From: Planctomycetaceae bacterium
GTDB taxonomy: Bacteria > Planctomycetota > Planctomycetia > Planctomycetales > Planctomycetaceae
Reading direction: 5' to 3'
DNA length: 64,000 nt
NCBI GenBank assembly: GCA_028284485.1
Contig: JANQRQ010000086.1
Span: forward strand, 1 to 64,000
Shown here: in pieces, positions 1 to 64,000 of the stretch
Layout of the letters: the number at the start of each line of letters is the position of its first letter
Numbering within the stretch: the stretch's first letter is position 1
The notes under the pieces: model-generated
What the model saw: the letters and a program-made list of their open reading frames with translations, nothing else
What the model was told of the DNA's origin: nothing
The model's database searches: none
Position numbers and translations under genes: made by a program

Positions 1-904
1 CACTTTCGAGCGAAAGATAATTTCGGTCGGTGTTCTCGCGCAATCGGGGGGTGAAGTCAGCAAGCGCCAAGACGCCCGGACTGCCCAAGAATTCATTCAG
101 CAAATTTGCGGCATCGGCGGCCTCTGTTTCGTCGGTTTGATCGGCTGCATTTCGCGCGCTTACGAATAGGGCATTAACGCGCGCGGGGCGCTCCACCGGA
201 TTGCGCCGCGAGCGTGGCAAGTATTGCAAATCGATCGCGGTCTGCATGGTTTCCAATGCGAGAAAGGCAGAGGCCGGTTCTTGCTGATTGGGCTGCAGTG
301 CTAGCCGACCCGCTCCTAGCGATTCTTCGAGGACTGCCTGCACAGTCAGCGGAATCTCGCGCGACGATTCCTCGCGCTCTCCGAGTAAAGACTCTCGAGG
401 AATCGAGGCGGGCAATTCGATCCACAAAGAGATTTCGTCGCCGGCTTGCACACCGAGCTGCCGGGCTGCCAGTGCGCTAAGAATGACTTCGTCGATTTGT
501 GGCGACGGGACATCTCCATGATCGAGCAAGTCCCAGGCGCGGGCATCGATACCGTACACATTGACGCCGCCGGCGCGAGTCGTCAAATCAGAATCGGCAG
601 CCTGGTAGATCAACCCGCCCGTCATCACCAAAGCCGGGGCCACTGTTTCGAAGCGCTGTTGGAATTCGGGAATTCCCGCCAAATCGTCGGCTAGGTTTTC
701 GCGAAAGAAGCGGTAACTAACGAGCGCATGGTCGATGTTTCCCAAACGGTCGAGGCTCATTTGCCGCAAACTGCCGCGCACCGAATCGCCAACGATCAGC
801 GCGCCGCTAATGACCGCGGTTGCGGCCACCACGCCGAGTAGGACGGCGAGATTCGTCCGCCAGTAAAAGGCGAGGCTGCGAGTGATGAGTCGGAACGTGT
901 TCAT
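1..904 (-). CDS. ABC transporter permease (FtsX/MacB-like), N-terminal part, truncated by window edge
   Basis: The reading frame opens with ATG at 904-902 and runs off the left edge, giving about 301 residues. The N-terminus (MNTFRLITRSLAFYWRTNLA) leads into one hydrophobic segment at about residues 19-36, followed by a long soluble region starting with the phrase GDSVRGSL. This is the layout of FtsX/LolC/MacB-type permeases: one transmembrane helix, a large periplasmic domain, then three more helices that would lie outside the window. An ABC ATPase of the matching LolD/MacB class lies upstream on the same strand at 1460-2170, separated by a repeat-rich gap, so the two probably form one exporter for lipoproteins or a macrolide-like substrate. 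The substrate cannot be told from the sequence. The family call is firm; the specific role is open. Confidence 0.8.
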   Translation of the reverse strand, partial: MNTFRLITRSLAFYWRTNLAVLLGVVAATAVISGALIVGDSVRGSLRQMSLDRLGNIDHALVSYRFFRENLADDLAGIPEFQQRFETVAPALVMTGGLIYQAADSDLTTRAGGVNVYGIDARAWDLLDHGDVPSPQIDEVILSALAARQLGVQAGDEISLWIELPASIPRESLLGEREESSREIPLTVQAVLEESLGAGRLALQPNQQEPASAFLALETMQTAIDLQYLPRSRRNPVERPARVNALFVSARNAADQTDETEAADAANLLNEFLGSPGVLALADFTPRLRENTDRNYLSLES

Positions 905-1459
905 CGAACAGTTGGCTGATTGGTTGCCGGTGTTGAAATGGAACAGAGCGAGTCTGTTCCCGAGTTAGACCAAGTTCTCAGTGTTCAGTTAGGATCGAAA
1001 AGGTCATTCCCGCGACGGTGGGAATCCCAAACGCTACATCGCTCCACAGACAAGAATGTCTGTGCCACTCTTCAGGACAATTGGTTTCATTAACAGCAGA
1101 TTCGTTGAGCCGCAGAGAGCACCGAGTTCACTAAGAGAAGAGTTCATTCGCGTCCATTGGCATCTATTCGCGGTTCCTATCGGTTCGCGTGACTCTGTGG
1201 TGAATTCCTTCCTTTTATCAAAGTTCGTTGCCAGGACAGGTCCTGGCCTACGTTTGCTTGCCCGTCCCCGTGTCTCCGTGGTGATAATAAACTATGTCAT
1301 TCCCGCGTAGGCGGGAAACCAGAGATTCATGTTGAGATCTTCAGCCACGGGTATTCACGGACGAGTTTGAAGAAGCAATCCGTGTGCATCGGTGTTATCC
1401 GTGGTGAATCTCTTTGCTATATCGAGTTCGTTGCCAGGACAGGTCCTGGCCTGCAGTTA
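905..1459. repeat. Non-coding gap with dispersed intergenic repeats
   Basis: No convincing gene. Two copies of the palindrome GCCAGGACAGGTCCTGGC (8-bp perfect arms) lie at 1230-1247 and 1433-1450. One copy of the 'GTCATTCCCGCGTAGGCGGGAA' type hairpin lies at about 1292-1315. Fragments of the 'cacggat...ccgtggtg' family lie at about 1345-1412. All of these recur elsewhere in the window. The gap separates the ABC ATPase from its permease, so it would be transcribed if the two are co-transcribed. Confidence 0.7.
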
Positions 1460-2170
1460 CTACGCCGACGCCGTTCCTTCGCGTTGAAACTCGACCAGTT
1501 TGCCGTCAAGAAGTTCAAAAGTCCGTGGGAATCGAGCGGCCAGTTCCGCGCTGTGCGTCACACAGATCAACAACGTGTTTTGCTCCTTGTTCAACTCCAA
1601 CAACAGCGATCCGATCGACTCGGCCGTATGGCGATCGAGATTCCCTGTCGGTTCGTCCGCCAGTAAGAGCACCGGTTCGTTGATCAAAGCTCGGCAGACG
1701 GCAACGCGTTGACGTTCGCCACCGGAGAGTTGTGCCGGCCGATGCGACAGACGCTCTGCCAACCCAACTCTTTCCAATAGTTTCCTCGCCCGTTGCTCAT
1801 CGGCGTCGGTGGCGGCACGATCGGCTAATAGGGGAATGAGGACATTCTCCAGGACGGTACATTGCGGAAGTAAATGATGGTCCTGAAACACAAACCCCAC
1901 ATGCTTGTTGCGAAAACGGGCCTGCTCGGCCGTTGCGAATTCGTGGGGATGTTGACCCAAGAGTGCGACGTTGCCGCCGGTTGGTTCGTCGAGGGCACCG
2001 ATAATATACAGCAGCGTACTCTTGCCCGATCCAGAGGGCCCCACGATGGCGACGGCATCGCCCTTCTTCAGTTGCAATTCAACACCACGCAGGATTTCCA
2101 GTGACCCGGAAGCGCCGGTGAAGGTTTTGGTCAACTCGTGGACCGTGAGGTCGTCGTTGGCTTGGCTCAT
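1460..2170 (-). CDS. ABC transporter ATP-binding protein, LolD/MacB class
   Basis: A 236-residue nucleotide-binding subunit. It has Walker A GPSGSGKST, the Q-loop region FVFQDHHLLP, signature LSGGERQRVA, Walker B LLLADEPTGNLD and the switch histidine in CVTHS. The 'DEPTGNLD' Walker B extension and short length are typical of the LolD/MacB/FtsE class that pairs with FtsX-like permeases. The ATG at 2170-2168 is preferred over an in-frame TTG two codons upstream. The thioesterase stop lies only 15 bp upstream, so the two genes are probably co-transcribed. The truncated permease at 1-904 is the likely partner. The transported substrate is unknown. Confidence 0.9.
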   Translation of the reverse strand: MSQANDDLTVHELTKTFTGASGSLEILRGVELQLKKGDAVAIVGPSGSGKSTLLYIIGALDEPTGGNVALLGQHPHEFATAEQARFRNKHVGFVFQDHHLLPQCTVLENVLIPLLADRAATDADEQRARKLLERVGLAERLSHRPAQLSGGERQRVAVCRALINEPVLLLADEPTGNLDRHTAESIGSLLLELNKEQNTLLICVTHSAELAARFPRTFELLDGKLVEFQREGTASA

Positions 2171-2185
2171 GCGCAAAGTCCTGCT

Positions 2186-2626
2186 TCAAGACGACTCGGC
2201 CGGCGCAGAATCGGCTTCAACGATTTTTTCCAAATACTCCGCGGGAATCGCAATCGACTTCATCTGTTCGCCATGCACGAAATGACAGCAAGCCGTCTTC
2301 AATCGACCGTGCGCGATCTTTGTTTCGTCCCGCCAAAACTCGAACTCCATGGTGAGAGATTTCACGCCGATGCGCGAAACATTCATGCGAACTTCGAGCA
2401 GATCCTCAAAGTAGATTGGTGCCGTAAACGAGCATGTTGCCGACACGCGCGGCCAGCCGATGTACGATCCATCGGGCTGCTGCTGCATGATGCTCAAGCC
2501 GTGCGAGCGAAAAAACTCGTGCTCCGCCTGTTCCATATAAATATAGAAGTTGGAAAAGTGCACGATCCCCGCCAGATCGGTCTCGCTGAATTGTATCCGT
2601 CTTGTGATAACAAACTGGGCAGTCAT
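2186..2626 (-). CDS. Acyl-CoA thioesterase, YbgC/4-hydroxybenzoyl-CoA thioesterase family (hotdog fold)
   Basis: About 146 residues, the normal size for a single hotdog domain. The segment RRIQFSETDLAGIVHFSNFY matches the YbgC/4HBT active-site signature, where the Asp in 'ETDLAGIVHFSNF' is the usual catalytic residue ('TD.xGhVyhsny' in relatives). The fold's later strands are recognisable (FEDLLEVRMNVSRIG, MEFEFWRD). I take the ATG at 2626, because the frame upstream has only a TTG. The gene lies between the symporter, whose stop is 10 bp upstream, and the ABC ATPase. In proteobacteria the relatives act on acyl-CoA or acyl-ACP and sit in the Tol-Pal operon. There are no tol genes here, so the substrate is not assignable. 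Confidence 0.88.
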   Translation of the reverse strand: MTAQFVITRRIQFSETDLAGIVHFSNFYIYMEQAEHEFFRSHGLSIMQQQPDGSYIGWPRVSATCSFTAPIYFEDLLEVRMNVSRIGVKSLTMEFEFWRDETKIAHGRLKTACCHFVHGEQMKSIAIPAEYLEKIVEADSAPAESS

Positions 2627-2635
2627 TTGCGTCAA

Positions 2636-4639
2636 TCAGGAGGCCGATGTGTCTTGCGATGATCGGTTGGAAAAGAAGCGGTCCAGCGTGCTATCGCTCG
2701 GCGGACGCGTGACCAACGAAACGACGACCATCGCCGTGGTCGAGCATGTAATCATCGTGGCGACCGGCATCATCCCCAGGAATGTGAATCCGGGAATCCC
2801 GGCATAGTTCGACTCGCGGAATAGCCATAACCACGTTCCTGCCGCCGCAATGACGCAGGCATACGCACCCGCTTTTGTGAGCCGCCGCCAATAAACGGCT
2901 GCAAACACTAAGGGGAACAAACTGGAGAATCCGCTGAAACACCACACCCCCAACGTAAAGACGCGTCGCACTTCCAACAAGCTTATGAAATAGGTCAGCG
3001 CCACGATCGCAATGATGAACGATCGCGCCATCAACACGATCTGCTTGTCCGAGAAGCGCTGTTTACCGCCGTAATGCAGCACGACATCTTCGGTAAACAT
3101 CGTCCCGATACAAAGGAACTGGCTGTCGAGCGACGACATAATGGCTGCCAAGATACCGGCCGTCAAAAATCCAGCCAGCACGTCGTTCGTCATCTGAGCC
3201 ACCATGTAAGCGAGTACGCCGTTCGGATTGAAATGGGGAGGCACCAATGCGACACGGGGATTGTCGGGCATGGTTGCGGAGGTCGCCCATATTCCGATCA
3301 ACACGCAGGGGACCCACACAATGGCGATAAAGACCGGATGCGCTACAACCGCCAATTTAAAACTGCTCGCGCTTTTGGCCGTCAACCAATGCTGGAACAA
3401 ATGCGGAAACATGCCAACCGACAGCGGAATAAACAGATAAGTCAAAAATGCCCACGGATTCATCGGGTGCGGCTCTTCCGGTGCCCAACGCATGGCCCGG
3501 TAACGCCCGACGGCTTGTTTGCGGGTCATCTTGCCCTGCTCGTCGGGGTGGCCGATTTGATTGCCGAAGAACTCCAGCGCAATCGGTTCCCATTTCGTTT
3601 TCGGAAATGCGGTGAACGGCATTTCCGCAAAACCCTCCGGTTTGGGATCGGGTACGACACGGTCGTCCTGCTGAATCTCAGCGATCTTCTTTTCCTCGGC
3701 CGTCATCTCAGGCAGCAAATCATTGCTGACGGCATACGCGGCCTCGGCTTGTTTCTGCAGAAACGGTTTGGCCCATGGGGGCCCGGGCGGCATCGACTCT
3801 TGGGCTGCAGTCTTTTGTTCCTCGGTGAGTGTCAATTTGCCCGAATCAACAGCCCAATTGTAGTACGCCACCTTTTGCCATTTGGCGAACGCCTGCTCGT
3901 AAGCTTCTTCTTCTTGTGGTGCGACGGCCCGCATCAACTTGCTGGGATGTTTTTCCGCCACAGCCTGCGACGCAGCCTGCAAACCGCCCAACTTGCTGGA
4001 AATGATGTAAAACGTGACGATACCGAGCACCATAAAGACCAACGTTTGAAACGTATTGGCCCAAGCGGTCCCGCGCATTCCGCCGAAGAAAACGTAAATT
4101 AAAACAACGATGCTGATGATCAGCGAACCAAGCCAGGGGGGGATGCCGTAATCGGAACTGGCGAAAGCGGTCGTAAAGGCACCTTCGGTGATCGACGAAA
4201 TCACCGTGCCCGCCGACATCACACCGATCAATAAATACGGAATGACCAATCCGACCAAAATCGGAAACAGCAGAATGCCAATCTTGTCACTTTCCAACCG
4301 ATCACGGAAAAACTGGATTTGCGTGGTGTAGCCGTATTTCTTGCCGAAGCTCCACAGCTTGATTCCGATGACGAAAAAGCAAAGCGAGTGAATAATGCCG
4401 CTCGACGATGCCAATTGACCGTAAACGCCGACTCCCTCTTTGTACGCTTCGCCGCTCGAACCGACGAGGGCGAAAGCCGTCATTGTTGTGCCAAACAGCG
4501 ACATCAATAGCAGAAACGGGCCGATGCTATGGCTGGCGAGCATGTAGTCTTTGCTGGTCCCGCGGAACAAGCGGCTGGCGACACCACCCAGGCCCAGCAA
4601 CAGCATCAAATACGAAAAGATGATGACCAGCTGAATCAT
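2636..4639 (-). CDS. Sodium:solute symporter (SSS family) with a large hydrophilic insert
   Basis: A 667-residue polytopic membrane protein, starting MIQLVIIFSYLMLLLGLGGV. The SSS hallmarks are the early helix with GTTMTAFALVGSSGEAYKEGVG, the segment VFFGGMRGTAWANTFQ near residue 184 (compare 'GGm.av.wtD..Q') and LTAGILAAIMSSLDSQF ('AalmSs..s'), which forms the Na2 site in relatives. About 175 hydrophilic residues (roughly 215-392) are inserted between predicted helices; this is not part of the core SSS fold. The start at 4639 is chosen because it overlaps the DUF3311 stop as ATGA; the frame stays open upstream to 4993, but that stretch is DUF3311-encoding DNA in another frame. The transported solute is unknown. 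A DUF3311 plus SSS pair is a recurrent arrangement. Confidence 0.9.
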   Translation of the reverse strand: MIQLVIIFSYLMLLLGLGGVASRLFRGTSKDYMLASHSIGPFLLLMSLFGTTMTAFALVGSSGEAYKEGVGVYGQLASSSGIIHSLCFFVIGIKLWSFGKKYGYTTQIQFFRDRLESDKIGILLFPILVGLVIPYLLIGVMSAGTVISSITEGAFTTAFASSDYGIPPWLGSLIISIVVLIYVFFGGMRGTAWANTFQTLVFMVLGIVTFYIISSKLGGLQAASQAVAEKHPSKLMRAVAPQEEEAYEQAFAKWQKVAYYNWAVDSGKLTLTEEQKTAAQESMPPGPPWAKPFLQKQAEAAYAVSNDLLPEMTAEEKKIAEIQQDDRVVPDPKPEGFAEMPFTAFPKTKWEPIALEFFGNQIGHPDEQGKMTRKQAVGRYRAMRWAPEEPHPMNPWAFLTYLFIPLSVGMFPHLFQHWLTAKSASSFKLAVVAHPVFIAIVWVPCVLIGIWATSATMPDNPRVALVPPHFNPNGVLAYMVAQMTNDVLAGFLTAGILAAIMSSLDSQFLCIGTMFTEDVVLHYGGKQRFSDKQIVLMARSFIIAIVALTYFISLLEVRRVFTLGVWCFSGFSSLFPLVFAAVYWRRLTKAGAYACVIAAAGTWLWLFRESNYAGIPGFTFLGMMPVATMITCSTTAMVVVSLVTRPPSDSTLDRFFSNRSSQDTSAS

Positions 4640-4890
4640 GCGTCCGACCCTCCCTTCGAAGATGTTTCGGAGGCTTCCCCGACGGCAGCCAGGGTCTCCT
4701 CTTCCACATGCGAGGGCCAGCAAAACTGCGTCGCCAAGTACCAGGTGATCGCGGCAGATATCGAAATGCCGGCGTGGTACAGCAACCCGATCGGCATGAA
4801 TCCAAACAGCAGGGTCCCGTTCTCCCAGAACCAGATGTCCTGATGCAAAATCAGCAGAGCGACGATCAGCCCGACAACGACGTACTTCAT
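4636..4890 (-). CDS. DUF3311-type small membrane protein
   Basis: 84 residues with two hydrophobic segments (about 3-17 and 28-57). The motif FMPIGLLYHAGISISAAITWYLAT matches small two-helix DUF3311 proteins ('P.g.lf.hh..fs...a.l..l'). The tail is charged and rich in Glu/Ser. The stop overlaps the symporter ATG (ATGA, 4 bp), which implies translational coupling. In many genomes DUF3311 proteins sit directly before SSS symporters and are presumed accessory subunits; that role is inference. Confidence 0.85.
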   Translation of the reverse strand: MKYVVVGLIVALLILHQDIWFWENGTLLFGFMPIGLLYHAGISISAAITWYLATQFCWPSHVEEETLAAVGEASETSSKGGSDA

Positions 4891-5456
4891 CGGTAACTCT
4901 CTGTGGATAAAGGGAAGATCGATTTATATCGGTTTTTGGTGGTGGCGGGCCGCCGGTGGTATCGGTCGCCGGCAATGGACATAACCACAACAATTGTTGC
5001 GAATTAGGTCGCTGGGCCGATTCTCAGATCGTTTTTCGGTCCGCCATCGGAGCCGTACGCGGGCCCCGGATTTAAGAGGAAATAGTCTAACAGGTTACGG
5101 TCGCCGTCGATACTGACGCGGGTGGTTTGTATGGGTTGCGCGGGATCGAGAACGCTGGTGGAATCAACGCAATTTCGCACGGTCGATCGCCGCACGGAAT
5201 CGTTTTCAGACCATGATCAAGATTGAAGGTGCGGTTATGACGACTGCGCGGGCCATTCGGAAGATTGCATGAGAATCTCGCTCTTTTCATTGGGCTTTTT
5301 TCCGAATGCATCGCCTCCCTGACCTACGTTTTCGGAGAAGGAAAAGGAGTCCTGACATTAGAGATATTGCAGACGGAGCAAAGTAGTAACTCTTAGCGAC
5401 GAGACGGGGCGGACGTGGCTCTGTCCGAGTGAATACAATAATCCGGAGTGCAGCAG
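4891..5456. other. Divergent intergenic region, no gene seen
   Basis: This is the upstream region shared by the minus-strand DUF3311/symporter operon and the plus-strand tad-like pair. Short open frames here lack family resemblance and ribosome sites. I see no clear RNA gene. A GGAG at 5445-5448 serves as ribosome binding site for the next gene. Confidence 0.5.
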
Positions 5457-6056
5457 ATGAGAATCTTTCGACGTTCGATGAAGAATTCCGGCGAAGGCCG
5501 CAAAGGTGCGGCTGTTGTCGAATTCGCCGTCATCGTGCCGATCTTTCTGCTGTTGATCTTCGGCTGCTTCGAAATCGGTCGGGCCGTTATGGTCAAGCAC
5601 ATCCTGGAAGAAGGCTGCCGGGCAGGTTGCCGGGTCGCCGCGATTCAGGATGCGACTGAAGAAGAGGTGATGACAGTCGTCGATCTGGCGATGGCCAATG
5701 CCGGAATCTCCGGATACTCCGTGACGATCGATCCCGATCCGCCGAGTACGGCTGAGCATTTAGAAGCGGTTTCTGTCTCGATTTCCGTGCCGCATTCGGA
5801 AGTGGCCTGGTTGTCGAGTCCGAAATTCATGGGCGGTTCGACACTGTCGGGAGTATGCATCATGCCCGCCATCCGGGAACCAGGTGACGATGCCGGCGAA
5901 GTCGGTGGCGTGCCGCCAATCATCGGTGGTGACGACGACGATGATGATGATGATGACGACGATGATGATGACGACGATGATGATGATGACGACGACGACG
6001 ATGATGATGACGATGATGATGACGACGATGATGATGACGACGACGACGATGACTAG
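5457..6056 (+). CDS. TadE-like pseudopilin/membrane protein with a 41-residue poly-aspartate C-terminus
   Basis: 199 residues. The N-terminus RKGAAVVEFAVIVPIFLLLIFGCFEIGR is a textbook TadE/TadG segment: a conserved Glu five residues into a single transmembrane helix, the TadE-like domain. An extracytoplasmic region with the usual 'hileegcraGcRvaai' features follows. After VPPIIGG the protein is pure aspartate to the stop. ATG 5457 is chosen over a GTG at 5448 because GGAG (5445-5448) sits 8 bases before it. The next gene encodes a TadG-like protein, so the two likely act together in a tight-adherence-type pilus or surface complex. No other tad genes are in view. The acidic tail is not a family feature and may bind cations or surfaces. 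Confidence 0.88.
   Translation: MRIFRRSMKNSGEGRKGAAVVEFAVIVPIFLLLIFGCFEIGRAVMVKHILEEGCRAGCRVAAIQDATEEEVMTVVDLAMANAGISGYSVTIDPDPPSTAEHLEAVSVSISVPHSEVAWLSSPKFMGGSTLSGVCIMPAIREPGDDAGEVGGVPPIIGGDDDDDDDDDDDDDDDDDDDDDDDDDDDDDDDDDDDDDDDDD
5931..6053 (+). repeat. (GAY)41 trinucleotide tract encoding poly-Asp
   Basis: 41 consecutive GAC/GAT codons ending directly at the TAG stop. GAC and GAT are mixed irregularly in short runs, so it is not a perfect microsatellite, although slippage could still change its length in steps of one codon without shifting frame. Confidence 0.97.
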
Positions 6057-6139
6057 CACCGTCGCGGCGATGCACAAGTAGGAATTGCTTTTCTGTCGGA
6101 CAACGTGAGTATTAGACAACAATGAGAAGGCTGAAAGCC

Positions 6140-7273
6140 ATGAATCGAATGCAGGCAAGTAATCAAGATGTAACAAATCGAGAATCACGGCGGCGTGGTT
6201 CGATTATTGTCCTCTCCGCATTTATGATCATCCTCTTGCTGGCGGTCGTGGCATTTTCGGTCGATTTGGGCTTCATTTCGATGAACAAATCGCAACTGCA
6301 AAACGCCGCCGATGCGGCAGCCCTTGCCAGTGCGACCGTTCTGGATCACACTCCGGTCGGTGACGAAAATCGATTTGAAACCGCACGCGATTTCGCCGTG
6401 AATATTGCCGAAGACAATCAACCGGGATATGGCGAACTGTTAAAAAATGCCGACATCAGTTTCGGAACGTGGGACGATTCAACGAAGACGTTTACTTCGA
6501 TCGATACGGTGGCGAATCCCATTGCCAATCCCAATGCCGTCCAGATTGACGTTAAACGGACGGGAGCTTCCTCGAACCAAGTACCTCTGTTTTTCGGCAA
6601 GGCGCTCGGTTTTTCTGAGGTCGACGTCACCGCTTCATCGGTTGCGGTGATCGGCGAAGACGATCCCCGGGACATTATGCTTGTGGTCGACTGCTCCGGA
6701 TCGATGCAGTGGCATGGCCGGATGCCGGCCGTTAAAGATGCGCTGTATGTCCTGGCCGATGAATTGCTGACGACAGATCGACTCGGGCTCGCCGTTTATA
6801 GCTACGTCGATAACGGAGTCACCACGGGTCATTTGGAGCGATCGCTCGACCTCAATCATAGTCTCGTGCTAGATCGAATTCCGGATCTCGAACCCGGGAT
6901 GTACACTGCCTGGACGAATATCGCCGGCGGAATGCGGGTCGCCATTGAAGAGTTTGCCTGGAACAATCGAGTTCCTTCAGATGGTGTTTCCAAAGTGATG
7001 GTGCTGTTGACCGATGGTCATGCCAACCGCGCCGAAGCACCGGAGACAAGTCCGACGCAATCGATCGTGTATTACGCGGCGCTAGCTCTCGCGGCGGACA
7101 TTCAGATTCATTCGATCGCCGTTGGCAACAATGCCGACACGAATTGGATCAAACAAGCCGCGGAATCGACCGGTGGGACCTTCTACGATGTCGAAGATGG
7201 CGACTTCGACAAACTAAACGAAGTCTTCCGCGAAATCGGCCGCGGCAGCGGACGAGCACGCATTGTCCACTAG
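6140..7273 (+). CDS. TadG-like protein with von Willebrand factor A domain
   Basis: 377 residues. The N-terminal RRGSIIVLSAFMIILLLAVVAFSVDLG is the Flp-pilus TadG 'G.i.vl.al.l..ll...a..vD.g' helix, followed by NAADAAALASA, the standard TadG signature. A VWA domain begins near residue 175 with DIMLVVDCSGSMQW (MIDAS motif DxSxS, here DCSGS). The second MIDAS region, LLTDGHANRAEA, follows. The ATG at 6140 has GAGAAGG about 9 bases upstream and is preferred over ATG 6122. The TadE-like gene lies 83 bp upstream. Such proteins anchor in the membrane and act outside it in pilus assembly or adhesion. Metal binding by the VWA domain is expected. Confidence 0.88.
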   Translation: MNRMQASNQDVTNRESRRRGSIIVLSAFMIILLLAVVAFSVDLGFISMNKSQLQNAADAAALASATVLDHTPVGDENRFETARDFAVNIAEDNQPGYGELLKNADISFGTWDDSTKTFTSIDTVANPIANPNAVQIDVKRTGASSNQVPLFFGKALGFSEVDVTASSVAVIGEDDPRDIMLVVDCSGSMQWHGRMPAVKDALYVLADELLTTDRLGLAVYSYVDNGVTTGHLERSLDLNHSLVLDRIPDLEPGMYTAWTNIAGGMRVAIEEFAWNNRVPSDGVSKVMVLLTDGHANRAEAPETSPTQSIVYYAALALAADIQIHSIAVGNNADTNWIKQAAESTGGTFYDVEDGDFDKLNEVFREIGRGSGRARIVH

Positions 7274-7734
7274 GTCGACGTGCGATTCTTGTGACTGCGT
7301 AACCTCTGAGACCTCTGTGGCAAAAGAATTTCACAAAGCCACGGAGGGGCGCGTAGGCCGGACCAATCGCAGCGCTGTTCCGGCAATTGCTCTTTCTCCG
7401 TAGAGGATCTTCAACGCAGAGGCCGCAGAGATCGCGGAGTGACGCGGTCAACCAAAGCCTTTTTCGTCTCTGTGCCCCCCGAGTCTCAGTGGTGAAGACC
7501 CCTTGCGTCATTCCCGCGGCTGTAAGCTTCTCCCGCGGGGGCGGGGATGGGAATCCAGGCTAAGCATCTCAGCCACGGATCGGTATGGATTCTCACGGAT
7601 GCAACGTGAGAGTTCGCAGCAGTTATCCGTGCCAATCGGCGATATCCGTGGAATAACAAACTCCGTGAAGACATCGTCACGACCGATGTCGCGGGAGTAG
7701 GCCGGACCAAGCGTAGCGCCGTTCCGGCGTTCGC

Positions 7735-7890
7735 TCTGGAATGAGGTATTTCAGCCACGGATCGACACGGAGTTTCACGGATGACTCATAGTAGCTCGAA
7801 ACGATTAATCCGCGCCCATCTGTGCCAATCCGTGGCTAAAGATTTCTTGATGAAGAGTTTTCAACGCAGAGGCCGCAGAGATCGCGGAGT
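7735..7890 (+). repeat. 156-bp direct repeat, copy 1
   Basis: Begins TCTGGAATGAGGTATTTCAG and ends ATCGCGGAGT. Nearly identical to 8182-8337; I see only about two mismatches. Confidence 0.9.
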
Positions 7891-8181
7891 CAGGGGTCGT
7901 TGGACGCCTTTACTGACTTACGTACGCGCGATCTCTATTGAGTCAGGGCATTGGCATGATGGGCATGACTAACAAGATGTCAAAACTCAATCCTGACCAT
8001 CTTGTTGATCCTGTCTCTTATTCACTTTTCTTCTCCGTGCCTACCGAGTCTCAGTGGTGAAAAAGAGTTCTTCACGAGCTGTAAGGTTGTCCCCGCGTAG
8101 GCGGGGAGCGCGAAGTCGCAAAGAGGAAACCGACATTCCTTCGCGTCTTAGCGTCTCCGCGTGAGACCAATCCGAGCGCGG

Positions 8182-8337
8182 TCTGGAATGAGGTATTTCA
8201 GCCACGGGTCGACACGGAGTTTCACGGATGACTCATAGTAGCTCGAAACGATTAATCCGTGCCCATCTGTGCCAATCCGTGGCTAAAGATTTCTTGATGA
8301 AGAGTTTTCAACGCAGAGGCCGCAGAGATCGCGGAGT
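8182..8337 (+). repeat. 156-bp direct repeat, copy 2
   Basis: Second copy of the unit at 7735-7890, offset by 447 bp, with the same length. The near identity suggests a recent duplication or ongoing homogenisation. Confidence 0.9.
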
Positions 8338-8518
8338 GACGCGGTCAATGAAAGTCCTATTTCCTTTCCGTGTTCTCTGAGACGTCTGTGGCAGAGCATT
8401 TTCTTAAAGCCACAGAGTACACCGAGGTCACTGAAGTTTGTGTCGATTGGCTTGCATTCGCGGTTCCATTTATCCCCTGCTGTTCTCGGTGTCCGCCGTG
8501 GCACCATCGCGAATCACC

Positions 8519-8719
8519 CTCGCACCGGGCGCGAATCGATTCACATGTCTCGCTTGCGTCACCTCGCCCTCTGGGAGAGGTCGGCCGCAGGCCGGGAGAG
8601 GGTCCATGGAAATATGAGATTGAATCTTGATTGCGAGTTGATCGCTCGGATCGTCGATTGTGCAAGCTCCCTCCCGGACGCGAACGCGTCCGACCTCCCC
8701 CGTGAACGGGGGAGGTGAC
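8519..8719 (+). repeat. About 200-bp composite palindromic repeat, copy 1
   Basis: Contains the hairpin CCCTCT...GGCCGCAGGCC...AGAGGG at about 8569-8602 and the paired palindromes GGACGCGAACGCGTCC and CCCCCGTGAACGGGGG at about 8675-8714. The same order and spacing recur at 39357-39559. Partial copies of the first hairpin lie at about 34282-34321 and 42700-42730. Confidence 0.85.
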
Positions 8720-8997
8720 TCTGCGCGGCGATAGAATGACGACCAAGATGGCAATTTCTGATCCTGTCCAACTTGTTCATCCAGTCGTTGCTTCTTTCTC
8801 TCGGTGCCCTCTGAGGCCTTTGTGGCCAATTGATTCTGTCGCGCCACCGAGAACACTGAAGTCACCGAGAGTCGGTTTCCTTTGCGAGTTTGCGGTTAGG
8901 ATACGAGCTAAACTATTTTGCGAAAAAACGCAAATTGCGATTCGCAGGATCTCGCAAATGGCCTGAAAAACGGGTGGAGCAGATCGGCTCTGTTAAG

Positions 8998-11793
8998 TCA
9001 TGGACGCTCGATGCCCAGCGCCTTAATGCGGGAACTCAAAGTCGACGACTTCAGCCCCAAAAGTTCCGCAGCTCCTCCTTCGCCGGAGACTTTGCCATCG
9101 CAAATCTTCAGCGCTTGCCGGATGTTGCGCCGCTCGAGTTCGCGCATTTCGTCGTCGGTCATCACGCGGGCCGATTCATCGTCGCCAGAAAGAACATCGC
9201 GAAATGCATGGGGGGAGACACCGCACGTAAACGCGGCGGAAAGGTCGAGTCGCCCCGCTTTGGCTGTGATCAACGCCCGTTCGATGACGTTCCGCAATTC
9301 GCGAATGTTGCCGGGCCACGAGTACGACATTAATCGCGATCGACAATCCTCGGTCAATCCGGCAAAGGGTCGCCCCATGATGCGGCTCATATCGCGGGCG
9401 AAGCTTTCCGCCAAAAGCAACACGTCGTCGCCTCGATCGCGTAGCGCAGGTAACTCAATCGGAAAGACATTCAGCCGATAATACAAATCTTCACGGAAGC
9501 GGCCTTCCTTCACTTCGACCGACAAGTCGCGATTGGTCGCGGCAATAATCCGGACGTCGACATGTTGTGTTTTGGAACTTCCGACCGGTTCAAAATCCCC
9601 TTCTTGCAGAACGCGCAATAACTTGCCCTGCATCTCCAAGGGTAATTCGCCGATTTCGTCCAAGAACAACGTTCCACCATTCGCGTGCGCGAACCGGCCT
9701 TCTCGCCGGTCGGTAGCTCCCGTAAACGCCCCTTTTTCGTGCCCGAAAAACTCGCTTTCGATGAGGCCCGAAGGGATCGCCGCGCAATTCACACAGACGA
9801 GCGGCTGTTCACTGCGACAACTGGAAGTATGAATGGCTCGCGCGACCAGTTCCTTACCGGTTCCGGTTTCTCCATTGATCAAGACTGTTGCATCGGTCGA
9901 TGCGACCTGCGCAACGTAACACAATACCTGCCGGAAATTCTCATTCTCACCGATTAATCGGGTGCCCTGAATTTCATCGATTTCGTCGTGCAGTCGTTGC
10001 GCGTTCCCCTGAACCGATCGAAAATCTTCGCCCGGTTGGTCCGTTTGGTCGACATTGCGCATCACAATCGTAAAAAAGTGGCCCGTTGCAGTGTCGATGC
10101 GCGAGACATTTGCCTCGGTGACTTGGGGGTTACCATTGTCGGTCGATGGCGAATTCCATCCGCGTGGAATACAAACTGACGTATTCGAGTCGCCGTCGAC
10201 TTCGAGCGTTTCGAATAGCTGCCGCAACGACTCCTCGTCGGTCTCATCGAGCAAATCGGCCAGGTTCTTCCCGAGGACTTGTCGCGTCGACCTGCCGAAG
10301 ACCGTTTCCGCCGCACGATTAAACTGAGTGACCGTCAGTGCCTCGTCGACTTCGATAATGGGATCGACCACACCGTCGAACAATCGCGCGAGCCTTTGCT
10401 CGCGTTCGCGTAGCTCGCGTTCTCGTTTCAGTCGTTGATGCTCTGCTGCCGCGCGCGTGGCAAACAAACGCAATAGCCCGACACACCGTGGTTCGGGGGG
10501 CATCGGTTTACGGTCCAGCACGGCGAGATTGCCCAACACCGTACCATCCGTATCGAATAATGGAACGCCCATATAGCTGACGAAGCCCATCGCCGGCAAA
10601 TCGTGATCTGTCGGGAATAAACCCTGCAGATGGTCCGGATGATGAAACAAATCCTGTTTATCGAAAACCGCTTCGCACGGAGTTCCCGCGATCGTGTATT
10701 CGTAGCCTTCGTACCAGCCTTCGGTCGTCCAAAACGCCAAGGCCCTCGCGTGGCGATTGTCCCGGTCGAACTCGGTTACCAGCGCACAATAGGTCCCTAA
10801 TGCTTCGGCCAGATTCTTGACCAAGGCCCGAAAAAACTCCTCGCCAACCGCGTCGGAGACCCCTTCTAACAATTTGGCCAGAACCTGCTCTTCCTCGGCA
10901 CTTGCCAACTCTGCTTGAGAAGATTGCAAGCGACCCAAATCGTCGGCCACGGCCGTCGCAGAAGGTCGGGCGGCGGGATCGGCGTTCAGCATTTGTCCGA
11001 TCAAATCTCGTAGCTGCTGCGGAATTGTATAAGGGGAATTGATTTCCGGTGGCTTCGCTCGTTCGACGAGGCTCAACGTCTTGACGAGATTCGCGCCGCG
11101 AAACGGGTTCGTTCCGGTAACCATTTCGTACAAAACAGTTCCCAGAGAAAAGAGATCGGTCGCGCAAGACAACGGTTGACCATTGACTTGTTCGGGCGAC
11201 ATGTAGGGGCATGTGCCACTTAACCGATTTTCGTCCGAAAGGTTTTCGTCCGAGGAATTCCGTGCAAAGTGATGTGGTCGGGCGAGGCCGAAATCCAAAA
11301 TCGTCGTGTGATCGTCCGTACCGATCATGATGTTTTCGGGCTTGATATCGCGATGCATGATGTCCACATCGTGTGCCGCAGCCAGCCCCTCGGCCACTCC
11401 TTGTCCGATCCGAGCCGCGCGCTGCCAATGCAGTGGGCCGCGGTCGATCATTCGACGAAGCGGTTCGCCCTCCACCAGTTCCATGACGGCAAACAGGATA
11501 TTTTCATGAGTGCCGATGTCGTGGACGCGCATGACATTGGGATGTGACAACGAGGCCAGTGTTTTGACCTCACGCTGGAAACGTTGACGGGCCGTTTCAT
11601 TCAGGTTGGCATGTTGGACCAACGTTTTGACAGCGATTTCGCGATCCAAATCTCGGTCGTGCGCACGATAGACTTCGCCCATACCGCCGACGCCGATCGA
11701 TTCGATGATCTCGTAACGATCATTCAGTCGATCGTGCGGCTGAAAGGCCTGGTCGTCCGATCGTTTTTCCGTATTGCGACTGCGGTTTGCCAT
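8998..11793 (-). CDS. Ser/Thr protein kinase fused to GAF, PAS, sigma-54 AAA+ activator and Fis-type HTH
   Basis: 931 residues with five domains in order. A Hanks-type kinase occupies about 26-290: glycine loop GVGGMGEVY, catalytic Lys in IAVKTL, HRD in MHRDIKPEN (Asp149), DFG at 167-169. A GAF-like domain follows at about 305-455, then a PAS-like domain at about 468-580 (GVVDPIIEVDEALTVTQFNRAAETVFG). The sigma-54 interaction AAA+ domain starts near 608, with Walker A GETGTGKE (641-648), intact GAFTGA (688-693) and Walker B GGTLFLDEIGEL. A Fis-type helix-turn-helix ends the protein (AAELLGLKSSTLSSRIKALGI). The intact GAFTGA implies true activation of sigma-54 promoters. The kinase replaces the usual receiver domain, which suggests control by Ser/Thr phosphorylation. 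Target genes are unknown. Confidence 0.93.
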   Translation of the reverse strand: MANRSRNTEKRSDDQAFQPHDRLNDRYEIIESIGVGGMGEVYRAHDRDLDREIAVKTLVQHANLNETARQRFQREVKTLASLSHPNVMRVHDIGTHENILFAVMELVEGEPLRRMIDRGPLHWQRAARIGQGVAEGLAAAHDVDIMHRDIKPENIMIGTDDHTTILDFGLARPHHFARNSSDENLSDENRLSGTCPYMSPEQVNGQPLSCATDLFSLGTVLYEMVTGTNPFRGANLVKTLSLVERAKPPEINSPYTIPQQLRDLIGQMLNADPAARPSATAVADDLGRLQSSQAELASAEEEQVLAKLLEGVSDAVGEEFFRALVKNLAEALGTYCALVTEFDRDNRHARALAFWTTEGWYEGYEYTIAGTPCEAVFDKQDLFHHPDHLQGLFPTDHDLPAMGFVSYMGVPLFDTDGTVLGNLAVLDRKPMPPEPRCVGLLRLFATRAAAEHQRLKRERELREREQRLARLFDGVVDPIIEVDEALTVTQFNRAAETVFGRSTRQVLGKNLADLLDETDEESLRQLFETLEVDGDSNTSVCIPRGWNSPSTDNGNPQVTEANVSRIDTATGHFFTIVMRNVDQTDQPGEDFRSVQGNAQRLHDEIDEIQGTRLIGENENFRQVLCYVAQVASTDATVLINGETGTGKELVARAIHTSSCRSEQPLVCVNCAAIPSGLIESEFFGHEKGAFTGATDRREGRFAHANGGTLFLDEIGELPLEMQGKLLRVLQEGDFEPVGSSKTQHVDVRIIAATNRDLSVEVKEGRFREDLYYRLNVFPIELPALRDRGDDVLLLAESFARDMSRIMGRPFAGLTEDCRSRLMSYSWPGNIRELRNVIERALITAKAGRLDLSAAFTCGVSPHAFRDVLSGDDESARVMTDDEMRELERRNIRQALKICDGKVSGEGGAAELLGLKSSTLSSRIKALGIERP

Positions 11794-12005
11794 TGATGCA
11801 TCGAGAAAAAGAAACCGTCAACGCGCGGTGCAATGCCTGAGCAATATCACCGACAACGTCCGAACTTCAAGAGAAGCGTCACGCAATTCATTCTAAAGCT
11901 GCGTCACGTTTAATGTAACTGGAACTAGCTCTTTGCGAACGGCCTTAGGAGATTACGCCCCGTAATGTTCCTGCCATTATCAAGCCACGAAGAGTCAATC
12001 GTGAC

Positions 12006-12605
12006 TCAACGAGCACCGGTGTAGGCGGGATAGTTCGGCCGGTTTTCCAGGTAGCTGTCGACTTGGTCGCCCCACTGAGTCCAACCCTGCATTCGTTCCC
12101 GCGCGAACAGTTCCAGGTAAGGACCCGGGCTGCATTGCTCGATAATTTCGTACGAGCAAACCGGCTTGCGGGAATGTTCCCGTTTGCGTTCGGTGAACAG
12201 GTTCACTTGCCGTCGCCCCGGGTCGAGCGTGCGCATGCGGCCTTTGACGCCAAAGAGCAGCAACTCGGTCACGTTGCGGAAGTAGAATCCCACGCCGCGT
12301 CCATCAGGCCCGCCGTCCTTGCGTACCTTCAGCCACACCAAGTTCGTTTTATAGGTGAATCCCCACGCTTGCATAATCTGTAGCGCATCGGGCAACAACG
12401 CGTTCGGGCACCACAAATAAAGGTGGCTCTTTTCCCGCATGTAGCGGGCGACCGGTAGCGCAGCGATTTCGTCGGTCGTCATCGTTTCGTAGCGATGCAG
12501 ACGGCGATGCTCCGGCGCGACTTTTCCCGTGCGGTTTTGAAACCGCCAGGGAGGGTCGACCAATACCGTGGAATACTTGCCGCGTAAGCCGGCGAATTCC
12601 TGCAC
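12006..12605 (-). CDS. MT-A70 family adenine-N6 methyltransferase
   Basis: 199 residues. The catalytic motif DPPW at 17-20 (TVLVDPPWRF) defines the MT-A70 family. SHLYLWCPNALLPDALQIMQAWGFTYKTNLVWLK and RNVTELLLFGVKGR are the standard following strands, and the C-terminal CSPGPYLELFARERMQGWTQWGDQV matches the SAM-binding end. Bacterial members methylate DNA adenine. No restriction endonuclease or phage gene is adjacent, so it looks like an orphan methyltransferase. The start at 12605 lies 71 bp from the sugar isomerase gene's stop. The target sequence is unknown. Confidence 0.92.
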   Translation of the reverse strand: MQEFAGLRGKYSTVLVDPPWRFQNRTGKVAPEHRRLHRYETMTTDEIAALPVARYMREKSHLYLWCPNALLPDALQIMQAWGFTYKTNLVWLKVRKDGGPDGRGVGFYFRNVTELLLFGVKGRMRTLDPGRRQVNLFTERKREHSRKPVCSYEIIEQCSPGPYLELFARERMQGWTQWGDQVDSYLENRPNYPAYTGAR

Positions 12606-12676
12606 GCTCGACTCCTTCCGTCATGGCTATTCAGCCAGGCAATCCGTTCACCGTCACGGGAATTCCTGTAGCGAGA

Positions 12677-13675
12677 TTACTCGTCGCCGAAGGCTGCGTC
12701 GAATGCTCGATCCGACGGAGCGAAATCGACATTCTTAACGAATTGACATGCTTCGCGGGCCCCGTGCTCGCGGTCCATGCCGCTGTCTTCCCATTCGATC
12801 GACAAAGGTCCATTGTAACCGATGGCATTGAGTGCCCGAATGATTTCTTCAAACCGGACGGCCCCGCGACCGACGCTGCGGAAATCCCAACCACGGCGCG
12901 GATCGCCGAACGGCAAATGGCTCGAATTGATGCCGGTGCGACCGTTCAAGGTGGTCGAGGCATCTTTCATATGCACGTGGTACATGCGATCGGGGAAGTA
13001 GCGGATAAACTCGACCGGATTAACACCTTGCCAAATCAAGTGGCTGGGATCGAAATTGAATCCGAACTCTTCCCGGTTATCGAGGGCCTGCAGAGCACGT
13101 TCGGCGGAATAGATGTCAAACGCGATTTCCGTCGGATGCACTTCCAGCGCGAACTTGATGCCGCATTCCTGGAACACATCGAGAATGGGATTGAACCGCT
13201 CGGCGAGCAAATCGTAACCGGCGTCGATCATGTCGCGCGGGACGGGCGGAAAGTCATAAATCAAATGCCAAATGCTCGATCCAGTAAAACCGTTGACCAC
13301 GCCGACGCCCAGTTTTTGGGCAGCGCGTGCGGTGTTTTTCATTTCTTCGATGGCTCGCTCGTTCACACCGGCGGGGTCGCCGTCGCCCCAGACGTATTCG
13401 GGCAGAATGGCCTCATGCCGGGCATCGATTGTGTCGAGTACCGCTTGACCGACCAGGTGGGCGGAAATCGAGAAGAGCTGCAAATCGTGCTTTTCCAACA
13501 ACTCCCGTTTTTTGGCGCAGTAGGTATCGTCGGCGAGAGCCTTGTCGACCTCAAAATGATCGCCCCAGCATGCCAGTTCCAATCCGTCGTATCCAAAATC
13601 GCTTGCCTTCTTGCAGAGCGTTTCCAACGGCAAATCGGCCCACTGGCCGGTGAACAAAGTAACTGGACGCGCCAT
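12677..13675 (-). CDS. Sugar phosphate isomerase/epimerase (xylose isomerase-like TIM barrel)
   Basis: 332 residues, beginning [44 protein letters not shown], the typical first strands of the AP-endonuclease-2/xylose isomerase-like fold. Metal ligands are visible as in the family: Glu in [11 protein letters not shown], Asp/His in [14 protein letters not shown], the HVHMKD motif, and a final Glu in [13 protein letters not shown]. Planctomycete genomes hold many such enzymes, acting on sugars, inosose or similar polyols. The substrate cannot be assigned. It is probably transcribed toward the methyltransferase gene. Confidence 0.9.
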
Positions 13676-15066
13676 ATGAAGTTCCCTTTTCCTCTACCGA
13701 TGCAGTCTCTTAGCTACAAAACGAGTTTGAAGTTATGGCTGATGAAGAGATGACCTCAGCCGGTCGGGAAGGCTCGTTGGAGGGGGTTTTTCGAGCGAGA
13801 TCCCAGCGTATGGTCCGCAGATCGAACGATCTCAGCGGATTTACAAAGTAAGTGTGCCGGATCTGAAAGTCAATCATTCCCCCCAGGAATCGGGGGAAAT
13901 CGACTCGGCGCCTCAGGGACCTTACGCTTTGGAGAAACCAGTGAATCCGCAACTGGGAGAGCTGGATCAAGCCTGCCGATTGCGTGATTCGGGCACGATT
14001 TTTCGAGTCGAATGGAGTGAGCGTTTCAGAACTCGACACGAATCTATGGAGCAGCTATCGGGGAATTCACCACGAAGGCACAGAGAGCACGGAGTCATTG
14101 GCGTGGTTCATGTCACCCGCTCGCTCTGCAACAGACTGCATCTCGCGGCGCGGCAGGAGATATGTCTCAGTGATATGACACGCGTTCATCCGCTACTTTG
14201 CTGACAAACGAAGTACGGGAATGTTTCACTGGCCGAAGGCCATTATCACCGTAGCCTGGGGACAAAGTCCCCAGGTGTTTGGTAGCGAAGAATGAGTCTT
14301 GGCTGAAAGCCATCATCACATTCCTGGATTCCCGACTGCACTGCTATGACGGTGTAAATACCTAATGATATCATCAGCTTCGAGGGTTCAGCCTCGATTG
14401 CCGTTTTTACGCCAAAGCCCTCACCCCCGACCCCTCTCCCGGCGGGAGAGGGGAATACGTTATCGGAGTTGGTTGGCAGCGGGAGAGATCGCAGAAATAA
14501 TCCGTGCCCATCCGTGCTACTAACGGTTGAAATTTGCACCGGGCGCGCAAACTTTCGACAATCTTTGACTTTTTGGTTTCGGCCAGAATGAACCGGCCGC
14601 GCCGGGAAATCAGTGGCTAAACAATTACTTTTTAACGCAGAGGCCGCAAAGATCGCGGAGTCAGGGGGCGATGGATGCCTTTACGGACGTGAGCGCGCTC
14701 TCAGTTCAGTCAATTGATTGGACAGGATAGACATGATTAACAAGATGCCAGAATATTGTCCTGGCCATCATATATATCCTGTCACTTTTTTCTTCCGTCT
14801 TTGTGTCCTCTGGGACCAATGTGGCAGTTCAATCTTAAAGAGCGACAGCGAGTAGCGAGAGACTTTCGATCGGGGCTTGTATTCGTCCCACGCAACCGTC
14901 ATTTTGGAGCGAAATAGACGGGGTCAAGCCTCGCGTTATTCTTGACGTTCGCCATCACAAGACTGGGAAAAACTTCGGCGGCTCGGCATGAGCTTCGCCG
15001 TCCTGAATTGAAAACGTGCTCTCTGACGAACAGTCGCTTCACTTTATCAACCAGGAAGCTGCAGCT
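13676..15066. repeat. Long divergent intergenic region with repeats
   Basis: About 1.4 kb between divergent genes. A perfect 9-bp hairpin CCTGGGGAC-aaa-GTCCCCAGG lies at 14255-14275. A 'cacccccgacccctctcccggcggg' element at about 14427-14453 recurs at 42594-42620. The segment 14635-14800 is a diverged copy of 7862-8040 (same order of motifs). No gene is supported here; short frames at 13854-14204 have no family resemblance. Confidence 0.65.
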
Positions 15067-16923
15067 ATGGGGAACCGCGCTGATCTCAAACGATTTTTCG
15101 TTTCACTGATTGTTGTCTTCGCGTCGACCAGCGGTGTCGAAGCGCAACAACGCGAAGAGCCAGAGCCGATCACGATTCAACGTGGGGGTGGTCCGCCGAC
15201 GATTCCTGATGTACCCCGTGACGAGGTGATCGGCTTTGCGTTGTACACTGTGGAAAATGGCATCCTGAAGCTGAGCGTACAACTGTATCCCCTGCAAGAG
15301 GGGGAGTCGCGCGAAGTCACACTCCAAGTTAGGAAAGAGGACGAGTGGGAAACGATCGGCCAGTCCGATGCCGACGAACTCGGTTGGCTGGCCACGTTTC
15401 GAATCGTCGGTTGGGACGATACACGCAATGTGCCTTACCGTGCGACACATCCAGGCGGCGCGGTCTTCGAAGGACTGATTCGCAAGAATCCGGTCGACAA
15501 GAACGAAATCGTCGTTGCCGCGTTTACCGGGAACTCGAATCAGGATCGTGGTCCGCGGGCCGACATTGTCGAGAACATCAAAATTCAGGATCCCGATCTG
15601 CTGTTCTTTTCGGGAGACCAAAGTTATGACCACCGAGATCATACAGCGGCATGGCTGCTGTTCGGGCGGCAGTTTGGCGAGATCATCAAGGACCGTCCCA
15701 CGATTACGATTCCCGATGATCACGACGTCGGCCAAGGCAACTTGTGGGGCGAAGGCGGCAAGGTCTCGACGCTTCAAGGGGGGGCCGACGGCGGATATAC
15801 GATGCCGGCGGACTACGTCAACATGGTGCAACGGGCGCAGACGAGTCATTTGCCCGATCCCTACGATCCCACGCCGATCGATCAGGGAATCACCGTTTAC
15901 TACACATCGCTTAATGTGGGGGGAATTGACTTCGCGATTATTGAAGATCGCAAATGGAAGACCGGACCGGCCGGCTTGATACCCCAACAGGGTCCGCGAC
16001 CCGATCACGTGAATGATCCAAGTTATGATCGATCGACCGTGGACGTGCCCGAGGCACGCTTGCTGGGTGATCGGCAGTTAGAGTTTCTCCGTGAATGGGG
16101 GCAGGACTGGACCGATACGGAAATGAAAGCCGTACTGTCGCAAACGATTTTCGCCGGTGGCGCACATATCCATGGCCGCAGCAACGGACGATTGTTGGCG
16201 GATCTCGACTCGAACGGATGGCCACAAGCCGGTCGAGCGCGAGCGCTCAAAGAAATCCGGCGTTGTTTCGGAGTACATATTGCAGGCGACCAGCATCTGG
16301 CAACGGTGATTCATCATGGAGTTCATTCGTGGGAAGATTCAAGTTTTTCATTCTGCGTGCCGTCGATTGTCAACTTTTACGGCCGTTGGTGGTGGCCGTT
16401 GGAAGAGCCGATGAACCACGACGAAATGAGTCCGCTGCCATTTACGGGACGGTTTTATGATGGCATGGGCAACAAGCTGACGATGCACGCGTATGCCAAT
16501 CCGACGCGACAGAATTACAACGCTGCCGGGCACGGAATCGTACGATTTAACAAATCGACACGGGAAATCACGATGGAGTGCTGGCCGAGGCACGTCGATG
16601 TGCGCGATCCCGAGGCTCGGCAATTCCCCGGTTGGCCGGTCAAGGTTCATCAGGAAGAGAACTACAGCCGCGCTCCGTTGGCTTATCTGCCAACGCTACG
16701 AATTAGTGGTTCGGAAAAGCCGCTGGTCCAAGTGTTTGACGAATACCTGAACGAAGTTGTTTACACCGTGCGGCTGAACGGTAATACGTGGCGACCGAAA
16801 GTCTTTCGTGAGGCGACCTACACCATTCGAGTCGGCGAAGGGAGCGAGGTGCAGGTCATACGGGGTGTCGAGGCCTGGGGAACGGAATCGGACGACCAGC
16901 GCGTGCTCAATATCGCATTATGA
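15067..16923 (+). CDS. PhoD-like secreted phosphatase/phosphodiesterase
   Basis: 618 residues with an N-terminal signal peptide (MGNRADLKRFFVSLIVVFAS, processed near VEA-QQ). The metallophosphatase signatures of the PhoD family are present: FFSGDQSYDHRD, TIPDDHDVGQGNLWGE, AGGAHIHGRSNGRLLADLD and HIAGDQHLATVIHHG, which together supply the Asp/Asn/His metal ligands. A C-terminal beta-rich region follows. ATG 15067 has AGGA 10 bases upstream and is preferred over the GTG at 15016. The protein probably acts outside the cytoplasm on phosphoesters or phospholipids. It is convergent with the next gene, with only 8 bp between stops. Confidence 0.88.
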   Translation: MGNRADLKRFFVSLIVVFASTSGVEAQQREEPEPITIQRGGGPPTIPDVPRDEVIGFALYTVENGILKLSVQLYPLQEGESREVTLQVRKEDEWETIGQSDADELGWLATFRIVGWDDTRNVPYRATHPGGAVFEGLIRKNPVDKNEIVVAAFTGNSNQDRGPRADIVENIKIQDPDLLFFSGDQSYDHRDHTAAWLLFGRQFGEIIKDRPTITIPDDHDVGQGNLWGEGGKVSTLQGGADGGYTMPADYVNMVQRAQTSHLPDPYDPTPIDQGITVYYTSLNVGGIDFAIIEDRKWKTGPAGLIPQQGPRPDHVNDPSYDRSTVDVPEARLLGDRQLEFLREWGQDWTDTEMKAVLSQTIFAGGAHIHGRSNGRLLADLDSNGWPQAGRARALKEIRRCFGVHIAGDQHLATVIHHGVHSWEDSSFSFCVPSIVNFYGRWWWPLEEPMNHDEMSPLPFTGRFYDGMGNKLTMHAYANPTRQNYNAAGHGIVRFNKSTREITMECWPRHVDVRDPEARQFPGWPVKVHQEENYSRAPLAYLPTLRISGSEKPLVQVFDEYLNEVVYTVRLNGNTWRPKVFREATYTIRVGEGSEVQVIRGVEAWGTESDDQRVLNIAL

Positions 16924-16931
16924 TCGGCGCA

Positions 16932-19900
16932 TTACTGAGATTCGTCGGATTCGTTCGGTGAATCGCTGGCATTCTCGTCGAATGCCAACGACACCATCGG
17001 TGCCCCCTGCATTAATACGTCAATGCGTTTCTCATCGTCATTGATGACAACCGAAAGTGCCTCGATCGTTTCCGGCGTGCGCGATGAGTACGCAATTCTT
17101 CCATTTCGAATATCGAGTATCGCCATTTTGTAAGACTGAGGATTCATGTTACCGAATCCCGGTGGACGCATTTGCGGGCGCGTGAGAGCTGTTAGCATTA
17201 AAATCGGAGTGTTGGGCACCTGACCCGGGCGGAGATACTGGTCGGTGATATGCGTTGTCCATTCGCGCTGCTTTGTTTCGCGATGGAAACCGTAAACCGG
17301 CCCGTTGACCCCAGCGGCATTCCCCGGAACGGGCATCAGCGCATTTTTTCGCGGCGCTTTCTGCTGAACGGCGGTTAGCAGCACGTACCTTTCGGCCGTT
17401 CGATGCACGCGAATCTGCGTCAAATTCTCAATCGTCGGCAATTGGTCTTTTAACACAACGCTGCCATCGCTGAGTTTGAGGATCTGAAAAACACCGTCTG
17501 GTTTGAGCGTGGCTAATTCATCATTGGCGATAACATACAACTTGGTTTGCGATGGAAACTCGCTGCGCCAATAAGATTCACCGGTCATCAAATCGACGAG
17601 TTGCACGTACCGAGATTCGACACCGCCCCAAGTCACCATGTGCCGACCAACGATGGCCAAACGAGTGGCCGGTGGGGGCAACATCTTCCTCGTCAACAGT
17701 CGACCGTCGACCGACCGAAAAACCCTGGCATTGCGGGAGTTCGCGTCGACACAAAACAAATACTGATTGTCGCCGAACACGGTGCTGTGCCGAGAAACGT
17801 CGTTACGGTGCCACAATTGTTCGCCGGTCATCATGTCGACCGCGAACAATCCCTCTTCCGTTTGATAGCAAAGGCGTTCGTCGGACACGACGTTGACATC
17901 GCCGACGGCAATCGCGCGACGGGCGGCAGACGGATAAATCGAATTGACTATGGGGCCGCCGAAGGATTGTGTCCAAAGCACGCGCGGTTCTCCCGATTCG
18001 CCCAGGGAATCGACGACGGCGAACCGATCTGCCAGCACAATGACCAGAAAGTGGTTGTGCACGACCACGTAAGCGCCCGACAACGACGGAAACCGAACAC
18101 CCCGGCGCTGATCGGCTTGTTCCAACTCGCGGGAAGAAAAACTCCATCGAACCCGACCGCCGGAATCGCGGGCGACAAATACCTGCGCGATTCTGTCTGC
18201 CGAAATGGTCCAGCCTTCGAAATACGGTCGGCTTGATCCACGTATGGGAATCGTCACCAGCGCACTTCGCGAAGCGGCCCCTCGAGTCGCGTTTTCCGTC
18301 GTTTGCATGATCCTGTCGGCGGCCGGCCACAGCGGTTCGGCCGATAACCCTTCAGCAATTTCTGCGTCGGCCAGCCACTTCTGTATTGTTTGTTCGCCGG
18401 TTTCTTCCCCGCGCACGGGAATGTCGGCCCAGTTGGTGGCCAATTCGTCGATCAGCGGAGCCGCGTCTTCGAACCGCTTACTCTCGAGCCAAATCTCTGC
18501 CAACCTGGCTGTCGCCTGCGCGGCTTGTTTTTCGTCGGGCGATCGCCGGAGATAGCTGCAGTAAACACTTTGTTCCAGAGGAGTGAATGCGGCATCGGAC
18601 GAGTTGATCAAAGCCACGCGGGCAGGTTCAGACACTTCGTGGTCGCTGAACAACCGCAGAAATCGTCGCATCCGTAGTGGATCGTCTGCTTCGTCGATCG
18701 TGGAAAACAATTCGCGGATCTGCGCGTCGAGTTCGATACGTTCGTCGCCGGAAGCTTCCCGGTACAGGTCCCCAAACCGACCACGAATCCATTGATCAGT
18801 TCGAACGGCCAATAAGCCGTCGACTGCTTCCATTTCTAGGTCGTCGGAATCGAAGTCCGCGAATTTCAGGTACTGTTCAAAGGCATTGGCGAATTCCTTT
18901 TGCCGATAGAGCCCTTCAGCATACATCCGTAAGAAATGGACGCGCTGCTTCGGATCGCGGGCGTAGCGTTCGATTTCGGGTGCCAAATCTCGATGGTTCT
19001 CGAAGTCGACTCGCATGCCCTCTAATAACGAAGCCACCAAGGTCGCGCGGGCCGGAGAATCGTCGTCGACATCGACCGCTTTGCGCAATGCAGCGAAGCC
19101 TTCGTCCATTTGCCCTTGATGCAGCAGCAACTCGCCGTGAATGGCATAGTCGTTTCCGTCGGCAGTTCCGTTGGCGAAACGTGAAGCGAGTTGGGTGTTG
19201 ATCGTCGCCAGCGGCTTCCAGGCATGGATCGCGTGTTCCGATTGGGAAACGACGGCCCCGTCGGAAGTCACCACCAGATTCCCGGGGCTTAGCTCGTTGC
19301 CGAGAACCGTATGCACCAGAATTCGACCGTCGTTCATATCGAGAGTAACAACTTCCCGTGTACGAAGCGGCAACGTTAATCGATTTCCGATGGCGACCGC
19401 TTGACCTGCCGGCATGGGAATCGGTGTCGGTTCTTTCCAGGCCGGTTGCCCATCCGACAGACGGTGGGCGCGCACCTGATTGCGCTCCACCACAATCGCG
19501 TTGTTATTGTGTACGGTGGCCAGGTACAAACCGTTGCCGCGCGGCCTGCGCCACAACGTTTCGCCATCTGCCAGACTGATGCAATGCAGTTCGTTCGAAT
19601 CCCGCGGCGTCAGCAAGATTCGACCGCCGGCAATGATCGGAACCGATTCGAGCCATTGGTCGTTTGGGGCGGAACCGGGCCATTGGAACGGAATCTGTCC
19701 CATGCGGCGCTGCATCATCATAAATTGACGTGGATCGTTGGCGAAGTAGCTGTACGAAGTCGTTTGGTACTCATACACCCACAGCAACCGGTTTTGATTC
19801 AAGTCGATTGCAACGACCACACCACCGTTCGTCGGGCAAATTAAAACTCCTTCGGCAAAGGATGGGCTACTGCCCGAATACTTGCGCAGGTTGCTGTTGT

Positions 19901-21467
19901 ACAAAGGGATTTGTGCCATCATCAGCGATTGCGAGGAGACGAGTTCCCCGGTTTCTGCTGCAATCGCTAGCACGCGAATCTCGCGACCGATTTCCGCCAG
20001 GCAATAAAGTTGATCTTCCAACGGCAGCGGCGGGCCATGAAAAAATGTGCCGGCATAGGGGAGTTCGGTGTCATCGCGCGGTCCGCCGATTTCCCACAGC
20101 AGTTTGCCCGAACGACAATCGTAGGCAGACAATCGATTAGAGATTTGTGTCAAATTGTTGGGTGAAACCTGTTGTCCGCCGACATATCTTGTGGTCGTCG
20201 GTGTTTCTTCGCCCCCGACGGCAAATACGAATCTTCCGTCGCTGCTCAGGCCGTTCGATGTGGAATCGGTCCACAGTTGATTCATCAAATACATGCGCAA
20301 AGGTGTGGCCAGAGGATCCTGACCACGTCGTGTTTGCCGGCTGTAGTCCTGCTGCGCGAAATTATCAAATTGGCGATCTTTAGAAATCGATTGCCATTGA
20401 AGTTCTCCCGTTAAGGCATCGAATGCTTTTAAGTTTTCGAGAGTGCGGGCAATAACCATGTTGCCGACAGAAATCGGCCGCGCGGTCGGAATCAATGTCA
20501 GGCCTTGTTGCTCGCGCGCCTCTCGAAGTGTGGCGACCTCGTCGGTTACGACCCCGGCGTTGTCCGCATACGCTTCGTTTTGGAACTCCATCGAATGAAT
20601 CTGCCATGCCGCCTCGCCGACGAGGTTTGCCGGCGCTGCCTTCGCGTTGCGCGACGGATTTCCACCAGAGATCAACCACGAGTCGACAGGCTTCAGCGGC
20701 GACGGGGTGATTGCACCTGCGACCAAGGCCAGCCAGGGTAGCGCTTCGCGCTCCTCTTCATATAAGGGGACGCGACGACCGCCGATCATCAGTCCGTTAT
20801 TGCCCGCAAACTGCTTCAGGTCTTTCAGTAGGGCGCTGGCACGATTCGTTCGGCCGGATCGGTACCATCCGATGGCCGACTTCAGCGTTAATGCCGGTTC
20901 CCAACGACCTCGCACATTCGATTGTTTGGATAATCGGCCCAAGGCAATGGCCGCGGCCATCGGCTGCGAATTATCAAGAAGCAGTGTTCCGGAAAGATAG
21001 GTGGCTTCGTATCCCGCGTCGGTGTGAAAGTACCGGGCGGAAACTTCCTGCATCCGCTGCAAGTCGCGTTGTCGAATTCCTTCGTCCAGAATCGATCGAG
21101 CGGTATGACCGTACTCGAGTTCGTATAACCGGCGACCTTCGGGTGGCAACGCCGCGATGCGCTCCTCCGCTTCGGTCTTTAAACTGTGTCCTTCTGCTTC
21201 CAGGTAAAAGTCTTCGTCATGATCGAGAATCGATTGCAAATGACGCACAGCCGTCAGGTAATCTTCGGCTTGCGAAGCCTCATCGGCGAGAGAGATCTTC
21301 CGCTGTAGCTCTCGATCGGTCAAAAAGCGGATTTCTGAAGCACTCGCGGGGAAAGCGTTTGGCCGGCGGTTACCGAAGATGATCTGGGCATCGCCGCGAC
21401 CCGGGAAGAGACCCGCAAGAAGCGTTGTCATCCCGATAATAAGTCTTAACCGCAGCTCGACACGCAT
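16932..21467 (-). CDS. Very large secreted protein with TPR-like repeats and PQQ-type beta-propellers
   Basis: 1511 residues. A signal peptide (MRVELRLRLIIGMTTLLAGL) is followed by helical TPR-like sequence (about 50-240), then a first PQQ-like propeller (blades such as NLKAFDALTGELQWQS, RLSAYDCRSGKLLWE, VVAIDLNQNRLLWVYEY, ELHCISLADGETLWRRP). A second helical segment spans about 760-1020, and a second propeller follows (GLFAVDMMTGEQLWHR, YVQLVDLMTGESYWRS). These are binding or scaffolding folds; I see no catalytic signature and no evidence that PQQ is bound. GAGG 9 bases before ATG 21467 supports the start. The acidic tail NESDESQ is short. A periplasmic or surface location is likely; the function is unknown. 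Confidence 0.85.
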   Translation of the reverse strand: MRVELRLRLIIGMTTLLAGLFPGRGDAQIIFGNRRPNAFPASASEIRFLTDRELQRKISLADEASQAEDYLTAVRHLQSILDHDEDFYLEAEGHSLKTEAEERIAALPPEGRRLYELEYGHTARSILDEGIRQRDLQRMQEVSARYFHTDAGYEATYLSGTLLLDNSQPMAAAIALGRLSKQSNVRGRWEPALTLKSAIGWYRSGRTNRASALLKDLKQFAGNNGLMIGGRRVPLYEEEREALPWLALVAGAITPSPLKPVDSWLISGGNPSRNAKAAPANLVGEAAWQIHSMEFQNEAYADNAGVVTDEVATLREAREQQGLTLIPTARPISVGNMVIARTLENLKAFDALTGELQWQSISKDRQFDNFAQQDYSRQTRRGQDPLATPLRMYLMNQLWTDSTSNGLSSDGRFVFAVGGEETPTTTRYVGGQQVSPNNLTQISNRLSAYDCRSGKLLWEIGGPRDDTELPYAGTFFHGPPLPLEDQLYCLAEIGREIRVLAIAAETGELVSSQSLMMAQIPLYNSNLRKYSGSSPSFAEGVLICPTNGGVVVAIDLNQNRLLWVYEYQTTSYSYFANDPRQFMMMQRRMGQIPFQWPGSAPNDQWLESVPIIAGGRILLTPRDSNELHCISLADGETLWRRPRGNGLYLATVHNNNAIVVERNQVRAHRLSDGQPAWKEPTPIPMPAGQAVAIGNRLTLPLRTREVVTLDMNDGRILVHTVLGNELSPGNLVVTSDGAVVSQSEHAIHAWKPLATINTQLASRFANGTADGNDYAIHGELLLHQGQMDEGFAALRKAVDVDDDSPARATLVASLLEGMRVDFENHRDLAPEIERYARDPKQRVHFLRMYAEGLYRQKEFANAFEQYLKFADFDSDDLEMEAVDGLLAVRTDQWIRGRFGDLYREASGDERIELDAQIRELFSTIDEADDPLRMRRFLRLFSDHEVSEPARVALINSSDAAFTPLEQSVYCSYLRRSPDEKQAAQATARLAEIWLESKRFEDAAPLIDELATNWADIPVRGEETGEQTIQKWLADAEIAEGLSAEPLWPAADRIMQTTENATRGAASRSALVTIPIRGSSRPYFEGWTISADRIAQVFVARDSGGRVRWSFSSRELEQADQRRGVRFPSLSGAYVVVHNHFLVIVLADRFAVVDSLGESGEPRVLWTQSFGGPIVNSIYPSAARRAIAVGDVNVVSDERLCYQTEEGLFAVDMMTGEQLWHRNDVSRHSTVFGDNQYLFCVDANSRNARVFRSVDGRLLTRKMLPPPATRLAIVGRHMVTWGGVESRYVQLVDLMTGESYWRSEFPSQTKLYVIANDELATLKPDGVFQILKLSDGSVVLKDQLPTIENLTQIRVHRTAERYVLLTAVQQKAPRKNALMPVPGNAAGVNGPVYGFHRETKQREWTTHITDQYLRPGQVPNTPILMLTALTRPQMRPPGFGNMNPQSYKMAILDIRNGRIAYSSRTPETIEALSVVINDDEKRIDVLMQGAPMVSLAFDENASDSPNESDESQ

Positions 21468-21674
21468 GGTGCAGTGCCTCGTGGATCGATCCAGCCTACC
21501 AATTCGGGCCAGTGTTTCGGTCTGGCCACCCCTCTCGAAGATAGCCGATTCTTTTGTTCAGCGACACTCCAGTTCAACGTACGTGGCGCCGCCCGGATTA
21601 ATTGGCGGTATTTTGCGAAAATCGTCATGCGGCGGCATTTTGAGCGGGCCTGCCAAACCCGTTGACATCGCATC

Positions 21675-21708
21675 AAAAAACCCGCACCGGCATAGCGCCG
21701 GGCGGGTC
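21675..21708 (-). terminator. Rho-independent terminator of the thioredoxin-like gene
   Basis: On the minus strand a GC-rich hairpin (ACCCGC-CCGGC arms with one bulge) is followed by six T, just beyond the stop at 21741. Confidence 0.8.
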
Positions 21709-21740
21709 TTGAGATTTACGTATTTGCGAGAAACGCGTTC

Positions 21741-22325
21741 TTAGCTGTCGCTCGCCTTCTTTTCGGCCTTTTCTTTGGCGGCGAGGATCTTCGCCGTTTC
21801 TTTCAAGATGTTTTGCCGTTCCTTCTTGGAGAGCGCTGCCTTGGTGAAGGCGACGTTGGATTTAACGTCGGATTCGACCCACATCATGACATTCACGGCC
21901 GCATCTTCAGAAATTTTGTAGGCCGGCGGGCCAGTAATTCCGTCGAACATCGTCAGCGGAACATTTTTGATCTTCTTCTCTTCGGCCAGCTTGGTGAGCT
22001 TGGCTTCGTCGGCATCGGGATCGTCGGTCAGCAGCACGAGGAATGCCGACATCTTTTGATCCTTATTCTTGCCAACGCGATTGTCGATGCTCTTCACCAA
22101 TGCCGCGACGTCGTCGTTAATTTCACGAGTGAAAATGCTGACGACCGGCTTGCCGCCGTAGGCACAGCGATAGCAAAGCGACTTGCCTTTGTTGGGGCCA
22201 GTAACGTCCTTGACGTTGAACGCGCCCGGGCTCGATCCGCATTCCAAACCGGATTCCACTTCGCCGGCGGTTGCGAAACTTGTTGCAAAGAGAAGAGCGA
22301 CTGCTGGTACGAGAACTCTTTTCAT
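21741..22325 (-). CDS. Secreted thioredoxin-fold-like protein of unknown function
   Basis: 194 residues. The signal peptide MKRVLVPAVALLFATSFATA precedes a mature part that begins with ECGSSPGAFNVKDVTGPNKGKSLCYRCAYGGKPVVSIFTRE. This resembles a peroxiredoxin/thioredoxin-like strand order, with a CYRC pair (a CxxC motif) and a C-terminal Lys-rich helix. ATG 22325 is chosen because the signal peptide starts there and AGG lies just upstream. The peroxiredoxin gene lies next upstream on the same strand, so both may serve extracytoplasmic redox control; that link is inference. Similar small proteins are common in planctomycetes. The family name is not certain. Confidence 0.65.
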   Translation of the reverse strand: MKRVLVPAVALLFATSFATAGEVESGLECGSSPGAFNVKDVTGPNKGKSLCYRCAYGGKPVVSIFTREINDDVAALVKSIDNRVGKNKDQKMSAFLVLLTDDPDADEAKLTKLAEEKKIKNVPLTMFDGITGPPAYKISEDAAVNVMMWVESDVKSNVAFTKAALSKKERQNILKETAKILAAKEKAEKKASDS

Positions 22326-22495
22326 TGACCTTTTCTCCATCTAAAACTGCTCGAAATATTGAGACAGAAAACCACAAAGTTGCTTGTGAACGACCATCGT
22401 CACAATTGTTTCGCCACGCATCATAGTAGCCGCGGCGCGACTCCGTCGAGAAGAAAAACCGATCTTCGGGTAATTCTCATCAAATTCCAGAATCG

Positions 22496-22515
22496 TTTGT
22501 GAGGTAACTCACAAA
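22496..22515. terminator. Perfect inverted repeat downstream of the peroxiredoxin gene
   Basis: TTTGTGAG-gtaa-CTCACAAA: 8-bp perfect arms with A/T flanks, 20 bp past the peroxiredoxin stop on the minus strand. A plausible weak terminator or operator. Confidence 0.5.
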
Positions 22516-22535
22516 AGCGAATCCCGTGAAATCGA

Positions 22536-23126
22536 TTACTTCTTGTTCACCAAAGCGAGAATCGCTTTGCTGTCTTCAGCGGCATTGACCTTACTGTTCT
22601 TTAAGGCAATTTTCTTGTCTTGATCGATGACAAATGTCCAACGGGCCGCCGTTCCACCGCGAGTGAGTGTCACTTCTTTGCCATCAACTTCGCGGACAAT
22701 GCTGCGTTCCCCGGCGTTAAAGGGAACACCGAACTTCTTGGCGACTTTGCCCTTCTCGTCGGCCAGCAGCGTGAAATTGAGATTTTCGGCCTTCTTGAAC
22801 AGTTGATGATTGCGGACCGAATCGCCGCTGACGCCGATCACCGTGACGCCTTTATCCTTCAATGTTTTCATATCGTCGCGAAAACCACACGCCTGCTTGG
22901 TGCAGCCCCCGGTCATATCGGCCGGGTAGAAATAGACGACAATAATCTTCTTGCCGACATGGTCAGCCGATTTCCAAACTTTGCCCTTGTCATCGAGAGC
23001 TTCAAACTTGGGTGCTGCATCGCCGACTTTCAAATCGACCGGTGCATCGTCAGCGGCCTGCACGGGGCGGCTGGCCAGAACTGCCAAAACCAGTCCCGTT
23101 AGAATGGTTGCAATTAACGTCTTCAT
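22536..23126 (-). CDS. Exported peroxiredoxin, BCP/PrxQ type
   Basis: 196 residues. The signal peptide MKTLIATILTGLVLAVLASRPVQA is followed by an AhpC/TSA domain. The peroxidatic and resolving cysteines are five residues apart in MTGGCTKQACGFRDD, as in atypical 2-Cys BCP/PrxQ enzymes. Other features are KFEALDDKGKVW, FYPADMTGG, VIGVSGDSVRNHQLF and the late RWTFVIDQDKKI. It reduces peroxides or lipid hydroperoxides outside the cytoplasm, using thioredoxin-like donors. The start at 23126 has GAGG upstream and a proper signal sequence; the frame extends 17 codons further upstream without support. The terminator-like repeat after it separates it from the thioredoxin-like gene. Confidence 0.9.
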   Translation of the reverse strand: MKTLIATILTGLVLAVLASRPVQAADDAPVDLKVGDAAPKFEALDDKGKVWKSADHVGKKIIVVYFYPADMTGGCTKQACGFRDDMKTLKDKGVTVIGVSGDSVRNHQLFKKAENLNFTLLADEKGKVAKKFGVPFNAGERSIVREVDGKEVTLTRGGTAARWTFVIDQDKKIALKNSKVNAAEDSKAILALVNKK

Positions 23127-23656
23127 TGAACCTCGTCTCCTAAAAAACGAATAAGAGTTATCCCCGCAGTGTGCCAATTTTTGGCACAGTTTACGGAAGG
23201 CGTACTAAGGCTGTGTGAATTCTTGGGGTAGGAATCCGTTGCTTTGTCGTGCGTGGCTGCTGCATTCGCGCGGGCAAATCAGCAAGCCCGATTGTGGAGT
23301 GAATTCTTGATTCAGAATACGGCTCCCGGATTCGAGCGTCAATGACTTGCTTGTCGAGATTTGATTTCCAGCGGGAAGTTTATGACCTGTGGAAATCAGC
23401 CCCATTCCATCGGATTCGGGTGATGCATCCGGCCGAGTTGATTTGTGAGACCGGCCCAAATGTCACGAGCGCCTGCTTGGCCTCATACGCAGATTCTCGC
23501 TACACTCGATTCGATGAGATTGCCGCCCAGGTCTGCGAACTCGCAACGCAGTTTCACCGCGTGGAGTTCGAGCCCCCAGGCGGCCATTGCCAGGCATGCC
23601 GATTTTGGAAGGCCTGATTTTCCGATATCTGTCGAGAAATCGATCGGGGAGTGATC
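23127..23656. other. Divergent intergenic region
   Basis: About 530 bp between divergent genes. Open frames of 70-110 codons exist on both strands, but none has a ribosome site or a recognisable motif. No repeat family was noticed. Confidence 0.45.
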
Positions 23657-24979
23657 ATGCATGTTGCGAAGAGAGATCGTCTGCCGCTGAATGGCCTCGC
23701 AGTCGCCATAATGTTGGGTGCGTGGGCTGTGCCAGACGTCAGCCATTCCGATGATTGGCCACAGTGGGGCGGACCGCAGCGCGATTTGATTTGGCGCGAG
23801 ACCGGCATCGTTCAAAAACTACCAACGAGCGGGTTACTCCCTCGCGTGTGGTCGACACCCATCGGCGACGGTTACGCCGGGCCGGCGGTGGCCAATGGCC
23901 GCGTCTACATCACTGACCGCCAAACCAACCGCAGCACCGAACGCGTTTTGTGTCTCGATGCGGAAACGGGCGAAGAAATTTGGAAGTACGAATACCGGGC
24001 CGTCTATACGGTGAGTTATCCGGCCGGTCCGCGCGCGACACCGGTCATCGATGGCGATCGCGTTTATACGATTGGTGCGCAGGGAAACATGTTTTGCTTC
24101 CATGCCGAAAAAGGAAACATTCTTTGGCAAAAGAATTTTGTCAACGATTATCAGACCGAGTTGCCGACCTGGGGCATGGCCGCTTCGCCGTTGGTCGATG
24201 GTGATCAGTTAATTACGTTGGTCGGCGGAGCGAATGGCGCCTTGGTTGTGAGCTTCGACAAGTTGAGCGGCAAAGAGAATTGGCGGTCTCTGGACGATCG
24301 TGAAGTCGGCTATTGTCCCCCGATGATTTTCGATATCGACGACATCCGCCATTTGATCATCTGGCATCCGCATGCCATATCGTCACTGAAGCCCGAGACT
24401 GGCGAGTTAAATTGGCAAGTCCCGTTCTTGGTGCGCGCCGGTTTGTGTATTCCGACGCCACGGCAAGTGGGGAATCGGTTGTTCTTCACCAGTTTTTATA
24501 ACGGACCCCGCATGATCGAGGTTAGTTCCGATGGGCAGTCCGCGCGCATTGCGTGGAAGGGAGACAGTGATATCGAGTTGTCGGAAGGAACGGACGGTTT
24601 GCATTCGATTATGTCGACACCCGTCTTCACCGGAAGCCACATTTACGGCGTGGGAAGCTACGGCGAGCTCCGGGGCCTCAATGCTCGAACGGGCGAACGA
24701 CTCTGGATGACTCGACAAGCGACGGGTGAGGGCCGCTGGTGGAATGCCTTTATTATTCCACACGAAGACCGTTACTTTCTGCACAACGAGCAAGGGGATT
24801 TGATTATTGCCAATCTCACCCCCGAGGGATACGAGGAAATCAGTCGGGCCAAATTAGTCGAACCGACGCGGGATGTCAGGCGTCGCTTGACGATTTGGTC
24901 GCATCCGGCATTCGCCATGCAAAGTGTCTTCGCTCGCAACGATAAAGAAATCGTGCGCGTCGATTTGTCGGCGCGGTAG
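23657..24979 (+). CDS. Secreted PQQ-like beta-propeller protein
   Basis: 440 residues. The signal sequence (PLNGLAVAIMLGAWAVPDVSHS) precedes DDWPQWGGPQRDLIWRETGI, the entry motif common to planctomycete PQQ-propeller proteins ('W.qWrGp.rdg'). Propeller blades are clear: RVLCLDAETGEEIWKYEY, NMFCFHAEKGNILWQKNF, ALVVSFDKLSGKENWRS and LRGLNARTGERLWM. It is probably an extracytoplasmic binding protein rather than an enzyme, as no catalytic residues are evident. ATG 23657 is favoured over GTG 23651. It shares its fold with the large protein at 16932-21467 but not its extra domains. Confidence 0.85.
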   Translation: MHVAKRDRLPLNGLAVAIMLGAWAVPDVSHSDDWPQWGGPQRDLIWRETGIVQKLPTSGLLPRVWSTPIGDGYAGPAVANGRVYITDRQTNRSTERVLCLDAETGEEIWKYEYRAVYTVSYPAGPRATPVIDGDRVYTIGAQGNMFCFHAEKGNILWQKNFVNDYQTELPTWGMAASPLVDGDQLITLVGGANGALVVSFDKLSGKENWRSLDDREVGYCPPMIFDIDDIRHLIIWHPHAISSLKPETGELNWQVPFLVRAGLCIPTPRQVGNRLFFTSFYNGPRMIEVSSDGQSARIAWKGDSDIELSEGTDGLHSIMSTPVFTGSHIYGVGSYGELRGLNARTGERLWMTRQATGEGRWWNAFIIPHEDRYFLHNEQGDLIIANLTPEGYEEISRAKLVEPTRDVRRRLTIWSHPAFAMQSVFARNDKEIVRVDLSAR

Positions 24980-25059
24980 GGCGGCTGTTTAACGCGATGG
25001 TTGTCTTTTAGGGCATGCCACCTTGTCCCACTTGGAGTTGTGGCGCGGAGTGAATCGGC

Positions 25060-26199
25060 ATGACTCAAACATTCGACTGCATTGTGTTGGGAGTCGGCGG
25101 ATTCGGCAGCGGCGCGCTGTACCATTTGGCACGGCGCGGGGTGAATGTCGTCGGACTGGAACAATTCGGCGTGGCGCACGACCGGGGCAGTTCGTCGGGT
25201 GAAACACGAATTGTCCGCAAGGCTTATTTTGAACATCCCGATTACGTACCGCTGCTTCTGCGCGCTTACGAATTGTGGACCGATCTTCGGGCGGAAACGA
25301 GCCGCGAACTATGGGACCTTTGCGGTTTGATGTTGGCAGGACCTGCGGAGGGAGAAGCGATTTCCGGCGCGCACCTGGCCACGCGATTGCACCATATCCC
25401 ATTGGAAGATGTTCCCTTGGAACAGGCGCGAACTCGCTTTTCGGCGTTTCGTATCCCGGACGATTTTTCCGTCGTGTTCGAACCCGAAGCCGGCTACCTA
25501 CGCGTCGAACAGTGTGTGCGTTCGCATATCGAGCGGGCGCAAGCGCTCGGTGCGCAGCTTTGCACGAATGAACCTGTCCAAGCATGGGAAACTGATGGAA
25601 AGACTGTCAAAGTTCGCACCGAAAAAGAGGTCTACGAAGCTCCCCGTATGGTTGTGACGGCCGGTGCCTGGACTTCGCAAATTCTTGCCGAATTGGACAT
25701 TCCGCTGACTGTGTTGCGGAAGCTTGTCTACTGGTTCGAGGTGAACAAAGGAGAGGAGAAGACGGCTGCCGGTCTGCCCGCCTTCTACTTCGAGTTACCG
25801 GACGGTGCTTTTTATGGTTTTCCGTCAATCGACGGGCAAACGATGAAGGTCGCCGAACATACTGGGGGCTTCGAAGCGAAGAATCCCTCCGTGCTCGATC
25901 GGGAATCGCGCGCCGCCGACAGTCGGCCGGTAGAACAATTCGTTTCGGCAGCATTGCCGATTCTAAAACCAAAGTTCCAACGCCATGCGGCCTGTATGTA
26001 TACGATTTCGCCCGATCATCACTTCATCGTCGATCGCCATCCCGCGCACGAAAACGTTATCGTCGGGGCAGGCTTCTCGGGACACGGGTTCAAGTTTACC
26101 AGCGTCTTGGGCGAAGCTTTCGCCGATCTGGCCATTGAAGGCAGCACGCGGTTGCCGATCGGGTTTCTGTCGGCCAATCGGTTTCAAAAGGAATCGTGA
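25060..26199 (+). CDS. solA: FAD-dependent amine oxidase, SolA/monomeric sarcosine oxidase family
   Basis: 379 residues, the family's normal length. The FAD-binding GxGxxG motif is at the N-terminus (CIVLGVGGFGSGALYHLARRG). The SSSGETRIVRKAYFEHPDYVPLL segment is diagnostic of SolA-like enzymes. The Cys that binds FAD covalently in this family is present in CMYTISPDHHFIVDRHP, and the end has GAGFSGHGFKF. The reaction is oxidation of N-methyl amino acids (sarcosine or N-methyltryptophan) to the demethylated amino acid, formaldehyde and H2O2. The true substrate cannot be told. It is followed 131 bp later by a metallo-hydrolase gene. Confidence 0.88.
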   Translation: MTQTFDCIVLGVGGFGSGALYHLARRGVNVVGLEQFGVAHDRGSSSGETRIVRKAYFEHPDYVPLLLRAYELWTDLRAETSRELWDLCGLMLAGPAEGEAISGAHLATRLHHIPLEDVPLEQARTRFSAFRIPDDFSVVFEPEAGYLRVEQCVRSHIERAQALGAQLCTNEPVQAWETDGKTVKVRTEKEVYEAPRMVVTAGAWTSQILAELDIPLTVLRKLVYWFEVNKGEEKTAAGLPAFYFELPDGAFYGFPSIDGQTMKVAEHTGGFEAKNPSVLDRESRAADSRPVEQFVSAALPILKPKFQRHAACMYTISPDHHFIVDRHPAHENVIVGAGFSGHGFKFTSVLGEAFADLAIEGSTRLPIGFLSANRFQKES

Positions 26200-26330
26200 C
26201 GGCCCGGTATCTTATGCAACGGTGCTGCGTTGCCAGGAATCGGATCGATCAGCAGATTGATTGACACATCGCCGACGAAAACGTGTATGGTATGACCCAA
26301 GTGCTCGGACTTGGCTTGGGGGAAGTTGTG

Positions 26331-27179
26331 ATGCAGCTCGGCGATATCCAATTGCGAACGATTTCAGGAGGCAAATTCCTGATCGACGGTGGCACGATGT
26401 TTGGCGTCGTTCCCCGCACGATGTGGGAACCTCTATTTCCCGCCGATGACCAACACCGAATTCGGCAAGCCACGAATTGTGTGCTCGTTTCTCAGGAAGA
26501 TCAGCACACGCTGATCGATACCGGGTATGGTTCGAAATTGTCTGACAAGCAGCGCGACGTGTTTCAATCGGAAGCCGGCGATCCGCTGTTGGAAAGCCTG
26601 GCCGCCCATTCGATCACGCCGGACCAAATCAGCACGGTCATCCTGTCGCATTTGCATTTCGACCATGCCGGCGGCGCCACCCGCATGAACGAACAGCAAC
26701 TTCTCGTCCCCACGTTCCCGAATGCCGAATATGTCGTGCAACGGCGGGAATGGATGATTGCCACGGCAGAACTGCCCGAGTTGCGCGGTGCCTATCCTCA
26801 AGATAATCTGTTGCCGCTCAAAGAGTCGGGCCAACTCCGCTTGATTGATGGCGATCAGGAAATCATCCCTGGCTTCCATTCGATGGTGACCGGCGGTCAT
26901 ACCGCCGCCCATCAGGTCATCTTAATCGAGCATGGCGACTTGATGTCGGTTTATCTTGGTGATATCTGTCCGACGTCGCGGCACCTGAAAACTCTTTGGG
27001 GAATGGCCTACGATGTTGATCTGTTGCAGGTTCGTCGCCAAAAGTCGAAGATATTAAGCGGCATTGCCGATCAGGGATGGCTGGCATTATTCGACCACGA
27101 TCCGGATGTTGCAGCCGCCTATCTCGATCGCGATCCGAAAAAAGAGTTTGTGGTAGCCGAGCAGTTTGCCCAACTTTAG
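26331..27179 (+). CDS. Metallo-beta-lactamase-fold hydrolase
   Basis: 282 residues. The zinc-binding signature is SHLHFDHAGGATRMN (HxHxDH), with a second His in TGGHTAAHQ, an Asp in YLGDICPT and a late His in LFDHDPDVAAAY. The layout resembles AHL-lactonase-like (AiiA) and related lactone or ester hydrolases, although quorum quenching is not implied by context. ATG 26331 follows GGGGGAA at a workable spacing; the frame is open 16 codons further upstream to 26283. The substrate is unknown. Confidence 0.85.
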   Translation: MQLGDIQLRTISGGKFLIDGGTMFGVVPRTMWEPLFPADDQHRIRQATNCVLVSQEDQHTLIDTGYGSKLSDKQRDVFQSEAGDPLLESLAAHSITPDQISTVILSHLHFDHAGGATRMNEQQLLVPTFPNAEYVVQRREWMIATAELPELRGAYPQDNLLPLKESGQLRLIDGDQEIIPGFHSMVTGGHTAAHQVILIEHGDLMSVYLGDICPTSRHLKTLWGMAYDVDLLQVRRQKSKILSGIADQGWLALFDHDPDVAAAYLDRDPKKEFVVAEQFAQL

Positions 27180-27316
27180 TAAGATGGGAGCGAACCTCGT
27201 TCGGAATGCGGATTTCCAATCAATCGGCCACGGTTGACCCCCACGGTTCCCGCAGAAGGGCACGGTTTTCAGGTGTTGCCGTGCCTTGAATTTACGGAAA
27301 TCTCGAGCAATAATCC

Positions 27317-27345
27317 TTGACATATCAGACACAATGTCTTACTGT
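27317..27345 (+). promoter_or_regulatory. Promoter with palindromic operator for the BlaI-like repressor gene
   Basis: TTGACA (27317-27322), a 17-bp spacer, and TACTGT (27340-27345) form a sigma-70-like promoter. The spacer carries AGACA-CAA-TGTCT (27327-27339), a perfect inverted repeat that resembles BlaI/MecI operators (dyads built on TACA/TGTA- or GACA/TGTC-type half sites). Repressor binding there would block the promoter, giving autoregulation. Confidence 0.65.
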
Positions 27346-27382
27346 GTGGCCGGTTGATTTGCCATAACTGTGGGAAGTGCTT

Positions 27383-27790
27383 ATGACCAAACGTCCTCGT
27401 GATGTAACCGACGCCGAGCTGGCCATTTTACAGGTATTATGGAGCCAGGGGCCTTCGACAATTCGTCAACTGACCGACATCTTGTATCCCGAGCGGACGG
27501 CGGCGCAGTACGCGACCGTGCAAAAGCTACTGCAGCGTTTAGAGACGAAAACATGCGTCAAACGGGATCGAAGTGCCGCCGTGCATGTGTTCGATGCGAC
27601 GATTAGCCGCGATGATTTGATCGATCGCAAACTGCGGACTGTTGCCGAAAAACTGTGCGACGGATCGCTGACACCACTATTAACTCACTTGGTTCAGGCC
27701 GATCGATTGACTGTGGAAGAACGCAAAATGCTCCGCGAATTAGTGGAACGGTTGGACCGGGAATCGGGCCATTCCGACAGTTCGCTGTAA
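27383..27790 (+). CDS. BlaI/MecI/CopY family transcriptional repressor
   Basis: 135 residues. The winged-helix segment VTDAELAILQVLWSQGPSTIRQLTDILYPERTAAQYATVQKLLQRLETK is the family signature. The C-terminal helical part (LTPLLTHLVQADRLTVEERKMLRELVERL) is the dimerisation region cut by MecR1/BlaR1-type proteases in relatives. ATG 27383 is chosen over GTG 27377. The M56 peptidase gene lies 540 bp downstream, so this is a standard repressor/protease-sensor pair, though with an unusually long gap and no beta-lactamase gene nearby. Confidence 0.92.
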   Translation: MTKRPRDVTDAELAILQVLWSQGPSTIRQLTDILYPERTAAQYATVQKLLQRLETKTCVKRDRSAAVHVFDATISRDDLIDRKLRTVAEKLCDGSLTPLLTHLVQADRLTVEERKMLRELVERLDRESGHSDSSL

Positions 27791-28327
27791 CCGCAGCCAT
27801 TCAATTCGGTGTTTTGGGGCATTTCTCGTACCGGTCAGCTGAGTCCACAGTTCGACCGAAGAGCCCCTGGTGCCACGGTTTACAGGAGCGAAACGCCGCA
27901 CGCGCCGCGTGAAACACCTTATATCTCTAACAAAAAGGCTGAATTAGCGTCTTTTTTTCATACGGACGTGAAAGAAATTCCCTCAGTCAGCGTTCCTTAT
28001 TAATGGAGAGGATTTTTCGCAATGAACGGTGCTTGCCAACGAATACCAATAGGCAGGTGCCGTATACAGGGCGGTTAGCCGCATCTTGTTGGCTGAGATT
28101 CCGCAAAAAACAACTTCACGGACGTCGTTCGCAGCTATTTCGCAACAAAAGGAGTTCCCAAACCAACTATTAGTGTGCGTAATCCGAAACGGTTCGCCGT
28201 TATATGGATACATCGAAATTCGTCTTGTGAAACAGGGCTGAAATTCGCCTACCGGGAGCAAGCAGAGAGATCCGCAGGTTCCAGGAGTCGTTTTTTCTTC
28301 ATAAGTACCCGAGTCTGACGCGCGGAA
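27791..28327. other. Leader-like gap between repressor and M56 sensor, with terminator
   Basis: No gene seen. A hairpin followed by seven T (AAAAAGGCT...AGCGTCTTTTTTT, 27932-27958) looks like a rho-independent terminator after the repressor gene. The sensor gene may therefore have its own promoter in the 370 bp that follow; I could not identify one. Confidence 0.5.
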
Positions 28328-31300
28328 ATGTCGATGACGTCGTTTTTTGATATCGCGATCGGTAACGCGCTGGTGACGGCTGTCATGGCGCTTATCGTCC
28401 TGGCATTCAGCCGCGTGATTCGCCAACCGTCGTTACGGCACGCGTTGTGGTTGGTTGTTCTCTTGAAGTTGCTGACACCGCCGCTTTTTACTCTACCGGT
28501 CTCGGTCCCTTTGCCTGATTTCCTCTGCGAAATCGGTGCCGATGACTGGCTCAACAAAGGGCGCGAACGGATCGAGCAACAATGGTCGCGGACCATGCCG
28601 AGTTCCCATTCCGGCGTAGCCCCTCTACCGGCCACACCGACCCCCTCCGCGCCGGCAGCAGCTAATGACCAGCAGTTGGAATCGATCGGGTCAGCCTTGG
28701 TCACGGGGCGTGCACCGATCCAGTCGTTTTCCACAACGGGAATTGACCAACAATTCGCGAAGAATCCCCAACTCGACGCAAAGGCCGATCAATCGCCGGG
28801 CACGCGCGTGGAACCGAATATGTCGACAAACATCGTGATTGATAAGGGGTTAACAGCGACCGCCGCGGGGACGTATATCTCTTGGTTACCGGACCTCTCA
28901 AAATGGTTTCACGGGATCTGGATCGTTGGTGTCGTTGCCTGGTTTTCCTGCGCCCTTGTCAAAATCTTGCGGTTTCGGAAATGGGTCAAGAATGCGTTTC
29001 CGGCACCGGGCGCGCTCCAGCGCGAATGCGACCGACTTGCCGACCGAATGGGAGTTTCTGCCCGACCCCAGTTGTTGCTGGTCTGCGGTTCGATTTCGCC
29101 CATGATCTGGTCTGCCGGCGGAGTCCCCAAACTATTGTTCCCTCTCGAGCTATTAGCCCGCCTCTCACGTGACGGCCGCGAGACCTTGCTGCTGCACGAA
29201 TTGGCGCATATCAAGCGGGGCGACCATTGGGTGCGCGTTGTCGAGCTCTTCACGACGGGCATCTATTGGTGGCATCCGGCAGTCTGGTTAGCACGACGAG
29301 AAATCCATTGTGCCGAGGAAGAAAGTTGCGACGCGATGGTTTTGTCGTACATGTCATCTTCCGGCCGCGTTTATGCGGATGCGCTGTTGGAAACAGTTGA
29401 CTACGTATCCGACGCGCACTCTCTAATGCCGCCGGCCATCACCGACCTTGCTCCCCAGGTAACCAGCGGCATCGGACGGGTCGCCTTTTTGAAGCGACGT
29501 TTGACGCTGATCATGCGCGGCGGTGGATCACGCCGGCTGAATCTTTGGACGCGGTTCGGTTTTGTCATGTCGGCCGTTATCTTGCTGCCGTCATTACCGC
29601 GATTTGCCGGTTCCGATCCCCACGGTTCAATTGCTGCCGAGTTCAGTCCGACAACGAACGGCGTCGACCCATTTGGCGAATTGCGCAGCCCGATTGTGAC
29701 GCGAGATTCGTTTTCTACGATCGGTGAAAACGGAGCCTGGATCTCCGCGGCGGTGGTGACTCCTTCCGATTTCGACAATATCCGGCGGTCGGTGTTTGCT
29801 GTCGCCTGCTCGGATGATGGAACATGGATGGCGTCTGCCCATGAGGACCATTCCATTCGCATTCGCGACGCGAACACAGGAATCGTCCTGCGGGTCTTCG
29901 TCGGCCATACCGCGACGATCCACGAATTGGCATTCGCACCGGACGGAGAGTCGCTCGTCTCCGCCGCGGACGACGGTACGATTCGAGTGTGGGATTTAGC
30001 CACTGGGATTCAGCGGATATCGCTAATGGCCCATCGACAAGGCGCGCGTTCGGTGCAATGTTCACCCGACGGAACGCAACTTGTATCTGCGGGCGTCGAT
30101 TCCGTTGTGCGAGTTTGGGATTTTGCGACCGGAGATTTGCTAGCCGAATTCTCACCAGGTTCGTCAGCTGTGCTGGCATCTGCATTTGCACCTGGAAATC
30201 AATTCGTTGTTGCCGGCTGCGCCGATGGGACGGTCAAAGGGTGGCATCTGTCGACCGGCACTGAGCGCCTTCATATTCAGCTGACGGGAGAAGAGATTCG
30301 CGCGGTCGCCATTTCGCCGGATGGCCTTACACTGGCGATCGCGACGAATTCGGGGGCCGTCACGCTTTGCGATTTAGATTCCGGCAAGCTGATCCTGCGA
30401 TGGCAGGGACACCAAGGTGGCATTCACGATATTGCCTATTCACCAAATGCCAAGCTTCTGGCGACCGCAGGTGAAGACCAACAGATCGACTTGCGAGAGC
30501 CCTCCACGGGGCAGCGGTTGGTGCGCCTGCATGGGCATTCGCGTGACGTGTCGTCAATCGCTTTTTCACCGGTGACCCACGAATTGGTTTCCGGCGGACT
30601 CGATGGTGGGATCCAGCGATGGTCAACCGGTACACCGTCAGTGCAGTCTTTGTCGGTCTTCGACACAGCAAATCACGAAGCGCGATTTGCACTATTTGCC
30701 AGCGATGGGAAGCGGCTGGTTGTCGGCGGTGCCGATGGCACGGTGCAAACATGGGATCTTGCGCAGGAGACCATGCGAGACGAGTTTCGCAGCGACGTTC
30801 GTGATTTTTCGTGTGGGACTTTGACGCCGGACGGCAACATTCTGGTCACCGGATCGCAACGCGGACAAATCACGTTTTGGGATTTGCAAAAAGCGATCAG
30901 CCGGACTGTCGACGGATTCGTCGGTCAACCGATCGCAGCGATGACAATCTCGCCCGATGGGAAATGGCTGGCAACGCTGTCGGATAACCATTCGATTGAC
31001 ATCTGGGACGTTAACACCCAATCACGAGTTTCGTCGTTGCCGAACGTTGTGGCGGTCACCGGTCAGTTGTTTTTCTCATCCGATGGTCGATCCCTCATGT
31101 TCAACCACTTCGGAGGAACTACCGGCGGCCAGGGAACCATCGAAGCCTGGGATTGGCGACGAGAAGTCCGTCTTCCATTGCCACCGCAGTTAGACCAACC
31201 TTGGGACCACGCAGTCGTCGGCCCCGATGGACAATTATTGGCCTGTGCCGATTCCACCGGTGTCGTTCATCTGTTCGAAGCGAAAGAGTTGAGTCGAATC

Positions 31301-32488
31301 GCCGTTTTGCGCCACGCAACAGCGATTGCGAACCTGCAGCTTCTCTCCGGCGGACGCTCGCTCGCTGTCGCGGAAAAGAACGGAGTTGTTTCGATGTGGA
31401 ATCTGCACGGCGAACCACACCGCGTGGTCGTGCGCACGCAACAGAGTCGCCTCAACCGCATGTCGGCATCGGCAGACGGTCAGTGGCTAACGAGTATCGA
31501 CGACGAGTCGCACCTGACACTTTGGCGCATTTTGCCCGGGGATATACCAAACGAGATTCATGCCATTCGCGAGTTGCACTCTGCCCATCCGTCGAGCGAC
31601 GGCCGCAGCCTGATTGTTGGTGGTCTTTCGATGGCCCGTTTGTATGACCTGCCGGATCGACAGTTCGTTCAAACGGTGTATGGCCCGTCAGGGGCGTTCG
31701 AATGTGTGGCTGTTTCCGATGATCGGTCCCGCGTTGCAGCTGCAGGAAAGGACGGCATTGTTCGCTTGTGGCTGATGAACAAGGCGGCCATTCCGATTGC
31801 CCTCGCTGGACATCACGCCGAGATCGTCCAACTGGAAATCTCCCCCGACGGTCGCCGAGGTTTGTCCGTCGACGCCGACCGCACGGCCATCTTGTGGGAC
31901 TTGACCAGCGGAACAGAGATTATTCGGTTGGCAAACCAGAATAGTCTGGTCGGTCGTTTCTCGAAGGACAGCCAATTGGTGCTGATCGGTGAAAACCCGT
32001 CTCGTGTGTTGAATGCAATGACCGGTGGTCCGCTTGCACTATTGAATACGCCGGGAAGTATCGTCGATGTGCAGTTTCTGCATGATGGTCGCCAACTGGT
32101 GACCGCTCATGCCAGCGGCCAACTGGAGTTGTGGGATGTCACCTCGCAACAGGTCATTCGACAATTCGCGGGCGGCTCGATCCCGGTGACGGCGATCGAT
32201 ATTTTCCCGGACGACAAGAATCTCGTGGCGGCAAACAAGATGGGCACGCTTGTATCGTGGAGCCTTGCCGCCTCGCATCCCGGCCGGATGATCGGAACGC
32301 TACCAACGGTGGCTCGGGCGATCACGATGCTGGCTGACAACAGGCAGATCGTCGCAGTCGACGAACATGGATGGCTTCGCTTTCGCCAGGTCGAAGCGGC
32401 TTTGGCAACATCATGGGGTCGTGATGACTTCGCAGTACTTTCACAGGTCAAGCAGCAATCGAGTTTCGACCGGAGACTTTCGCCGTGA
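28328..32488 (+). CDS. BlaR1-like M56 metallopeptidase fused to a long WD40-repeat domain
   Basis: 1386 residues. The N-terminal third is an M56 (BlaR1/MecR1) protease: helices at about 10-30 and 36-60, a low-complexity Pro/Ala/Ser loop, a helix at about 194-214, then the zinc motif HELAH at 290-294 and the downstream EIHCAEEESCDAMVL segment with the third ligand. From about residue 480 to the end there are about nineteen WD40-type blades (for example DGTIRVWDLATG, DSVVRVWDFATG, DRTAILWDLTSG), enough for two to three propellers. In known systems the protease inactivates the paired BlaI-like repressor after sensing a ligand. Here the propeller would replace the penicillin-binding sensor. It overlaps the next gene (GTGA). 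Confidence 0.92.
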   Translation: MSMTSFFDIAIGNALVTAVMALIVLAFSRVIRQPSLRHALWLVVLLKLLTPPLFTLPVSVPLPDFLCEIGADDWLNKGRERIEQQWSRTMPSSHSGVAPLPATPTPSAPAAANDQQLESIGSALVTGRAPIQSFSTTGIDQQFAKNPQLDAKADQSPGTRVEPNMSTNIVIDKGLTATAAGTYISWLPDLSKWFHGIWIVGVVAWFSCALVKILRFRKWVKNAFPAPGALQRECDRLADRMGVSARPQLLLVCGSISPMIWSAGGVPKLLFPLELLARLSRDGRETLLLHELAHIKRGDHWVRVVELFTTGIYWWHPAVWLARREIHCAEEESCDAMVLSYMSSSGRVYADALLETVDYVSDAHSLMPPAITDLAPQVTSGIGRVAFLKRRLTLIMRGGGSRRLNLWTRFGFVMSAVILLPSLPRFAGSDPHGSIAAEFSPTTNGVDPFGELRSPIVTRDSFSTIGENGAWISAAVVTPSDFDNIRRSVFAVACSDDGTWMASAHEDHSIRIRDANTGIVLRVFVGHTATIHELAFAPDGESLVSAADDGTIRVWDLATGIQRISLMAHRQGARSVQCSPDGTQLVSAGVDSVVRVWDFATGDLLAEFSPGSSAVLASAFAPGNQFVVAGCADGTVKGWHLSTGTERLHIQLTGEEIRAVAISPDGLTLAIATNSGAVTLCDLDSGKLILRWQGHQGGIHDIAYSPNAKLLATAGEDQQIDLREPSTGQRLVRLHGHSRDVSSIAFSPVTHELVSGGLDGGIQRWSTGTPSVQSLSVFDTANHEARFALFASDGKRLVVGGADGTVQTWDLAQETMRDEFRSDVRDFSCGTLTPDGNILVTGSQRGQITFWDLQKAISRTVDGFVGQPIAAMTISPDGKWLATLSDNHSIDIWDVNTQSRVSSLPNVVAVTGQLFFSSDGRSLMFNHFGGTTGGQGTIEAWDWRREVRLPLPPQLDQPWDHAVVGPDGQLLACADSTGVVHLFEAKELSRIAVLRHATAIANLQLLSGGRSLAVAEKNGVVSMWNLHGEPHRVVVRTQQSRLNRMSASADGQWLTSIDDESHLTLWRILPGDIPNEIHAIRELHSAHPSSDGRSLIVGGLSMARLYDLPDRQFVQTVYGPSGAFECVAVSDDRSRVAAAGKDGIVRLWLMNKAAIPIALAGHHAEIVQLEISPDGRRGLSVDADRTAILWDLTSGTEIIRLANQNSLVGRFSKDSQLVLIGENPSRVLNAMTGGPLALLNTPGSIVDVQFLHDGRQLVTAHASGQLELWDVTSQQVIRQFAGGSIPVTAIDIFPDDKNLVAANKMGTLVSWSLAASHPGRMIGTLPTVARAITMLADNRQIVAVDEHGWLRFRQVEAALATSWGRDDFAVLSQVKQQSSFDRRLSP

Positions 32489-34122
32489 AGCATCTACGAG
32501 CCGACACAAAGCTTTATACGAGAATGCTGACTTTTGGTTTGATTTTGGTGTTGATTGTCGCAGCGCCCGGATGGGGACTGGCGGCCGATTCCCCAGCCAC
32601 GTATTGGGACGACGTGGAAACGTTGTCGCAAGAGATTGATCAACAAATCGAAGCCAAATGGGACGCGGATGGCATCGTCCCGGCACCAATGTCTGACGAT
32701 GCCGAGTACTTTCGGCGCATTTCTCTCGATATCGCCGGCCGCATCCCGCCGGCTTCGGAAGTGCGCTGGTTCTTGGCAGACCAGTCGCCCGACAAACGCA
32801 GAGCTGCGGTGGAGAAATTACTCGATAGTCCTGCTTATGTCATTCACTTCGCCAATGTGTGGCGATCGATCATGATGCCCGAAGCGAATGCCGACGATCA
32901 GGTGCGATTTCTGCTGCCCGGATTCGAGGCCTGGCTCCGCGAGAAACTCAGTGAAGAGACCAAATACGACGATCTGGTCCGCGAGATTCTGACGGCACCA
33001 CTAAACAACGTAACCGGCGGTAATCCTTTGTTAGCGGGGCGGCAGGAACTTTCCCCGATCGCATTCTATCAAGCGAAACAGATCAAACCGGAGAATCTGG
33101 CCGCCGCCACGTCGCGGATCTTCTTGGGTGTGCGAATGGAGTGTGCACAATGCCACGACCATCCCATGGATCATTGGAAGCAGGAAGAATTCTGGAGCTA
33201 CGCGGCCTTCTTCGCAGGGATCGAACGTCGTAGCGGTGGCGGGATTCTCGGTACCGTTCGCGAACTGTTCGATCGACGCGAACTGACCATTCCCGAAACG
33301 GGCGAAACGATTCAGGCGTCGTTTCTGGATGGCTCGCAGCCCGAGTGGCGATTTAGTGTCGGACCGCGCGAAACGTTGGCCAATTGGATGACCTCGGCGG
33401 AAAACGCCTATTTCACTCGCGCCGCCGCCAATCGGATGTGGGGACACTTTTTCGGCATCGGTATTGTCGATCCGGTTGATGACTTCGGCACGGAGCATCC
33501 CCCGAGTCATCCCGAACTGCTCGACGAGTTAGCACAACAATTTGCGGCACACGATTTCGATGTGAAGTTCTTGATTCGTGCAATCACAGCCAGCAATGCT
33601 TATCAACTTTCCAGCCGGCAAACCGACGCGAGCCAGCAAGATCCCCGATCGTTCGCGCGGATGAACATCAAAGGACTGACCCCGGAACAATTGTTTGACA
33701 GTCTGGCCATGTCGACCGGTTACTATCAACCGTTCGAAGTCGAGACTCCGGCGACCATGCGCAGGGGTGGGCCGCGGGCCGAGTTTCTTGACATGTTTCG
33801 TAACGAAAGTGAAAAGCCGACCGAACCGCAAACAACGATCTTGCAGGCGCTGGCGATGATGAACGGCGGATTCATCGCCAATGCCACGAGCCTCGAAAAC
33901 AGCGAAACGTTGGCGGCCATCGTCAACTTTCCACTGATGTCGAATGCCGAGCGAATTGAAACGTTGTACTTGGCGACGCTTAGCCGTAAGCCGCGACCGG
34001 ATGAATTAAGCGACCTGGTGACCTATGTCGAGTCGGGCGGCGCGCAACCGGATCCGCAAGAGGCACTCAGCGACATCTTTTGGGCGCTGATCAATAGCAG
34101 CGAGTTTTTGTTTAATCATTGA
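32485..34122 (+). CDS. DUF1549/DUF1553 secreted planctomycete protein
   Basis: 545 residues. A signal peptide (MLTFGLILVLIVAAPGWGLA) lies near the start. The DUF1549 part includes FRRISLDIAGRIPPASEVRWFL and RMECAQCHDHPMDHWKQEEFW, with a CxxCH-like pair. The DUF1553 part includes NAYFTRAAANRMWGHFFGIGIVDPVDDF and ends near FWALINSSEFLFNH. The GTG at 32485 overlaps the sensor's stop; an internal ATG at 32524 also gives a good signal peptide. A DUF1501 gene follows, the usual partner in planctomycetes. The biochemical function of these families is not established; extracytoplasmic roles in polymer breakdown are often suggested. Confidence 0.9.
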   Translation: MKHLRADTKLYTRMLTFGLILVLIVAAPGWGLAADSPATYWDDVETLSQEIDQQIEAKWDADGIVPAPMSDDAEYFRRISLDIAGRIPPASEVRWFLADQSPDKRRAAVEKLLDSPAYVIHFANVWRSIMMPEANADDQVRFLLPGFEAWLREKLSEETKYDDLVREILTAPLNNVTGGNPLLAGRQELSPIAFYQAKQIKPENLAAATSRIFLGVRMECAQCHDHPMDHWKQEEFWSYAAFFAGIERRSGGGILGTVRELFDRRELTIPETGETIQASFLDGSQPEWRFSVGPRETLANWMTSAENAYFTRAAANRMWGHFFGIGIVDPVDDFGTEHPPSHPELLDELAQQFAAHDFDVKFLIRAITASNAYQLSSRQTDASQQDPRSFARMNIKGLTPEQLFDSLAMSTGYYQPFEVETPATMRRGGPRAEFLDMFRNESEKPTEPQTTILQALAMMNGGFIANATSLENSETLAAIVNFPLMSNAERIETLYLATLSRKPRPDELSDLVTYVESGGAQPDPQEALSDIFWALINSSEFLFNH

Positions 34123-34615
34123 GTTTTGCGCGGCTGACTAAAGATGTTATTGCCGCGTAGGCGGGAATCTAGTTTTCGAATTTGAAATGAATCCCGTCAT
34201 TTCCGCGAAGGCGGGAATCCATTGGAACGAGGCGGGAGCCTGGGAACGAGTAAGATCCCGTCATTCCCGCATAATTGTCACCTCTCCCGCTGGGAGAGGT
34301 CGGCCAAAGGCCGGGAGAGGGGAATTCGAAACAGGATTCAATGGGTGAGGAACATAGTCTCTCGCTTCGCCTGGTTGATCGCGGGAAGGGTGGCAACCGA
34401 GGTGCGAAACGATAAATCTTCGGGTGGCCGAGGTTGGACTAAGCTCCGCAAAGGAAACCCCGGCTCGTTGGAAAGAGCAAAGAGGCAATGAACCACGAAA
34501 AACGCGAAAGAAACGAAATCAACGTATTAGTGTCCTAGTTTTCGTTTCTTTCGTGGTTAATGACAACCAGTTCTGAGACGCGCCTCGCGTCACCATCTCA
34601 CAAGAGAATCGACCC
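34123..34615. repeat. Intergenic repeats between DUF1549/1553 and DUF1501 genes
   Basis: Contains three 'gtcattcccgcgtaggcgggaatc' type elements (about 34147, 34196 and 34258), the 'ccgctgggagaggtcggccaaaggccgggagag' hairpin (about 34285-34320) and a partial element related to 42739-42818 (about 34420-34470). No gene. Confidence 0.7.
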
Positions 34616-35986
34616 ATGAACGCGCATCGAAAACAACGAGGCCGACACGAAATCAGTCGACGCGATTGGCTCCGTCTCGCATCAGCCGGCGTCTTGGGAA
34701 CAGCAGGCACATCGGGGTGGTTTCGGGCCTTTGCCGAACAGGCCGCTGCCGATCCCGATCGTCGCCGCTCCTGTATTTTGTTGTGGATGGCGGGTGGACC
34801 AAGCCAAACTGATACATTCGATCTCAAACCGGATCACGAAAACGGCGGCCCCTTCAAAGCGATTGAAACGTCGGTCAGCGGCATTCGCATTAGCGAGCAC
34901 CTTCCGAAAATCGCGCAGCAAATGCAGCACATGGCCATCGTTCGCAGCATGAGCACCAAAGAAGGCGACCACGCCCGCGCGACTTATCTGTTGCGCACGG
35001 GTCACTTGCCGCAAGGCCCCATTTTGTATCCCACACTCGGGTCGCTCGTCAGCAAGGAACTGCGCCGCGAAACCGACAATCTGCCCAGTTTTGTCAGCAT
35101 TGCACCGAATCGTGTTCTCAACCCGACCGCGTATGGTCCCGGTTTTCTGGGACCATCCTTTGCGCCACTGGTCGTCGGTGGGCCGGGGACCGGGGGAGGT
35201 GGTGGCGATGAAGAGGCGTACGAACGATCGCTGCGCGTCAAAAACCTGGAAGTGGCCCGCGGCATCGAACTCGAACAGTCTCAAAATCGTTTGATGCTGC
35301 TGAAGAATTTGGAAAACGATTTTCTCGGCACGCATCCCGATGCGGCGACGCGCGGCCATATCACTGCCTATGAAAAAGCGGTTCGCATGATGCGCTCTGA
35401 TGCCGCCGGCGCATTCCAGTTCGACGAAGAACCGGCAGAGCTGCGCGACGCATATGGACGTAACCAATTCGGTCACGGGTGCCTGTTGGCCCGCCGCCTT
35501 GTCGAACGCGGCGTTCCCTTTGTTGAGGTCTCACTCAATGGTGTTGACGGTAACGCGACCTTGGGTTGGGATACGCACCAGGACAATTTCGAAGGGGTCA
35601 AAGCACTAAGCAATGTGCTCGACCCCGCCTGGTCGACACTGGTCGAAGACCTCCGCACGCGCGGTTTGCTCGATACGACGCTCATCGTCTGGATGGGAGA
35701 ATTCGGACGCACGCCGACGATCAACCCCAATCAAGGGCGCGACCATTTCCCGAATGCCTGGTCAACGGTGTTGTGCGGCGGGGGAATTCGCGGCGGTCAA
35801 GTCGTTGGACAAACCAGCGACGATGGTACCGAAGTTGCCGATCGACCGGTTGCAGTACCCGATTTGTTGGCGACGATGTGCGAAGCGGTCGGTATCGATT
35901 ACCTCAAGCAGAACATGTCGAACGTCGGCCGTCCGATTCGTCTCGTCGACGCCGAAGCCGATCCGCTGTACGACATTCTGTCGTAG
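34616..35986 (+). CDS. DUF1501 protein, Tat-exported
   Basis: 456 residues. The Tat signal is SRRDWLRLASAGVLG. The family phrases are ILLWMAGGPSQTDTFDLKP, GDHARATYLLRTGH, TLIVWMGEFGRTPTIN and GRDHFPNAWSTVLCGGGIRGG, which place metal-ligand-type Asp/His residues as in alkaline-phosphatase/sulfatase-like folds. A Gly-rich loop (GGPGTGGGGGDEE) lies near residue 195. It follows the DUF1549/1553 gene and likely functions with it. Substrate unknown. The start is ATG 34616, with the twin-arginine motif about 18 residues in. Confidence 0.92.
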   Translation: MNAHRKQRGRHEISRRDWLRLASAGVLGTAGTSGWFRAFAEQAAADPDRRRSCILLWMAGGPSQTDTFDLKPDHENGGPFKAIETSVSGIRISEHLPKIAQQMQHMAIVRSMSTKEGDHARATYLLRTGHLPQGPILYPTLGSLVSKELRRETDNLPSFVSIAPNRVLNPTAYGPGFLGPSFAPLVVGGPGTGGGGGDEEAYERSLRVKNLEVARGIELEQSQNRLMLLKNLENDFLGTHPDAATRGHITAYEKAVRMMRSDAAGAFQFDEEPAELRDAYGRNQFGHGCLLARRLVERGVPFVEVSLNGVDGNATLGWDTHQDNFEGVKALSNVLDPAWSTLVEDLRTRGLLDTTLIVWMGEFGRTPTINPNQGRDHFPNAWSTVLCGGGIRGGQVVGQTSDDGTEVADRPVAVPDLLATMCEAVGIDYLKQNMSNVGRPIRLVDAEADPLYDILS

Positions 35987-36704
35987 GGTTCTGTACGCAG
36001 GTGTCGGCCAGGACCTGTTCTGGCAACGCCTTCCAATACAGTCTTGTCTACTACGATCCCTGGTGGGTGGCCCGGCCGGAACGGGCCGGGTGCCGCAGGC
36101 ACAAGATGCATCACCATGAGCGTTAGATCGATCAATTCAAAGTGAATCTATGAGCGTCTTTCAGCCACGCCGGCATCTGAATCGGCCAAGCCACTCCCTT
36201 GCAAGCAAATGCGATGGTGCAGACATCACTCGTGACCGGCTATGTGAACCGTGATCGCACCATGGATCGGCGGCTGAGGGTGGGGCTTCTTGTCGCTACG
36301 CGACCCGGCCACAAGTTGGCCGGGCTACCCTCGCTCACGCGTCGGGTTACCATAAGCGGAAGAGCGCAAATCCAAGGCGATCCATCGAAGGCGGAACCAA
36401 AGCGACCATTCTTGTGGGTGGCCCAACCGAATTCGGCCGGACTACGCTGCTGTCGTAAGGTTTTGCAAGAAGGTGTCGGCCAGGACCTGTCCTGGCAACG
36501 CTTCGATGACAGATTTGTGCCGTAAGATTCGCAACCGATTCAATGGCAGAGCTTGGCTGGTGCTGATTCTGTCGGTTACAATTTCAGGTGCATATGATCT
36601 CTGTGCTGCGCGGGCCTGACGTGACAGGCCCCGCATCGCCAGGACCAGTTCTCGACGACCAGCTACCAAACTGCATCGATATACCCAGCAAAAACGGAAT
36701 CCAC
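35987..36704. repeat. Intergenic repeats upstream of the oxidoreductase
   Basis: Contains inverted-orientation copies of the GCCAGGAC palindrome (about 36006-36024 and 36479-36496) and 'acccggccacaagttggccgggctacc' type hairpins (about 36063-36090 and 36301-36328). No gene is supported, although the oxidoreductase frame is open back to 36588. Confidence 0.65.
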
Positions 36705-38156
36705 ATGCAACACACCGCAATCAATCGGCGCTCGTTCTTAAAAGGCTCCCTAGCCGGAATGGCCACAGCAGCACTTGCCAGGCCGTCGTGGGCGGCTGCC
36801 AACGAAGAGGTGCGGTTGGCAATTCTTGGTGCCGGTTGGCGCGGCGGTCAACTGGCCGAAGCATTTTCGGAAACCGACGGATGTCGGCTCGTGGCGGTCG
36901 CTGATCCCGACGAAACGCTGAGCAACGAACTGGCAGCCAAGTATTCCACCACCGCCCATACCGATTTACGTCGCGTTCTCGATGATTCGAATATCGACGC
37001 CGTCGTGGTTGCGACATGCAATCACTGGCATTGTCTGGCGACGATTTGGGCGCTGCAAGCCGGCAAGGATGTGTACGTCGAAAAGCCGCTTTCGCATTCG
37101 CAATGGGAGGGTCGGCAGGTCGTCAACGCAGCCGCGAAGAGCGATCGCATCGTGCAGATCGGCACGCAGCAACGAAGCGATCGGATCCAGGCCGAGATCA
37201 AACAGTTCCTTCACCAAGAACAGGCGCTGGGCAAGATCAAATACGTACAAGCGAATCGGCTCGGCCCGCGTGCCACAATTGGCAAACGAACCAAGCCGCT
37301 CGAAATTGCCTCAACAATCGATTACGACCTGTGGCTCGGACCGGCAGCCGATCAACCGATCTACCGCGACAAGCTGCACTACGATTGGCATTGGGATTTC
37401 AATACCGGCAACGGCGAGATGGGGAACTGGGGCGTTCATATTCTGGATGACGTGCGGAATGTGGTTTATCAAGATCAGGTCACCACGCCACACCGAGTCG
37501 TGGCCGCCGGCGGCCGTGTCGCGTGGAACGACGCGGGGAATTCACCCAACGTCCATTTCGCGCTATTCGAAACAGATACGTTTCCGACGTTGATCGCGCT
37601 GAGTAACCTTCCCCAAAAACCGGGTGAGGAAAAAGGGTGGCAAGTTCGCGCCGGTAAACCAGTCGACGGCCCCAAAAGCGGTTACATCGTTGCGTGCGAA
37701 GGCGGATATTATGTCGGCCAGCGTCAAAAGGGACGCGCCGTCGATCTCGATGGTAAAACGATCCGCGAGTTCAAGGGGAAGGATATCGTCGAACGGCATG
37801 TTCAGAACTTCATCGACGCTGTCCGCAGCCGCAATGCCGATATGCTCAATGCACCAATCGAGATGGGGCACCACAGCACCGGATGGTGCAATCTGGCGAA
37901 CGTTGCCTTTCAAGCTGGCGGGGCTTACAACCGCGATCAGCTCGCGTCGGCGGCCTCACTTTCGGATTGGCCGTTGCTCATCGAAGAAATGGAACGCCAT
38001 CTCGCGCCGTTCGGTGTGTCGACGAGCGAACTTGTCTCCAGCCCTGTTCTGTCTCACGATCCCGAGACGGAACGATTCGTCGGCGAACATGCTGATGTCG
38101 CCAACCAATTCCTCCGCCGAACCTACCGTGGCAAGTACACGGTCCCGCAAACGTAA
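36705..38156 (+). CDS. Tat-exported Gfo/Idh/MocA family oxidoreductase
   Basis: 483 residues. The Tat signal NRRSFLKGSLAGMATAALA is followed by an NAD(P)-binding Rossmann fold (RLAILGAGWRGGQLAEAF) and the family motif VEKPLSHSQWEG, whose Lys is catalytic in relatives. The C-terminal substrate domain includes YDWHWDFNTGNGEMGNWGVHILDDVRNVV. Planctomycetes carry many such exported members, presumed to oxidise or rearrange sugars or polyols; this one's substrate is unknown. ATG 36705 is chosen because the Tat motif follows directly; the upstream in-frame extension has repeat-derived sequence. Confidence 0.9.
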   Translation: MQHTAINRRSFLKGSLAGMATAALARPSWAAANEEVRLAILGAGWRGGQLAEAFSETDGCRLVAVADPDETLSNELAAKYSTTAHTDLRRVLDDSNIDAVVVATCNHWHCLATIWALQAGKDVYVEKPLSHSQWEGRQVVNAAAKSDRIVQIGTQQRSDRIQAEIKQFLHQEQALGKIKYVQANRLGPRATIGKRTKPLEIASTIDYDLWLGPAADQPIYRDKLHYDWHWDFNTGNGEMGNWGVHILDDVRNVVYQDQVTTPHRVVAAGGRVAWNDAGNSPNVHFALFETDTFPTLIALSNLPQKPGEEKGWQVRAGKPVDGPKSGYIVACEGGYYVGQRQKGRAVDLDGKTIREFKGKDIVERHVQNFIDAVRSRNADMLNAPIEMGHHSTGWCNLANVAFQAGGAYNRDQLASAASLSDWPLLIEEMERHLAPFGVSTSELVSSPVLSHDPETERFVGEHADVANQFLRRTYRGKYTVPQT

Positions 38157-38251
38157 TTGCAACTCGATGTCGGCCAGGACCTGTCAGGATTTGGTATCCG
38201 TCCGGATCTCAAATTCCGTTCATAAATATCTTATCGAAAGGAGTCGAAACG

Positions 38252-39097
38252 ATGATCAAACAGGTTACGTTTTTAGCCGTTCTGCTGACCGTCAGTGCGG
38301 TGTATGGGCAGGAAAAGGACACCGAGCTGAAACGATTTCAGGGACATTGGCAGGTCACTGAACTCGCAGAAGACGGGAAAGTCATTCCGAAAGAAGCGAT
38401 CAAAGAGTGGTTACCCTCGGGTGGGCAAGCCGAGATCATCGAGAATGCCATTATCTTCAAGTCGCCCCACGACGGAGAAAAGTACGTTAAGGTATTTTCG
38501 GTGGATGCGACGACCTACCCCAAGCAGATCGATGTCAGCACTCAGGAGCGAAAGGATGGATGGGGCATCTATCAGTTCGACGACGAGAAACTCGTGATAT
38601 GCCTTGCCGATCCCGAGGAAGGCGAGCGACCCACAAAGTTCTCGGCCGAATCTGGTAGCAAGCGCATGCTCATGGTGTTGAAACGGACCAGCGAGGCCAC
38701 AACGGCTACAAGTCCAGCCAAGCCTTCGACAAAACCGAAACCGGTGCAGGCCCAGAAAGTTCTGACAGATGGCGATATCACCAAGATGCTCGTCGGAACT
38801 TGGAGACTGATAGATTCCGCGGGCACTCTGTTTGTGACTTTCCACTCGAACAACACATTCAGCACCGTGCGGGAATACCAGGAACTTCGCCTGTTTCACA
38901 AGTCGTTCGTTCAAACGCCGATTTCAAGTGGAACATGGAACGTCAAGAATGGCACCTTGACCGCCCATGTCACATCGTCGGTTCAATTGGAGCGCGTGAA
39001 TCAATTGCTGTCGTTTTCCGTGCGGTCGATTTCGGATCGCGACTTGATCTTTGTTGATCAATTGGGGCGTGTCGGCAGTGCGTTAAAAATTCGATAG
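38252..39097 (+). CDS. Secreted TIGR03067-like planctomycete protein
   Basis: 281 residues. A signal peptide (MIKQVTFLAVLLTVSAVYG) is followed by a TIGR03067-type domain (KRFQGHWQVTELAEDGKVIPKE...YKRI-like strands ending in LVICLADPEEGERPTKFSAE). A Pro/Lys-rich linker at about 145-165 separates a second beta-rich region beginning LVGTWRLIDSAGTLFVTFHSNNTF, which looks like a lipocalin-type 'W.l' repeat of the first. AAAGGAG lies just before ATG 38252, one of the better ribosome sites in the window. Function unknown. Confidence 0.8.
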   Translation: MIKQVTFLAVLLTVSAVYGQEKDTELKRFQGHWQVTELAEDGKVIPKEAIKEWLPSGGQAEIIENAIIFKSPHDGEKYVKVFSVDATTYPKQIDVSTQERKDGWGIYQFDDEKLVICLADPEEGERPTKFSAESGSKRMLMVLKRTSEATTATSPAKPSTKPKPVQAQKVLTDGDITKMLVGTWRLIDSAGTLFVTFHSNNTFSTVREYQELRLFHKSFVQTPISSGTWNVKNGTLTAHVTSSVQLERVNQLLSFSVRSISDRDLIFVDQLGRVGSALKIR

Positions 39098-39790
39098 CGA
39101 CCGGTGGTGTTGGCTCGTGCGAACGAATCCCCGGATGGACCAAGGGCACTTTAAGAAACAATTCATGATTGAGCGCTATTGCCAGAGCGGCGTCGCTCCT
39201 TGATCCGGCCTACAACTTGGCGTTCGCAAAACGAGGCAGGAGCTTCGCGAGCCGGGCGTTCCCAGGCAGAGCCTGGGAACGAGATGGATACATTCATTCG
39301 CGTTAATTAGCGGTTCTTCATCGTCTCCGTGTGCCCTGTTGCTGGGTGGTGAATCACCCCGCACGGAGCGTGTAACGATTCACCTTTCTCGCTTGCGTCA
39401 CCTTTCCCTCTGGGAGAGGTCGGCCGCAGGCCGGGAGAGGGCAATTGGAAATGTGTGATCGAGTCTTGCTTGCGGTTGAACATGGTTGTCATGTGCAATG
39501 TAAGACCCCCTCCCGGACGCGAACGCGTCCCACCTCCCCCGTAAACGGGGGAGGTGACGGATCGATGTGGTCGCCGAAAGTATGTTTGACGACATGCCAA
39601 TACTTGATCCGGTCAATGAATCAACTTTCTCGGTGTCCTCGGAAACCTCTGTGGCAAAACATTTGCTTTCAGATCGTGGGTGGCCCGACCGGAATCGGCC
39701 GAGCTACCCTTGTATCAACTTTGATCTGTTAACGATCGTTCTTCTTCGCGGTTACAATGCCGACACTTGTTCCAATTGTCGGGAATCCGC
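39098..39790. repeat. Intergenic region containing the second 200-bp composite repeat
   Basis: 39357-39559 matches 8519-8719 in order and spacing: a 'gattcac...ctcgcttgcgtcacct' lead, the GGCCGCAGGCC hairpin, then GGACGCGAACGCGTCC and CCCCCGTAAACGGGGG. The spacer between the hairpins has diverged more than the palindromes. A 'ggtggcccgaccggaatcggccgagctacc' hairpin lies at about 39680. No gene. Confidence 0.75.
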
Positions 39791-40291
39791 ATGGCTCTGA
39801 TCTCCATACGAATATCGCATGCGCTCGTCTGGACATCTTGGTTGCTGTTCCTATGGTCGTTTTTTCTTCCTGCAACAAACGCACTCAATTACCCCGGTAC
39901 ACCGCCCGGAACTCCCCTGACTGGCTGGCAGGCGTTTACGAGTTCGGCCTGCGCTGTGTTGAATCCGATTATGTGGATCGTTGAACCTCGGGTCCTCCTG
40001 TTGTTGAGTTTTCCGTCCGCGAATCTACTGATGATCATCGCGCCCTTGATGTTCAGAATCCTACGAGAAAAATCCGCCATTTTCGCAATTCTTTTGTTGC
40101 CGTGCGCGGGCGTGCCATGGTTGATGCCCAAGACATTGATGGGGGATTTTTTTGTAGGATTCTACATTTGGAATTGGTCATTCGTCGCCATGTCGCTCGG
40201 CTGTATTCTGGCGTCGATCGCCTATTCTGCAGACGACTGGGATCAGATTATTTGCCGAGCAGGTGCATCAGTGCACAAGGATTCCGTGTAG
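39791..40291 (+). CDS. Hypothetical polytopic membrane protein
   Basis: 166 residues with four or five hydrophobic segments (about 9-30, 50-65, 68-90, 95-110, 120-145). A proline-rich loop (YPGTPPGTPLTGWQAF) follows the first helix. I do not recognise the family. ATG 39791 is the most likely start. Single gene flanked by repeat-rich DNA; no functional context. Confidence 0.55.
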   Translation: MALISIRISHALVWTSWLLFLWSFFLPATNALNYPGTPPGTPLTGWQAFTSSACAVLNPIMWIVEPRVLLLLSFPSANLLMIIAPLMFRILREKSAIFAILLLPCAGVPWLMPKTLMGDFFVGFYIWNWSFVAMSLGCILASIAYSADDWDQIICRAGASVHKDSV

Positions 40292-40581
40292 CCAAAGTGT
40301 GCATGCGGCAACTGGCCCGGCCGAATGACGCAGTCCTAAGCCCTCGCTCACGCGTCGGGTTACCATCATCGAACCAGTGCAACGGCTAAGCCCGTCATCG
40401 AATGCAGGACTAAGACAATCGTTGTCGCTGCGCGACCCGGCCACGAGTTGGCCGGGTTACCCTGACAAAGAAGATCCGCATGCAACTTGGAAAGCCAAGC
40501 ACTGCCAGGACAGGTCCTGACCTACAACCGATAAACCAGTGTCTGTCCGTCAGAGCCTCGGACCGTGGTTTCCGGCCAGCA
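40292..40581. repeat. Repeat-containing gap between convergent genes
   Basis: Holds a 'gacccggccacgagttggccgggttacc' hairpin (about 40434-40462) and one GCCAGGACAGGTCCTG copy (40504-40521). These palindromes may also act as terminators for both convergent genes. Confidence 0.6.
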
Positions 40582-42249
40582 TTACTTCAGTGCGGCGGCG
40601 TGGCGGCCGGCGTTCGGGTCGCCGGCGGCATGGAACAGACCGGTCTCGTGGTCGATGTAGATCATGATCGGGTGGGCGATCGGATTCTTGGTGGCGTCGA
40701 CTTCATGCCCTCGTGCGGAGAGCGCCTTTCGTACCGATTCCGGAACACCTTCCTGAACGCGCATTTTTCCGGCACCGACGAATGCTGCTTCCCGATCGGG
40801 ATTGGGATCAAACGAATTCTGGTGATGGTAGGTATTGAACCGCGCAGCCGTCACCGCCTGAGCGGGGAGCATGCCGAACTCGATGTGATTTAGCAGCACG
40901 TTTAAGGTCGTTTGATCTTGCAGGTCGCCTCCCGCCACACTGATGGCAATCACCGGCTTGCCATCCTTGAGGACCAGCGTTGGCGTCAACGTAATACGGG
41001 GTCGTTTTCCCGGTTCGATGCGATTGGGATGCCCAGCAGTCGTATTGAGGCTGCGAAGACGGTTCCCCTGCGTCACGCCGGAAGGTCCCGGTTTGTTACC
41101 GACGAGATTGCAACTGGGCGTTGCCGCCACGACGTTCCCCCAGCGATCTGCCACGACGCAGGTGGTTGTGTCCTGCACAGGAATCTTCGCCGTCGAATCT
41201 TTTTGTGCAGCCTGTTCCTTCAGCGGCAGCAAACCGTAAGGATCACCCGGGCGTCTTTCCTGCGAAGCATGCTGCATATCGATTAGCGTTTGGCGCAGAC
41301 TGGTATATTCATCCGACAGAAGCTGCTGCAAAGGAACTTCCACAAACCGGGGGTCGCCGTAGTATTCATCACGATCGGCCAGCGCTAATTTCAACGCTTC
41401 GATAACGACGTGAATGTAGTCGGGCGACAGATGCTTCATCTGTTGCAAATCGAAACCCTCGAGTAGCCGCAGGGTTTGGCACAAATAGGGTCCCTGTGTC
41501 CACGGTCCGCATTTGTAAACGGTGTAACCGCGATAGTTCACAGAGACGGGGTCTTCCACGCGCGTCGTATGGGCCGCCAGGTCGCTCTTGCGCAACAGTG
41601 CGCCCGATTCGATGTACCAGGCCTCTAACTCGTCGGCGATGTCGCCTTTGTAGAAACGGTCGCGAACGGCGGTCAGCTTTTCGACTCGAGAGCCATTCGT
41701 TTCTCGTTCGCGTTCGACCAGTTTCTGTATTGTTTTCAGCAGGTCGGCGTGCCATGGCTCTTGTCCAGAGTCGAGCAGCGTCAGCATCGGTTGTGCGACC
41801 TGCTCGAACGACATGGTTCCATAAAGCTTGAGGGCCGTCACGCAGAGGTCGACCGCACCGGGAACGGGCGGCGACTTCATGCTGCCTTTCGCGGGGATGC
41901 CGTTTTCATAAAACCAATCGATCGCGGCGGGATCGAGCGGTGCGCTGCCGAGACCGCTTAAGACTTTCACTTCTTGCTGCCTGGCGTCGTAAATGATGAA
42001 GGGCACTTCGCCGCCGATGGCGAACGATCCGTAATCGGTGACGGAGAGCGCGAGCAGCGTTGCGACGGCGGCGTCCGCGGCGTTGCCTCCTTCGCCGAGG
42101 ATTTGAATTCCGGCCGCGGCGGAATTCATTTTGCCGGCCGCAATGGCCCCGCCTTTTCCCGAGGCCTTCCACGTGATGACTTCCGCCGCCGCATCCGACA
42201 GCGGCGTGAGGCTTGCCAACAACATTCCCAAAACTGTGCAGCAGCGCAT
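40582..42249 (-). CDS. Gamma-glutamyltransferase (Ntn-hydrolase family)
   Basis: 555 residues with a signal peptide (MRCCTVLGMLLASLTPLSDAAA). The large-subunit start GKGGAIAAGKMNSAAAGIQILGEGGNAADAAVATLLALSV is typical. The autoprocessing site is the DTTTCVVADRWGNVVAATPS segment, whose Thr becomes the catalytic N-terminal nucleophile of the small subunit. The usual PSSMSPT-type loop is replaced by GKRPRITLTPTLVLKDGKPVIAISVAGGD. Relatives hydrolyse or transfer gamma-glutamyl groups from glutathione and similar compounds in the periplasm. ATG 42249 is chosen for the signal peptide and GAAGG upstream; the frame is open to 42459 only through repeat DNA. Confidence 0.88.
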   Translation of the reverse strand: MRCCTVLGMLLASLTPLSDAAAEVITWKASGKGGAIAAGKMNSAAAGIQILGEGGNAADAAVATLLALSVTDYGSFAIGGEVPFIIYDARQQEVKVLSGLGSAPLDPAAIDWFYENGIPAKGSMKSPPVPGAVDLCVTALKLYGTMSFEQVAQPMLTLLDSGQEPWHADLLKTIQKLVERERETNGSRVEKLTAVRDRFYKGDIADELEAWYIESGALLRKSDLAAHTTRVEDPVSVNYRGYTVYKCGPWTQGPYLCQTLRLLEGFDLQQMKHLSPDYIHVVIEALKLALADRDEYYGDPRFVEVPLQQLLSDEYTSLRQTLIDMQHASQERRPGDPYGLLPLKEQAAQKDSTAKIPVQDTTTCVVADRWGNVVAATPSCNLVGNKPGPSGVTQGNRLRSLNTTAGHPNRIEPGKRPRITLTPTLVLKDGKPVIAISVAGGDLQDQTTLNVLLNHIEFGMLPAQAVTAARFNTYHHQNSFDPNPDREAAFVGAGKMRVQEGVPESVRKALSARGHEVDATKNPIAHPIMIYIDHETGLFHAAGDPNAGRHAAALK

Positions 42250-42738
42250 GACGATTTCCCTTCTTCTGGATGACTTGTTACCAGAGTGCTGGATCTTGAT
42301 CGCTGTGTCAAAGAAAAGTCGCAATAAATGCGGATGCGTGTGACTTCGTTGTGACCGGCATGTGCGGCGCAACGCCGTTGTCAGTTTCGAGATTTTGCGG
42401 CTCGGCAGGAGCCTCGCCCTCCCGAAGCAACGAATTACAACCAGGGGCGACAAAATCAATGGTCACCTCTCCCTCTGCAACGAATTGCATCTGGGCAAGG
42501 GGCCGTCACAGTATCTACCCAGTGTGGCCGAGTTTGTTGGGCAACGATCCTTCACAAACGCTGCGTGGGAATTTCGCACTGGCCAGAGGCCCTCACCCCC
42601 GACCCCTCTCCCAGCGGGAGAGGGGAGTATGTTGCCGGAATCGGTTGGCAGAGGGAAAGGTGACCATTCCCTTCTTCCCGCCAGATGCAATTCGTTGCTC
42701 TGGGAGAGGTCGGCCGTAGGCCGGGAGAGGATGAACCC

Positions 42739-42818
42739 ATTGCGCGAATGTCTTGGAGTGAACTGGGGAATACCGGGGTTTCCCTCGCTGCGCTCAGTCC
42801 AACCCCGGCCACCCGACG
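42739..42818 (+). repeat. 80-bp exact direct repeat, copy 1
   Basis: Starts ATTGCGCGAATGTCTTGGAG and ends CACCCGACG. Identical to 42889-42968, 150 bp away. It contains an inner palindrome around ccggggtt...aaccccgg. Confidence 0.92.
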
Positions 42819-42888
42819 CATGAACGTTCAAAGTCGTTGAATCAGTTCGTTCCGCGCCCCCGTCATTCCCGCGCAGGCGGGTGAACCA

Positions 42889-42968
42889 ATTGCGCGAATG
42901 TCTTGGAGTGAACTGGGGAATACCGGGGTTTCCCTCGCTGCGCTCAGTCCAACCCCGGCCACCCGACG
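42889..42968 (+). repeat. 80-bp exact direct repeat, copy 2
   Basis: Identical to 42739-42818 by direct reading. Confidence 0.92.
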
Positions 42969-43243
42969 GGTGTAGGCATTTTGAGCAAAGGTGGGAATTG
43001 AGTCTGAACGCTCGAAGTCGATGAAATCATTCGGTCGACGATCCCGTCATTCCCGCGTAGGCGGGAATCCATTTTCTACGCACAGTCAATCGTGTTCCAA
43101 GACGAGGCAGGAGAGTCGTGATCAGTGCGTACCCAACCGGGTCCGCCCGAGAGGCGGGAGCCCGGGAACGAGCAATCGTCATTGCTGACGCGTCGGGTTG
43201 CCAACGCGCAGCATGCGCGACATTAAATGTCATGGAATCCGAG

Positions 43244-45286
43244 CTACGGATATCGCTCGAACCAAGCCAAGACGTTGGCGACCTTGGCGATCAGTTGGCT
43301 GGGCCGATTCGTAATACTGTGGGATGCCCCAGGAATGCGCACGATGGCTGTGTCGATGTTGCGCATTTTCAAAGCGCCGTAGAATTGCTCCGACTCGGAA
43401 AGTGGCGTTCGCAAATCGGCCGTCCCGGTCAACATCATCGTCGGGGTCGTGACGTTGCCCACGAGGGAGATCGGCGAGAACTTCATGTAAGCTTCCGGGT
43501 TTTCCCAAGGCGATCCAGGGTAACGGTAGTTGTGGTAGGCGTAATAATTGTCCGCCATCAAAACCTTGCTGTACCAGTTGACGACCGGTTTGGCGGCGAC
43601 CGCGGCTCGAAAGCGATCGGTCTTGCCGACAATCCAGGCGGTCATAATGCCGCCGGCGCTTCCACCGGTCACGTACAACCGCTTTTCGTCGATGAACCCC
43701 CGAGCGAGCAAAGCATCCACGCCGGACATCAAATCGTCGTAGTCTTCGCCGGGATAGTTGTGGTACAGCAGGTTACCGAACTCTTCCCCGTAACTCGTGC
43801 TGCCTCTTGGGTTGGCGTATAGAACGACGTAACCCTTCGCCGCGTAAAGTTGGATCTCGGCCGTAAACCGATCGCCGTAGTGATTGATCGGCCCGCCGTG
43901 GATCTCGAGGATGAGCGGGTACTTCTTGTTGGGATCGAAATCGGGAGGCGTGACGATCCAGCCTTGGATTTCACGCTGATCGAAGGACGACCGGTAGCGG
44001 AATTCTTCCACGCGGCCGAGCTTGCGATGATCGAGAAGATCTCGATTGAGGTGTGTGACTTGTTTCGCTTTTCCACCAACTTTGACGACCGCCACGTCAG
44101 CCGGCTGGTCCGGACGCGTTCGCGTAAACGCCAGCGTTTTCTGTCCGAGGCTGAACGACCCGCCGCTGTACGGTCGCCCGAGCGATGTCCCGCCCAGGTT
44201 TTCGGCGATCACGCCCACATTGCCATCCAAATCGGCGAAGGCGATCTTTGTGTTGCCGTGGTCGTCGTATTGAAAATAGATTCCGCGACCATCGGTCGCC
44301 CACACGGGATTCTCGGCACTCCGATCGAGGTCGCCCGCCAACAGACGTTGGTTGCTGCCGTCCCGATTCATGAGGTGCAGTTGGGTAACCTGATAGGTCT
44401 GAATGCGATCGTCGTAACTGAGATACGCGATGGTGTTGCCATCTGGGGAAACTGCGGGACTAATATCCGGCCCCATGCGAGAGGTGAGCGCTTTGATCGC
44501 TCCGTCTGCGATTTTGACCTCGTAGAGTTCCGAGTTGCGGTATTCGTGCTCCCAATCGGGATTGCGGTTGCTGGAAAAAATCAGGGCTTTGCCGTCCGGC
44601 GTCCAAGCCGGCGCCCCGTTGTGGTGGAAAGAACCGCTGGTGAGTTGTCGCGGCGTGCCGCCCTCGGCTGGCAGCACAAACAGATGGTGAAATCCTTGTG
44701 GCAAATCGCCGGAGCCGTCGGCCCGGTACTTCAGCCGATCGATGAGGATTGGTGGGTCGGCCCATTCGGCGCCTTTCGGTTTCTTGGGCAGCTTCACCAG
44801 CTCGGGAGGTTCTTCCTCAACGAGCATCGAAAACGCAATCCACCGCTCGTCGGGCGACCAGGAAAGGCCGCTGGGAGAACTTGTCAGCTGGGTGAGCCTC
44901 GCAGTTTGACCGGTGTCCATCCAGCGCAAAAAGATCTGCGTCGTCTCTTCGTTCTCTTTCGAAACATAGATGAGTTTCGAACCATCGGGTGACCAACGTG
45001 GCGACGATTCGTTGGCAGACCCGTCAGTCAGCTTGCGATGGTCACCTTCGGCGGATTCAACAATCCACAATGCCGAGCGTTTACGATCCTTCATGATATC
45101 CATCGAATTGCGGACGTAGACCACGCGGCGATCGTCGGGCGAGATTTGGGGATCGGACGCGAATTCCATTTCGAAGACATCCATCAAGGTCAAAACGTCG
45201 GTGGAACCGTTCTTTTCCTCTGCAGCCGCAGTCGCGCTGACAGTCAGGAAGGCGAACCACATGATTGCGGTGAGTGGAGATTTCAT
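43244..45286 (-). CDS. Prolyl oligopeptidase family (S9) serine peptidase, exported
   Basis: 680 residues. The signal peptide MKSPLTAIMWFAFLTVSATAAA is followed by a WD40-like/TolB-like beta-propeller (SPDDRRVVYVRNS, SPRWSPDGSKLIYVS, LSWSPDERWIAFS, APAWTPDGKALIFSS). The C-terminal alpha/beta hydrolase has the nucleophile Ser in YVTGGSAGGIMTAW, the Asp in LTGTADLRTPLSES and the His in PGASHSITNRPSQ. This arrangement matches S9C acylaminoacyl-peptidase/dipeptidyl-peptidase enzymes, which cut short peptides. ATG 45286 is chosen for the signal peptide. Likely periplasmic peptide scavenging. Confidence 0.92.
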   Translation of the reverse strand: MKSPLTAIMWFAFLTVSATAAAEEKNGSTDVLTLMDVFEMEFASDPQISPDDRRVVYVRNSMDIMKDRKRSALWIVESAEGDHRKLTDGSANESSPRWSPDGSKLIYVSKENEETTQIFLRWMDTGQTARLTQLTSSPSGLSWSPDERWIAFSMLVEEEPPELVKLPKKPKGAEWADPPILIDRLKYRADGSGDLPQGFHHLFVLPAEGGTPRQLTSGSFHHNGAPAWTPDGKALIFSSNRNPDWEHEYRNSELYEVKIADGAIKALTSRMGPDISPAVSPDGNTIAYLSYDDRIQTYQVTQLHLMNRDGSNQRLLAGDLDRSAENPVWATDGRGIYFQYDDHGNTKIAFADLDGNVGVIAENLGGTSLGRPYSGGSFSLGQKTLAFTRTRPDQPADVAVVKVGGKAKQVTHLNRDLLDHRKLGRVEEFRYRSSFDQREIQGWIVTPPDFDPNKKYPLILEIHGGPINHYGDRFTAEIQLYAAKGYVVLYANPRGSTSYGEEFGNLLYHNYPGEDYDDLMSGVDALLARGFIDEKRLYVTGGSAGGIMTAWIVGKTDRFRAAVAAKPVVNWYSKVLMADNYYAYHNYRYPGSPWENPEAYMKFSPISLVGNVTTPTMMLTGTADLRTPLSESEQFYGALKMRNIDTAIVRIPGASHSITNRPSQLIAKVANVLAWFERYP

Positions 45287-45686
45287 CGGCGTTTCTTTCT
45301 GTGCATGCGACGAGCGACGGAAACACTCATCAGTCTTTGTTGACGTCACAAGAGCGGCTGCAATTCCGGATGACGCAGTGTTCCCGAAGAAGCGATCTTA
45401 AGTTTAGCTACTTTCGAGTATGTCCCCCTTATCGAGGACGATCAATGGGGAAAAAGTCCGCGGTCGATACCACCCTGGATTACGCCCGGCAATCGTTCTG
45501 CGACGTTGGTACTTAGGCATCAGACCACACGGCCGCCTCTCGTATCATTGGCCCTGTTTCGCTGACGTTTGCTGGCCCCTTATACTGGCAGTCATCGTTT
45601 GTGGTTTTGGGATAATGGCAAATGCCGACGCAAGGCCCGACTCGGGAATCCGTATGAAACGAATGAGCTGTTGTGAGGACACCTGA
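45287..45686. other. Divergent intergenic region
   Basis: About 400 bp between the S9 peptidase and the DUF1593 gene. No repeat family copy and no gene seen. GAGG at about 45674-45677 is the ribosome site for the DUF1593 gene. Confidence 0.45.
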
Positions 45687-47210
45687 ATGTATTGGAAACG
45701 GTTTTCGGTTGGGATGATTGGAATGTTGTGCATCGCCTCGGGGTTAATGGCGCAAACCGCCACAGCGAGCGAGAAGCCACGCTTAATAATCATGGCCGAC
45801 ATGGGCTGGGACCCCGATGAAGAACAACAGATGACCCACATGCTGATGTGCTCGAACGCCTTCGAACTCGAGGGCTTGATCACCGTCACCGGTCGGTTTC
45901 TTCGTAAAGACCCGCCGCAGGAAGTGAAGACCCTGATGCCGCAGCTGTTTCAAAAGTTGATTGTCGGCTACGAAGAGGTTTATCCGAATCTGGTCAAGCA
46001 TGCGGACGGCTGGCACACGCCTGAATACCTACGCAGCATCGTGGCGACAGGTCAACCGGGCAATGGAATGGGGGACGTCGGCAAAAGCAAATCAAGTCCC
46101 GGCTCTCGACTGGTGACCGGAGCGGTGTTAAAGCCCGATCGTCGTCCGGTGCACATCGTGGTGAATGCCGGTTCGAATACGATTGCCCAAGCGTTGTTCG
46201 ATTATCGCGCCACGCATACCGAGGCCGAGGTGAATGCCTTTGTTGCGAAGCTACGTGTCTTCGAAAACTCCGCGCAGGACGAGGCCGGCGCCTGGATTCT
46301 CCACACGTTTCCGGACATTCATTGGATTCGTGGTGTGAGTCAGACTCAGGCTTACGGTGGGCCAGGCAATGTCGAGGGGCCGCATACCTGGAAACCCTTT
46401 CCCAAAACCACCGCCGGGCAGGACGCGTGGGTCGACGAAAACGTCCGGCGGAATCACGGGGCGCTGGGAGCGCTGTTCCCCAAGCGTCAGTTCGGTGAGC
46501 GATTCGCATACATGGAAGGTGGCGGCACGATTCCCTGGATGGGGTTAGTGCCAAGCGGTCTGGGTGGCTGGTCGGAGCCGACTTGGGGCGGGTGGAGTGG
46601 CCGCTATACTCGTGACAAGGTGAAGAACGCTCCTTCCAAGTACGCCATCATTCGACCGGATGAAGAACAGTATCGGCCCTGGTACGTGCACACCGACCAT
46701 TCGGGCATCGAGGACTCGTGGACGGATCCAGCCGATGGCACGTTGTACAAAAGCGTTTATGCCGGTGTATGGCGCTGGCGGACCGCCATGTGGAACGACC
46801 TCAAAGCGCGGGCGGACTGGTGTGTGAAGTCGTACGAAGCCGCCAATCACCATCCTCGAGCCGTTCTCAACGGCGACGCTACAGATTCGATTCTGGAAGT
46901 CTTTGCCAAGCCGGGCGAGAGGCTGACCTTCAACGCTTCCGGTTCCACGGACCCGGACGGCGATGCTGTCGAGTTTTCATGGTACGATTATCCCGAAGCG
47001 GGGCGCAAACCGTGGGGCGGGCCATTGGCCCTCGACAATGTCGACGCTCCCTCAATCTCGCTGAGCGTTCCCGAGGGATCTCAAGGTCGCGAGATGCATC
47101 TGATTCTTGAGGTTTCCGACAATAATGATCCCCCGCTGGTCGACTACCGACGCGTGGTGATCTATTCGTCCGATTCGACCTATCGCTGGAAACCGCTGCG
47201 GGAGCAATAG
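45687..47210 (+). CDS. DUF1593 protein, nucleoside-hydrolase-like, secreted
   Basis: 507 residues. The signal peptide ends near TATASEK. The N-terminal domain, with LIIMADMGWDPDEEQQMTHMLMCSNAFELEGLI, is DUF1593, related to inosine-uridine nucleoside hydrolases (an Asp cluster for Ca2+). A C-terminal Ig-like domain of the same family begins at FNASGSTDPDGDAVEFSWYDYPEAG. Proteins of this type are often annotated as cellulose-binding or glycan-related, but no activity is established. The gene is alone, with a strong terminator-like hairpin 270 bp downstream. Confidence 0.88.
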   Translation: MYWKRFSVGMIGMLCIASGLMAQTATASEKPRLIIMADMGWDPDEEQQMTHMLMCSNAFELEGLITVTGRFLRKDPPQEVKTLMPQLFQKLIVGYEEVYPNLVKHADGWHTPEYLRSIVATGQPGNGMGDVGKSKSSPGSRLVTGAVLKPDRRPVHIVVNAGSNTIAQALFDYRATHTEAEVNAFVAKLRVFENSAQDEAGAWILHTFPDIHWIRGVSQTQAYGGPGNVEGPHTWKPFPKTTAGQDAWVDENVRRNHGALGALFPKRQFGERFAYMEGGGTIPWMGLVPSGLGGWSEPTWGGWSGRYTRDKVKNAPSKYAIIRPDEEQYRPWYVHTDHSGIEDSWTDPADGTLYKSVYAGVWRWRTAMWNDLKARADWCVKSYEAANHHPRAVLNGDATDSILEVFAKPGERLTFNASGSTDPDGDAVEFSWYDYPEAGRKPWGGPLALDNVDAPSISLSVPEGSQGREMHLILEVSDNNDPPLVDYRRVVIYSSDSTYRWKPLREQ

Positions 47211-47478
47211 TGGTTTCGAAGTCTGCAGCGTGTGACGCTGACTCGTGGCCGTGACCATCGCGTTTTGTCCTACGATCGCTGGCTCCCACGAGCCAGAGCA
47301 CCCACGAGAAATAGTAAATCGCTCTAACTGCCGGCTAAGGGCTATTCTCTTGGCAGCGGTTGGGATAAATGACGTCATCAAGTGATCGGAAAGCGTGAGG
47401 GCGTGGGTGAAATGCCCCCGTTTCCGGATTTCGATTTATTCCTTGTTTATAGATGATTCTCCAGACACAACCAGACAC

Positions 47479-47508
47479 AAAAAGCCCCGGCATTTCTGCC
47501 GAGGCTTT
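47479..47508 (+). terminator. Rho-independent terminator-like hairpin
   Basis: AAAAGCC-CGGC-loop-GCCG-GGCTTTT: strong arms with A/T ends, usable in both directions. It is followed at about 47518-47533 by a second small inverted repeat (CCGACTgacAGTCGG). Confidence 0.75.
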
Positions 47509-47627
47509 TGGAAGGTAGCCGACTGACAGTCGGAGGTCATTCTTCACCAGGCAAGGAAGATATCGCCAGCCAACCTTCAATATCATACCATAGTGGTGAC
47601 CCGTTCAAAGCCAAGCGGAGCGCCCCA

Positions 47628-48008
47628 ATGAAGCTTGAGCAAATGAAACGCCCCGCGTGGGCAGTCCCAACGATATGTTTGCTTCTCATCCTGGTGGTTC
47701 TGTACCCACTGAGTCTTCCGCCAACAGAGATCCTTTTTGAATACGGGTATTTGCCGATTACGGATCAGCAGGGAAAGAGATTCTATTCTCCGCTGCGACA
47801 AACATTTCATCACGCCCGGTGGATTGTTCACGCATACGATCGGTACGAAGATTTATGGATCCCGTTGTATCCGCAGGCGAAACGCCGGCAAGTGGCCGTT
47901 CCTGGGCGAATGATCGTCTTTCCTGGACGAATCGATGTCTCAGAAAAAGTCGTCGTGTATTTTCCACGTCCGCGATGGTCTTTCGAAGGAATCCTGGTTG
48001 AGCCGTGA
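47628..48008 (+). CDS. Hypothetical protein with one N-terminal membrane helix
   Basis: 126 residues. The hydrophobic segment WAVPTICLLLILVVLYPLSL at about 10-29 is followed by an extracytoplasmic part with many Tyr/Arg residues (YGYLPITDQQGKRFYSPLRQTF). GGAG 9 bases before ATG 47628 supports the start. I do not recognise the family. The two small genes that follow on the same strand may be co-transcribed with it. Confidence 0.55.
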   Translation: MKLEQMKRPAWAVPTICLLLILVVLYPLSLPPTEILFEYGYLPITDQQGKRFYSPLRQTFHHARWIVHAYDRYEDLWIPLYPQAKRRQVAVPGRMIVFPGRIDVSEKVVVYFPRPRWSFEGILVEP

Positions 48009-48112
48009 TTTCCTAACGGAACAACACGACTTGCCACTCACTCGTCTCCCTCGGTGTCCCGGGGGCAAAACGAAGAGTAGACGGCTTCGCTCTGTGAAAA
48101 ACCGGTCCTATC

Positions 48113-48535
48113 ATGCACGATGAGGCGCAGCGACTGATTCTTACGCATCGAGCCAGGGCTGACGTGTTTGCATATGTGGCTGAGCACTTTAACTTCACGA
48201 TGCCGCAGTTTCTAACCATATGCGAACACTGGTCAAGTTCATCCAAAAGAACGGCGGATGTGATTGAACGGCTGATTGACGAGATCTCAAAAAGGCAACA
48301 ACAGATTGAAACTGCGGTTGATGAAAGTCTGGACCGCGAGGCGATGGCTGTGATCGGCTTTCATCAGGGCGATGTTGAGATTTCAGATTATATGTACAAC
48401 GATATTTGTTTCTCAGAGTCCAGCCACGAATGGTTCGAGGCAACGGACAATCACATCAAACTTCACATGAATTCCGCCAAATTCACTCAGAGGTTACTGG
48501 ACGAAGTGGCCGCACTTCGTGAGCAGAGTGAGTGA
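48113..48535 (+). CDS. Hypothetical small soluble protein, predicted helical
   Basis: 140 residues, no signal peptide or membrane helix. It is rich in Glu/His and mostly helical by eye (IERLIDEISKRQQQIETAVDESL; FTQRLLDEVAALREQSE). No family recognised. A ribosome site is not evident. The next gene begins 15 bp after its stop with a good ribosome site. Confidence 0.45.
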   Translation: MHDEAQRLILTHRARADVFAYVAEHFNFTMPQFLTICEHWSSSSKRTADVIERLIDEISKRQQQIETAVDESLDREAMAVIGFHQGDVEISDYMYNDICFSESSHEWFEATDNHIKLHMNSAKFTQRLLDEVAALREQSE

Positions 48536-48549
48536 TCTCCGGAGCAACT

Positions 48550-48720
48550 ATGAAGTGTTCCCGTTGCAAGAAAAGAATCGCTGATGATGCGACTGGAATA
48601 TGCGAGCTGTGCAAACGACTGGCGGACAACGGCTTCTACATCAAGATTTGGGTCGCATTCTTCCTATTAGATGTGCTTCTCGTTTGGCTGATGGGCGTGT
48701 TGTTTGATTATCCGATTTGA
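48550..48720 (+). CDS. Mini zinc-ribbon membrane protein
   Basis: 56 residues. The two CxxC pairs in MKCSRCKKRIADDATGICELCKRL form a likely zinc ribbon, followed by one transmembrane helix (IWVAFFLLDVLLVWLMGVLF). GGAG at 48540-48543 lies 6 bases before ATG 48550, supporting this start over an in-frame one at 48532. Such zinc-ribbon plus helix proteins are common and mostly uncharacterised. Confidence 0.6.
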   Translation: MKCSRCKKRIADDATGICELCKRLADNGFYIKIWVAFFLLDVLLVWLMGVLFDYPI

Positions 48721-49098
48721 ATAAATGAATAATGAAGAATGAGAGTCCGGATCCTTGCCGGTGTGTGGGTCATCGTAAGGTCACACGGGCGCTTGGACTG
48801 CCGGCTGACCGCACCAGTGAGGGTACCGGTTCTTTCTCGCGCGCTGTGCGCAAGAAGGGACAATGCAATGCCAAGACGACCGGCAACCCCACATCCTATT
48901 CCGGGAGACGTCGGCCGGTTGATTCGCGGAAGGTTCCCCGTGCTCGGGTGTGCGAGAGCAGATGTCCGAATCTGAAAATGGCCAAATACGGGGATTGTGC
49001 TATTCTGGCGGAGCAGGCAATTATGCTACGTTGTGTAGCCAGATTTCTGCCGGTCATTCCGACGGGTCTCAATCCTGGGCGTAGTCCAAAGGGACCTT
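48721..49098. other. Upstream region of the export cluster
   Basis: Open frames of 78-153 codons here have no family resemblance and no ribosome site, and overlap each other, so I leave them out. AAGGGA at about 49089-49094 is the ribosome site of the next gene. TATTCT at 49001-49006 could be a -10 element, but no good -35 is seen. Confidence 0.45.
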
Positions 49099-49638
49099 AT
49101 GCGTCGCGTGTTATATATTCTCGGTCTGCTCAACGACGACGATATCGATTGGCTGTTGAGTGCGGGCGAACGGACGGACGTTCCGGCCGGTGAAACAATC
49201 ATCGAACAGGGCCAGCCGGTGAATTTTGTGTTCCTGGTTATTGCGGGCCAGTTTCGTGTCGTGACCGGTCATGAAGAAACGCAGTTGGCAAGTCTCATGC
49301 AGGGTGAGATCGTCGGTGAAATCTCGCTGCTCGATTCTCGGCCGCCGACGGCAACCGTAACTGCCGATACCGATAGCCAGGTTTTGCGGATTCCGCATCG
49401 CGCGCTGCTCGCCCGTTTGGAATCAAACGATGCGTTTGCCGGAAGGTTCTATAAAGCCCTCGCCGTGTTTCTGGCCCAGCGCCTGCGACAAACGGTCGCC
49501 ACATTCGGATACGGTGCGAACGAACGTTTAAGCGAAGATATCGAAACGGCCGAAGAAATCGATCCAGAACTTCTTGAATCGATTACCTTGGCCGGCAAGC
49601 GATTCAACTGGATTCTCGAGCGATTGCAAAGCCGATAA
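49099..49638 (+). CDS. Cyclic-nucleotide-binding (CRP-like) domain protein at head of export operon
   Basis: 179 residues. The cNMP-binding beta-roll is clear: VPAGETIIEQGQPVNFVFLVIAGQFRVV, then LMQGEIVGEISLLDSRPPTATVTADTDSQVLRI with the phosphate-binding-cassette core GEIVGEISLLDSRPPTATV. A C-terminal helical region (AFAGRFYKALAVFLAQRLRQT...) replaces the DNA-binding domain; there is no helix-turn-helix. This suggests an allosteric or assembly component rather than a transcription factor. Its stop lies only 12 bp before the HlyD gene, so it is part of the same operon. Whether it binds cAMP, cGMP or nothing is unknown; the usual Arg after GE..LL is here in DSRPPTA. Confidence 0.85.
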   Translation: MRRVLYILGLLNDDDIDWLLSAGERTDVPAGETIIEQGQPVNFVFLVIAGQFRVVTGHEETQLASLMQGEIVGEISLLDSRPPTATVTADTDSQVLRIPHRALLARLESNDAFAGRFYKALAVFLAQRLRQTVATFGYGANERLSEDIETAEEIDPELLESITLAGKRFNWILERLQSR

Positions 49639-49650
49639 TACGAGGCTCGC

Positions 49651-51105
49651 ATGGCGAACAAACAGATTTTTCGACAGGAAGCCTTGGATCGACTCCAGTC
49701 TCCGGAAGAACTGGATCAGTTGCTAGTCGTTATCAATCGCAAATCGTGGATTGTCATTTGGGCTCTCTGTTTCATTTGTGCAGCCGGAATCGCGTGGTCT
49801 TTTCTTGGGCGCATCCCGATTACCGTTGATGGGTTCGGTGTGCTGATCAATCCAGGCAACGTTAAGGGAATTCAGTCGCCGGCGAGTGGTCAGATTGCAT
49901 CGATTTCAGTCCGCGTCGGTGAAGTGGTGACCGAAGGACAAACGCTGGCCATTCTTGATCAGCCGGAACTCGTCAAGGAATTGGAGCAGCTGCAGGATCG
50001 CCGAAAAGAACGCGTCGCTTTCCACAAGGTGGCTGCCACGCTCGACAAACAGCGGCAAGAACTCGAGACCAACTCTTATAAACAGCAGCGTGCTTTCATT
50101 TTGGAGGAGATCAAAGAATCGGGTGGAATTTCGGAAGAGCTTTATGAGCAGTCGAATGAGTTCGCAGAAGAACAGCGTCGCAATCTGACTACGACAAAGG
50201 AGCTGACATCGGGGCTGAACAAATCGCTGCGCAATCGGCTCGACACAATCAAAACGCTGCGTTTCGAAGGGCTGACATCGCAGGACCTGGTGCTGGATGC
50301 CGAAAGTAATTTGATGGACAGCGAGCTTCGTGCTGCCAACGTCGATGTGCAATTCAAGGAATTGGAGTTGGCTCGAATCCAAAGTGAGCGCTCGCGTCTC
50401 GAACAGCAAAACCGATTGTCCGATCTCAAGCTCCAATTGCTTCAACTGGACATTGCCAGCCAGCGACTCGAGCAGGAGTTGCTGAACAACCGCGAGAATC
50501 GGGAGAACGAATTAGGTGAGTTGGATAATCAAATCGCGAGGATCGAACTCAGACTTAAGCGTCAGGGGCAAATTGTCAGTGATTGCAACGGTCGAATTCT
50601 CGAGATCACCGTGCAACCCGCTCAGGTTGTGAGTACGGGGATGCGCATCGGCACGATTGAAAGAGACGATCCCGATGCGGAACTGACGAACCTCGCCTAT
50701 TTCAGCATTAAGGATGGGAAGCGGATCAAAGCAGGAGCGCGGGCCCGCGTGACTCCATCGACCGTTCAACGTGAACGCGAAGGAAGTATTGTCGGAACTG
50801 TCAGCAATGTGTCGGCGTTTCCGATTACCCAAGAAGGCATCGTCAACATCGTCGGTAGCCCCGAGATTGCGCAATCGCTGATTCAGCAAGGGGGCGCGAT
50901 CGAGGTCGAAGTCGAATTGGAACGAGACGCCGACTCGTTTAGCGGCTTCAAATGGACTTCGAAAGGGCCGGAAATCGGATTCACGGCAGGAACGACGACC
51001 GCGGTCAGCATCACGATCGAACAACGAACACCCATTACTTACCTGCTGCCAATTCTTCGAGGTTGGTTTTTGGGAGAGCAAGACGCGGCAGCACCCGACA
51101 TTTGA
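49651..51105 (+). CDS. HlyD-type membrane fusion protein of an NHLP export system
   Basis: 484 residues. One transmembrane helix (about 33-52) is followed by a biotinyl-lipoyl-like half (GNVKGIQSPASGQIASISVRVGEVVTEGQTLAILDQPEL), a long alpha-helical hairpin (about 105-300, many Gln/Glu/Leu), the second lipoyl half (QIVSDCNGRILEITVQPAQVVSTGMRIGTIE), and a C-terminal beta domain. The layout matches the HlyD family found beside NHLP/Nif11 precursors (TIGR03794 type). It would bridge the two ABC transporters below to the outer membrane. GAGG before ATG 49651 and close spacing on both sides support a single operon. Confidence 0.9.
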   Translation: MANKQIFRQEALDRLQSPEELDQLLVVINRKSWIVIWALCFICAAGIAWSFLGRIPITVDGFGVLINPGNVKGIQSPASGQIASISVRVGEVVTEGQTLAILDQPELVKELEQLQDRRKERVAFHKVAATLDKQRQELETNSYKQQRAFILEEIKESGGISEELYEQSNEFAEEQRRNLTTTKELTSGLNKSLRNRLDTIKTLRFEGLTSQDLVLDAESNLMDSELRAANVDVQFKELELARIQSERSRLEQQNRLSDLKLQLLQLDIASQRLEQELLNNRENRENELGELDNQIARIELRLKRQGQIVSDCNGRILEITVQPAQVVSTGMRIGTIERDDPDAELTNLAYFSIKDGKRIKAGARARVTPSTVQREREGSIVGTVSNVSAFPITQEGIVNIVGSPEIAQSLIQQGGAIEVEVELERDADSFSGFKWTSKGPEIGFTAGTTTAVSITIEQRTPITYLLPILRGWFLGEQDAAAPDI

Positions 51106-51176
51106 TCGAATCGAAATCGCCTCATTCATCCGCTTGAATTTGCCGGGTATGTCCGGATGACTCCAGCCGCTTGCCA

Positions 51177-53414
51177 ATGACTGCCATTCTCTCGCAACGC
51201 AAACACACACCAACTGTCCTTCAGATGGAGGCTGTGGAATGCGGTGCCGCTGCGCTCGCCATGATTCTGGGGCATTATGGCCTGATCGTTCCGCTCGCCG
51301 AACTGCGACAGCGTTGCGGCGTGTCGAGGGACGGTAGCAAGGCCTCGAACGTCGTGAAGGCCGCGCGTCTGTATGGAATGACGGCCAAGGGGTACAGCAA
51401 GTCGCTCGAAGATGTCAAAACGATTCGGGCACCATTTATTGTCTTCTGGCAATTCGACCATTTTCTGGTAGTGGAGGGTTGGGATCGAAAGTATGTGTAT
51501 CTGAACGACCCGGCTCTTGGTCATCGTCAACTTACTTGGGACGAGTTCGATGCAGGGTTTACTGGTGTTGTGCTCGTTATGGAACCGGGCGACGACTTCG
51601 AGAAAGGCGGTCGTGCTCCCAGCCCGGTTACCGGCATCCTGCAGCGGATGCAGGGGAATACCATCCCGGTCTTGTTCTGTGCGATCGCCGGTATTTTGAT
51701 GGTGCTACCGGGATTGGCGATTCCGACATTCTCGCGCATTTACATCGACTCGATCATCATCGATGGGCGGTTCGGGTGGTTCCGCCCGCTGCTCATTGCC
51801 ATGGCGGGCACCGTTGTCCTGAAGATTGTTTTGCAAGGTGTTCAGCAACTTTACACACGTCGACTTCAATTAAGTCTCAGTGCTCGATTGAACAGCCAAT
51901 TCTTCTGGCATTTGATGCGGCTTCCTGCCGGATTCTATGCGCAGCGATTTCCCGGCGAGATTGTGGGCCGGATGGGGCTCAATAGCAAAGTTTCCGGGGT
52001 AATTGCCGGACAATTGATCGGCACATTGATCGACCTGTTTACGATGCTGATTTACGGCGCTGTGCTGATGTTAGTGAGCGTTCCGCTCACCTTGATTGCG
52101 GGATCATTCGCAGCCATCAATATTGCTTATCTTCGTCGCGTGGCAAAAAGTCGTATCGAAGCCAACCTGCGATACTCCCAGCATGGCGGCAAGCTCGATG
52201 GCGTCACAATCGCTGGTATTCAGTCGATTGAAACGATGAAGGCGTCTGGAATGGAGAGCGGGTTTTTCGACAAATGGGCCGGCTATTTCACCAAAATGTC
52301 AAACGCGGGTCAGGAACTTCAGCAGTCGACGCAGGGAGTTGAGGTCATCCCGATTGTCGTCGATACGCTGACGACCGTGCTGATACTAATCGTGGGGGGA
52401 TACAACGTCATTCAGGGAAGTATGACCATCGGTACGCTTGTCGCGTATCAAGGGTTGATGGGGAACTTCTTGGCACCGATCCAGCGGCTGACAAGCATCG
52501 GAACCACACTTCAGGAATTGCGTGGCGATCTGCTCCGGCTGGATGATGTTCTTGGAAACCCGCCGTCGGAAATGGCTCTTGCGCAAACGCCGCCGAGTGA
52601 TGGGAATTCGGAAAAGAGTGACAGCGAAAGTGTTGATCGCCAGCCTGCCACATTTCGTCTGGACGGTCGTTTGGAATTGCGCGACGTGACTTTTGGTTAC
52701 AGCCCGCTCGATCCGCCGTTGATTCAAGATTTCAGCTTGAAGGTAGAACCTGGTCAACGAATTGCATTGGTTGGCGGAAGCGGCTCGGGAAAATCGACCG
52801 TTGCCAAGTTGATTTGCGGATTGTACGAACCGTGGACTGGCGAGATTCTTTTTGACGGAAGACGTCGCGAATCCATCAAGCGAGATGTCCTGTGTCGATC
52901 TTTGGCCATGGTCGAGCAGGATGTTTTCATGTTTGAAGGCACAGTGCGCGAGAATCTCACACTGTGGAATCGCACGATCCCGACGAGTGATTTGGAACGT
53001 GCCTGTCGTGATGCCCATATTCACGATGTGGTCGGCAATATGCCCGGGGCCTATTCGGCACGTCTGAGCGAAGGTGCGACGAACTTAAGTGGGGGACAGC
53101 GACAACGGCTCGAAATCGCCCGGTCGCTTGTCAATAACCCGGCCATTCTTGTTCTCGACGAGGCGACAAGCGCGCTCGACTCCGAAACCGAAGCAATTCT
53201 CGATTCCAATTTGCGTCGGCGCGGATGTACCTGTGTGATCGTTGCACATCGATTGAGCACGATTCGAGACTGCGATGAAATCATCGTGATGGACCGAGGC
53301 CAAGTGATCGAACGTGGAACGCACGAACAACTTTGGAAGTCGGGTGGCCTTTACGCGGAGTTACTGCGACATCAGGACGGAACTCAGCAAGGGACCGAGG
53401 CGGCCATGGCATGA
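51177..53414 (+). CDS. NHLP-type ABC exporter with N-terminal C39 leader peptidase
   Basis: 745 residues. The C39 peptidase domain comes first: Gln16, catalytic Cys22 (QMEAVECGAAALAMILGHYG), His95 (FWQFDHFLVVEGW) and Asp111 (YLNDPALG) are all in place, so it should cut leaders after double-glycine motifs. The transmembrane domain occupies about 160-440. The ATPase has Walker A GGSGSGKST, signature LSGGQRQRLEIARS, Walker B ILVLDEATSALD and switch VAHRLSTI. It matches the peptidase/permease/ATPase subunit of NHLP systems (TIGR03796 type). ATG 51177 is used; a TTG lies two codons upstream. The natural substrates are most likely the five precursors encoded at 56645-61197. Confidence 0.93.
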   Translation: MTAILSQRKHTPTVLQMEAVECGAAALAMILGHYGLIVPLAELRQRCGVSRDGSKASNVVKAARLYGMTAKGYSKSLEDVKTIRAPFIVFWQFDHFLVVEGWDRKYVYLNDPALGHRQLTWDEFDAGFTGVVLVMEPGDDFEKGGRAPSPVTGILQRMQGNTIPVLFCAIAGILMVLPGLAIPTFSRIYIDSIIIDGRFGWFRPLLIAMAGTVVLKIVLQGVQQLYTRRLQLSLSARLNSQFFWHLMRLPAGFYAQRFPGEIVGRMGLNSKVSGVIAGQLIGTLIDLFTMLIYGAVLMLVSVPLTLIAGSFAAINIAYLRRVAKSRIEANLRYSQHGGKLDGVTIAGIQSIETMKASGMESGFFDKWAGYFTKMSNAGQELQQSTQGVEVIPIVVDTLTTVLILIVGGYNVIQGSMTIGTLVAYQGLMGNFLAPIQRLTSIGTTLQELRGDLLRLDDVLGNPPSEMALAQTPPSDGNSEKSDSESVDRQPATFRLDGRLELRDVTFGYSPLDPPLIQDFSLKVEPGQRIALVGGSGSGKSTVAKLICGLYEPWTGEILFDGRRRESIKRDVLCRSLAMVEQDVFMFEGTVRENLTLWNRTIPTSDLERACRDAHIHDVVGNMPGAYSARLSEGATNLSGGQRQRLEIARSLVNNPAILVLDEATSALDSETEAILDSNLRRRGCTCVIVAHRLSTIRDCDEIIVMDRGQVIERGTHEQLWKSGGLYAELLRHQDGTQQGTEAAMA

Positions 53415-53510
53415 TGGGAAATCTTTGATTCGGAGGAGGCGACGACCGTTTCACTAACGTCGAATCGACCGCGGAGCATGCACGTCTTTTGTTGTTGATG
53501 GTGAATTTCA

Positions 53511-56423
53511 ATGGCGACGATTGAGGAAACCGGATCTCACCTGGTACGCGGTAACTCCGCGTTTCTGCTCGACCGATCGGATGTGATCTGGCGAGTGGAA
53601 TCGGGCTGCGTCGCGATATTTAGCGTCGGTGTTCAAGAAGGAAAACCATCGGGCCCGCGGCGTTATTTGTTTACGTGCCGGCGTAACGATGTTTTGTTCG
53701 GTAGCAGTCCGAGTGCAACGCAGGTGTCGACCGGGTTTTTGCTTGTAGGACTCGAGGAATCGCGACTGAAAGAGCTGCCCTATGCGGCACTAGCCGCGGA
53801 TGGTCAGGAAGAGACAGCCCATTTCGGCGAGCATGTGGCATCGTGGGTGCGGCATATTTGCGCCGTTGTTAACCCGGGAGCCGACCAGGTTCATGCTGAC
53901 AAGGTCGATGCCGGCCATCGCTATCAACTCGCCGCCGACCAAAGTGTCAAACCGGCACCGGACGATGTGCTGTGGGTGAATGTGGAATCCGGCAGTGTGA
54001 ATCTGGTTGGCAACCAAGAATTGAACCTTCCTGCGGGCGACGATTGGATTCCACTTGGTGGTGGAATCCGCCTGACAGCCGCTGAAGACGCTCAAGTGGT
54101 TTTTCACGATTCGGCGAGCCTGCCCTCGTTGCAATCGGCAATGGCCGGCATCGCTCGGCTCCATGAATTGTGTTTTCGCTTTTTGGCGATGGCTGAACAG
54201 CGTGAACGTCAAGCCGAAGCGCAACGGGTGCGTCGCAGCGAGCAGCTTCAGGCGCGCGACACATCGGCCGCGATTCATGAATTGACGAATGTGGTCTTCA
54301 ATCGGGCCGATGCACCTGTCGACCCTGAAGACGCGCTGATGGCGGCCTTAATGCCCATCGGACGCGCTATGAATCTGACTTTTCGCCCAGCGGGACGATG
54401 GGAAGATCTCAGCCGTCGTGAAGACCCGGTCGAAGCTGTCTCGCGTGCCTCCCATATTCGTGCACGTCGTGTGTCACTGGCTGGCGAGTGGTGGAAGTCT
54501 GACGCGGGACCATTACTGGCGTTCCTCGCCGAGGATAAGCGCCCCGTTGCCTTGCTGCGCTCGAAGAACGCGTATGTCCTGTTCGATCCTCAGCAGAATC
54601 GGCGGGTGCGCGTCGATCGAAATGTGGAACAACTTTTGGAGCGCGAGGCAAGATCGTTTATTCGTCCGTTACCCGACAACCCGACATCGCTGGTTAACCT
54701 TGGCCGATTTGCCACGCGGCCGTTTTTGCCCGAAACGGCGATCATGTTGTGCTTGTCTGCAGCGATTGCGATCCTTGGCATGCTTGTCCCGCTTTCAACT
54801 CAGGTCGTGATCGATCTGGCAATACCCGATGCTGACGTTGTCCTGCTGTACCAACTTGCTGCCGGATTGATTGCCATGGCGTTGGGGCAGGCCGCATTTT
54901 CCTATTCCCAGGACACCGTGTTATTGCGCATGGATACGGGCGTGACGGCCAATATGCAGTCTGCGGTTATGGACCGTCTTTTGAGGCTGCCGACGCGGTT
55001 CTTTCGCAAGTATTCCAGCGGAGATTTGCAGAATCGCGCCATGATGGTTTCCGACATTAGTCAGGAGATTGGCAACAATGCCATCGGCGCCATGCTGACC
55101 GGCGGCATGGCAGTTCTCAATATCGCGTTGTGTTACTACTATAGCGCTCGACTGGCCGTTATCGCTGTCGTGTCGGCAGTCATCGTGTCCGGGTACACGG
55201 CAGGTCTATCAAGCCTGATTCGCGGCAGCGCCCGGAAACTTGGTCTCAGTCAGGGCAAAATCTTTGGCATGCAGGTGCAGTTGATCAGTGGGATTTCAAA
55301 AATTCGGATCGCTGGGGCCGAACAACGGGCGTTCAATCACTGGGCCAAACAGCAGGCCCGTCAGTTGCGGGTTTCTGCTGTCATTCAACGCCTGGAGGGT
55401 TTGGGTGGTCTTATCAATACCGGTTTAAACCACGCTACGACCATCTGTTTGTACTATTTCGCTGCTGCACTGCTGGCCTCTGATGCCAAGCTGGCAGCCG
55501 TCGGGCAAGCGGGATCGGTATTTCTGACGATGGGGGCATTCCTTGCGTTTAATGGCGCGTTCATGTCGCTGATTGCCGGCATGACGCAGCTCAGCGGAAC
55601 GATTGTCAACGTGGCGGAAAGCTGGGCGAAACGAAAGCTCGTTCTTCCCCTGCTCGAAGCCAAGCCGGAGATTACTGCAAAGCGAGCCGACCCCGGCCGG
55701 CTGCAGGGGGGCATCACCGTCAACGAGGTGAGCTTTCGCTATCGAGAAGATGGTCCGCTAATTCTCAACGGTGTCAGCCTGCAGGCAAACCCTGGTGACT
55801 TTGTCGCCCTGGTTGGGCCATCGGGGTGTGGTAAGTCAACGCTGTTGCGAATTCTGCTCGGTTTCGAAACGCCGGAAGCGGGGACGATTTGCTTCGACGG
55901 TCAGGATTTGTCCGGCATCGATGTGACTGCCGTGCGCCGACAATTTGGGGTGGTGTTGCAGTCGGGTTCGATCAACGCGGGATCGATATTTGATAACATC
56001 GCCGGCGCCGCCGTCATCACCCTGGATGAAGCGTGGGAGGCCGCTCAAGACGCGGGATTTGCTGAAGACGTGCAATCCATGCCGATGGAGATGCACACGT
56101 ACTTGAATGAAGGGGGCGGCACCCTGTCGGGCGGGCAGCGCCAACGGCTGTTAATCGCCCGCGCCTTGGTGACAAAACCGAAGATTCTGATCTTTGATGA
56201 GGCCACCAGCGCGTTGGATAACCGCACGCAGGCGATTGTGAGTGAGAGCTTGATCCGTCGCCAAGTGACCCGCATTGTCGTTGCACATCGTTTGAGCACG
56301 ATTCAAGATGCCACTCGTATCTACGTGATGGAAAACGGCCACGTCATCCAGTCGGGAACCTACGAAGAACTGGCGAAAGCTGAAGGGCTGTTCCAGCGGA
56401 TGATCGCGCGGCAGTTGGCGTGA
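53511..56423 (+). CDS. Second NHLP-type ABC transporter (no active C39 peptidase)
   Basis: 970 residues, much longer than a plain ABC exporter. The N-terminal 390 residues hold a beta-rich, cNMP-binding-like region and a degenerate peptidase-like region; the catalytic Cys/His pair of C39 is not visible. The transmembrane domain (about 405-700) and ATPase follow, with Walker A GPSGCGKST, signature LSGGQRQRLLIARAL, Walker B ILIFDEATSALD and VVAHRLSTI. This is the companion permease/ATPase seen in NHLP clusters (TIGR03797 type). It may form a heteromeric exporter with the preceding protein. The first precursor gene starts 221 bp later. Confidence 0.92.
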   Translation: MATIEETGSHLVRGNSAFLLDRSDVIWRVESGCVAIFSVGVQEGKPSGPRRYLFTCRRNDVLFGSSPSATQVSTGFLLVGLEESRLKELPYAALAADGQEETAHFGEHVASWVRHICAVVNPGADQVHADKVDAGHRYQLAADQSVKPAPDDVLWVNVESGSVNLVGNQELNLPAGDDWIPLGGGIRLTAAEDAQVVFHDSASLPSLQSAMAGIARLHELCFRFLAMAEQRERQAEAQRVRRSEQLQARDTSAAIHELTNVVFNRADAPVDPEDALMAALMPIGRAMNLTFRPAGRWEDLSRREDPVEAVSRASHIRARRVSLAGEWWKSDAGPLLAFLAEDKRPVALLRSKNAYVLFDPQQNRRVRVDRNVEQLLEREARSFIRPLPDNPTSLVNLGRFATRPFLPETAIMLCLSAAIAILGMLVPLSTQVVIDLAIPDADVVLLYQLAAGLIAMALGQAAFSYSQDTVLLRMDTGVTANMQSAVMDRLLRLPTRFFRKYSSGDLQNRAMMVSDISQEIGNNAIGAMLTGGMAVLNIALCYYYSARLAVIAVVSAVIVSGYTAGLSSLIRGSARKLGLSQGKIFGMQVQLISGISKIRIAGAEQRAFNHWAKQQARQLRVSAVIQRLEGLGGLINTGLNHATTICLYYFAAALLASDAKLAAVGQAGSVFLTMGAFLAFNGAFMSLIAGMTQLSGTIVNVAESWAKRKLVLPLLEAKPEITAKRADPGRLQGGITVNEVSFRYREDGPLILNGVSLQANPGDFVALVGPSGCGKSTLLRILLGFETPEAGTICFDGQDLSGIDVTAVRRQFGVVLQSGSINAGSIFDNIAGAAVITLDEAWEAAQDAGFAEDVQSMPMEMHTYLNEGGGTLSGGQRQRLLIARALVTKPKILIFDEATSALDNRTQAIVSESLIRRQVTRIVVAHRLSTIQDATRIYVMENGHVIQSGTYEELAKAEGLFQRMIARQLA

Positions 56424-56498
56424 CGTCGACAACTTTGCAGGGTGCAGCAACCGTCGATGCTATTGCGCGCCCCATTCCTTCGTTGCTGGATTCAAAAT

Positions 56499-56530
56499 TT
56501 GCCTCACTGATTCAGCAGTGATACGATAAA
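56499..56530 (+). promoter_or_regulatory. Probable promoter with motif shared by two precursor genes
   Basis: TTGCCT (56499-56504), 17-bp spacer, TACGAT (56522-56527) inside the 13-mer GTGATACGATAAA (56518-56530). The same 13-mer recurs before the second precursor gene at nearly the same distance from the start codon (114 and 118 bases between). This would let precursors be expressed separately from the export genes. A small inverted repeat GTGATccgtATCAC lies near the start codon at about 56614-56627. Confidence 0.55.
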
Positions 56531-56644
56531 GGCAGAGTTCCGCACGGTCCGGTCTGGCATCATTCTAAATTGTATTCTCCGTCGGTTGCTCGGGATCTCA
56601 TCCACAATTCGCAGTGATCCGTATCACGGATAAAGGAGAGCGCC

Positions 56645-57235
56645 ATGCCCACAAACTCTCAGCCGAATGACGACCGCGAACGAACCGATGGAAAGGAACT
56701 GTCCGACGAGGAACTCGACGCCGTCTCGGGCGGTCGGGGAATTACCCTACCCCAACCAACGTCTGACAGACGTAAACGCAGAACTGCGGGAAGCACCGCA
56801 GGCGATGACCCGGCAGGTACAGACAGTTCCAGCGAAGGAACGATCACAACGGGATCCGGCATCGTGATCGATTTTGAAGACGGTGAGGGAACCAGCACGC
56901 CGCCTGAGTCCTCGACCAATACGACTCCACAACAGGACGACGTAAACCAAACGGACGGTGCAACCGTAACTCCACCTGGCACCCGGACCTCAGCGGATGA
57001 CAACGAGATTCAAACCCAAGAGGGTATCGTCATTGGATTCGAAGACGATGGAGGTGGAACTGCCGACGGCAATTCGACCGACGACGCATCTAATCAAGAC
57101 GATACAGGTGGAGATAGCACGTCGGCGGAATCCTCGTCGGATTCAGACTCACAGCAAGGGGACGAGGATGCAACCGATGACCGCCCCATCCGCACACGAC
57201 AGGGAATTGTCATCGACTTCGACGACGATGCGTAA
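56645..57235 (+). CDS. Exported precursor 1: double-glycine leader with acidic low-complexity core and three GIVIxF repeats
   Basis: 196 residues, AAAGGAG before the ATG. The 30-residue leader ends in LSDEELDAVSGG, the NHLP/Nif11-type cleavage motif. The 166-residue core has no cysteine and is rich in Asp, Thr, Ser, Gly and Gln. Three near-identical octads punctuate it: GIVIDFED (72-79), GIVIGFED (127-134) and GIVIDFDD (187-194, at the very end), spaced about 55-60 residues apart. A basic patch DRRKRR lies just after the leader. No membrane helix. The leader and neighbours imply secretion by the preceding exporters after C39 cleavage. The spaced hydrophobic octads could be binding or assembly sites. 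No known family for the core. Confidence 0.8.
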   Translation: MPTNSQPNDDRERTDGKELSDEELDAVSGGRGITLPQPTSDRRKRRTAGSTAGDDPAGTDSSSEGTITTGSGIVIDFEDGEGTSTPPESSTNTTPQQDDVNQTDGATVTPPGTRTSADDNEIQTQEGIVIGFEDDGGGTADGNSTDDASNQDDTGGDSTSAESSSDSDSQQGDEDATDDRPIRTRQGIVIDFDDDA

Positions 57236-57861
57236 AGCTGAAATTCCGAATGGCTCAAGTGGCCTTCGGGCGATTGTTAGGCACGTTTGAAAAAGAAGTG
57301 ACGACGCCCTGGTGCGAATTCCACTCCCAACAGAAAGTGGCAGCAACGAGGTCCGGGAATCATCCATTGCCGTTTAGTCGGGCGGCGATCCTATCTACGA
57401 CAGCAAATTACAATTGGTGTTCTTGGCGACTGCCTCGATCGCCGTTAAGTTCGCCACATTCCCTTAGATAGTAGGCGAATTTCGAATTTTTTCCGGGATT
57501 GCTGTCACACAGTGGGAAGACCTCCGTAAGAGGTTCGGGCAGTGATTTTGTTCATTCCCCTTTTTGGGCTGGACGAAATCTTCCTTCGCCATGATCAACG
57601 CTGTCGGTTAGACAAAATAGAGAAACATATCCCCAGTGACCGTCACTCGTTTTGCAGCAACGCAGCTGGTGACTGTGCGTTGCGGAATTTGCTTAGCGCC
57701 CGAGATTAAATTCGTTCCGCAAGTGCCGCTGTGATACGATAAATGACCAGGTTGGAATGAACCGCTCAATAGCGACGCACTGCCGCAATTGGCCGGTGGC
57801 AGTGATTTAAAAGACTCGCCGTTTTTTGTACCGACCTTTGACCTAGCATGAGGGGAAGACA
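57236..57861. other. Gap between precursors 1 and 2, with promoter
   Basis: 627 bp without a convincing gene. The 13-mer GTGATACGATAAA at 57731-57743, with TTCGTT at 57711-57716 (18-bp spacer to TACGAT), repeats the arrangement upstream of precursor 1 and is a likely promoter. The stretch 57240-57330 loosely resembles a degenerate serine-tRNA-like sequence but does not fold convincingly. Confidence 0.5.
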
Positions 57862-58629
57862 ATGGCCGAAACAAATCTGGATGCAGTCACGAAGTTGCTT
57901 GCCGCCGCTGAAACCGATGACGCATTGCAAGCAGAACTTTCTGCGGCAAAGGACCTGGCGACAATCGTCCAAATTGGAAAATCTCGCGGATACGATTTTA
58001 CTGCCGAAGATGTTCAAGCGGTGGCGTCCGCCTCTGCCGCCGAAACTGATGAACTGTCCGACGAGGATTTGGATGGCGTCTCGGGCGGCGTATTCCGTTC
58101 CCCGAGTTTGCGATCGTTGTCGCCTACGTATTCGTCCACCGTTCCGACTAGTTATGACTCCGAAGCCGACGAGGCCGCCGAAAGAGAAGAGCGTGACGCT
58201 GCGCAGGATGATGCGACGCTGGAAGATGATCATGGCACGGAATGGGAAAAACCGGTTCCAGAGGAAGAGGCTGACAACGTACCGGAGGAGTCGAAGTCAA
58301 AAGAAGAGAAAGCAGAAGAGAATGTCAACGAATCGGAAGACGATCAACGGCCGACCGAGAGGGCTGAGGATAGCAAATCAGCTCAGCGCGAATCGAATAG
58401 TGCTGATGCGGACGAGGAAGATACAAATTCGACAATAACGGACACTAGCTCATTGGCCGACAGTAGCGCATCGACTTCGACGCTTGGCTCCACGACCAGC
58501 AGTTCGACCAATTTCGAATCCGCACAAACCGACAGTAGTGCATCATCGTCGACGGCTGGCTCCACGACTACTAATTCGGGCGGTCTCGACTCCAATATGA
58601 CTTCGGATTCATCTATGAATAATTTCTAG
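57862..58629 (+). CDS. Exported precursor 2: Nif11-like leader with acidic Ser/Thr-rich core
   Basis: 255 residues. The 76-residue leader is Nif11-like (MAETNLDAVTKLLAAAETDD, then LATIVQIGKSRGYDFTAEDV, as in TIGR03798-type leaders) and ends LSDEDLDGVSGG. The 179-residue core has no cysteine. It runs from a Ser/Thr/Pro start (VFRSPSLRSLSPTYSS) through a Glu/Asp/Lys-rich middle to a Ser/Thr-rich tail with a 24-residue tandem repeat. The leader is almost identical to that of precursor 5 (60577), as is the core stretch around SAQRESNSADADE, so the two are recent duplicates. Secretion by the upstream exporters is expected. Core length and composition are unlike Nif11-associated RiPPs such as lanthipeptides, which need cysteine. 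Confidence 0.85.
   Translation: MAETNLDAVTKLLAAAETDDALQAELSAAKDLATIVQIGKSRGYDFTAEDVQAVASASAAETDELSDEDLDGVSGGVFRSPSLRSLSPTYSSTVPTSYDSEADEAAEREERDAAQDDATLEDDHGTEWEKPVPEEEADNVPEESKSKEEKAEENVNESEDDQRPTERAEDSKSAQRESNSADADEEDTNSTITDTSSLADSSASTSTLGSTTSSSTNFESAQTDSSASSSTAGSTTTNSGGLDSNMTSDSSMNNF
58459..58602 (+). repeat. 72-bp tandem repeat (two copies) in the Ser/Thr tail of precursor 2
   Basis: Two 24-codon units (58459-58530 and 58531-58602), each starting GACAGTAG and encoding DSSAS-ST-GSTT. The copies have diverged in their second halves. A single hybrid copy lies at 61196-61267 behind precursor 5. Confidence 0.85.
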
Positions 58630-58800
58630 ACCATCGTTGAACAATTCGTGTGAAGTCCACATTCCAGTTGATTCTATGACACAGTGCAATGTTAACCGTG
58701 TCAAGATCGAGCAACGATGCTAGTTGTTCGATCTTTGCCACCATGCCCAGTCTTGCTGCCGAACTGATCAATGCCACTGGTCAAACAAATGGGAAAAACC

Positions 58801-59604
58801 ATGTCGCAACACAAACCGGGTGAACGTGACTCGTCTTCAGAAAAAATTCAAGGCAACCTTTCCGACGATGGGGAGTTAAGCGAAGACGACCTCGATGGAA
58901 TTGCCGGCGGTAGGGGAGGCAGAACAACAAGCCGAACGACGACAAGTTCCAGCAGTCTGAAGAAAATTACGAATCCGACCAGTGATACGAGCGGCGGAAC
59001 GACAGATACTCGCACGAGTTCGACACCGATCGTGGAAGAGACCGACTCCGAGCGAGAAGCGCCGGAAGTCGATGCTGATCCGGTCAATTACGATCGAGAT
59101 TTTGACAGTTCGGCGGAGACTACCGACAGCAGGGAAACGACAACCGAAAAATCGAGCGACACCAGTGGTGATGCTGTAACGGACCCTGAGATATCCACTG
59201 AATTCGATGGCGGCTCAGAAAAACCTGACAGTCAGGCAGTTGGCACCTCCGATCAGGATTCCAACAACGAACCTGCAGCGGAACAGGAACCCCATGTTGA
59301 TGAATCGGAGTCGGATCCTGTTGATTCGACGGACTTGCCGATCGAAGGGGAAACAGAGGAGGGATCCATCGAAGAAGAAAGGAAGTTAGCCGCCCAAGAG
59401 GAGTTAATCTTAGAAGAACAATTGGATGGCGTCGATGTGCCAGTTCCAGTTGTGCCGGACCCGCATTTGGAAGAACCTCCCCCAGACCCTGGCAGCCAAG
59501 CAGACGCGGAGCCTACCGAAGTAGAAATCAAAGAAGAGCCTATCGAAATAAAAGGTAAAGTCGACGTTTCGAACGAAGAGGATGTCCCTAACGAAGAGGA
59601 ATAG
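58801..59604 (+). CDS. Exported precursor 3: short double-glycine leader with long acidic core
   Basis: 267 residues from ATG 58801; in-frame ATGs at 58771 and 58789 are also possible (MPLVKQMGKTM-), and the same triple-ATG start is conserved before precursor 4. The leader MSQHKPGERDSSSEKIQGNL is followed by SDDGELSEDDLDGIAGG. The 230-residue core has no cysteine: a Ser/Thr/Arg start, then long Asp/Glu/Ser/Thr-rich disorder, and a Pro-rich segment VPVPVVPDPHLEEPPPDPG near the end, closing with KGKVDVSNEEDVPNEEE. No membrane helix. The leader pairs it with precursor 4; cores differ. Export through the C39 transporter is the likely fate. Function unknown. Confidence 0.78.
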   Translation: MSQHKPGERDSSSEKIQGNLSDDGELSEDDLDGIAGGRGGRTTSRTTTSSSSLKKITNPTSDTSGGTTDTRTSSTPIVEETDSEREAPEVDADPVNYDRDFDSSAETTDSRETTTEKSSDTSGDAVTDPEISTEFDGGSEKPDSQAVGTSDQDSNNEPAAEQEPHVDESESDPVDSTDLPIEGETEEGSIEEERKLAAQEELILEEQLDGVDVPVPVVPDPHLEEPPPDPGSQADAEPTEVEIKEEPIEIKGKVDVSNEEDVPNEEE

Positions 59605-59681
59605 GTATTCGGGCCGGCAGGAACAACCGAGTTGCGCAGCCCGCCTGACGAATGCCACTGGCCACACAAATGGGGAAAACC

Positions 59682-60533
59682 ATGTCGAAACACAAACCGA
59701 GTAATCTTGACGCGAATTCGGAAGAAATTCAGGGCGAATCGCATGGAAACCTCTCCGAAGATGGGGAGTTAAGCGACGACGACCTCGATGGAGTCGCCGG
59801 CGGCACAGGGACAATTGAGGCGAGCCAATCAGCAACAACTTCCAGCAGCTTACGAAATGCGATTCGCGGGAGTGATCCACTGAACGCGGCTGTTACGGAC
59901 ACGCTAGCCGGCGTCACGGACGGTGCCGATGGCGGGGAAGCCGAGACCAACCGTGACACTGCAAGCGAATCGGATGATTCGTCTGACAAATCTCAACAGA
60001 TGCCTGACGAGATTGCTGAAGAAACGACTGGTAAGACGGCCGGTGCGGGGATGTCAGCGGTCTCGGTAGCCGCGAGCGGTGCTACCGCAGCCGTGAGCGT
60101 TGCTACCGCCGGCGTTGGAGTCGCCGCGGGTGTCGGTGTCACCATCGGTTCCGGTGGTGTTGCCGGAGGCGCTGCCGTTGGTGGCAGCGGAGCTGGTACT
60201 GGTATTGGAGGGACAGCGGTAGGAGTTGCAGTCGGAACTGGCGCCGAGTCCACGGGAAGCGGTGCGGCAGTCGAGGGGGGTGTTGCTGCTGGTGGGACTG
60301 AAAGTCCCGAAGGTGCATCGGCAGGAGTGGCTATTGGTGCTGCTGACGGTGCGGCTATCGGGAGCCTCGAAGGTACTGCCGAAGCTGTTGTGAATGACGA
60401 AGCCACAGACGAGACGGACGAAAACTCCGAAGAGTCTGAGCCCGAAAAAGCCGAATCCGAAAACACCGAAGAGCCTCAAAAAGCCGAATCCGACAAATCC
60501 GCAAGCGACGAAGTGAAGAATGAGAAGCCGTAA
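59682..60533 (+). CDS. Exported precursor 4: acidic core enclosing a long Gly/Ala/Val (glycine-zipper-like) block
   Basis: 283 residues from ATG 59682 (upstream ATGs at 59652 and 59670 give the same triple start as precursor 3; GGGGA sits just before 59682). The 41-residue leader ends ELSDDDLDGVAGG. The core starts Ser/Thr/Asp-rich, then has about 120 residues (60036-60392) of almost only Gly, Ala, Val, Ser and Thr, with GxxxG-type spacing (AGVGVAAGVGVTIGSGGV...GGSGAGTGIGGTAVGVAVG), and returns to a Glu/Lys/Ser-rich tail with KAES repeats. No cysteine. Gly/Ala-rich zippers occur in class II bacteriocins and in amyloid or fibre proteins, so membrane insertion or self-assembly is possible; neither is shown. 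Confidence 0.8.
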   Translation: MSKHKPSNLDANSEEIQGESHGNLSEDGELSDDDLDGVAGGTGTIEASQSATTSSSLRNAIRGSDPLNAAVTDTLAGVTDGADGGEAETNRDTASESDDSSDKSQQMPDEIAEETTGKTAGAGMSAVSVAASGATAAVSVATAGVGVAAGVGVTIGSGGVAGGAAVGGSGAGTGIGGTAVGVAVGTGAESTGSGAAVEGGVAAGGTESPEGASAGVAIGAADGAAIGSLEGTAEAVVNDEATDETDENSEESEPEKAESENTEEPQKAESDKSASDEVKNEKP

Positions 60534-60576
60534 AACGCCCCGTTACGAATCGAGGATCAAAACTGGAGCATGACCG

Positions 60577-61197
60577 ATGGCCGAAACAAATCTGGATGCA
60601 GTCGCGAAGATGCTTGCCGCCGCTGAAACCGATGACGCATTGCAAGCGGAACTTTCTGCGGCAAAGGACCTGCCGACAGTCGTCCAAATTGGAAAATCTC
60701 GCGGATACGATTTTACTGCCGAAGATGTTCAAGCAGTGGCGTCCGCCAGTTCCGCCGAAACGGATGAACTGTCCGACGAGGATTTGGATGGCGTCTCGGG
60801 CGGCATGCTCATGTCAACTGCTCACAGCTTTCCCTGGTTAGTTGGGTACGGACCTACCACGATCACCGGTAATACGAATCTATTTACCGGAGGTGGTAGT
60901 TCCGATGGTTGGGTCGACACCTCGCCCGGCGCCGGCGAGACGTCCGATCGAGAAGTGCCCGACGCTGCGGAGGATGAGGCTACGCTGGAAGATGAGCGTG
61001 GCACGAAATGGGAAGAACCTGCTCCAGAGGAAGAGCCAAACCACGCGCACTATGAGTCAAAGTTGAATGAAGAAAGTGTCGACGATCCGGAAGACGAACG
61101 ACGTCCGACCGAAACGGCTGAGGATAGCCAATCAGCTCAGCGAGAATCGAACAGTGCTGATGCGGACGAGAATGATCCCAAGTCGTTAAAAAACTGA
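60577..61197 (+). CDS. Exported precursor 5: Nif11-like leader, acidic core, probably frameshifted near the end
   Basis: 206 residues, 43 bp after precursor 4. The 76-residue Nif11-like leader differs from that of precursor 2 at only a few positions and ends LSDEDLDGVSGG. The 130-residue core begins differently (MLMSTAHSFPWLVGYGPTTITGNTNLF, unusually hydrophobic for this set), then follows precursor 2 (DEATLEDERGTKWEEPAPEEE; EDSQSAQRESNSADADEND). It stops at TGA 61195-61197, just after a run of six A. Beyond the stop the Ser/Thr tail of precursor 2 continues in the +1 frame. So either the tail was lost by a one-base insertion, or the run is read with slippage, or the base count is a sequencing error. 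No cysteine. Confidence 0.8.
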   Translation: MAETNLDAVAKMLAAAETDDALQAELSAAKDLPTVVQIGKSRGYDFTAEDVQAVASASSAETDELSDEDLDGVSGGMLMSTAHSFPWLVGYGPTTITGNTNLFTGGGSSDGWVDTSPGAGETSDREVPDAAEDEATLEDERGTKWEEPAPEEEPNHAHYESKLNEESVDDPEDERRPTETAEDSQSAQRESNSADADENDPKSLKN

Positions 61198-61294
61198 CAG
61201 TAGCGCTTCGACGTCGACGCTGGGCTCCACGACTACGAATTCGGGCGGTCTCGACTCCTCCACGACTTCGAGTTCATCATTGAATAATTCATGA
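61196..61294 (+). pseudogene. Out-of-frame Ser/Thr-rich tail of precursor 5
   Basis: Read in the +1 frame this encodes DSSASTSTLGSTTTNSGGLD followed by SSTTSSSSLNNS and a stop at 61292-61294, matching the end of precursor 2 (DSSASTSTLGSTT..., TNSGGLDSN, SSMNNF). Removing one A from the six-A run (61188-61193) joins it to the main frame. It contains one hybrid copy of the 72-bp repeat of precursor 2. Confidence 0.7.
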
Positions 61295-61401
61295 GTGAAT
61301 AAATAGTGTCGATACTGCCATTCTGATTTGGTGAGGTCGTGTTCAACACACTTCTCTAACGTATTGCGTTGTTCGTTGTGGAAGGTGTCTCGTTGATTCG
61401 T

Positions 61402-61563
61402 ATGCAGGCATCGTGGCTTCAGAGAATAGTATTTGTGTTCAACTTGACCATTTCAGTCGAACGTAACTTCCCCGACGTCTTGGCGGGGATTCGATCGAAA
61501 GAGCTGCATAACAAGGGCGAGGTTGCTTTGCTATTGTCCTCCTGCGGAATCGATTTGGAATGA
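61402..61563 (+). CDS. Possible small ORF coupled to the HExxH gene
   Basis: 53 codons from ATG 61402 (frame open to 61369), ending in a TGA that overlaps the next ATG as ATGA. The product (MQASWLQRIVFVFNLTISVE...) has a hydrophobic start and a mixed C-terminal helix. No family recognised and no clear ribosome site. The overlap is the only evidence that it is translated. Confidence 0.3.
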   Translation: MQASWLQRIVFVFNLTISVERNFPDVLAGIRSKELHNKGEVALLLSSCGIDLE

Positions 61564-62726
61564 CGACGGAATCCGAAACGGTTCACAGGCGTATTCGCGT
61601 GCTCGAACAAATTGGGGCAGATCCGCAAGCACGTGACGAACTGATGCGGTACAACGAGAACCAGTTCGACCACAGCCAAGTCGATGCCAACGTCAAGTTT
61701 CCGCTACCGGACGAGCCCCATGTCGCAGCTTGGCGAGGGTACGCTGACGACGCAAAGCACGAAAGCACAGTCGCAGTACTCAGTCGAGCGCTGGTGCAGT
61801 TGCAGTTTCCCATACGCGCGGAAATCAGCGAGACCGACGAGTATCGCTCGGCAACTCGCCGCGGCACTAGTACAAATACCATGGAGTCGGCCACCGGTGT
61901 GACATGGCAAGCACCGGACCACATCAAGCTGAAACTGCATGCCACGCCTGCCGGAACGATTCCCGTGCTCGTTGCCGGTGAACGAGCCGATTTCGAGACG
62001 CTCATTCAGGCGTTGACCAAGCGCAACGAACCGGCGGTAATTCCCGAATCGATGGGCGCGCTGATGGTCGCCGGCTACAACAACTGGGACCGTGTGCATG
62101 CCCTCAAACAACAGTGGCTGCAGGAGCATCCGGACGACATGCTGGGAACTGGTTGGTCCGAAGAATTCTCCAAAAACGTTGTGCCGCATAAGGAGCTGTA
62201 TCAGGACAAGTTCATCATCCTCAGCTCGGGACCTTACAGCGGCGTGGCGGCTGGCGATTTGGGAATGAGTGATGACGAATGGCAACGATTATCGCTGACC
62301 ATTCGGCTGGAGCATGAATGCGCACACTACTTCACACGGCGTTTGTTCGGGTCGATGCAGAACAAGTTGCTGGACGAGTTGATCGCCGACTATTGTGGAA
62401 TCGTGGCGGCCAATGGTCGCTTTCGTGCCGATTGGTTTTTGCGCTTCGTTGGATTGGAAGAATTTCCGAAGTATCGTTCCGGCGGTCGGCTGGAAAACTA
62501 CCGCGGAGATCCACCGCTTTCCGATTCCGCGTTTCAGCTCCTTCAGCAAGTGGTCTGCAAAGCGGCAATCAATTTGGAACAAATTGATCAGCAGCATGCC
62601 GATCGGTTGGAGTCGATCAATAACCAGGCGCGGTTTACCACCGCTTTAACACGTCTCACATTGGAAGAATTGGCTTCGGACGAAGCACCAGATTTGTTTG
62701 GTGCAACATTGGCGGGCCAGGCTTAA
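61560..62726 (+). CDS. HExxH protein, putative metallopeptidase, in the export cluster
   Basis: 388 residues, no signal peptide. A zinc-peptidase-like motif HECAH (252-256, in IRLEHECAHYFTRRLFG) is followed 16 residues later by DELIADYCGI (272-281), whose Glu or Asp could supply the third ligand, as in gluzincin-like peptidases. The rest has no motif I know; the N-terminal half has mixed alpha/beta character (GALMVAGYNNWDRVHALKQQWL). Located between the precursors and a glycosyltransferase, it may process or mature the exported proteins, or act on the producing cell's own surface. It could also be a non-catalytic relative. The cytoplasmic location argues for action before export. Confidence 0.65.
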   Translation: MTTESETVHRRIRVLEQIGADPQARDELMRYNENQFDHSQVDANVKFPLPDEPHVAAWRGYADDAKHESTVAVLSRALVQLQFPIRAEISETDEYRSATRRGTSTNTMESATGVTWQAPDHIKLKLHATPAGTIPVLVAGERADFETLIQALTKRNEPAVIPESMGALMVAGYNNWDRVHALKQQWLQEHPDDMLGTGWSEEFSKNVVPHKELYQDKFIILSSGPYSGVAAGDLGMSDDEWQRLSLTIRLEHECAHYFTRRLFGSMQNKLLDELIADYCGIVAANGRFRADWFLRFVGLEEFPKYRSGGRLENYRGDPPLSDSAFQLLQQVVCKAAINLEQIDQQHADRLESINNQARFTTALTRLTLEELASDEAPDLFGATLAGQA

Positions 62727-62817
62727 GGCATTTGACTCTTGCTTTCGCATGCGAGTGTGGATTCCTGATAAGTTATCTTGAAGGTTATCGAATCATGTTG
62801 ATACGCATCGGGGCAGA

Positions 62818-63558
62818 ATGAAGATTTCATTTTGTACAACCTGTATGGGCCGGCTTGACCATCTGGCGGTGACTCTGCCTCACAATCTGGCAATTCCTAA
62901 CGATGCCGATGTGGAGTTTGTGATTTTGAACTACAACAGTCAGGATGGTCTCGACGACTACATGCGAACTCAAATGCAGTCCCACATCGACCGCGGTTTG
63001 ATCAACTATTATCACACCACGGAACCGGAGAGTTTCAACATTTCCCACGCGAAGAATGTCGCGCACAAGGTTGCCCAGGGCGAGATCCTGGTAAATCTTG
63101 ATGCGGACAATTTTCTCGTGGACGGCTATTTGGAATGGATGCGCGAACTGTTCTCGCAGCGAAAAGACATTATCCTTCTTTCGCCAGCCACGGACTGCGA
63201 GGACAAACCCGGATCGTGTGGTAAGATTGCCGTACTCCGGGAACATTTTCATAGCGTCAATGGGTATGACGAAAGCCACGAAGGATGGGGCTGCGAGGAT
63301 ACGAATTTTCAGCTCCGCGCCAGGTTACATAACGATATCGGGTTCCAATTCTGTAGCCAAACCTACTGTCGCGTCCTGGATCACGACGACTCGAGGAGAG
63401 TCGAGAATTATCGCGCGACAGATATGCACAAATCTCGGGAGCGCGGGCTCCAAACTCTATCTCAGATCCTGCAAGGTGCAGACTGTGTGGCTAACCAGGG
63501 ACAACCCTGGGGGCAGGCGACACTTCGAAAGAACTTCGTTGAGGATATGACCATATAG
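62818..63558 (+). CDS. Glycosyltransferase, GT2/GT27-like (Glyco_transf_7C motif)
   Basis: 246 residues. GT-A start MKISFCTTCMGRLDHLAVTL, strand VEFVILNYNSQDGLDDYM, the metal-binding DxD in LVNLDADNFLVDG (95-97), and the C-terminal motif NGYDESHEGWGCEDTNFQLRA (148-168). The last matches the acceptor/donor loop of galactosyl- and polypeptide GalNAc-transferases (Glyco_transf_7C; 'WG.ED.d...R'). It probably transfers a hexose or N-acetylhexosamine from a nucleotide sugar. Within this cluster the obvious acceptors are the Ser/Thr-rich cores of the exported precursors; that is inference. No membrane helix, so it would act in the cytoplasm before export. Confidence 0.85.
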   Translation: MKISFCTTCMGRLDHLAVTLPHNLAIPNDADVEFVILNYNSQDGLDDYMRTQMQSHIDRGLINYYHTTEPESFNISHAKNVAHKVAQGEILVNLDADNFLVDGYLEWMRELFSQRKDIILLSPATDCEDKPGSCGKIAVLREHFHSVNGYDESHEGWGCEDTNFQLRARLHNDIGFQFCSQTYCRVLDHDDSRRVENYRATDMHKSRERGLQTLSQILQGADCVANQGQPWGQATLRKNFVEDMTI

Positions 63559-63703
63559 TAGCCGTCTCATCGACTTCAAGAACAGTCGTCACGCCGCGGC
63601 CACGGATGTGTCATTGTCGACATTCGCGCCCGCGTCGTTGGCGCTGGGGTCGTCGATGTGAGTTCGCGCCGTCATCTCTTGCAAGACCGGAAACGACCAT
63701 ACG

Positions 63704-64000
63704 ATGCAGTTGGCTTACGTGGAACAACTCGGAAAGCTGGTCACGCGCCTCTGGAATGAGCAGTCTTGCGACGTACATAAGTTTCCAGAAGTTGCGCTGC
63801 AGGCATTCAGTGAATTGCCACCAGTCGAGCACATCGAATTGAACGAGATCGTTAACTGGGTGATGCAGACGAACCAGCTGCCCGGGCAGACGGACCTCGA
63901 GGAACGATTCGGCCAGCCACCGATTACGCTGTTTTCGGACGGAAGATTCCAAATCGAAATCTACTTTTGGCTAGATGGAAGCACGGATATTCACGAGCAC
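63704..64000 (+). CDS. Unidentified gene, truncated by window edge
   Basis: From ATG 63704 the frame stays open for 99 codons to the edge. It starts MQLAYVEQLGKLVTRLWNEQ and ends ITLFSDGRFQIEIYFWLDGSTDIHEH. The last segment, beta-rich with a His-x-His after DGST, resembles the metal-binding start of a cupin-like fold, but too little is visible to decide. It follows the glycosyltransferase on the same strand and may belong to the cluster. No in-frame alternative start lies between the upstream stop (63659-63661) and this ATG. Confidence 0.6.
   Translation, partial: MQLAYVEQLGKLVTRLWNEQSCDVHKFPEVALQAFSELPPVEHIELNEIVNWVMQTNQLPGQTDLEERFGQPPITLFSDGRFQIEIYFWLDGSTDIHEH

Follow-up and report, generated by a model that had tools for sequence, protein, structure and literature searches.

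The window analysed here, a 64,000-nucleotide stretch of a 68,800-base contig (C266) from a Planctomycetaceae bacterium, carries towards its end an export operon, five precursor genes and a putative glycosyltransferase gene, with the following features:

49099–49638, + strand: cyclic-nucleotide-binding-domain protein (PF00027, 3.6e-20), head of the export operon
49651–51105, + strand: NHLM HlyD-type secretion protein (TIGR03794, 325 bits, over cut-off)
51171–53414, + strand: NHLM ABC1 with C39 peptidase (TIGR03796, 1052 bits, over cut-off; PF03412, 8.4e-35)
53511–56423, + strand: NHLM ABC2 exporter subunit (TIGR03797, 842 bits, over cut-off)
56645–57235, + strand: precursor 1, GG leader of 30 aa and acidic Ser/Thr-rich core of 166 aa
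57862–58629, + strand: precursor 2, Nif11 leader (TIGR03798, 46.5 bits) and 179-aa core with 33% Ser+Thr and no Cys
58771–59604, + strand: precursor 3, GG leader and 230-aa core
59652–60533, + strand: precursor 4, GG leader related to that of precursor 3, and 242-aa core
60577–61197, + strand: precursor 5, Nif11 leader (TIGR03798, 44.8 bits) and 130-aa core; paralogue of precursor 2
61560–62726, + strand: DUF7005 protein with HExxH (PF22541, 525 bits)
62818–63558, + strand: GT-A glycosyltransferase, candidate RiPP-tailoring enzyme (ATG start, 246 aa)
62824–62856, + strand: ISFCTTCMGRL, subfamily signature, nearly invariant in 28 relatives
63094–63111, + strand: NLDADN, DxD metal/nucleotide-sugar site, D95 and D97 invariant in 28 relatives
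63262–63309, + strand: GYDESHEGWGCEDTNF, acceptor/catalytic loop, D161 invariant in the subfamily alignment
63379–63399, + strand: DHDDSRR, H189 and R194 nearly invariant
63704–64000, + strand: 5' part of a 409-aa gene of unassigned family, cupin-like HxH...H, continuing on the contig to 64933

The gene at 62818–63558 is an intact ORF that contains both the DxD and the EGWGCED loop on which the original prediction was built. Its product matches three families over their curated cut-offs (PF10111, 4.8e-8; PF02709, Glyco_transf_7C, 5.2e-8; PF00535, 1.8e-7), and it is the weakest of the 26 PF00535 matches in the genome. Because its maximum hydrophobicity over 19 residues averages only 0.82, the enzyme has no membrane-like segment, which agrees with the cytoplasmic location first proposed. 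An AlphaFold model built with 27 relatives as input reached a pLDDT of 93 and a pTM of 0.91, and neither this model nor Pfam reveals a second domain in the 246 residues. A Foldseek search of the PDB with the model returned GT-A enzymes, namely a Leptospira glycosyltransferase, WrtF, K4CP, TarS and SpsA, while the enzyme profile matched the solved chains of the chondroitin synthase K4CP (3e-9) and beta4GalT (8e-8). The fold, the DxD and the PF00535 and PF10111 matches over cut-off are those of a GT2-like GT-A enzyme. In the alignment with beta-1,4-galactosyltransferase, the loop lies opposite GWGGEDDDIYNRL, and H189 lies opposite the His of the MIRHSRDK segment; the equivalent His in GT7 enzymes is a metal ligand. 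Since the loop is GT7-like, the enzyme is predicted to be probably inverting. The GWGxED loop and the GT-A fold are thus shared with GT7 beta4GalT and K4CP, although only the C-terminal half of the enzyme matches GT7 and the enzyme is a single short domain. Judged from its sequence and structural model, the gene encodes an intact, soluble GT-A glycosyltransferase with conserved catalytic positions.

Of the resemblances originally drawn, to polypeptide GalNAc-transferases and to beta-galactosyltransferases, a GT27-like character is not supported. The GT27 polypeptide GalNAc-transferases, which transfer GalNAc to Ser/Thr with retention, have a DxH metal-binding motif, a loop of the form WGGENxE and a C-terminal ricin-type lectin domain. 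The enzyme has the GT-A fold and the general Gal/GalNAc-transferase loop in common with them, and its profile gives weak matches to two GT27 chains (6s22, 6e-6; 5nqa, 3e-4), and GalNAc-T2 appears at rank 23 of the fold search. However, it carries DxD rather than DxH and ED rather than EN (WGCEDTNF), it lacks the lectin domain, and chondroitin synthase and beta4GalT are better profile matches. GT27 membership was ruled out on this motif, domain and profile evidence, and we regard mucin-type GalNAc transfer by a bacterial GT27 enzyme as extremely improbable.

The genes upstream provide a different context. The five proteins at 56645–61197 are indeed Ser/Thr-rich and acidic, as had been noticed: their cores contain 19–33% Ser+Thr and 17–29% Asp+Glu, a sum equalled in none of the 26 other ORFs of the window, and no Cys is present in any of these 130–242-residue cores, which are probably disordered. 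What had been overlooked is that these proteins have Nif11/GG leaders and that the operon before them is an NHLM RiPP exporter. By sequence, all five leaders end in GG after an ELSDEELD(A/G)VSGG-like stretch, and those of precursors 2 and 5 exceed the TIGR03798 cut-off for Nif11 leaders. The C39 peptidase of ABC1 is expected to cleave GG leaders, and the cyclic-nucleotide-binding protein at the head of the operon holds the equal position in other NHLM loci. In the core of precursor 1, a GIVI(D/G)F-acidic motif also occurs three times at intervals, resembling a repeated core unit.

On the same strand, the enzyme gene begins 91 bp past the DUF7005 gene and ends 145 bp ahead of the 409-aa gene. 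In the DUF7005 protein the HExxH residues are H252, E253 and H256, with E273 and D277 conserved, and a homologue in another genome (G103) has the HExxH in common. In four of the five genomes with a DUF7005 match, the match sits in an NHLM/LanM locus, and the protein is possibly a metallopeptidase of RiPP clusters. A further DUF7005-like ORF (G123, L033 8701–10221) contains many tandem CPEQHFPQSSFSPEQV-type repeats. The 409-aa protein belongs to no Pfam family and found no match in the 58 relatives searched, and a profile search of solved structures gave no useful match for it or for the DUF7005 protein.

The cluster continues past the window. In the remainder of C266, the 409-aa gene is closely followed by a minus-strand gene for a Nif11 peptide; a TolC-like protein, so named after its own sequence and after related genes of NHLM loci elsewhere, is also encoded, and another Nif11 precursor begins there. 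The last 68 bases of the contig (68,733–68,800) recur without mismatch at the end of contig C279 (L044), and the overlap falls inside the ORF of this Nif11 precursor, whose reading frame runs on in C279. We infer from this overlap that the two contigs adjoin, which would bring into the cluster a LanM (TIGR03897, 783 bits) and a PoyD-family epimerase (TIGR04517, 352 bits), both over cut-off, together with an NHLP-like peptide. This LanM is the only PF13575 match in the genome and would lie about 5 kb further on than the enzyme gene. A paralogue of the 409-aa gene (43%; L044 2094–3308) adjoins the LanM gene; H97, H99 and H158 of the HxH...H are invariant in the two proteins of 405–409 aa, which are possibly cupin-type RiPP enzymes. 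The locus therefore holds an HlyD protein, ABC1 with its C39 domain and ABC2, Nif11/GG leaders and, through the overlap, the maturation enzymes LanM and epimerase, and by this gene content the surroundings of the enzyme are an NHLM/Nif11 RiPP cluster. A graspetide-like reading of the acidic cores was rejected: in the list of ORFs from 49 kb to the end of C279, no large ORF is left for an ATP-grasp enzyme.

As the enzyme is encoded within a cluster for the production and export of modified ribosomal peptides, it probably attaches sugar to the proteins exported there. More specifically, we consider it somewhat better than an even bet, from sequence and by analogy, that it is a tailoring glycosyltransferase that glycosylates at least one GG/Nif11-leader precursor in the cytoplasm before cleavage and export. 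This reading draws on the RiPP cluster, the GG-ending leaders, the Ser/Thr-rich cores and the fact that, in another phylum, relatives of the enzyme are repeatedly found coupled to RiPP export loci. In the proposed scheme, the enzyme would transfer a sugar from a nucleotide-sugar, in a metal-dependent manner, to Ser/Thr, or perhaps a different side chain, in at least one of the five precursors before it leaves the cytoplasm; the C39 domain of ABC1 would then cut after GG, and ABC1, ABC2 and HlyD would export the product together with the TolC-like channel. In this scheme, the use of the precursors as acceptors is an inference, as are the residue and sugar involved, the order of steps and the role of the leader. 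Speculatively, the 409-aa cupin-like protein might hydroxylate a residue for the enzyme to glycosylate. Counting against a tailoring role, RiPP cores do not usually look like these long and probably disordered ones.

The acceptor could instead be a small LanM/PoyD-type product, that is, the minus-strand Nif11 peptide, the Nif11 peptide at the junction of the two contigs or the NHLP peptide, in the manner of glycosylated lanthipeptides. In favour of this, the cluster contains LanM, the PoyD epimerase and a Nif11 peptide whose short core has Ser/Thr and two Cys, and many partners of the subfamily in Bacteroidota are short Cys-rich GG peptides. Nevertheless, the enzyme gene comes after the long precursors, with LanM some 5 kb further on, and we consider modification of the small products alone quite unlikely, the long cores being the presumed acceptors in preference to the short Nif11 and NHLP peptides.

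Whether the enzyme belongs to this cluster functionally can also be approached through its relatives. A search of GTDB contigs (84,980 species) with the single enzyme sequence found no relatives, whereas a two-sequence alignment of the enzyme and its relative from a genome of the same family (G003) found 27 loci. The relatives have in common ISFCTTCMGR..HL..TLP.N, YNSxDGL, HAKN, NLDADN, GYDE..GWGxED.D and an N.G..WG ending, which places the enzyme in a broad GT2-like subfamily. A tree of 54 rows joins it to genes from Verrucomicrobia (L076) and Neisseriaceae (L077) with support of 98/93, outside a Bacteroidota RiPP clade, and no RiPP genes were seen near these two orphan genes. One may argue, then, that the enzyme is a passenger in the cluster or belongs to another pathway, acting as an orphan GT2-like enzyme on a lipid, a surface glycan or a small metabolite. 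Indeed, most relatives outside Bacteroidota are lone genes, those of alphaproteobacteria and others lying in housekeeping surroundings; the subfamily occurs in only 4 of 392 planctomycete genomes, the nearest relative there being a 603-aa protein in an unrelated locus; and a glycosyltransferase of this subfamily is absent from every other planctomycete NHLM locus examined. Yet the gene lies on the strand of the operon, tightly spaced and flanked to left and right by genes of cluster type; recruitment of the subfamily to RiPP loci is seen elsewhere; and the contig has no second PF00535 match, in line with the earlier remark that no other sugar-polymer gene is near. On balance, a passenger role is unlikely, though it keeps appreciable weight.

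Two further ideas about the origin of the gene were set aside. A conserved module of enzyme, DUF7005 and NHLM genes in Planctomycetota was ruled out because the other NHLM loci examined are without the enzyme; DUF7005 itself does recur with NHLM/LanM. A phage origin of the enzyme was likewise rejected: it is suggested only by isolated distant matches and by one copy located among the tail genes of a phage in Acinetobacter. This copy, in Acinetobacter boissieri (L100 10001–10681), sits between tail-sheath-like phage genes, and further relatives occur in a gut phage record (MT837976.1) and on an Acinetobacter plasmid (NZ_CP110255.1); they are perhaps virion-modifying enzymes.

The tailoring role gains its comparative support from Bacteroidota. 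In four Pedobacter species, the subfamily gene stands beside genes for a C39-ABC exporter, HlyD, a GG-leader cargo of about 250 aa and a Lant_dehydr_C-like protein, in places with other glycosyltransferases too, and 22 of 301 Sphingobacteriaceae genomes have the gene. In Bacteroidota (L086, L087, L095, L097, L136–L156, L158 and L167), the subfamily gene almost always neighbours a Lant_dehydr_C-like gene and a C39 exporter with GG-leader cargo. All 29 Bacteroidota loci that were read, not counting one truncated copy, give these figures for the flanks retrieved (distances mostly below 10 kb): a Lant_dehydr_C-like gene in 26, usually directly adjacent, and a C39-ABC gene in 22; of those lacking the latter, two are situated close to the end of a contig. 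When all C39 matches of 12 genomes were considered, 13 of 13 subfamily copies lay within 10 kb of a C39-ABC gene (0.08 expected for random positions). Among some 150 top PF00535 matches listed for the same 12 genomes, inspection by eye showed one that lies so close (G647:C45:204726), and it is in the locus of one of the subfamily copies. These loci are not independent, because most come from one clade of one class. Their cargo is in some cases Gly/Tyr-rich and about 250 aa long. Bacteroidetes lanthipeptide clusters with GG leaders, C39 proteases and split LanB enzymes have been described (PMC7268733); the pairing of this glycosyltransferase subfamily with C39 and GG leaders in Bacteroidota was not found in the literature searched.

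The window enzyme lies outside the Bacteroidota RiPP clade and is absent from the other planctomycete NHLM loci, and thus its presence in a RiPP cluster probably reflects a separate recruitment. The two settings are alike in that a gene of the same subfamily accompanies C39 exporters and GG-leader cargo, directly so in Pedobacter and its kin, but the Bacteroidota loci have a Lant_dehydr_C-like partner and not LanM/PoyD, and their cargo is often Gly/Tyr-rich or short and Cys-rich. The Bacteroidota coupling consequently supports the role of the window enzyme by analogy only. The proposal that the enzyme modifies the adjacent exported proteins is supported by this coupling and the RiPP context; the original interpretation as a whole is borne out in part.

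Known glycosylated RiPPs include the glycocins and cacaoidin. In glycocin clusters of the SunS, EnfC and ThgS type, a cytoplasmic GT2-type enzyme is encoded together with a C39-domain exporter and a precursor that has a GG leader and undergoes O- and/or S-glycosylation (PMC8620827, PMC12457901); for the glycocin enterocin F4-9, O-glycosylation of Ser/Thr is known (PMC8620827). The cluster reported here likewise has a GT2-type enzyme, GG-leader precursors and a C39 exporter, but glycocins are short disulfide-containing peptides, whereas these precursors are acidic proteins of considerable length that lack Cys and carry Nif11/GG leaders. The first 50 Foldseek PDB matches include none named as a glycocin enzyme. 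In Nif11-leader prochlorosin clusters of marine Synechococcus, GT2 genes rank with the most frequent additional enzymes (PMC10783134). By gene content, these clusters are similar to ours in placing a PF00535 glycosyltransferase beside Nif11-leader precursors and LanM; they differ in being cyanobacterial, while the present cluster has NHLM genes, DUF7005 and long acidic precursors.

Neither the enzyme family nor long acidic substrates were found described for RiPP glycosylation in the literature searched. The new elements are the subfamily, precursors that are long, acidic and free of Cys, and how strong the coupling in Bacteroidota is. If the tailoring role is correct, it would add one more glycosyltransferase subfamily to the few RiPP glycosylating enzymes, it would concern two phyla for which the literature searched describes no glycosylated RiPP product, and it would make exported proteins of 130–240 residues RiPP-type substrates. 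The Bacteroidota loci offer many simple enzyme/precursor pairs for direct testing. More speculatively, and in our view improbable as a whole, NHLM exporters and RiPP leaders might here serve the production of secreted glycoproteins and not of small antibiotics: long, disordered proteins rich in Ser, Thr, Asp and Glu, to which a single small GT2-like enzyme would add sugar at numerous positions, a bacterial counterpart of mucins in function, with the subfamily separately recruited to the GG-leader cargo of Bacteroidota.

Two minor observations were made along the way. A Chitinophagaceae protein of 1181 aa (L094 8297–11842) carries three domains of the enzyme subfamily in tandem. Elsewhere in the window, a pilus-assembly-like ORF at 5448–6056, TadE-type by eye, ends in about 50 consecutive Asp residues.
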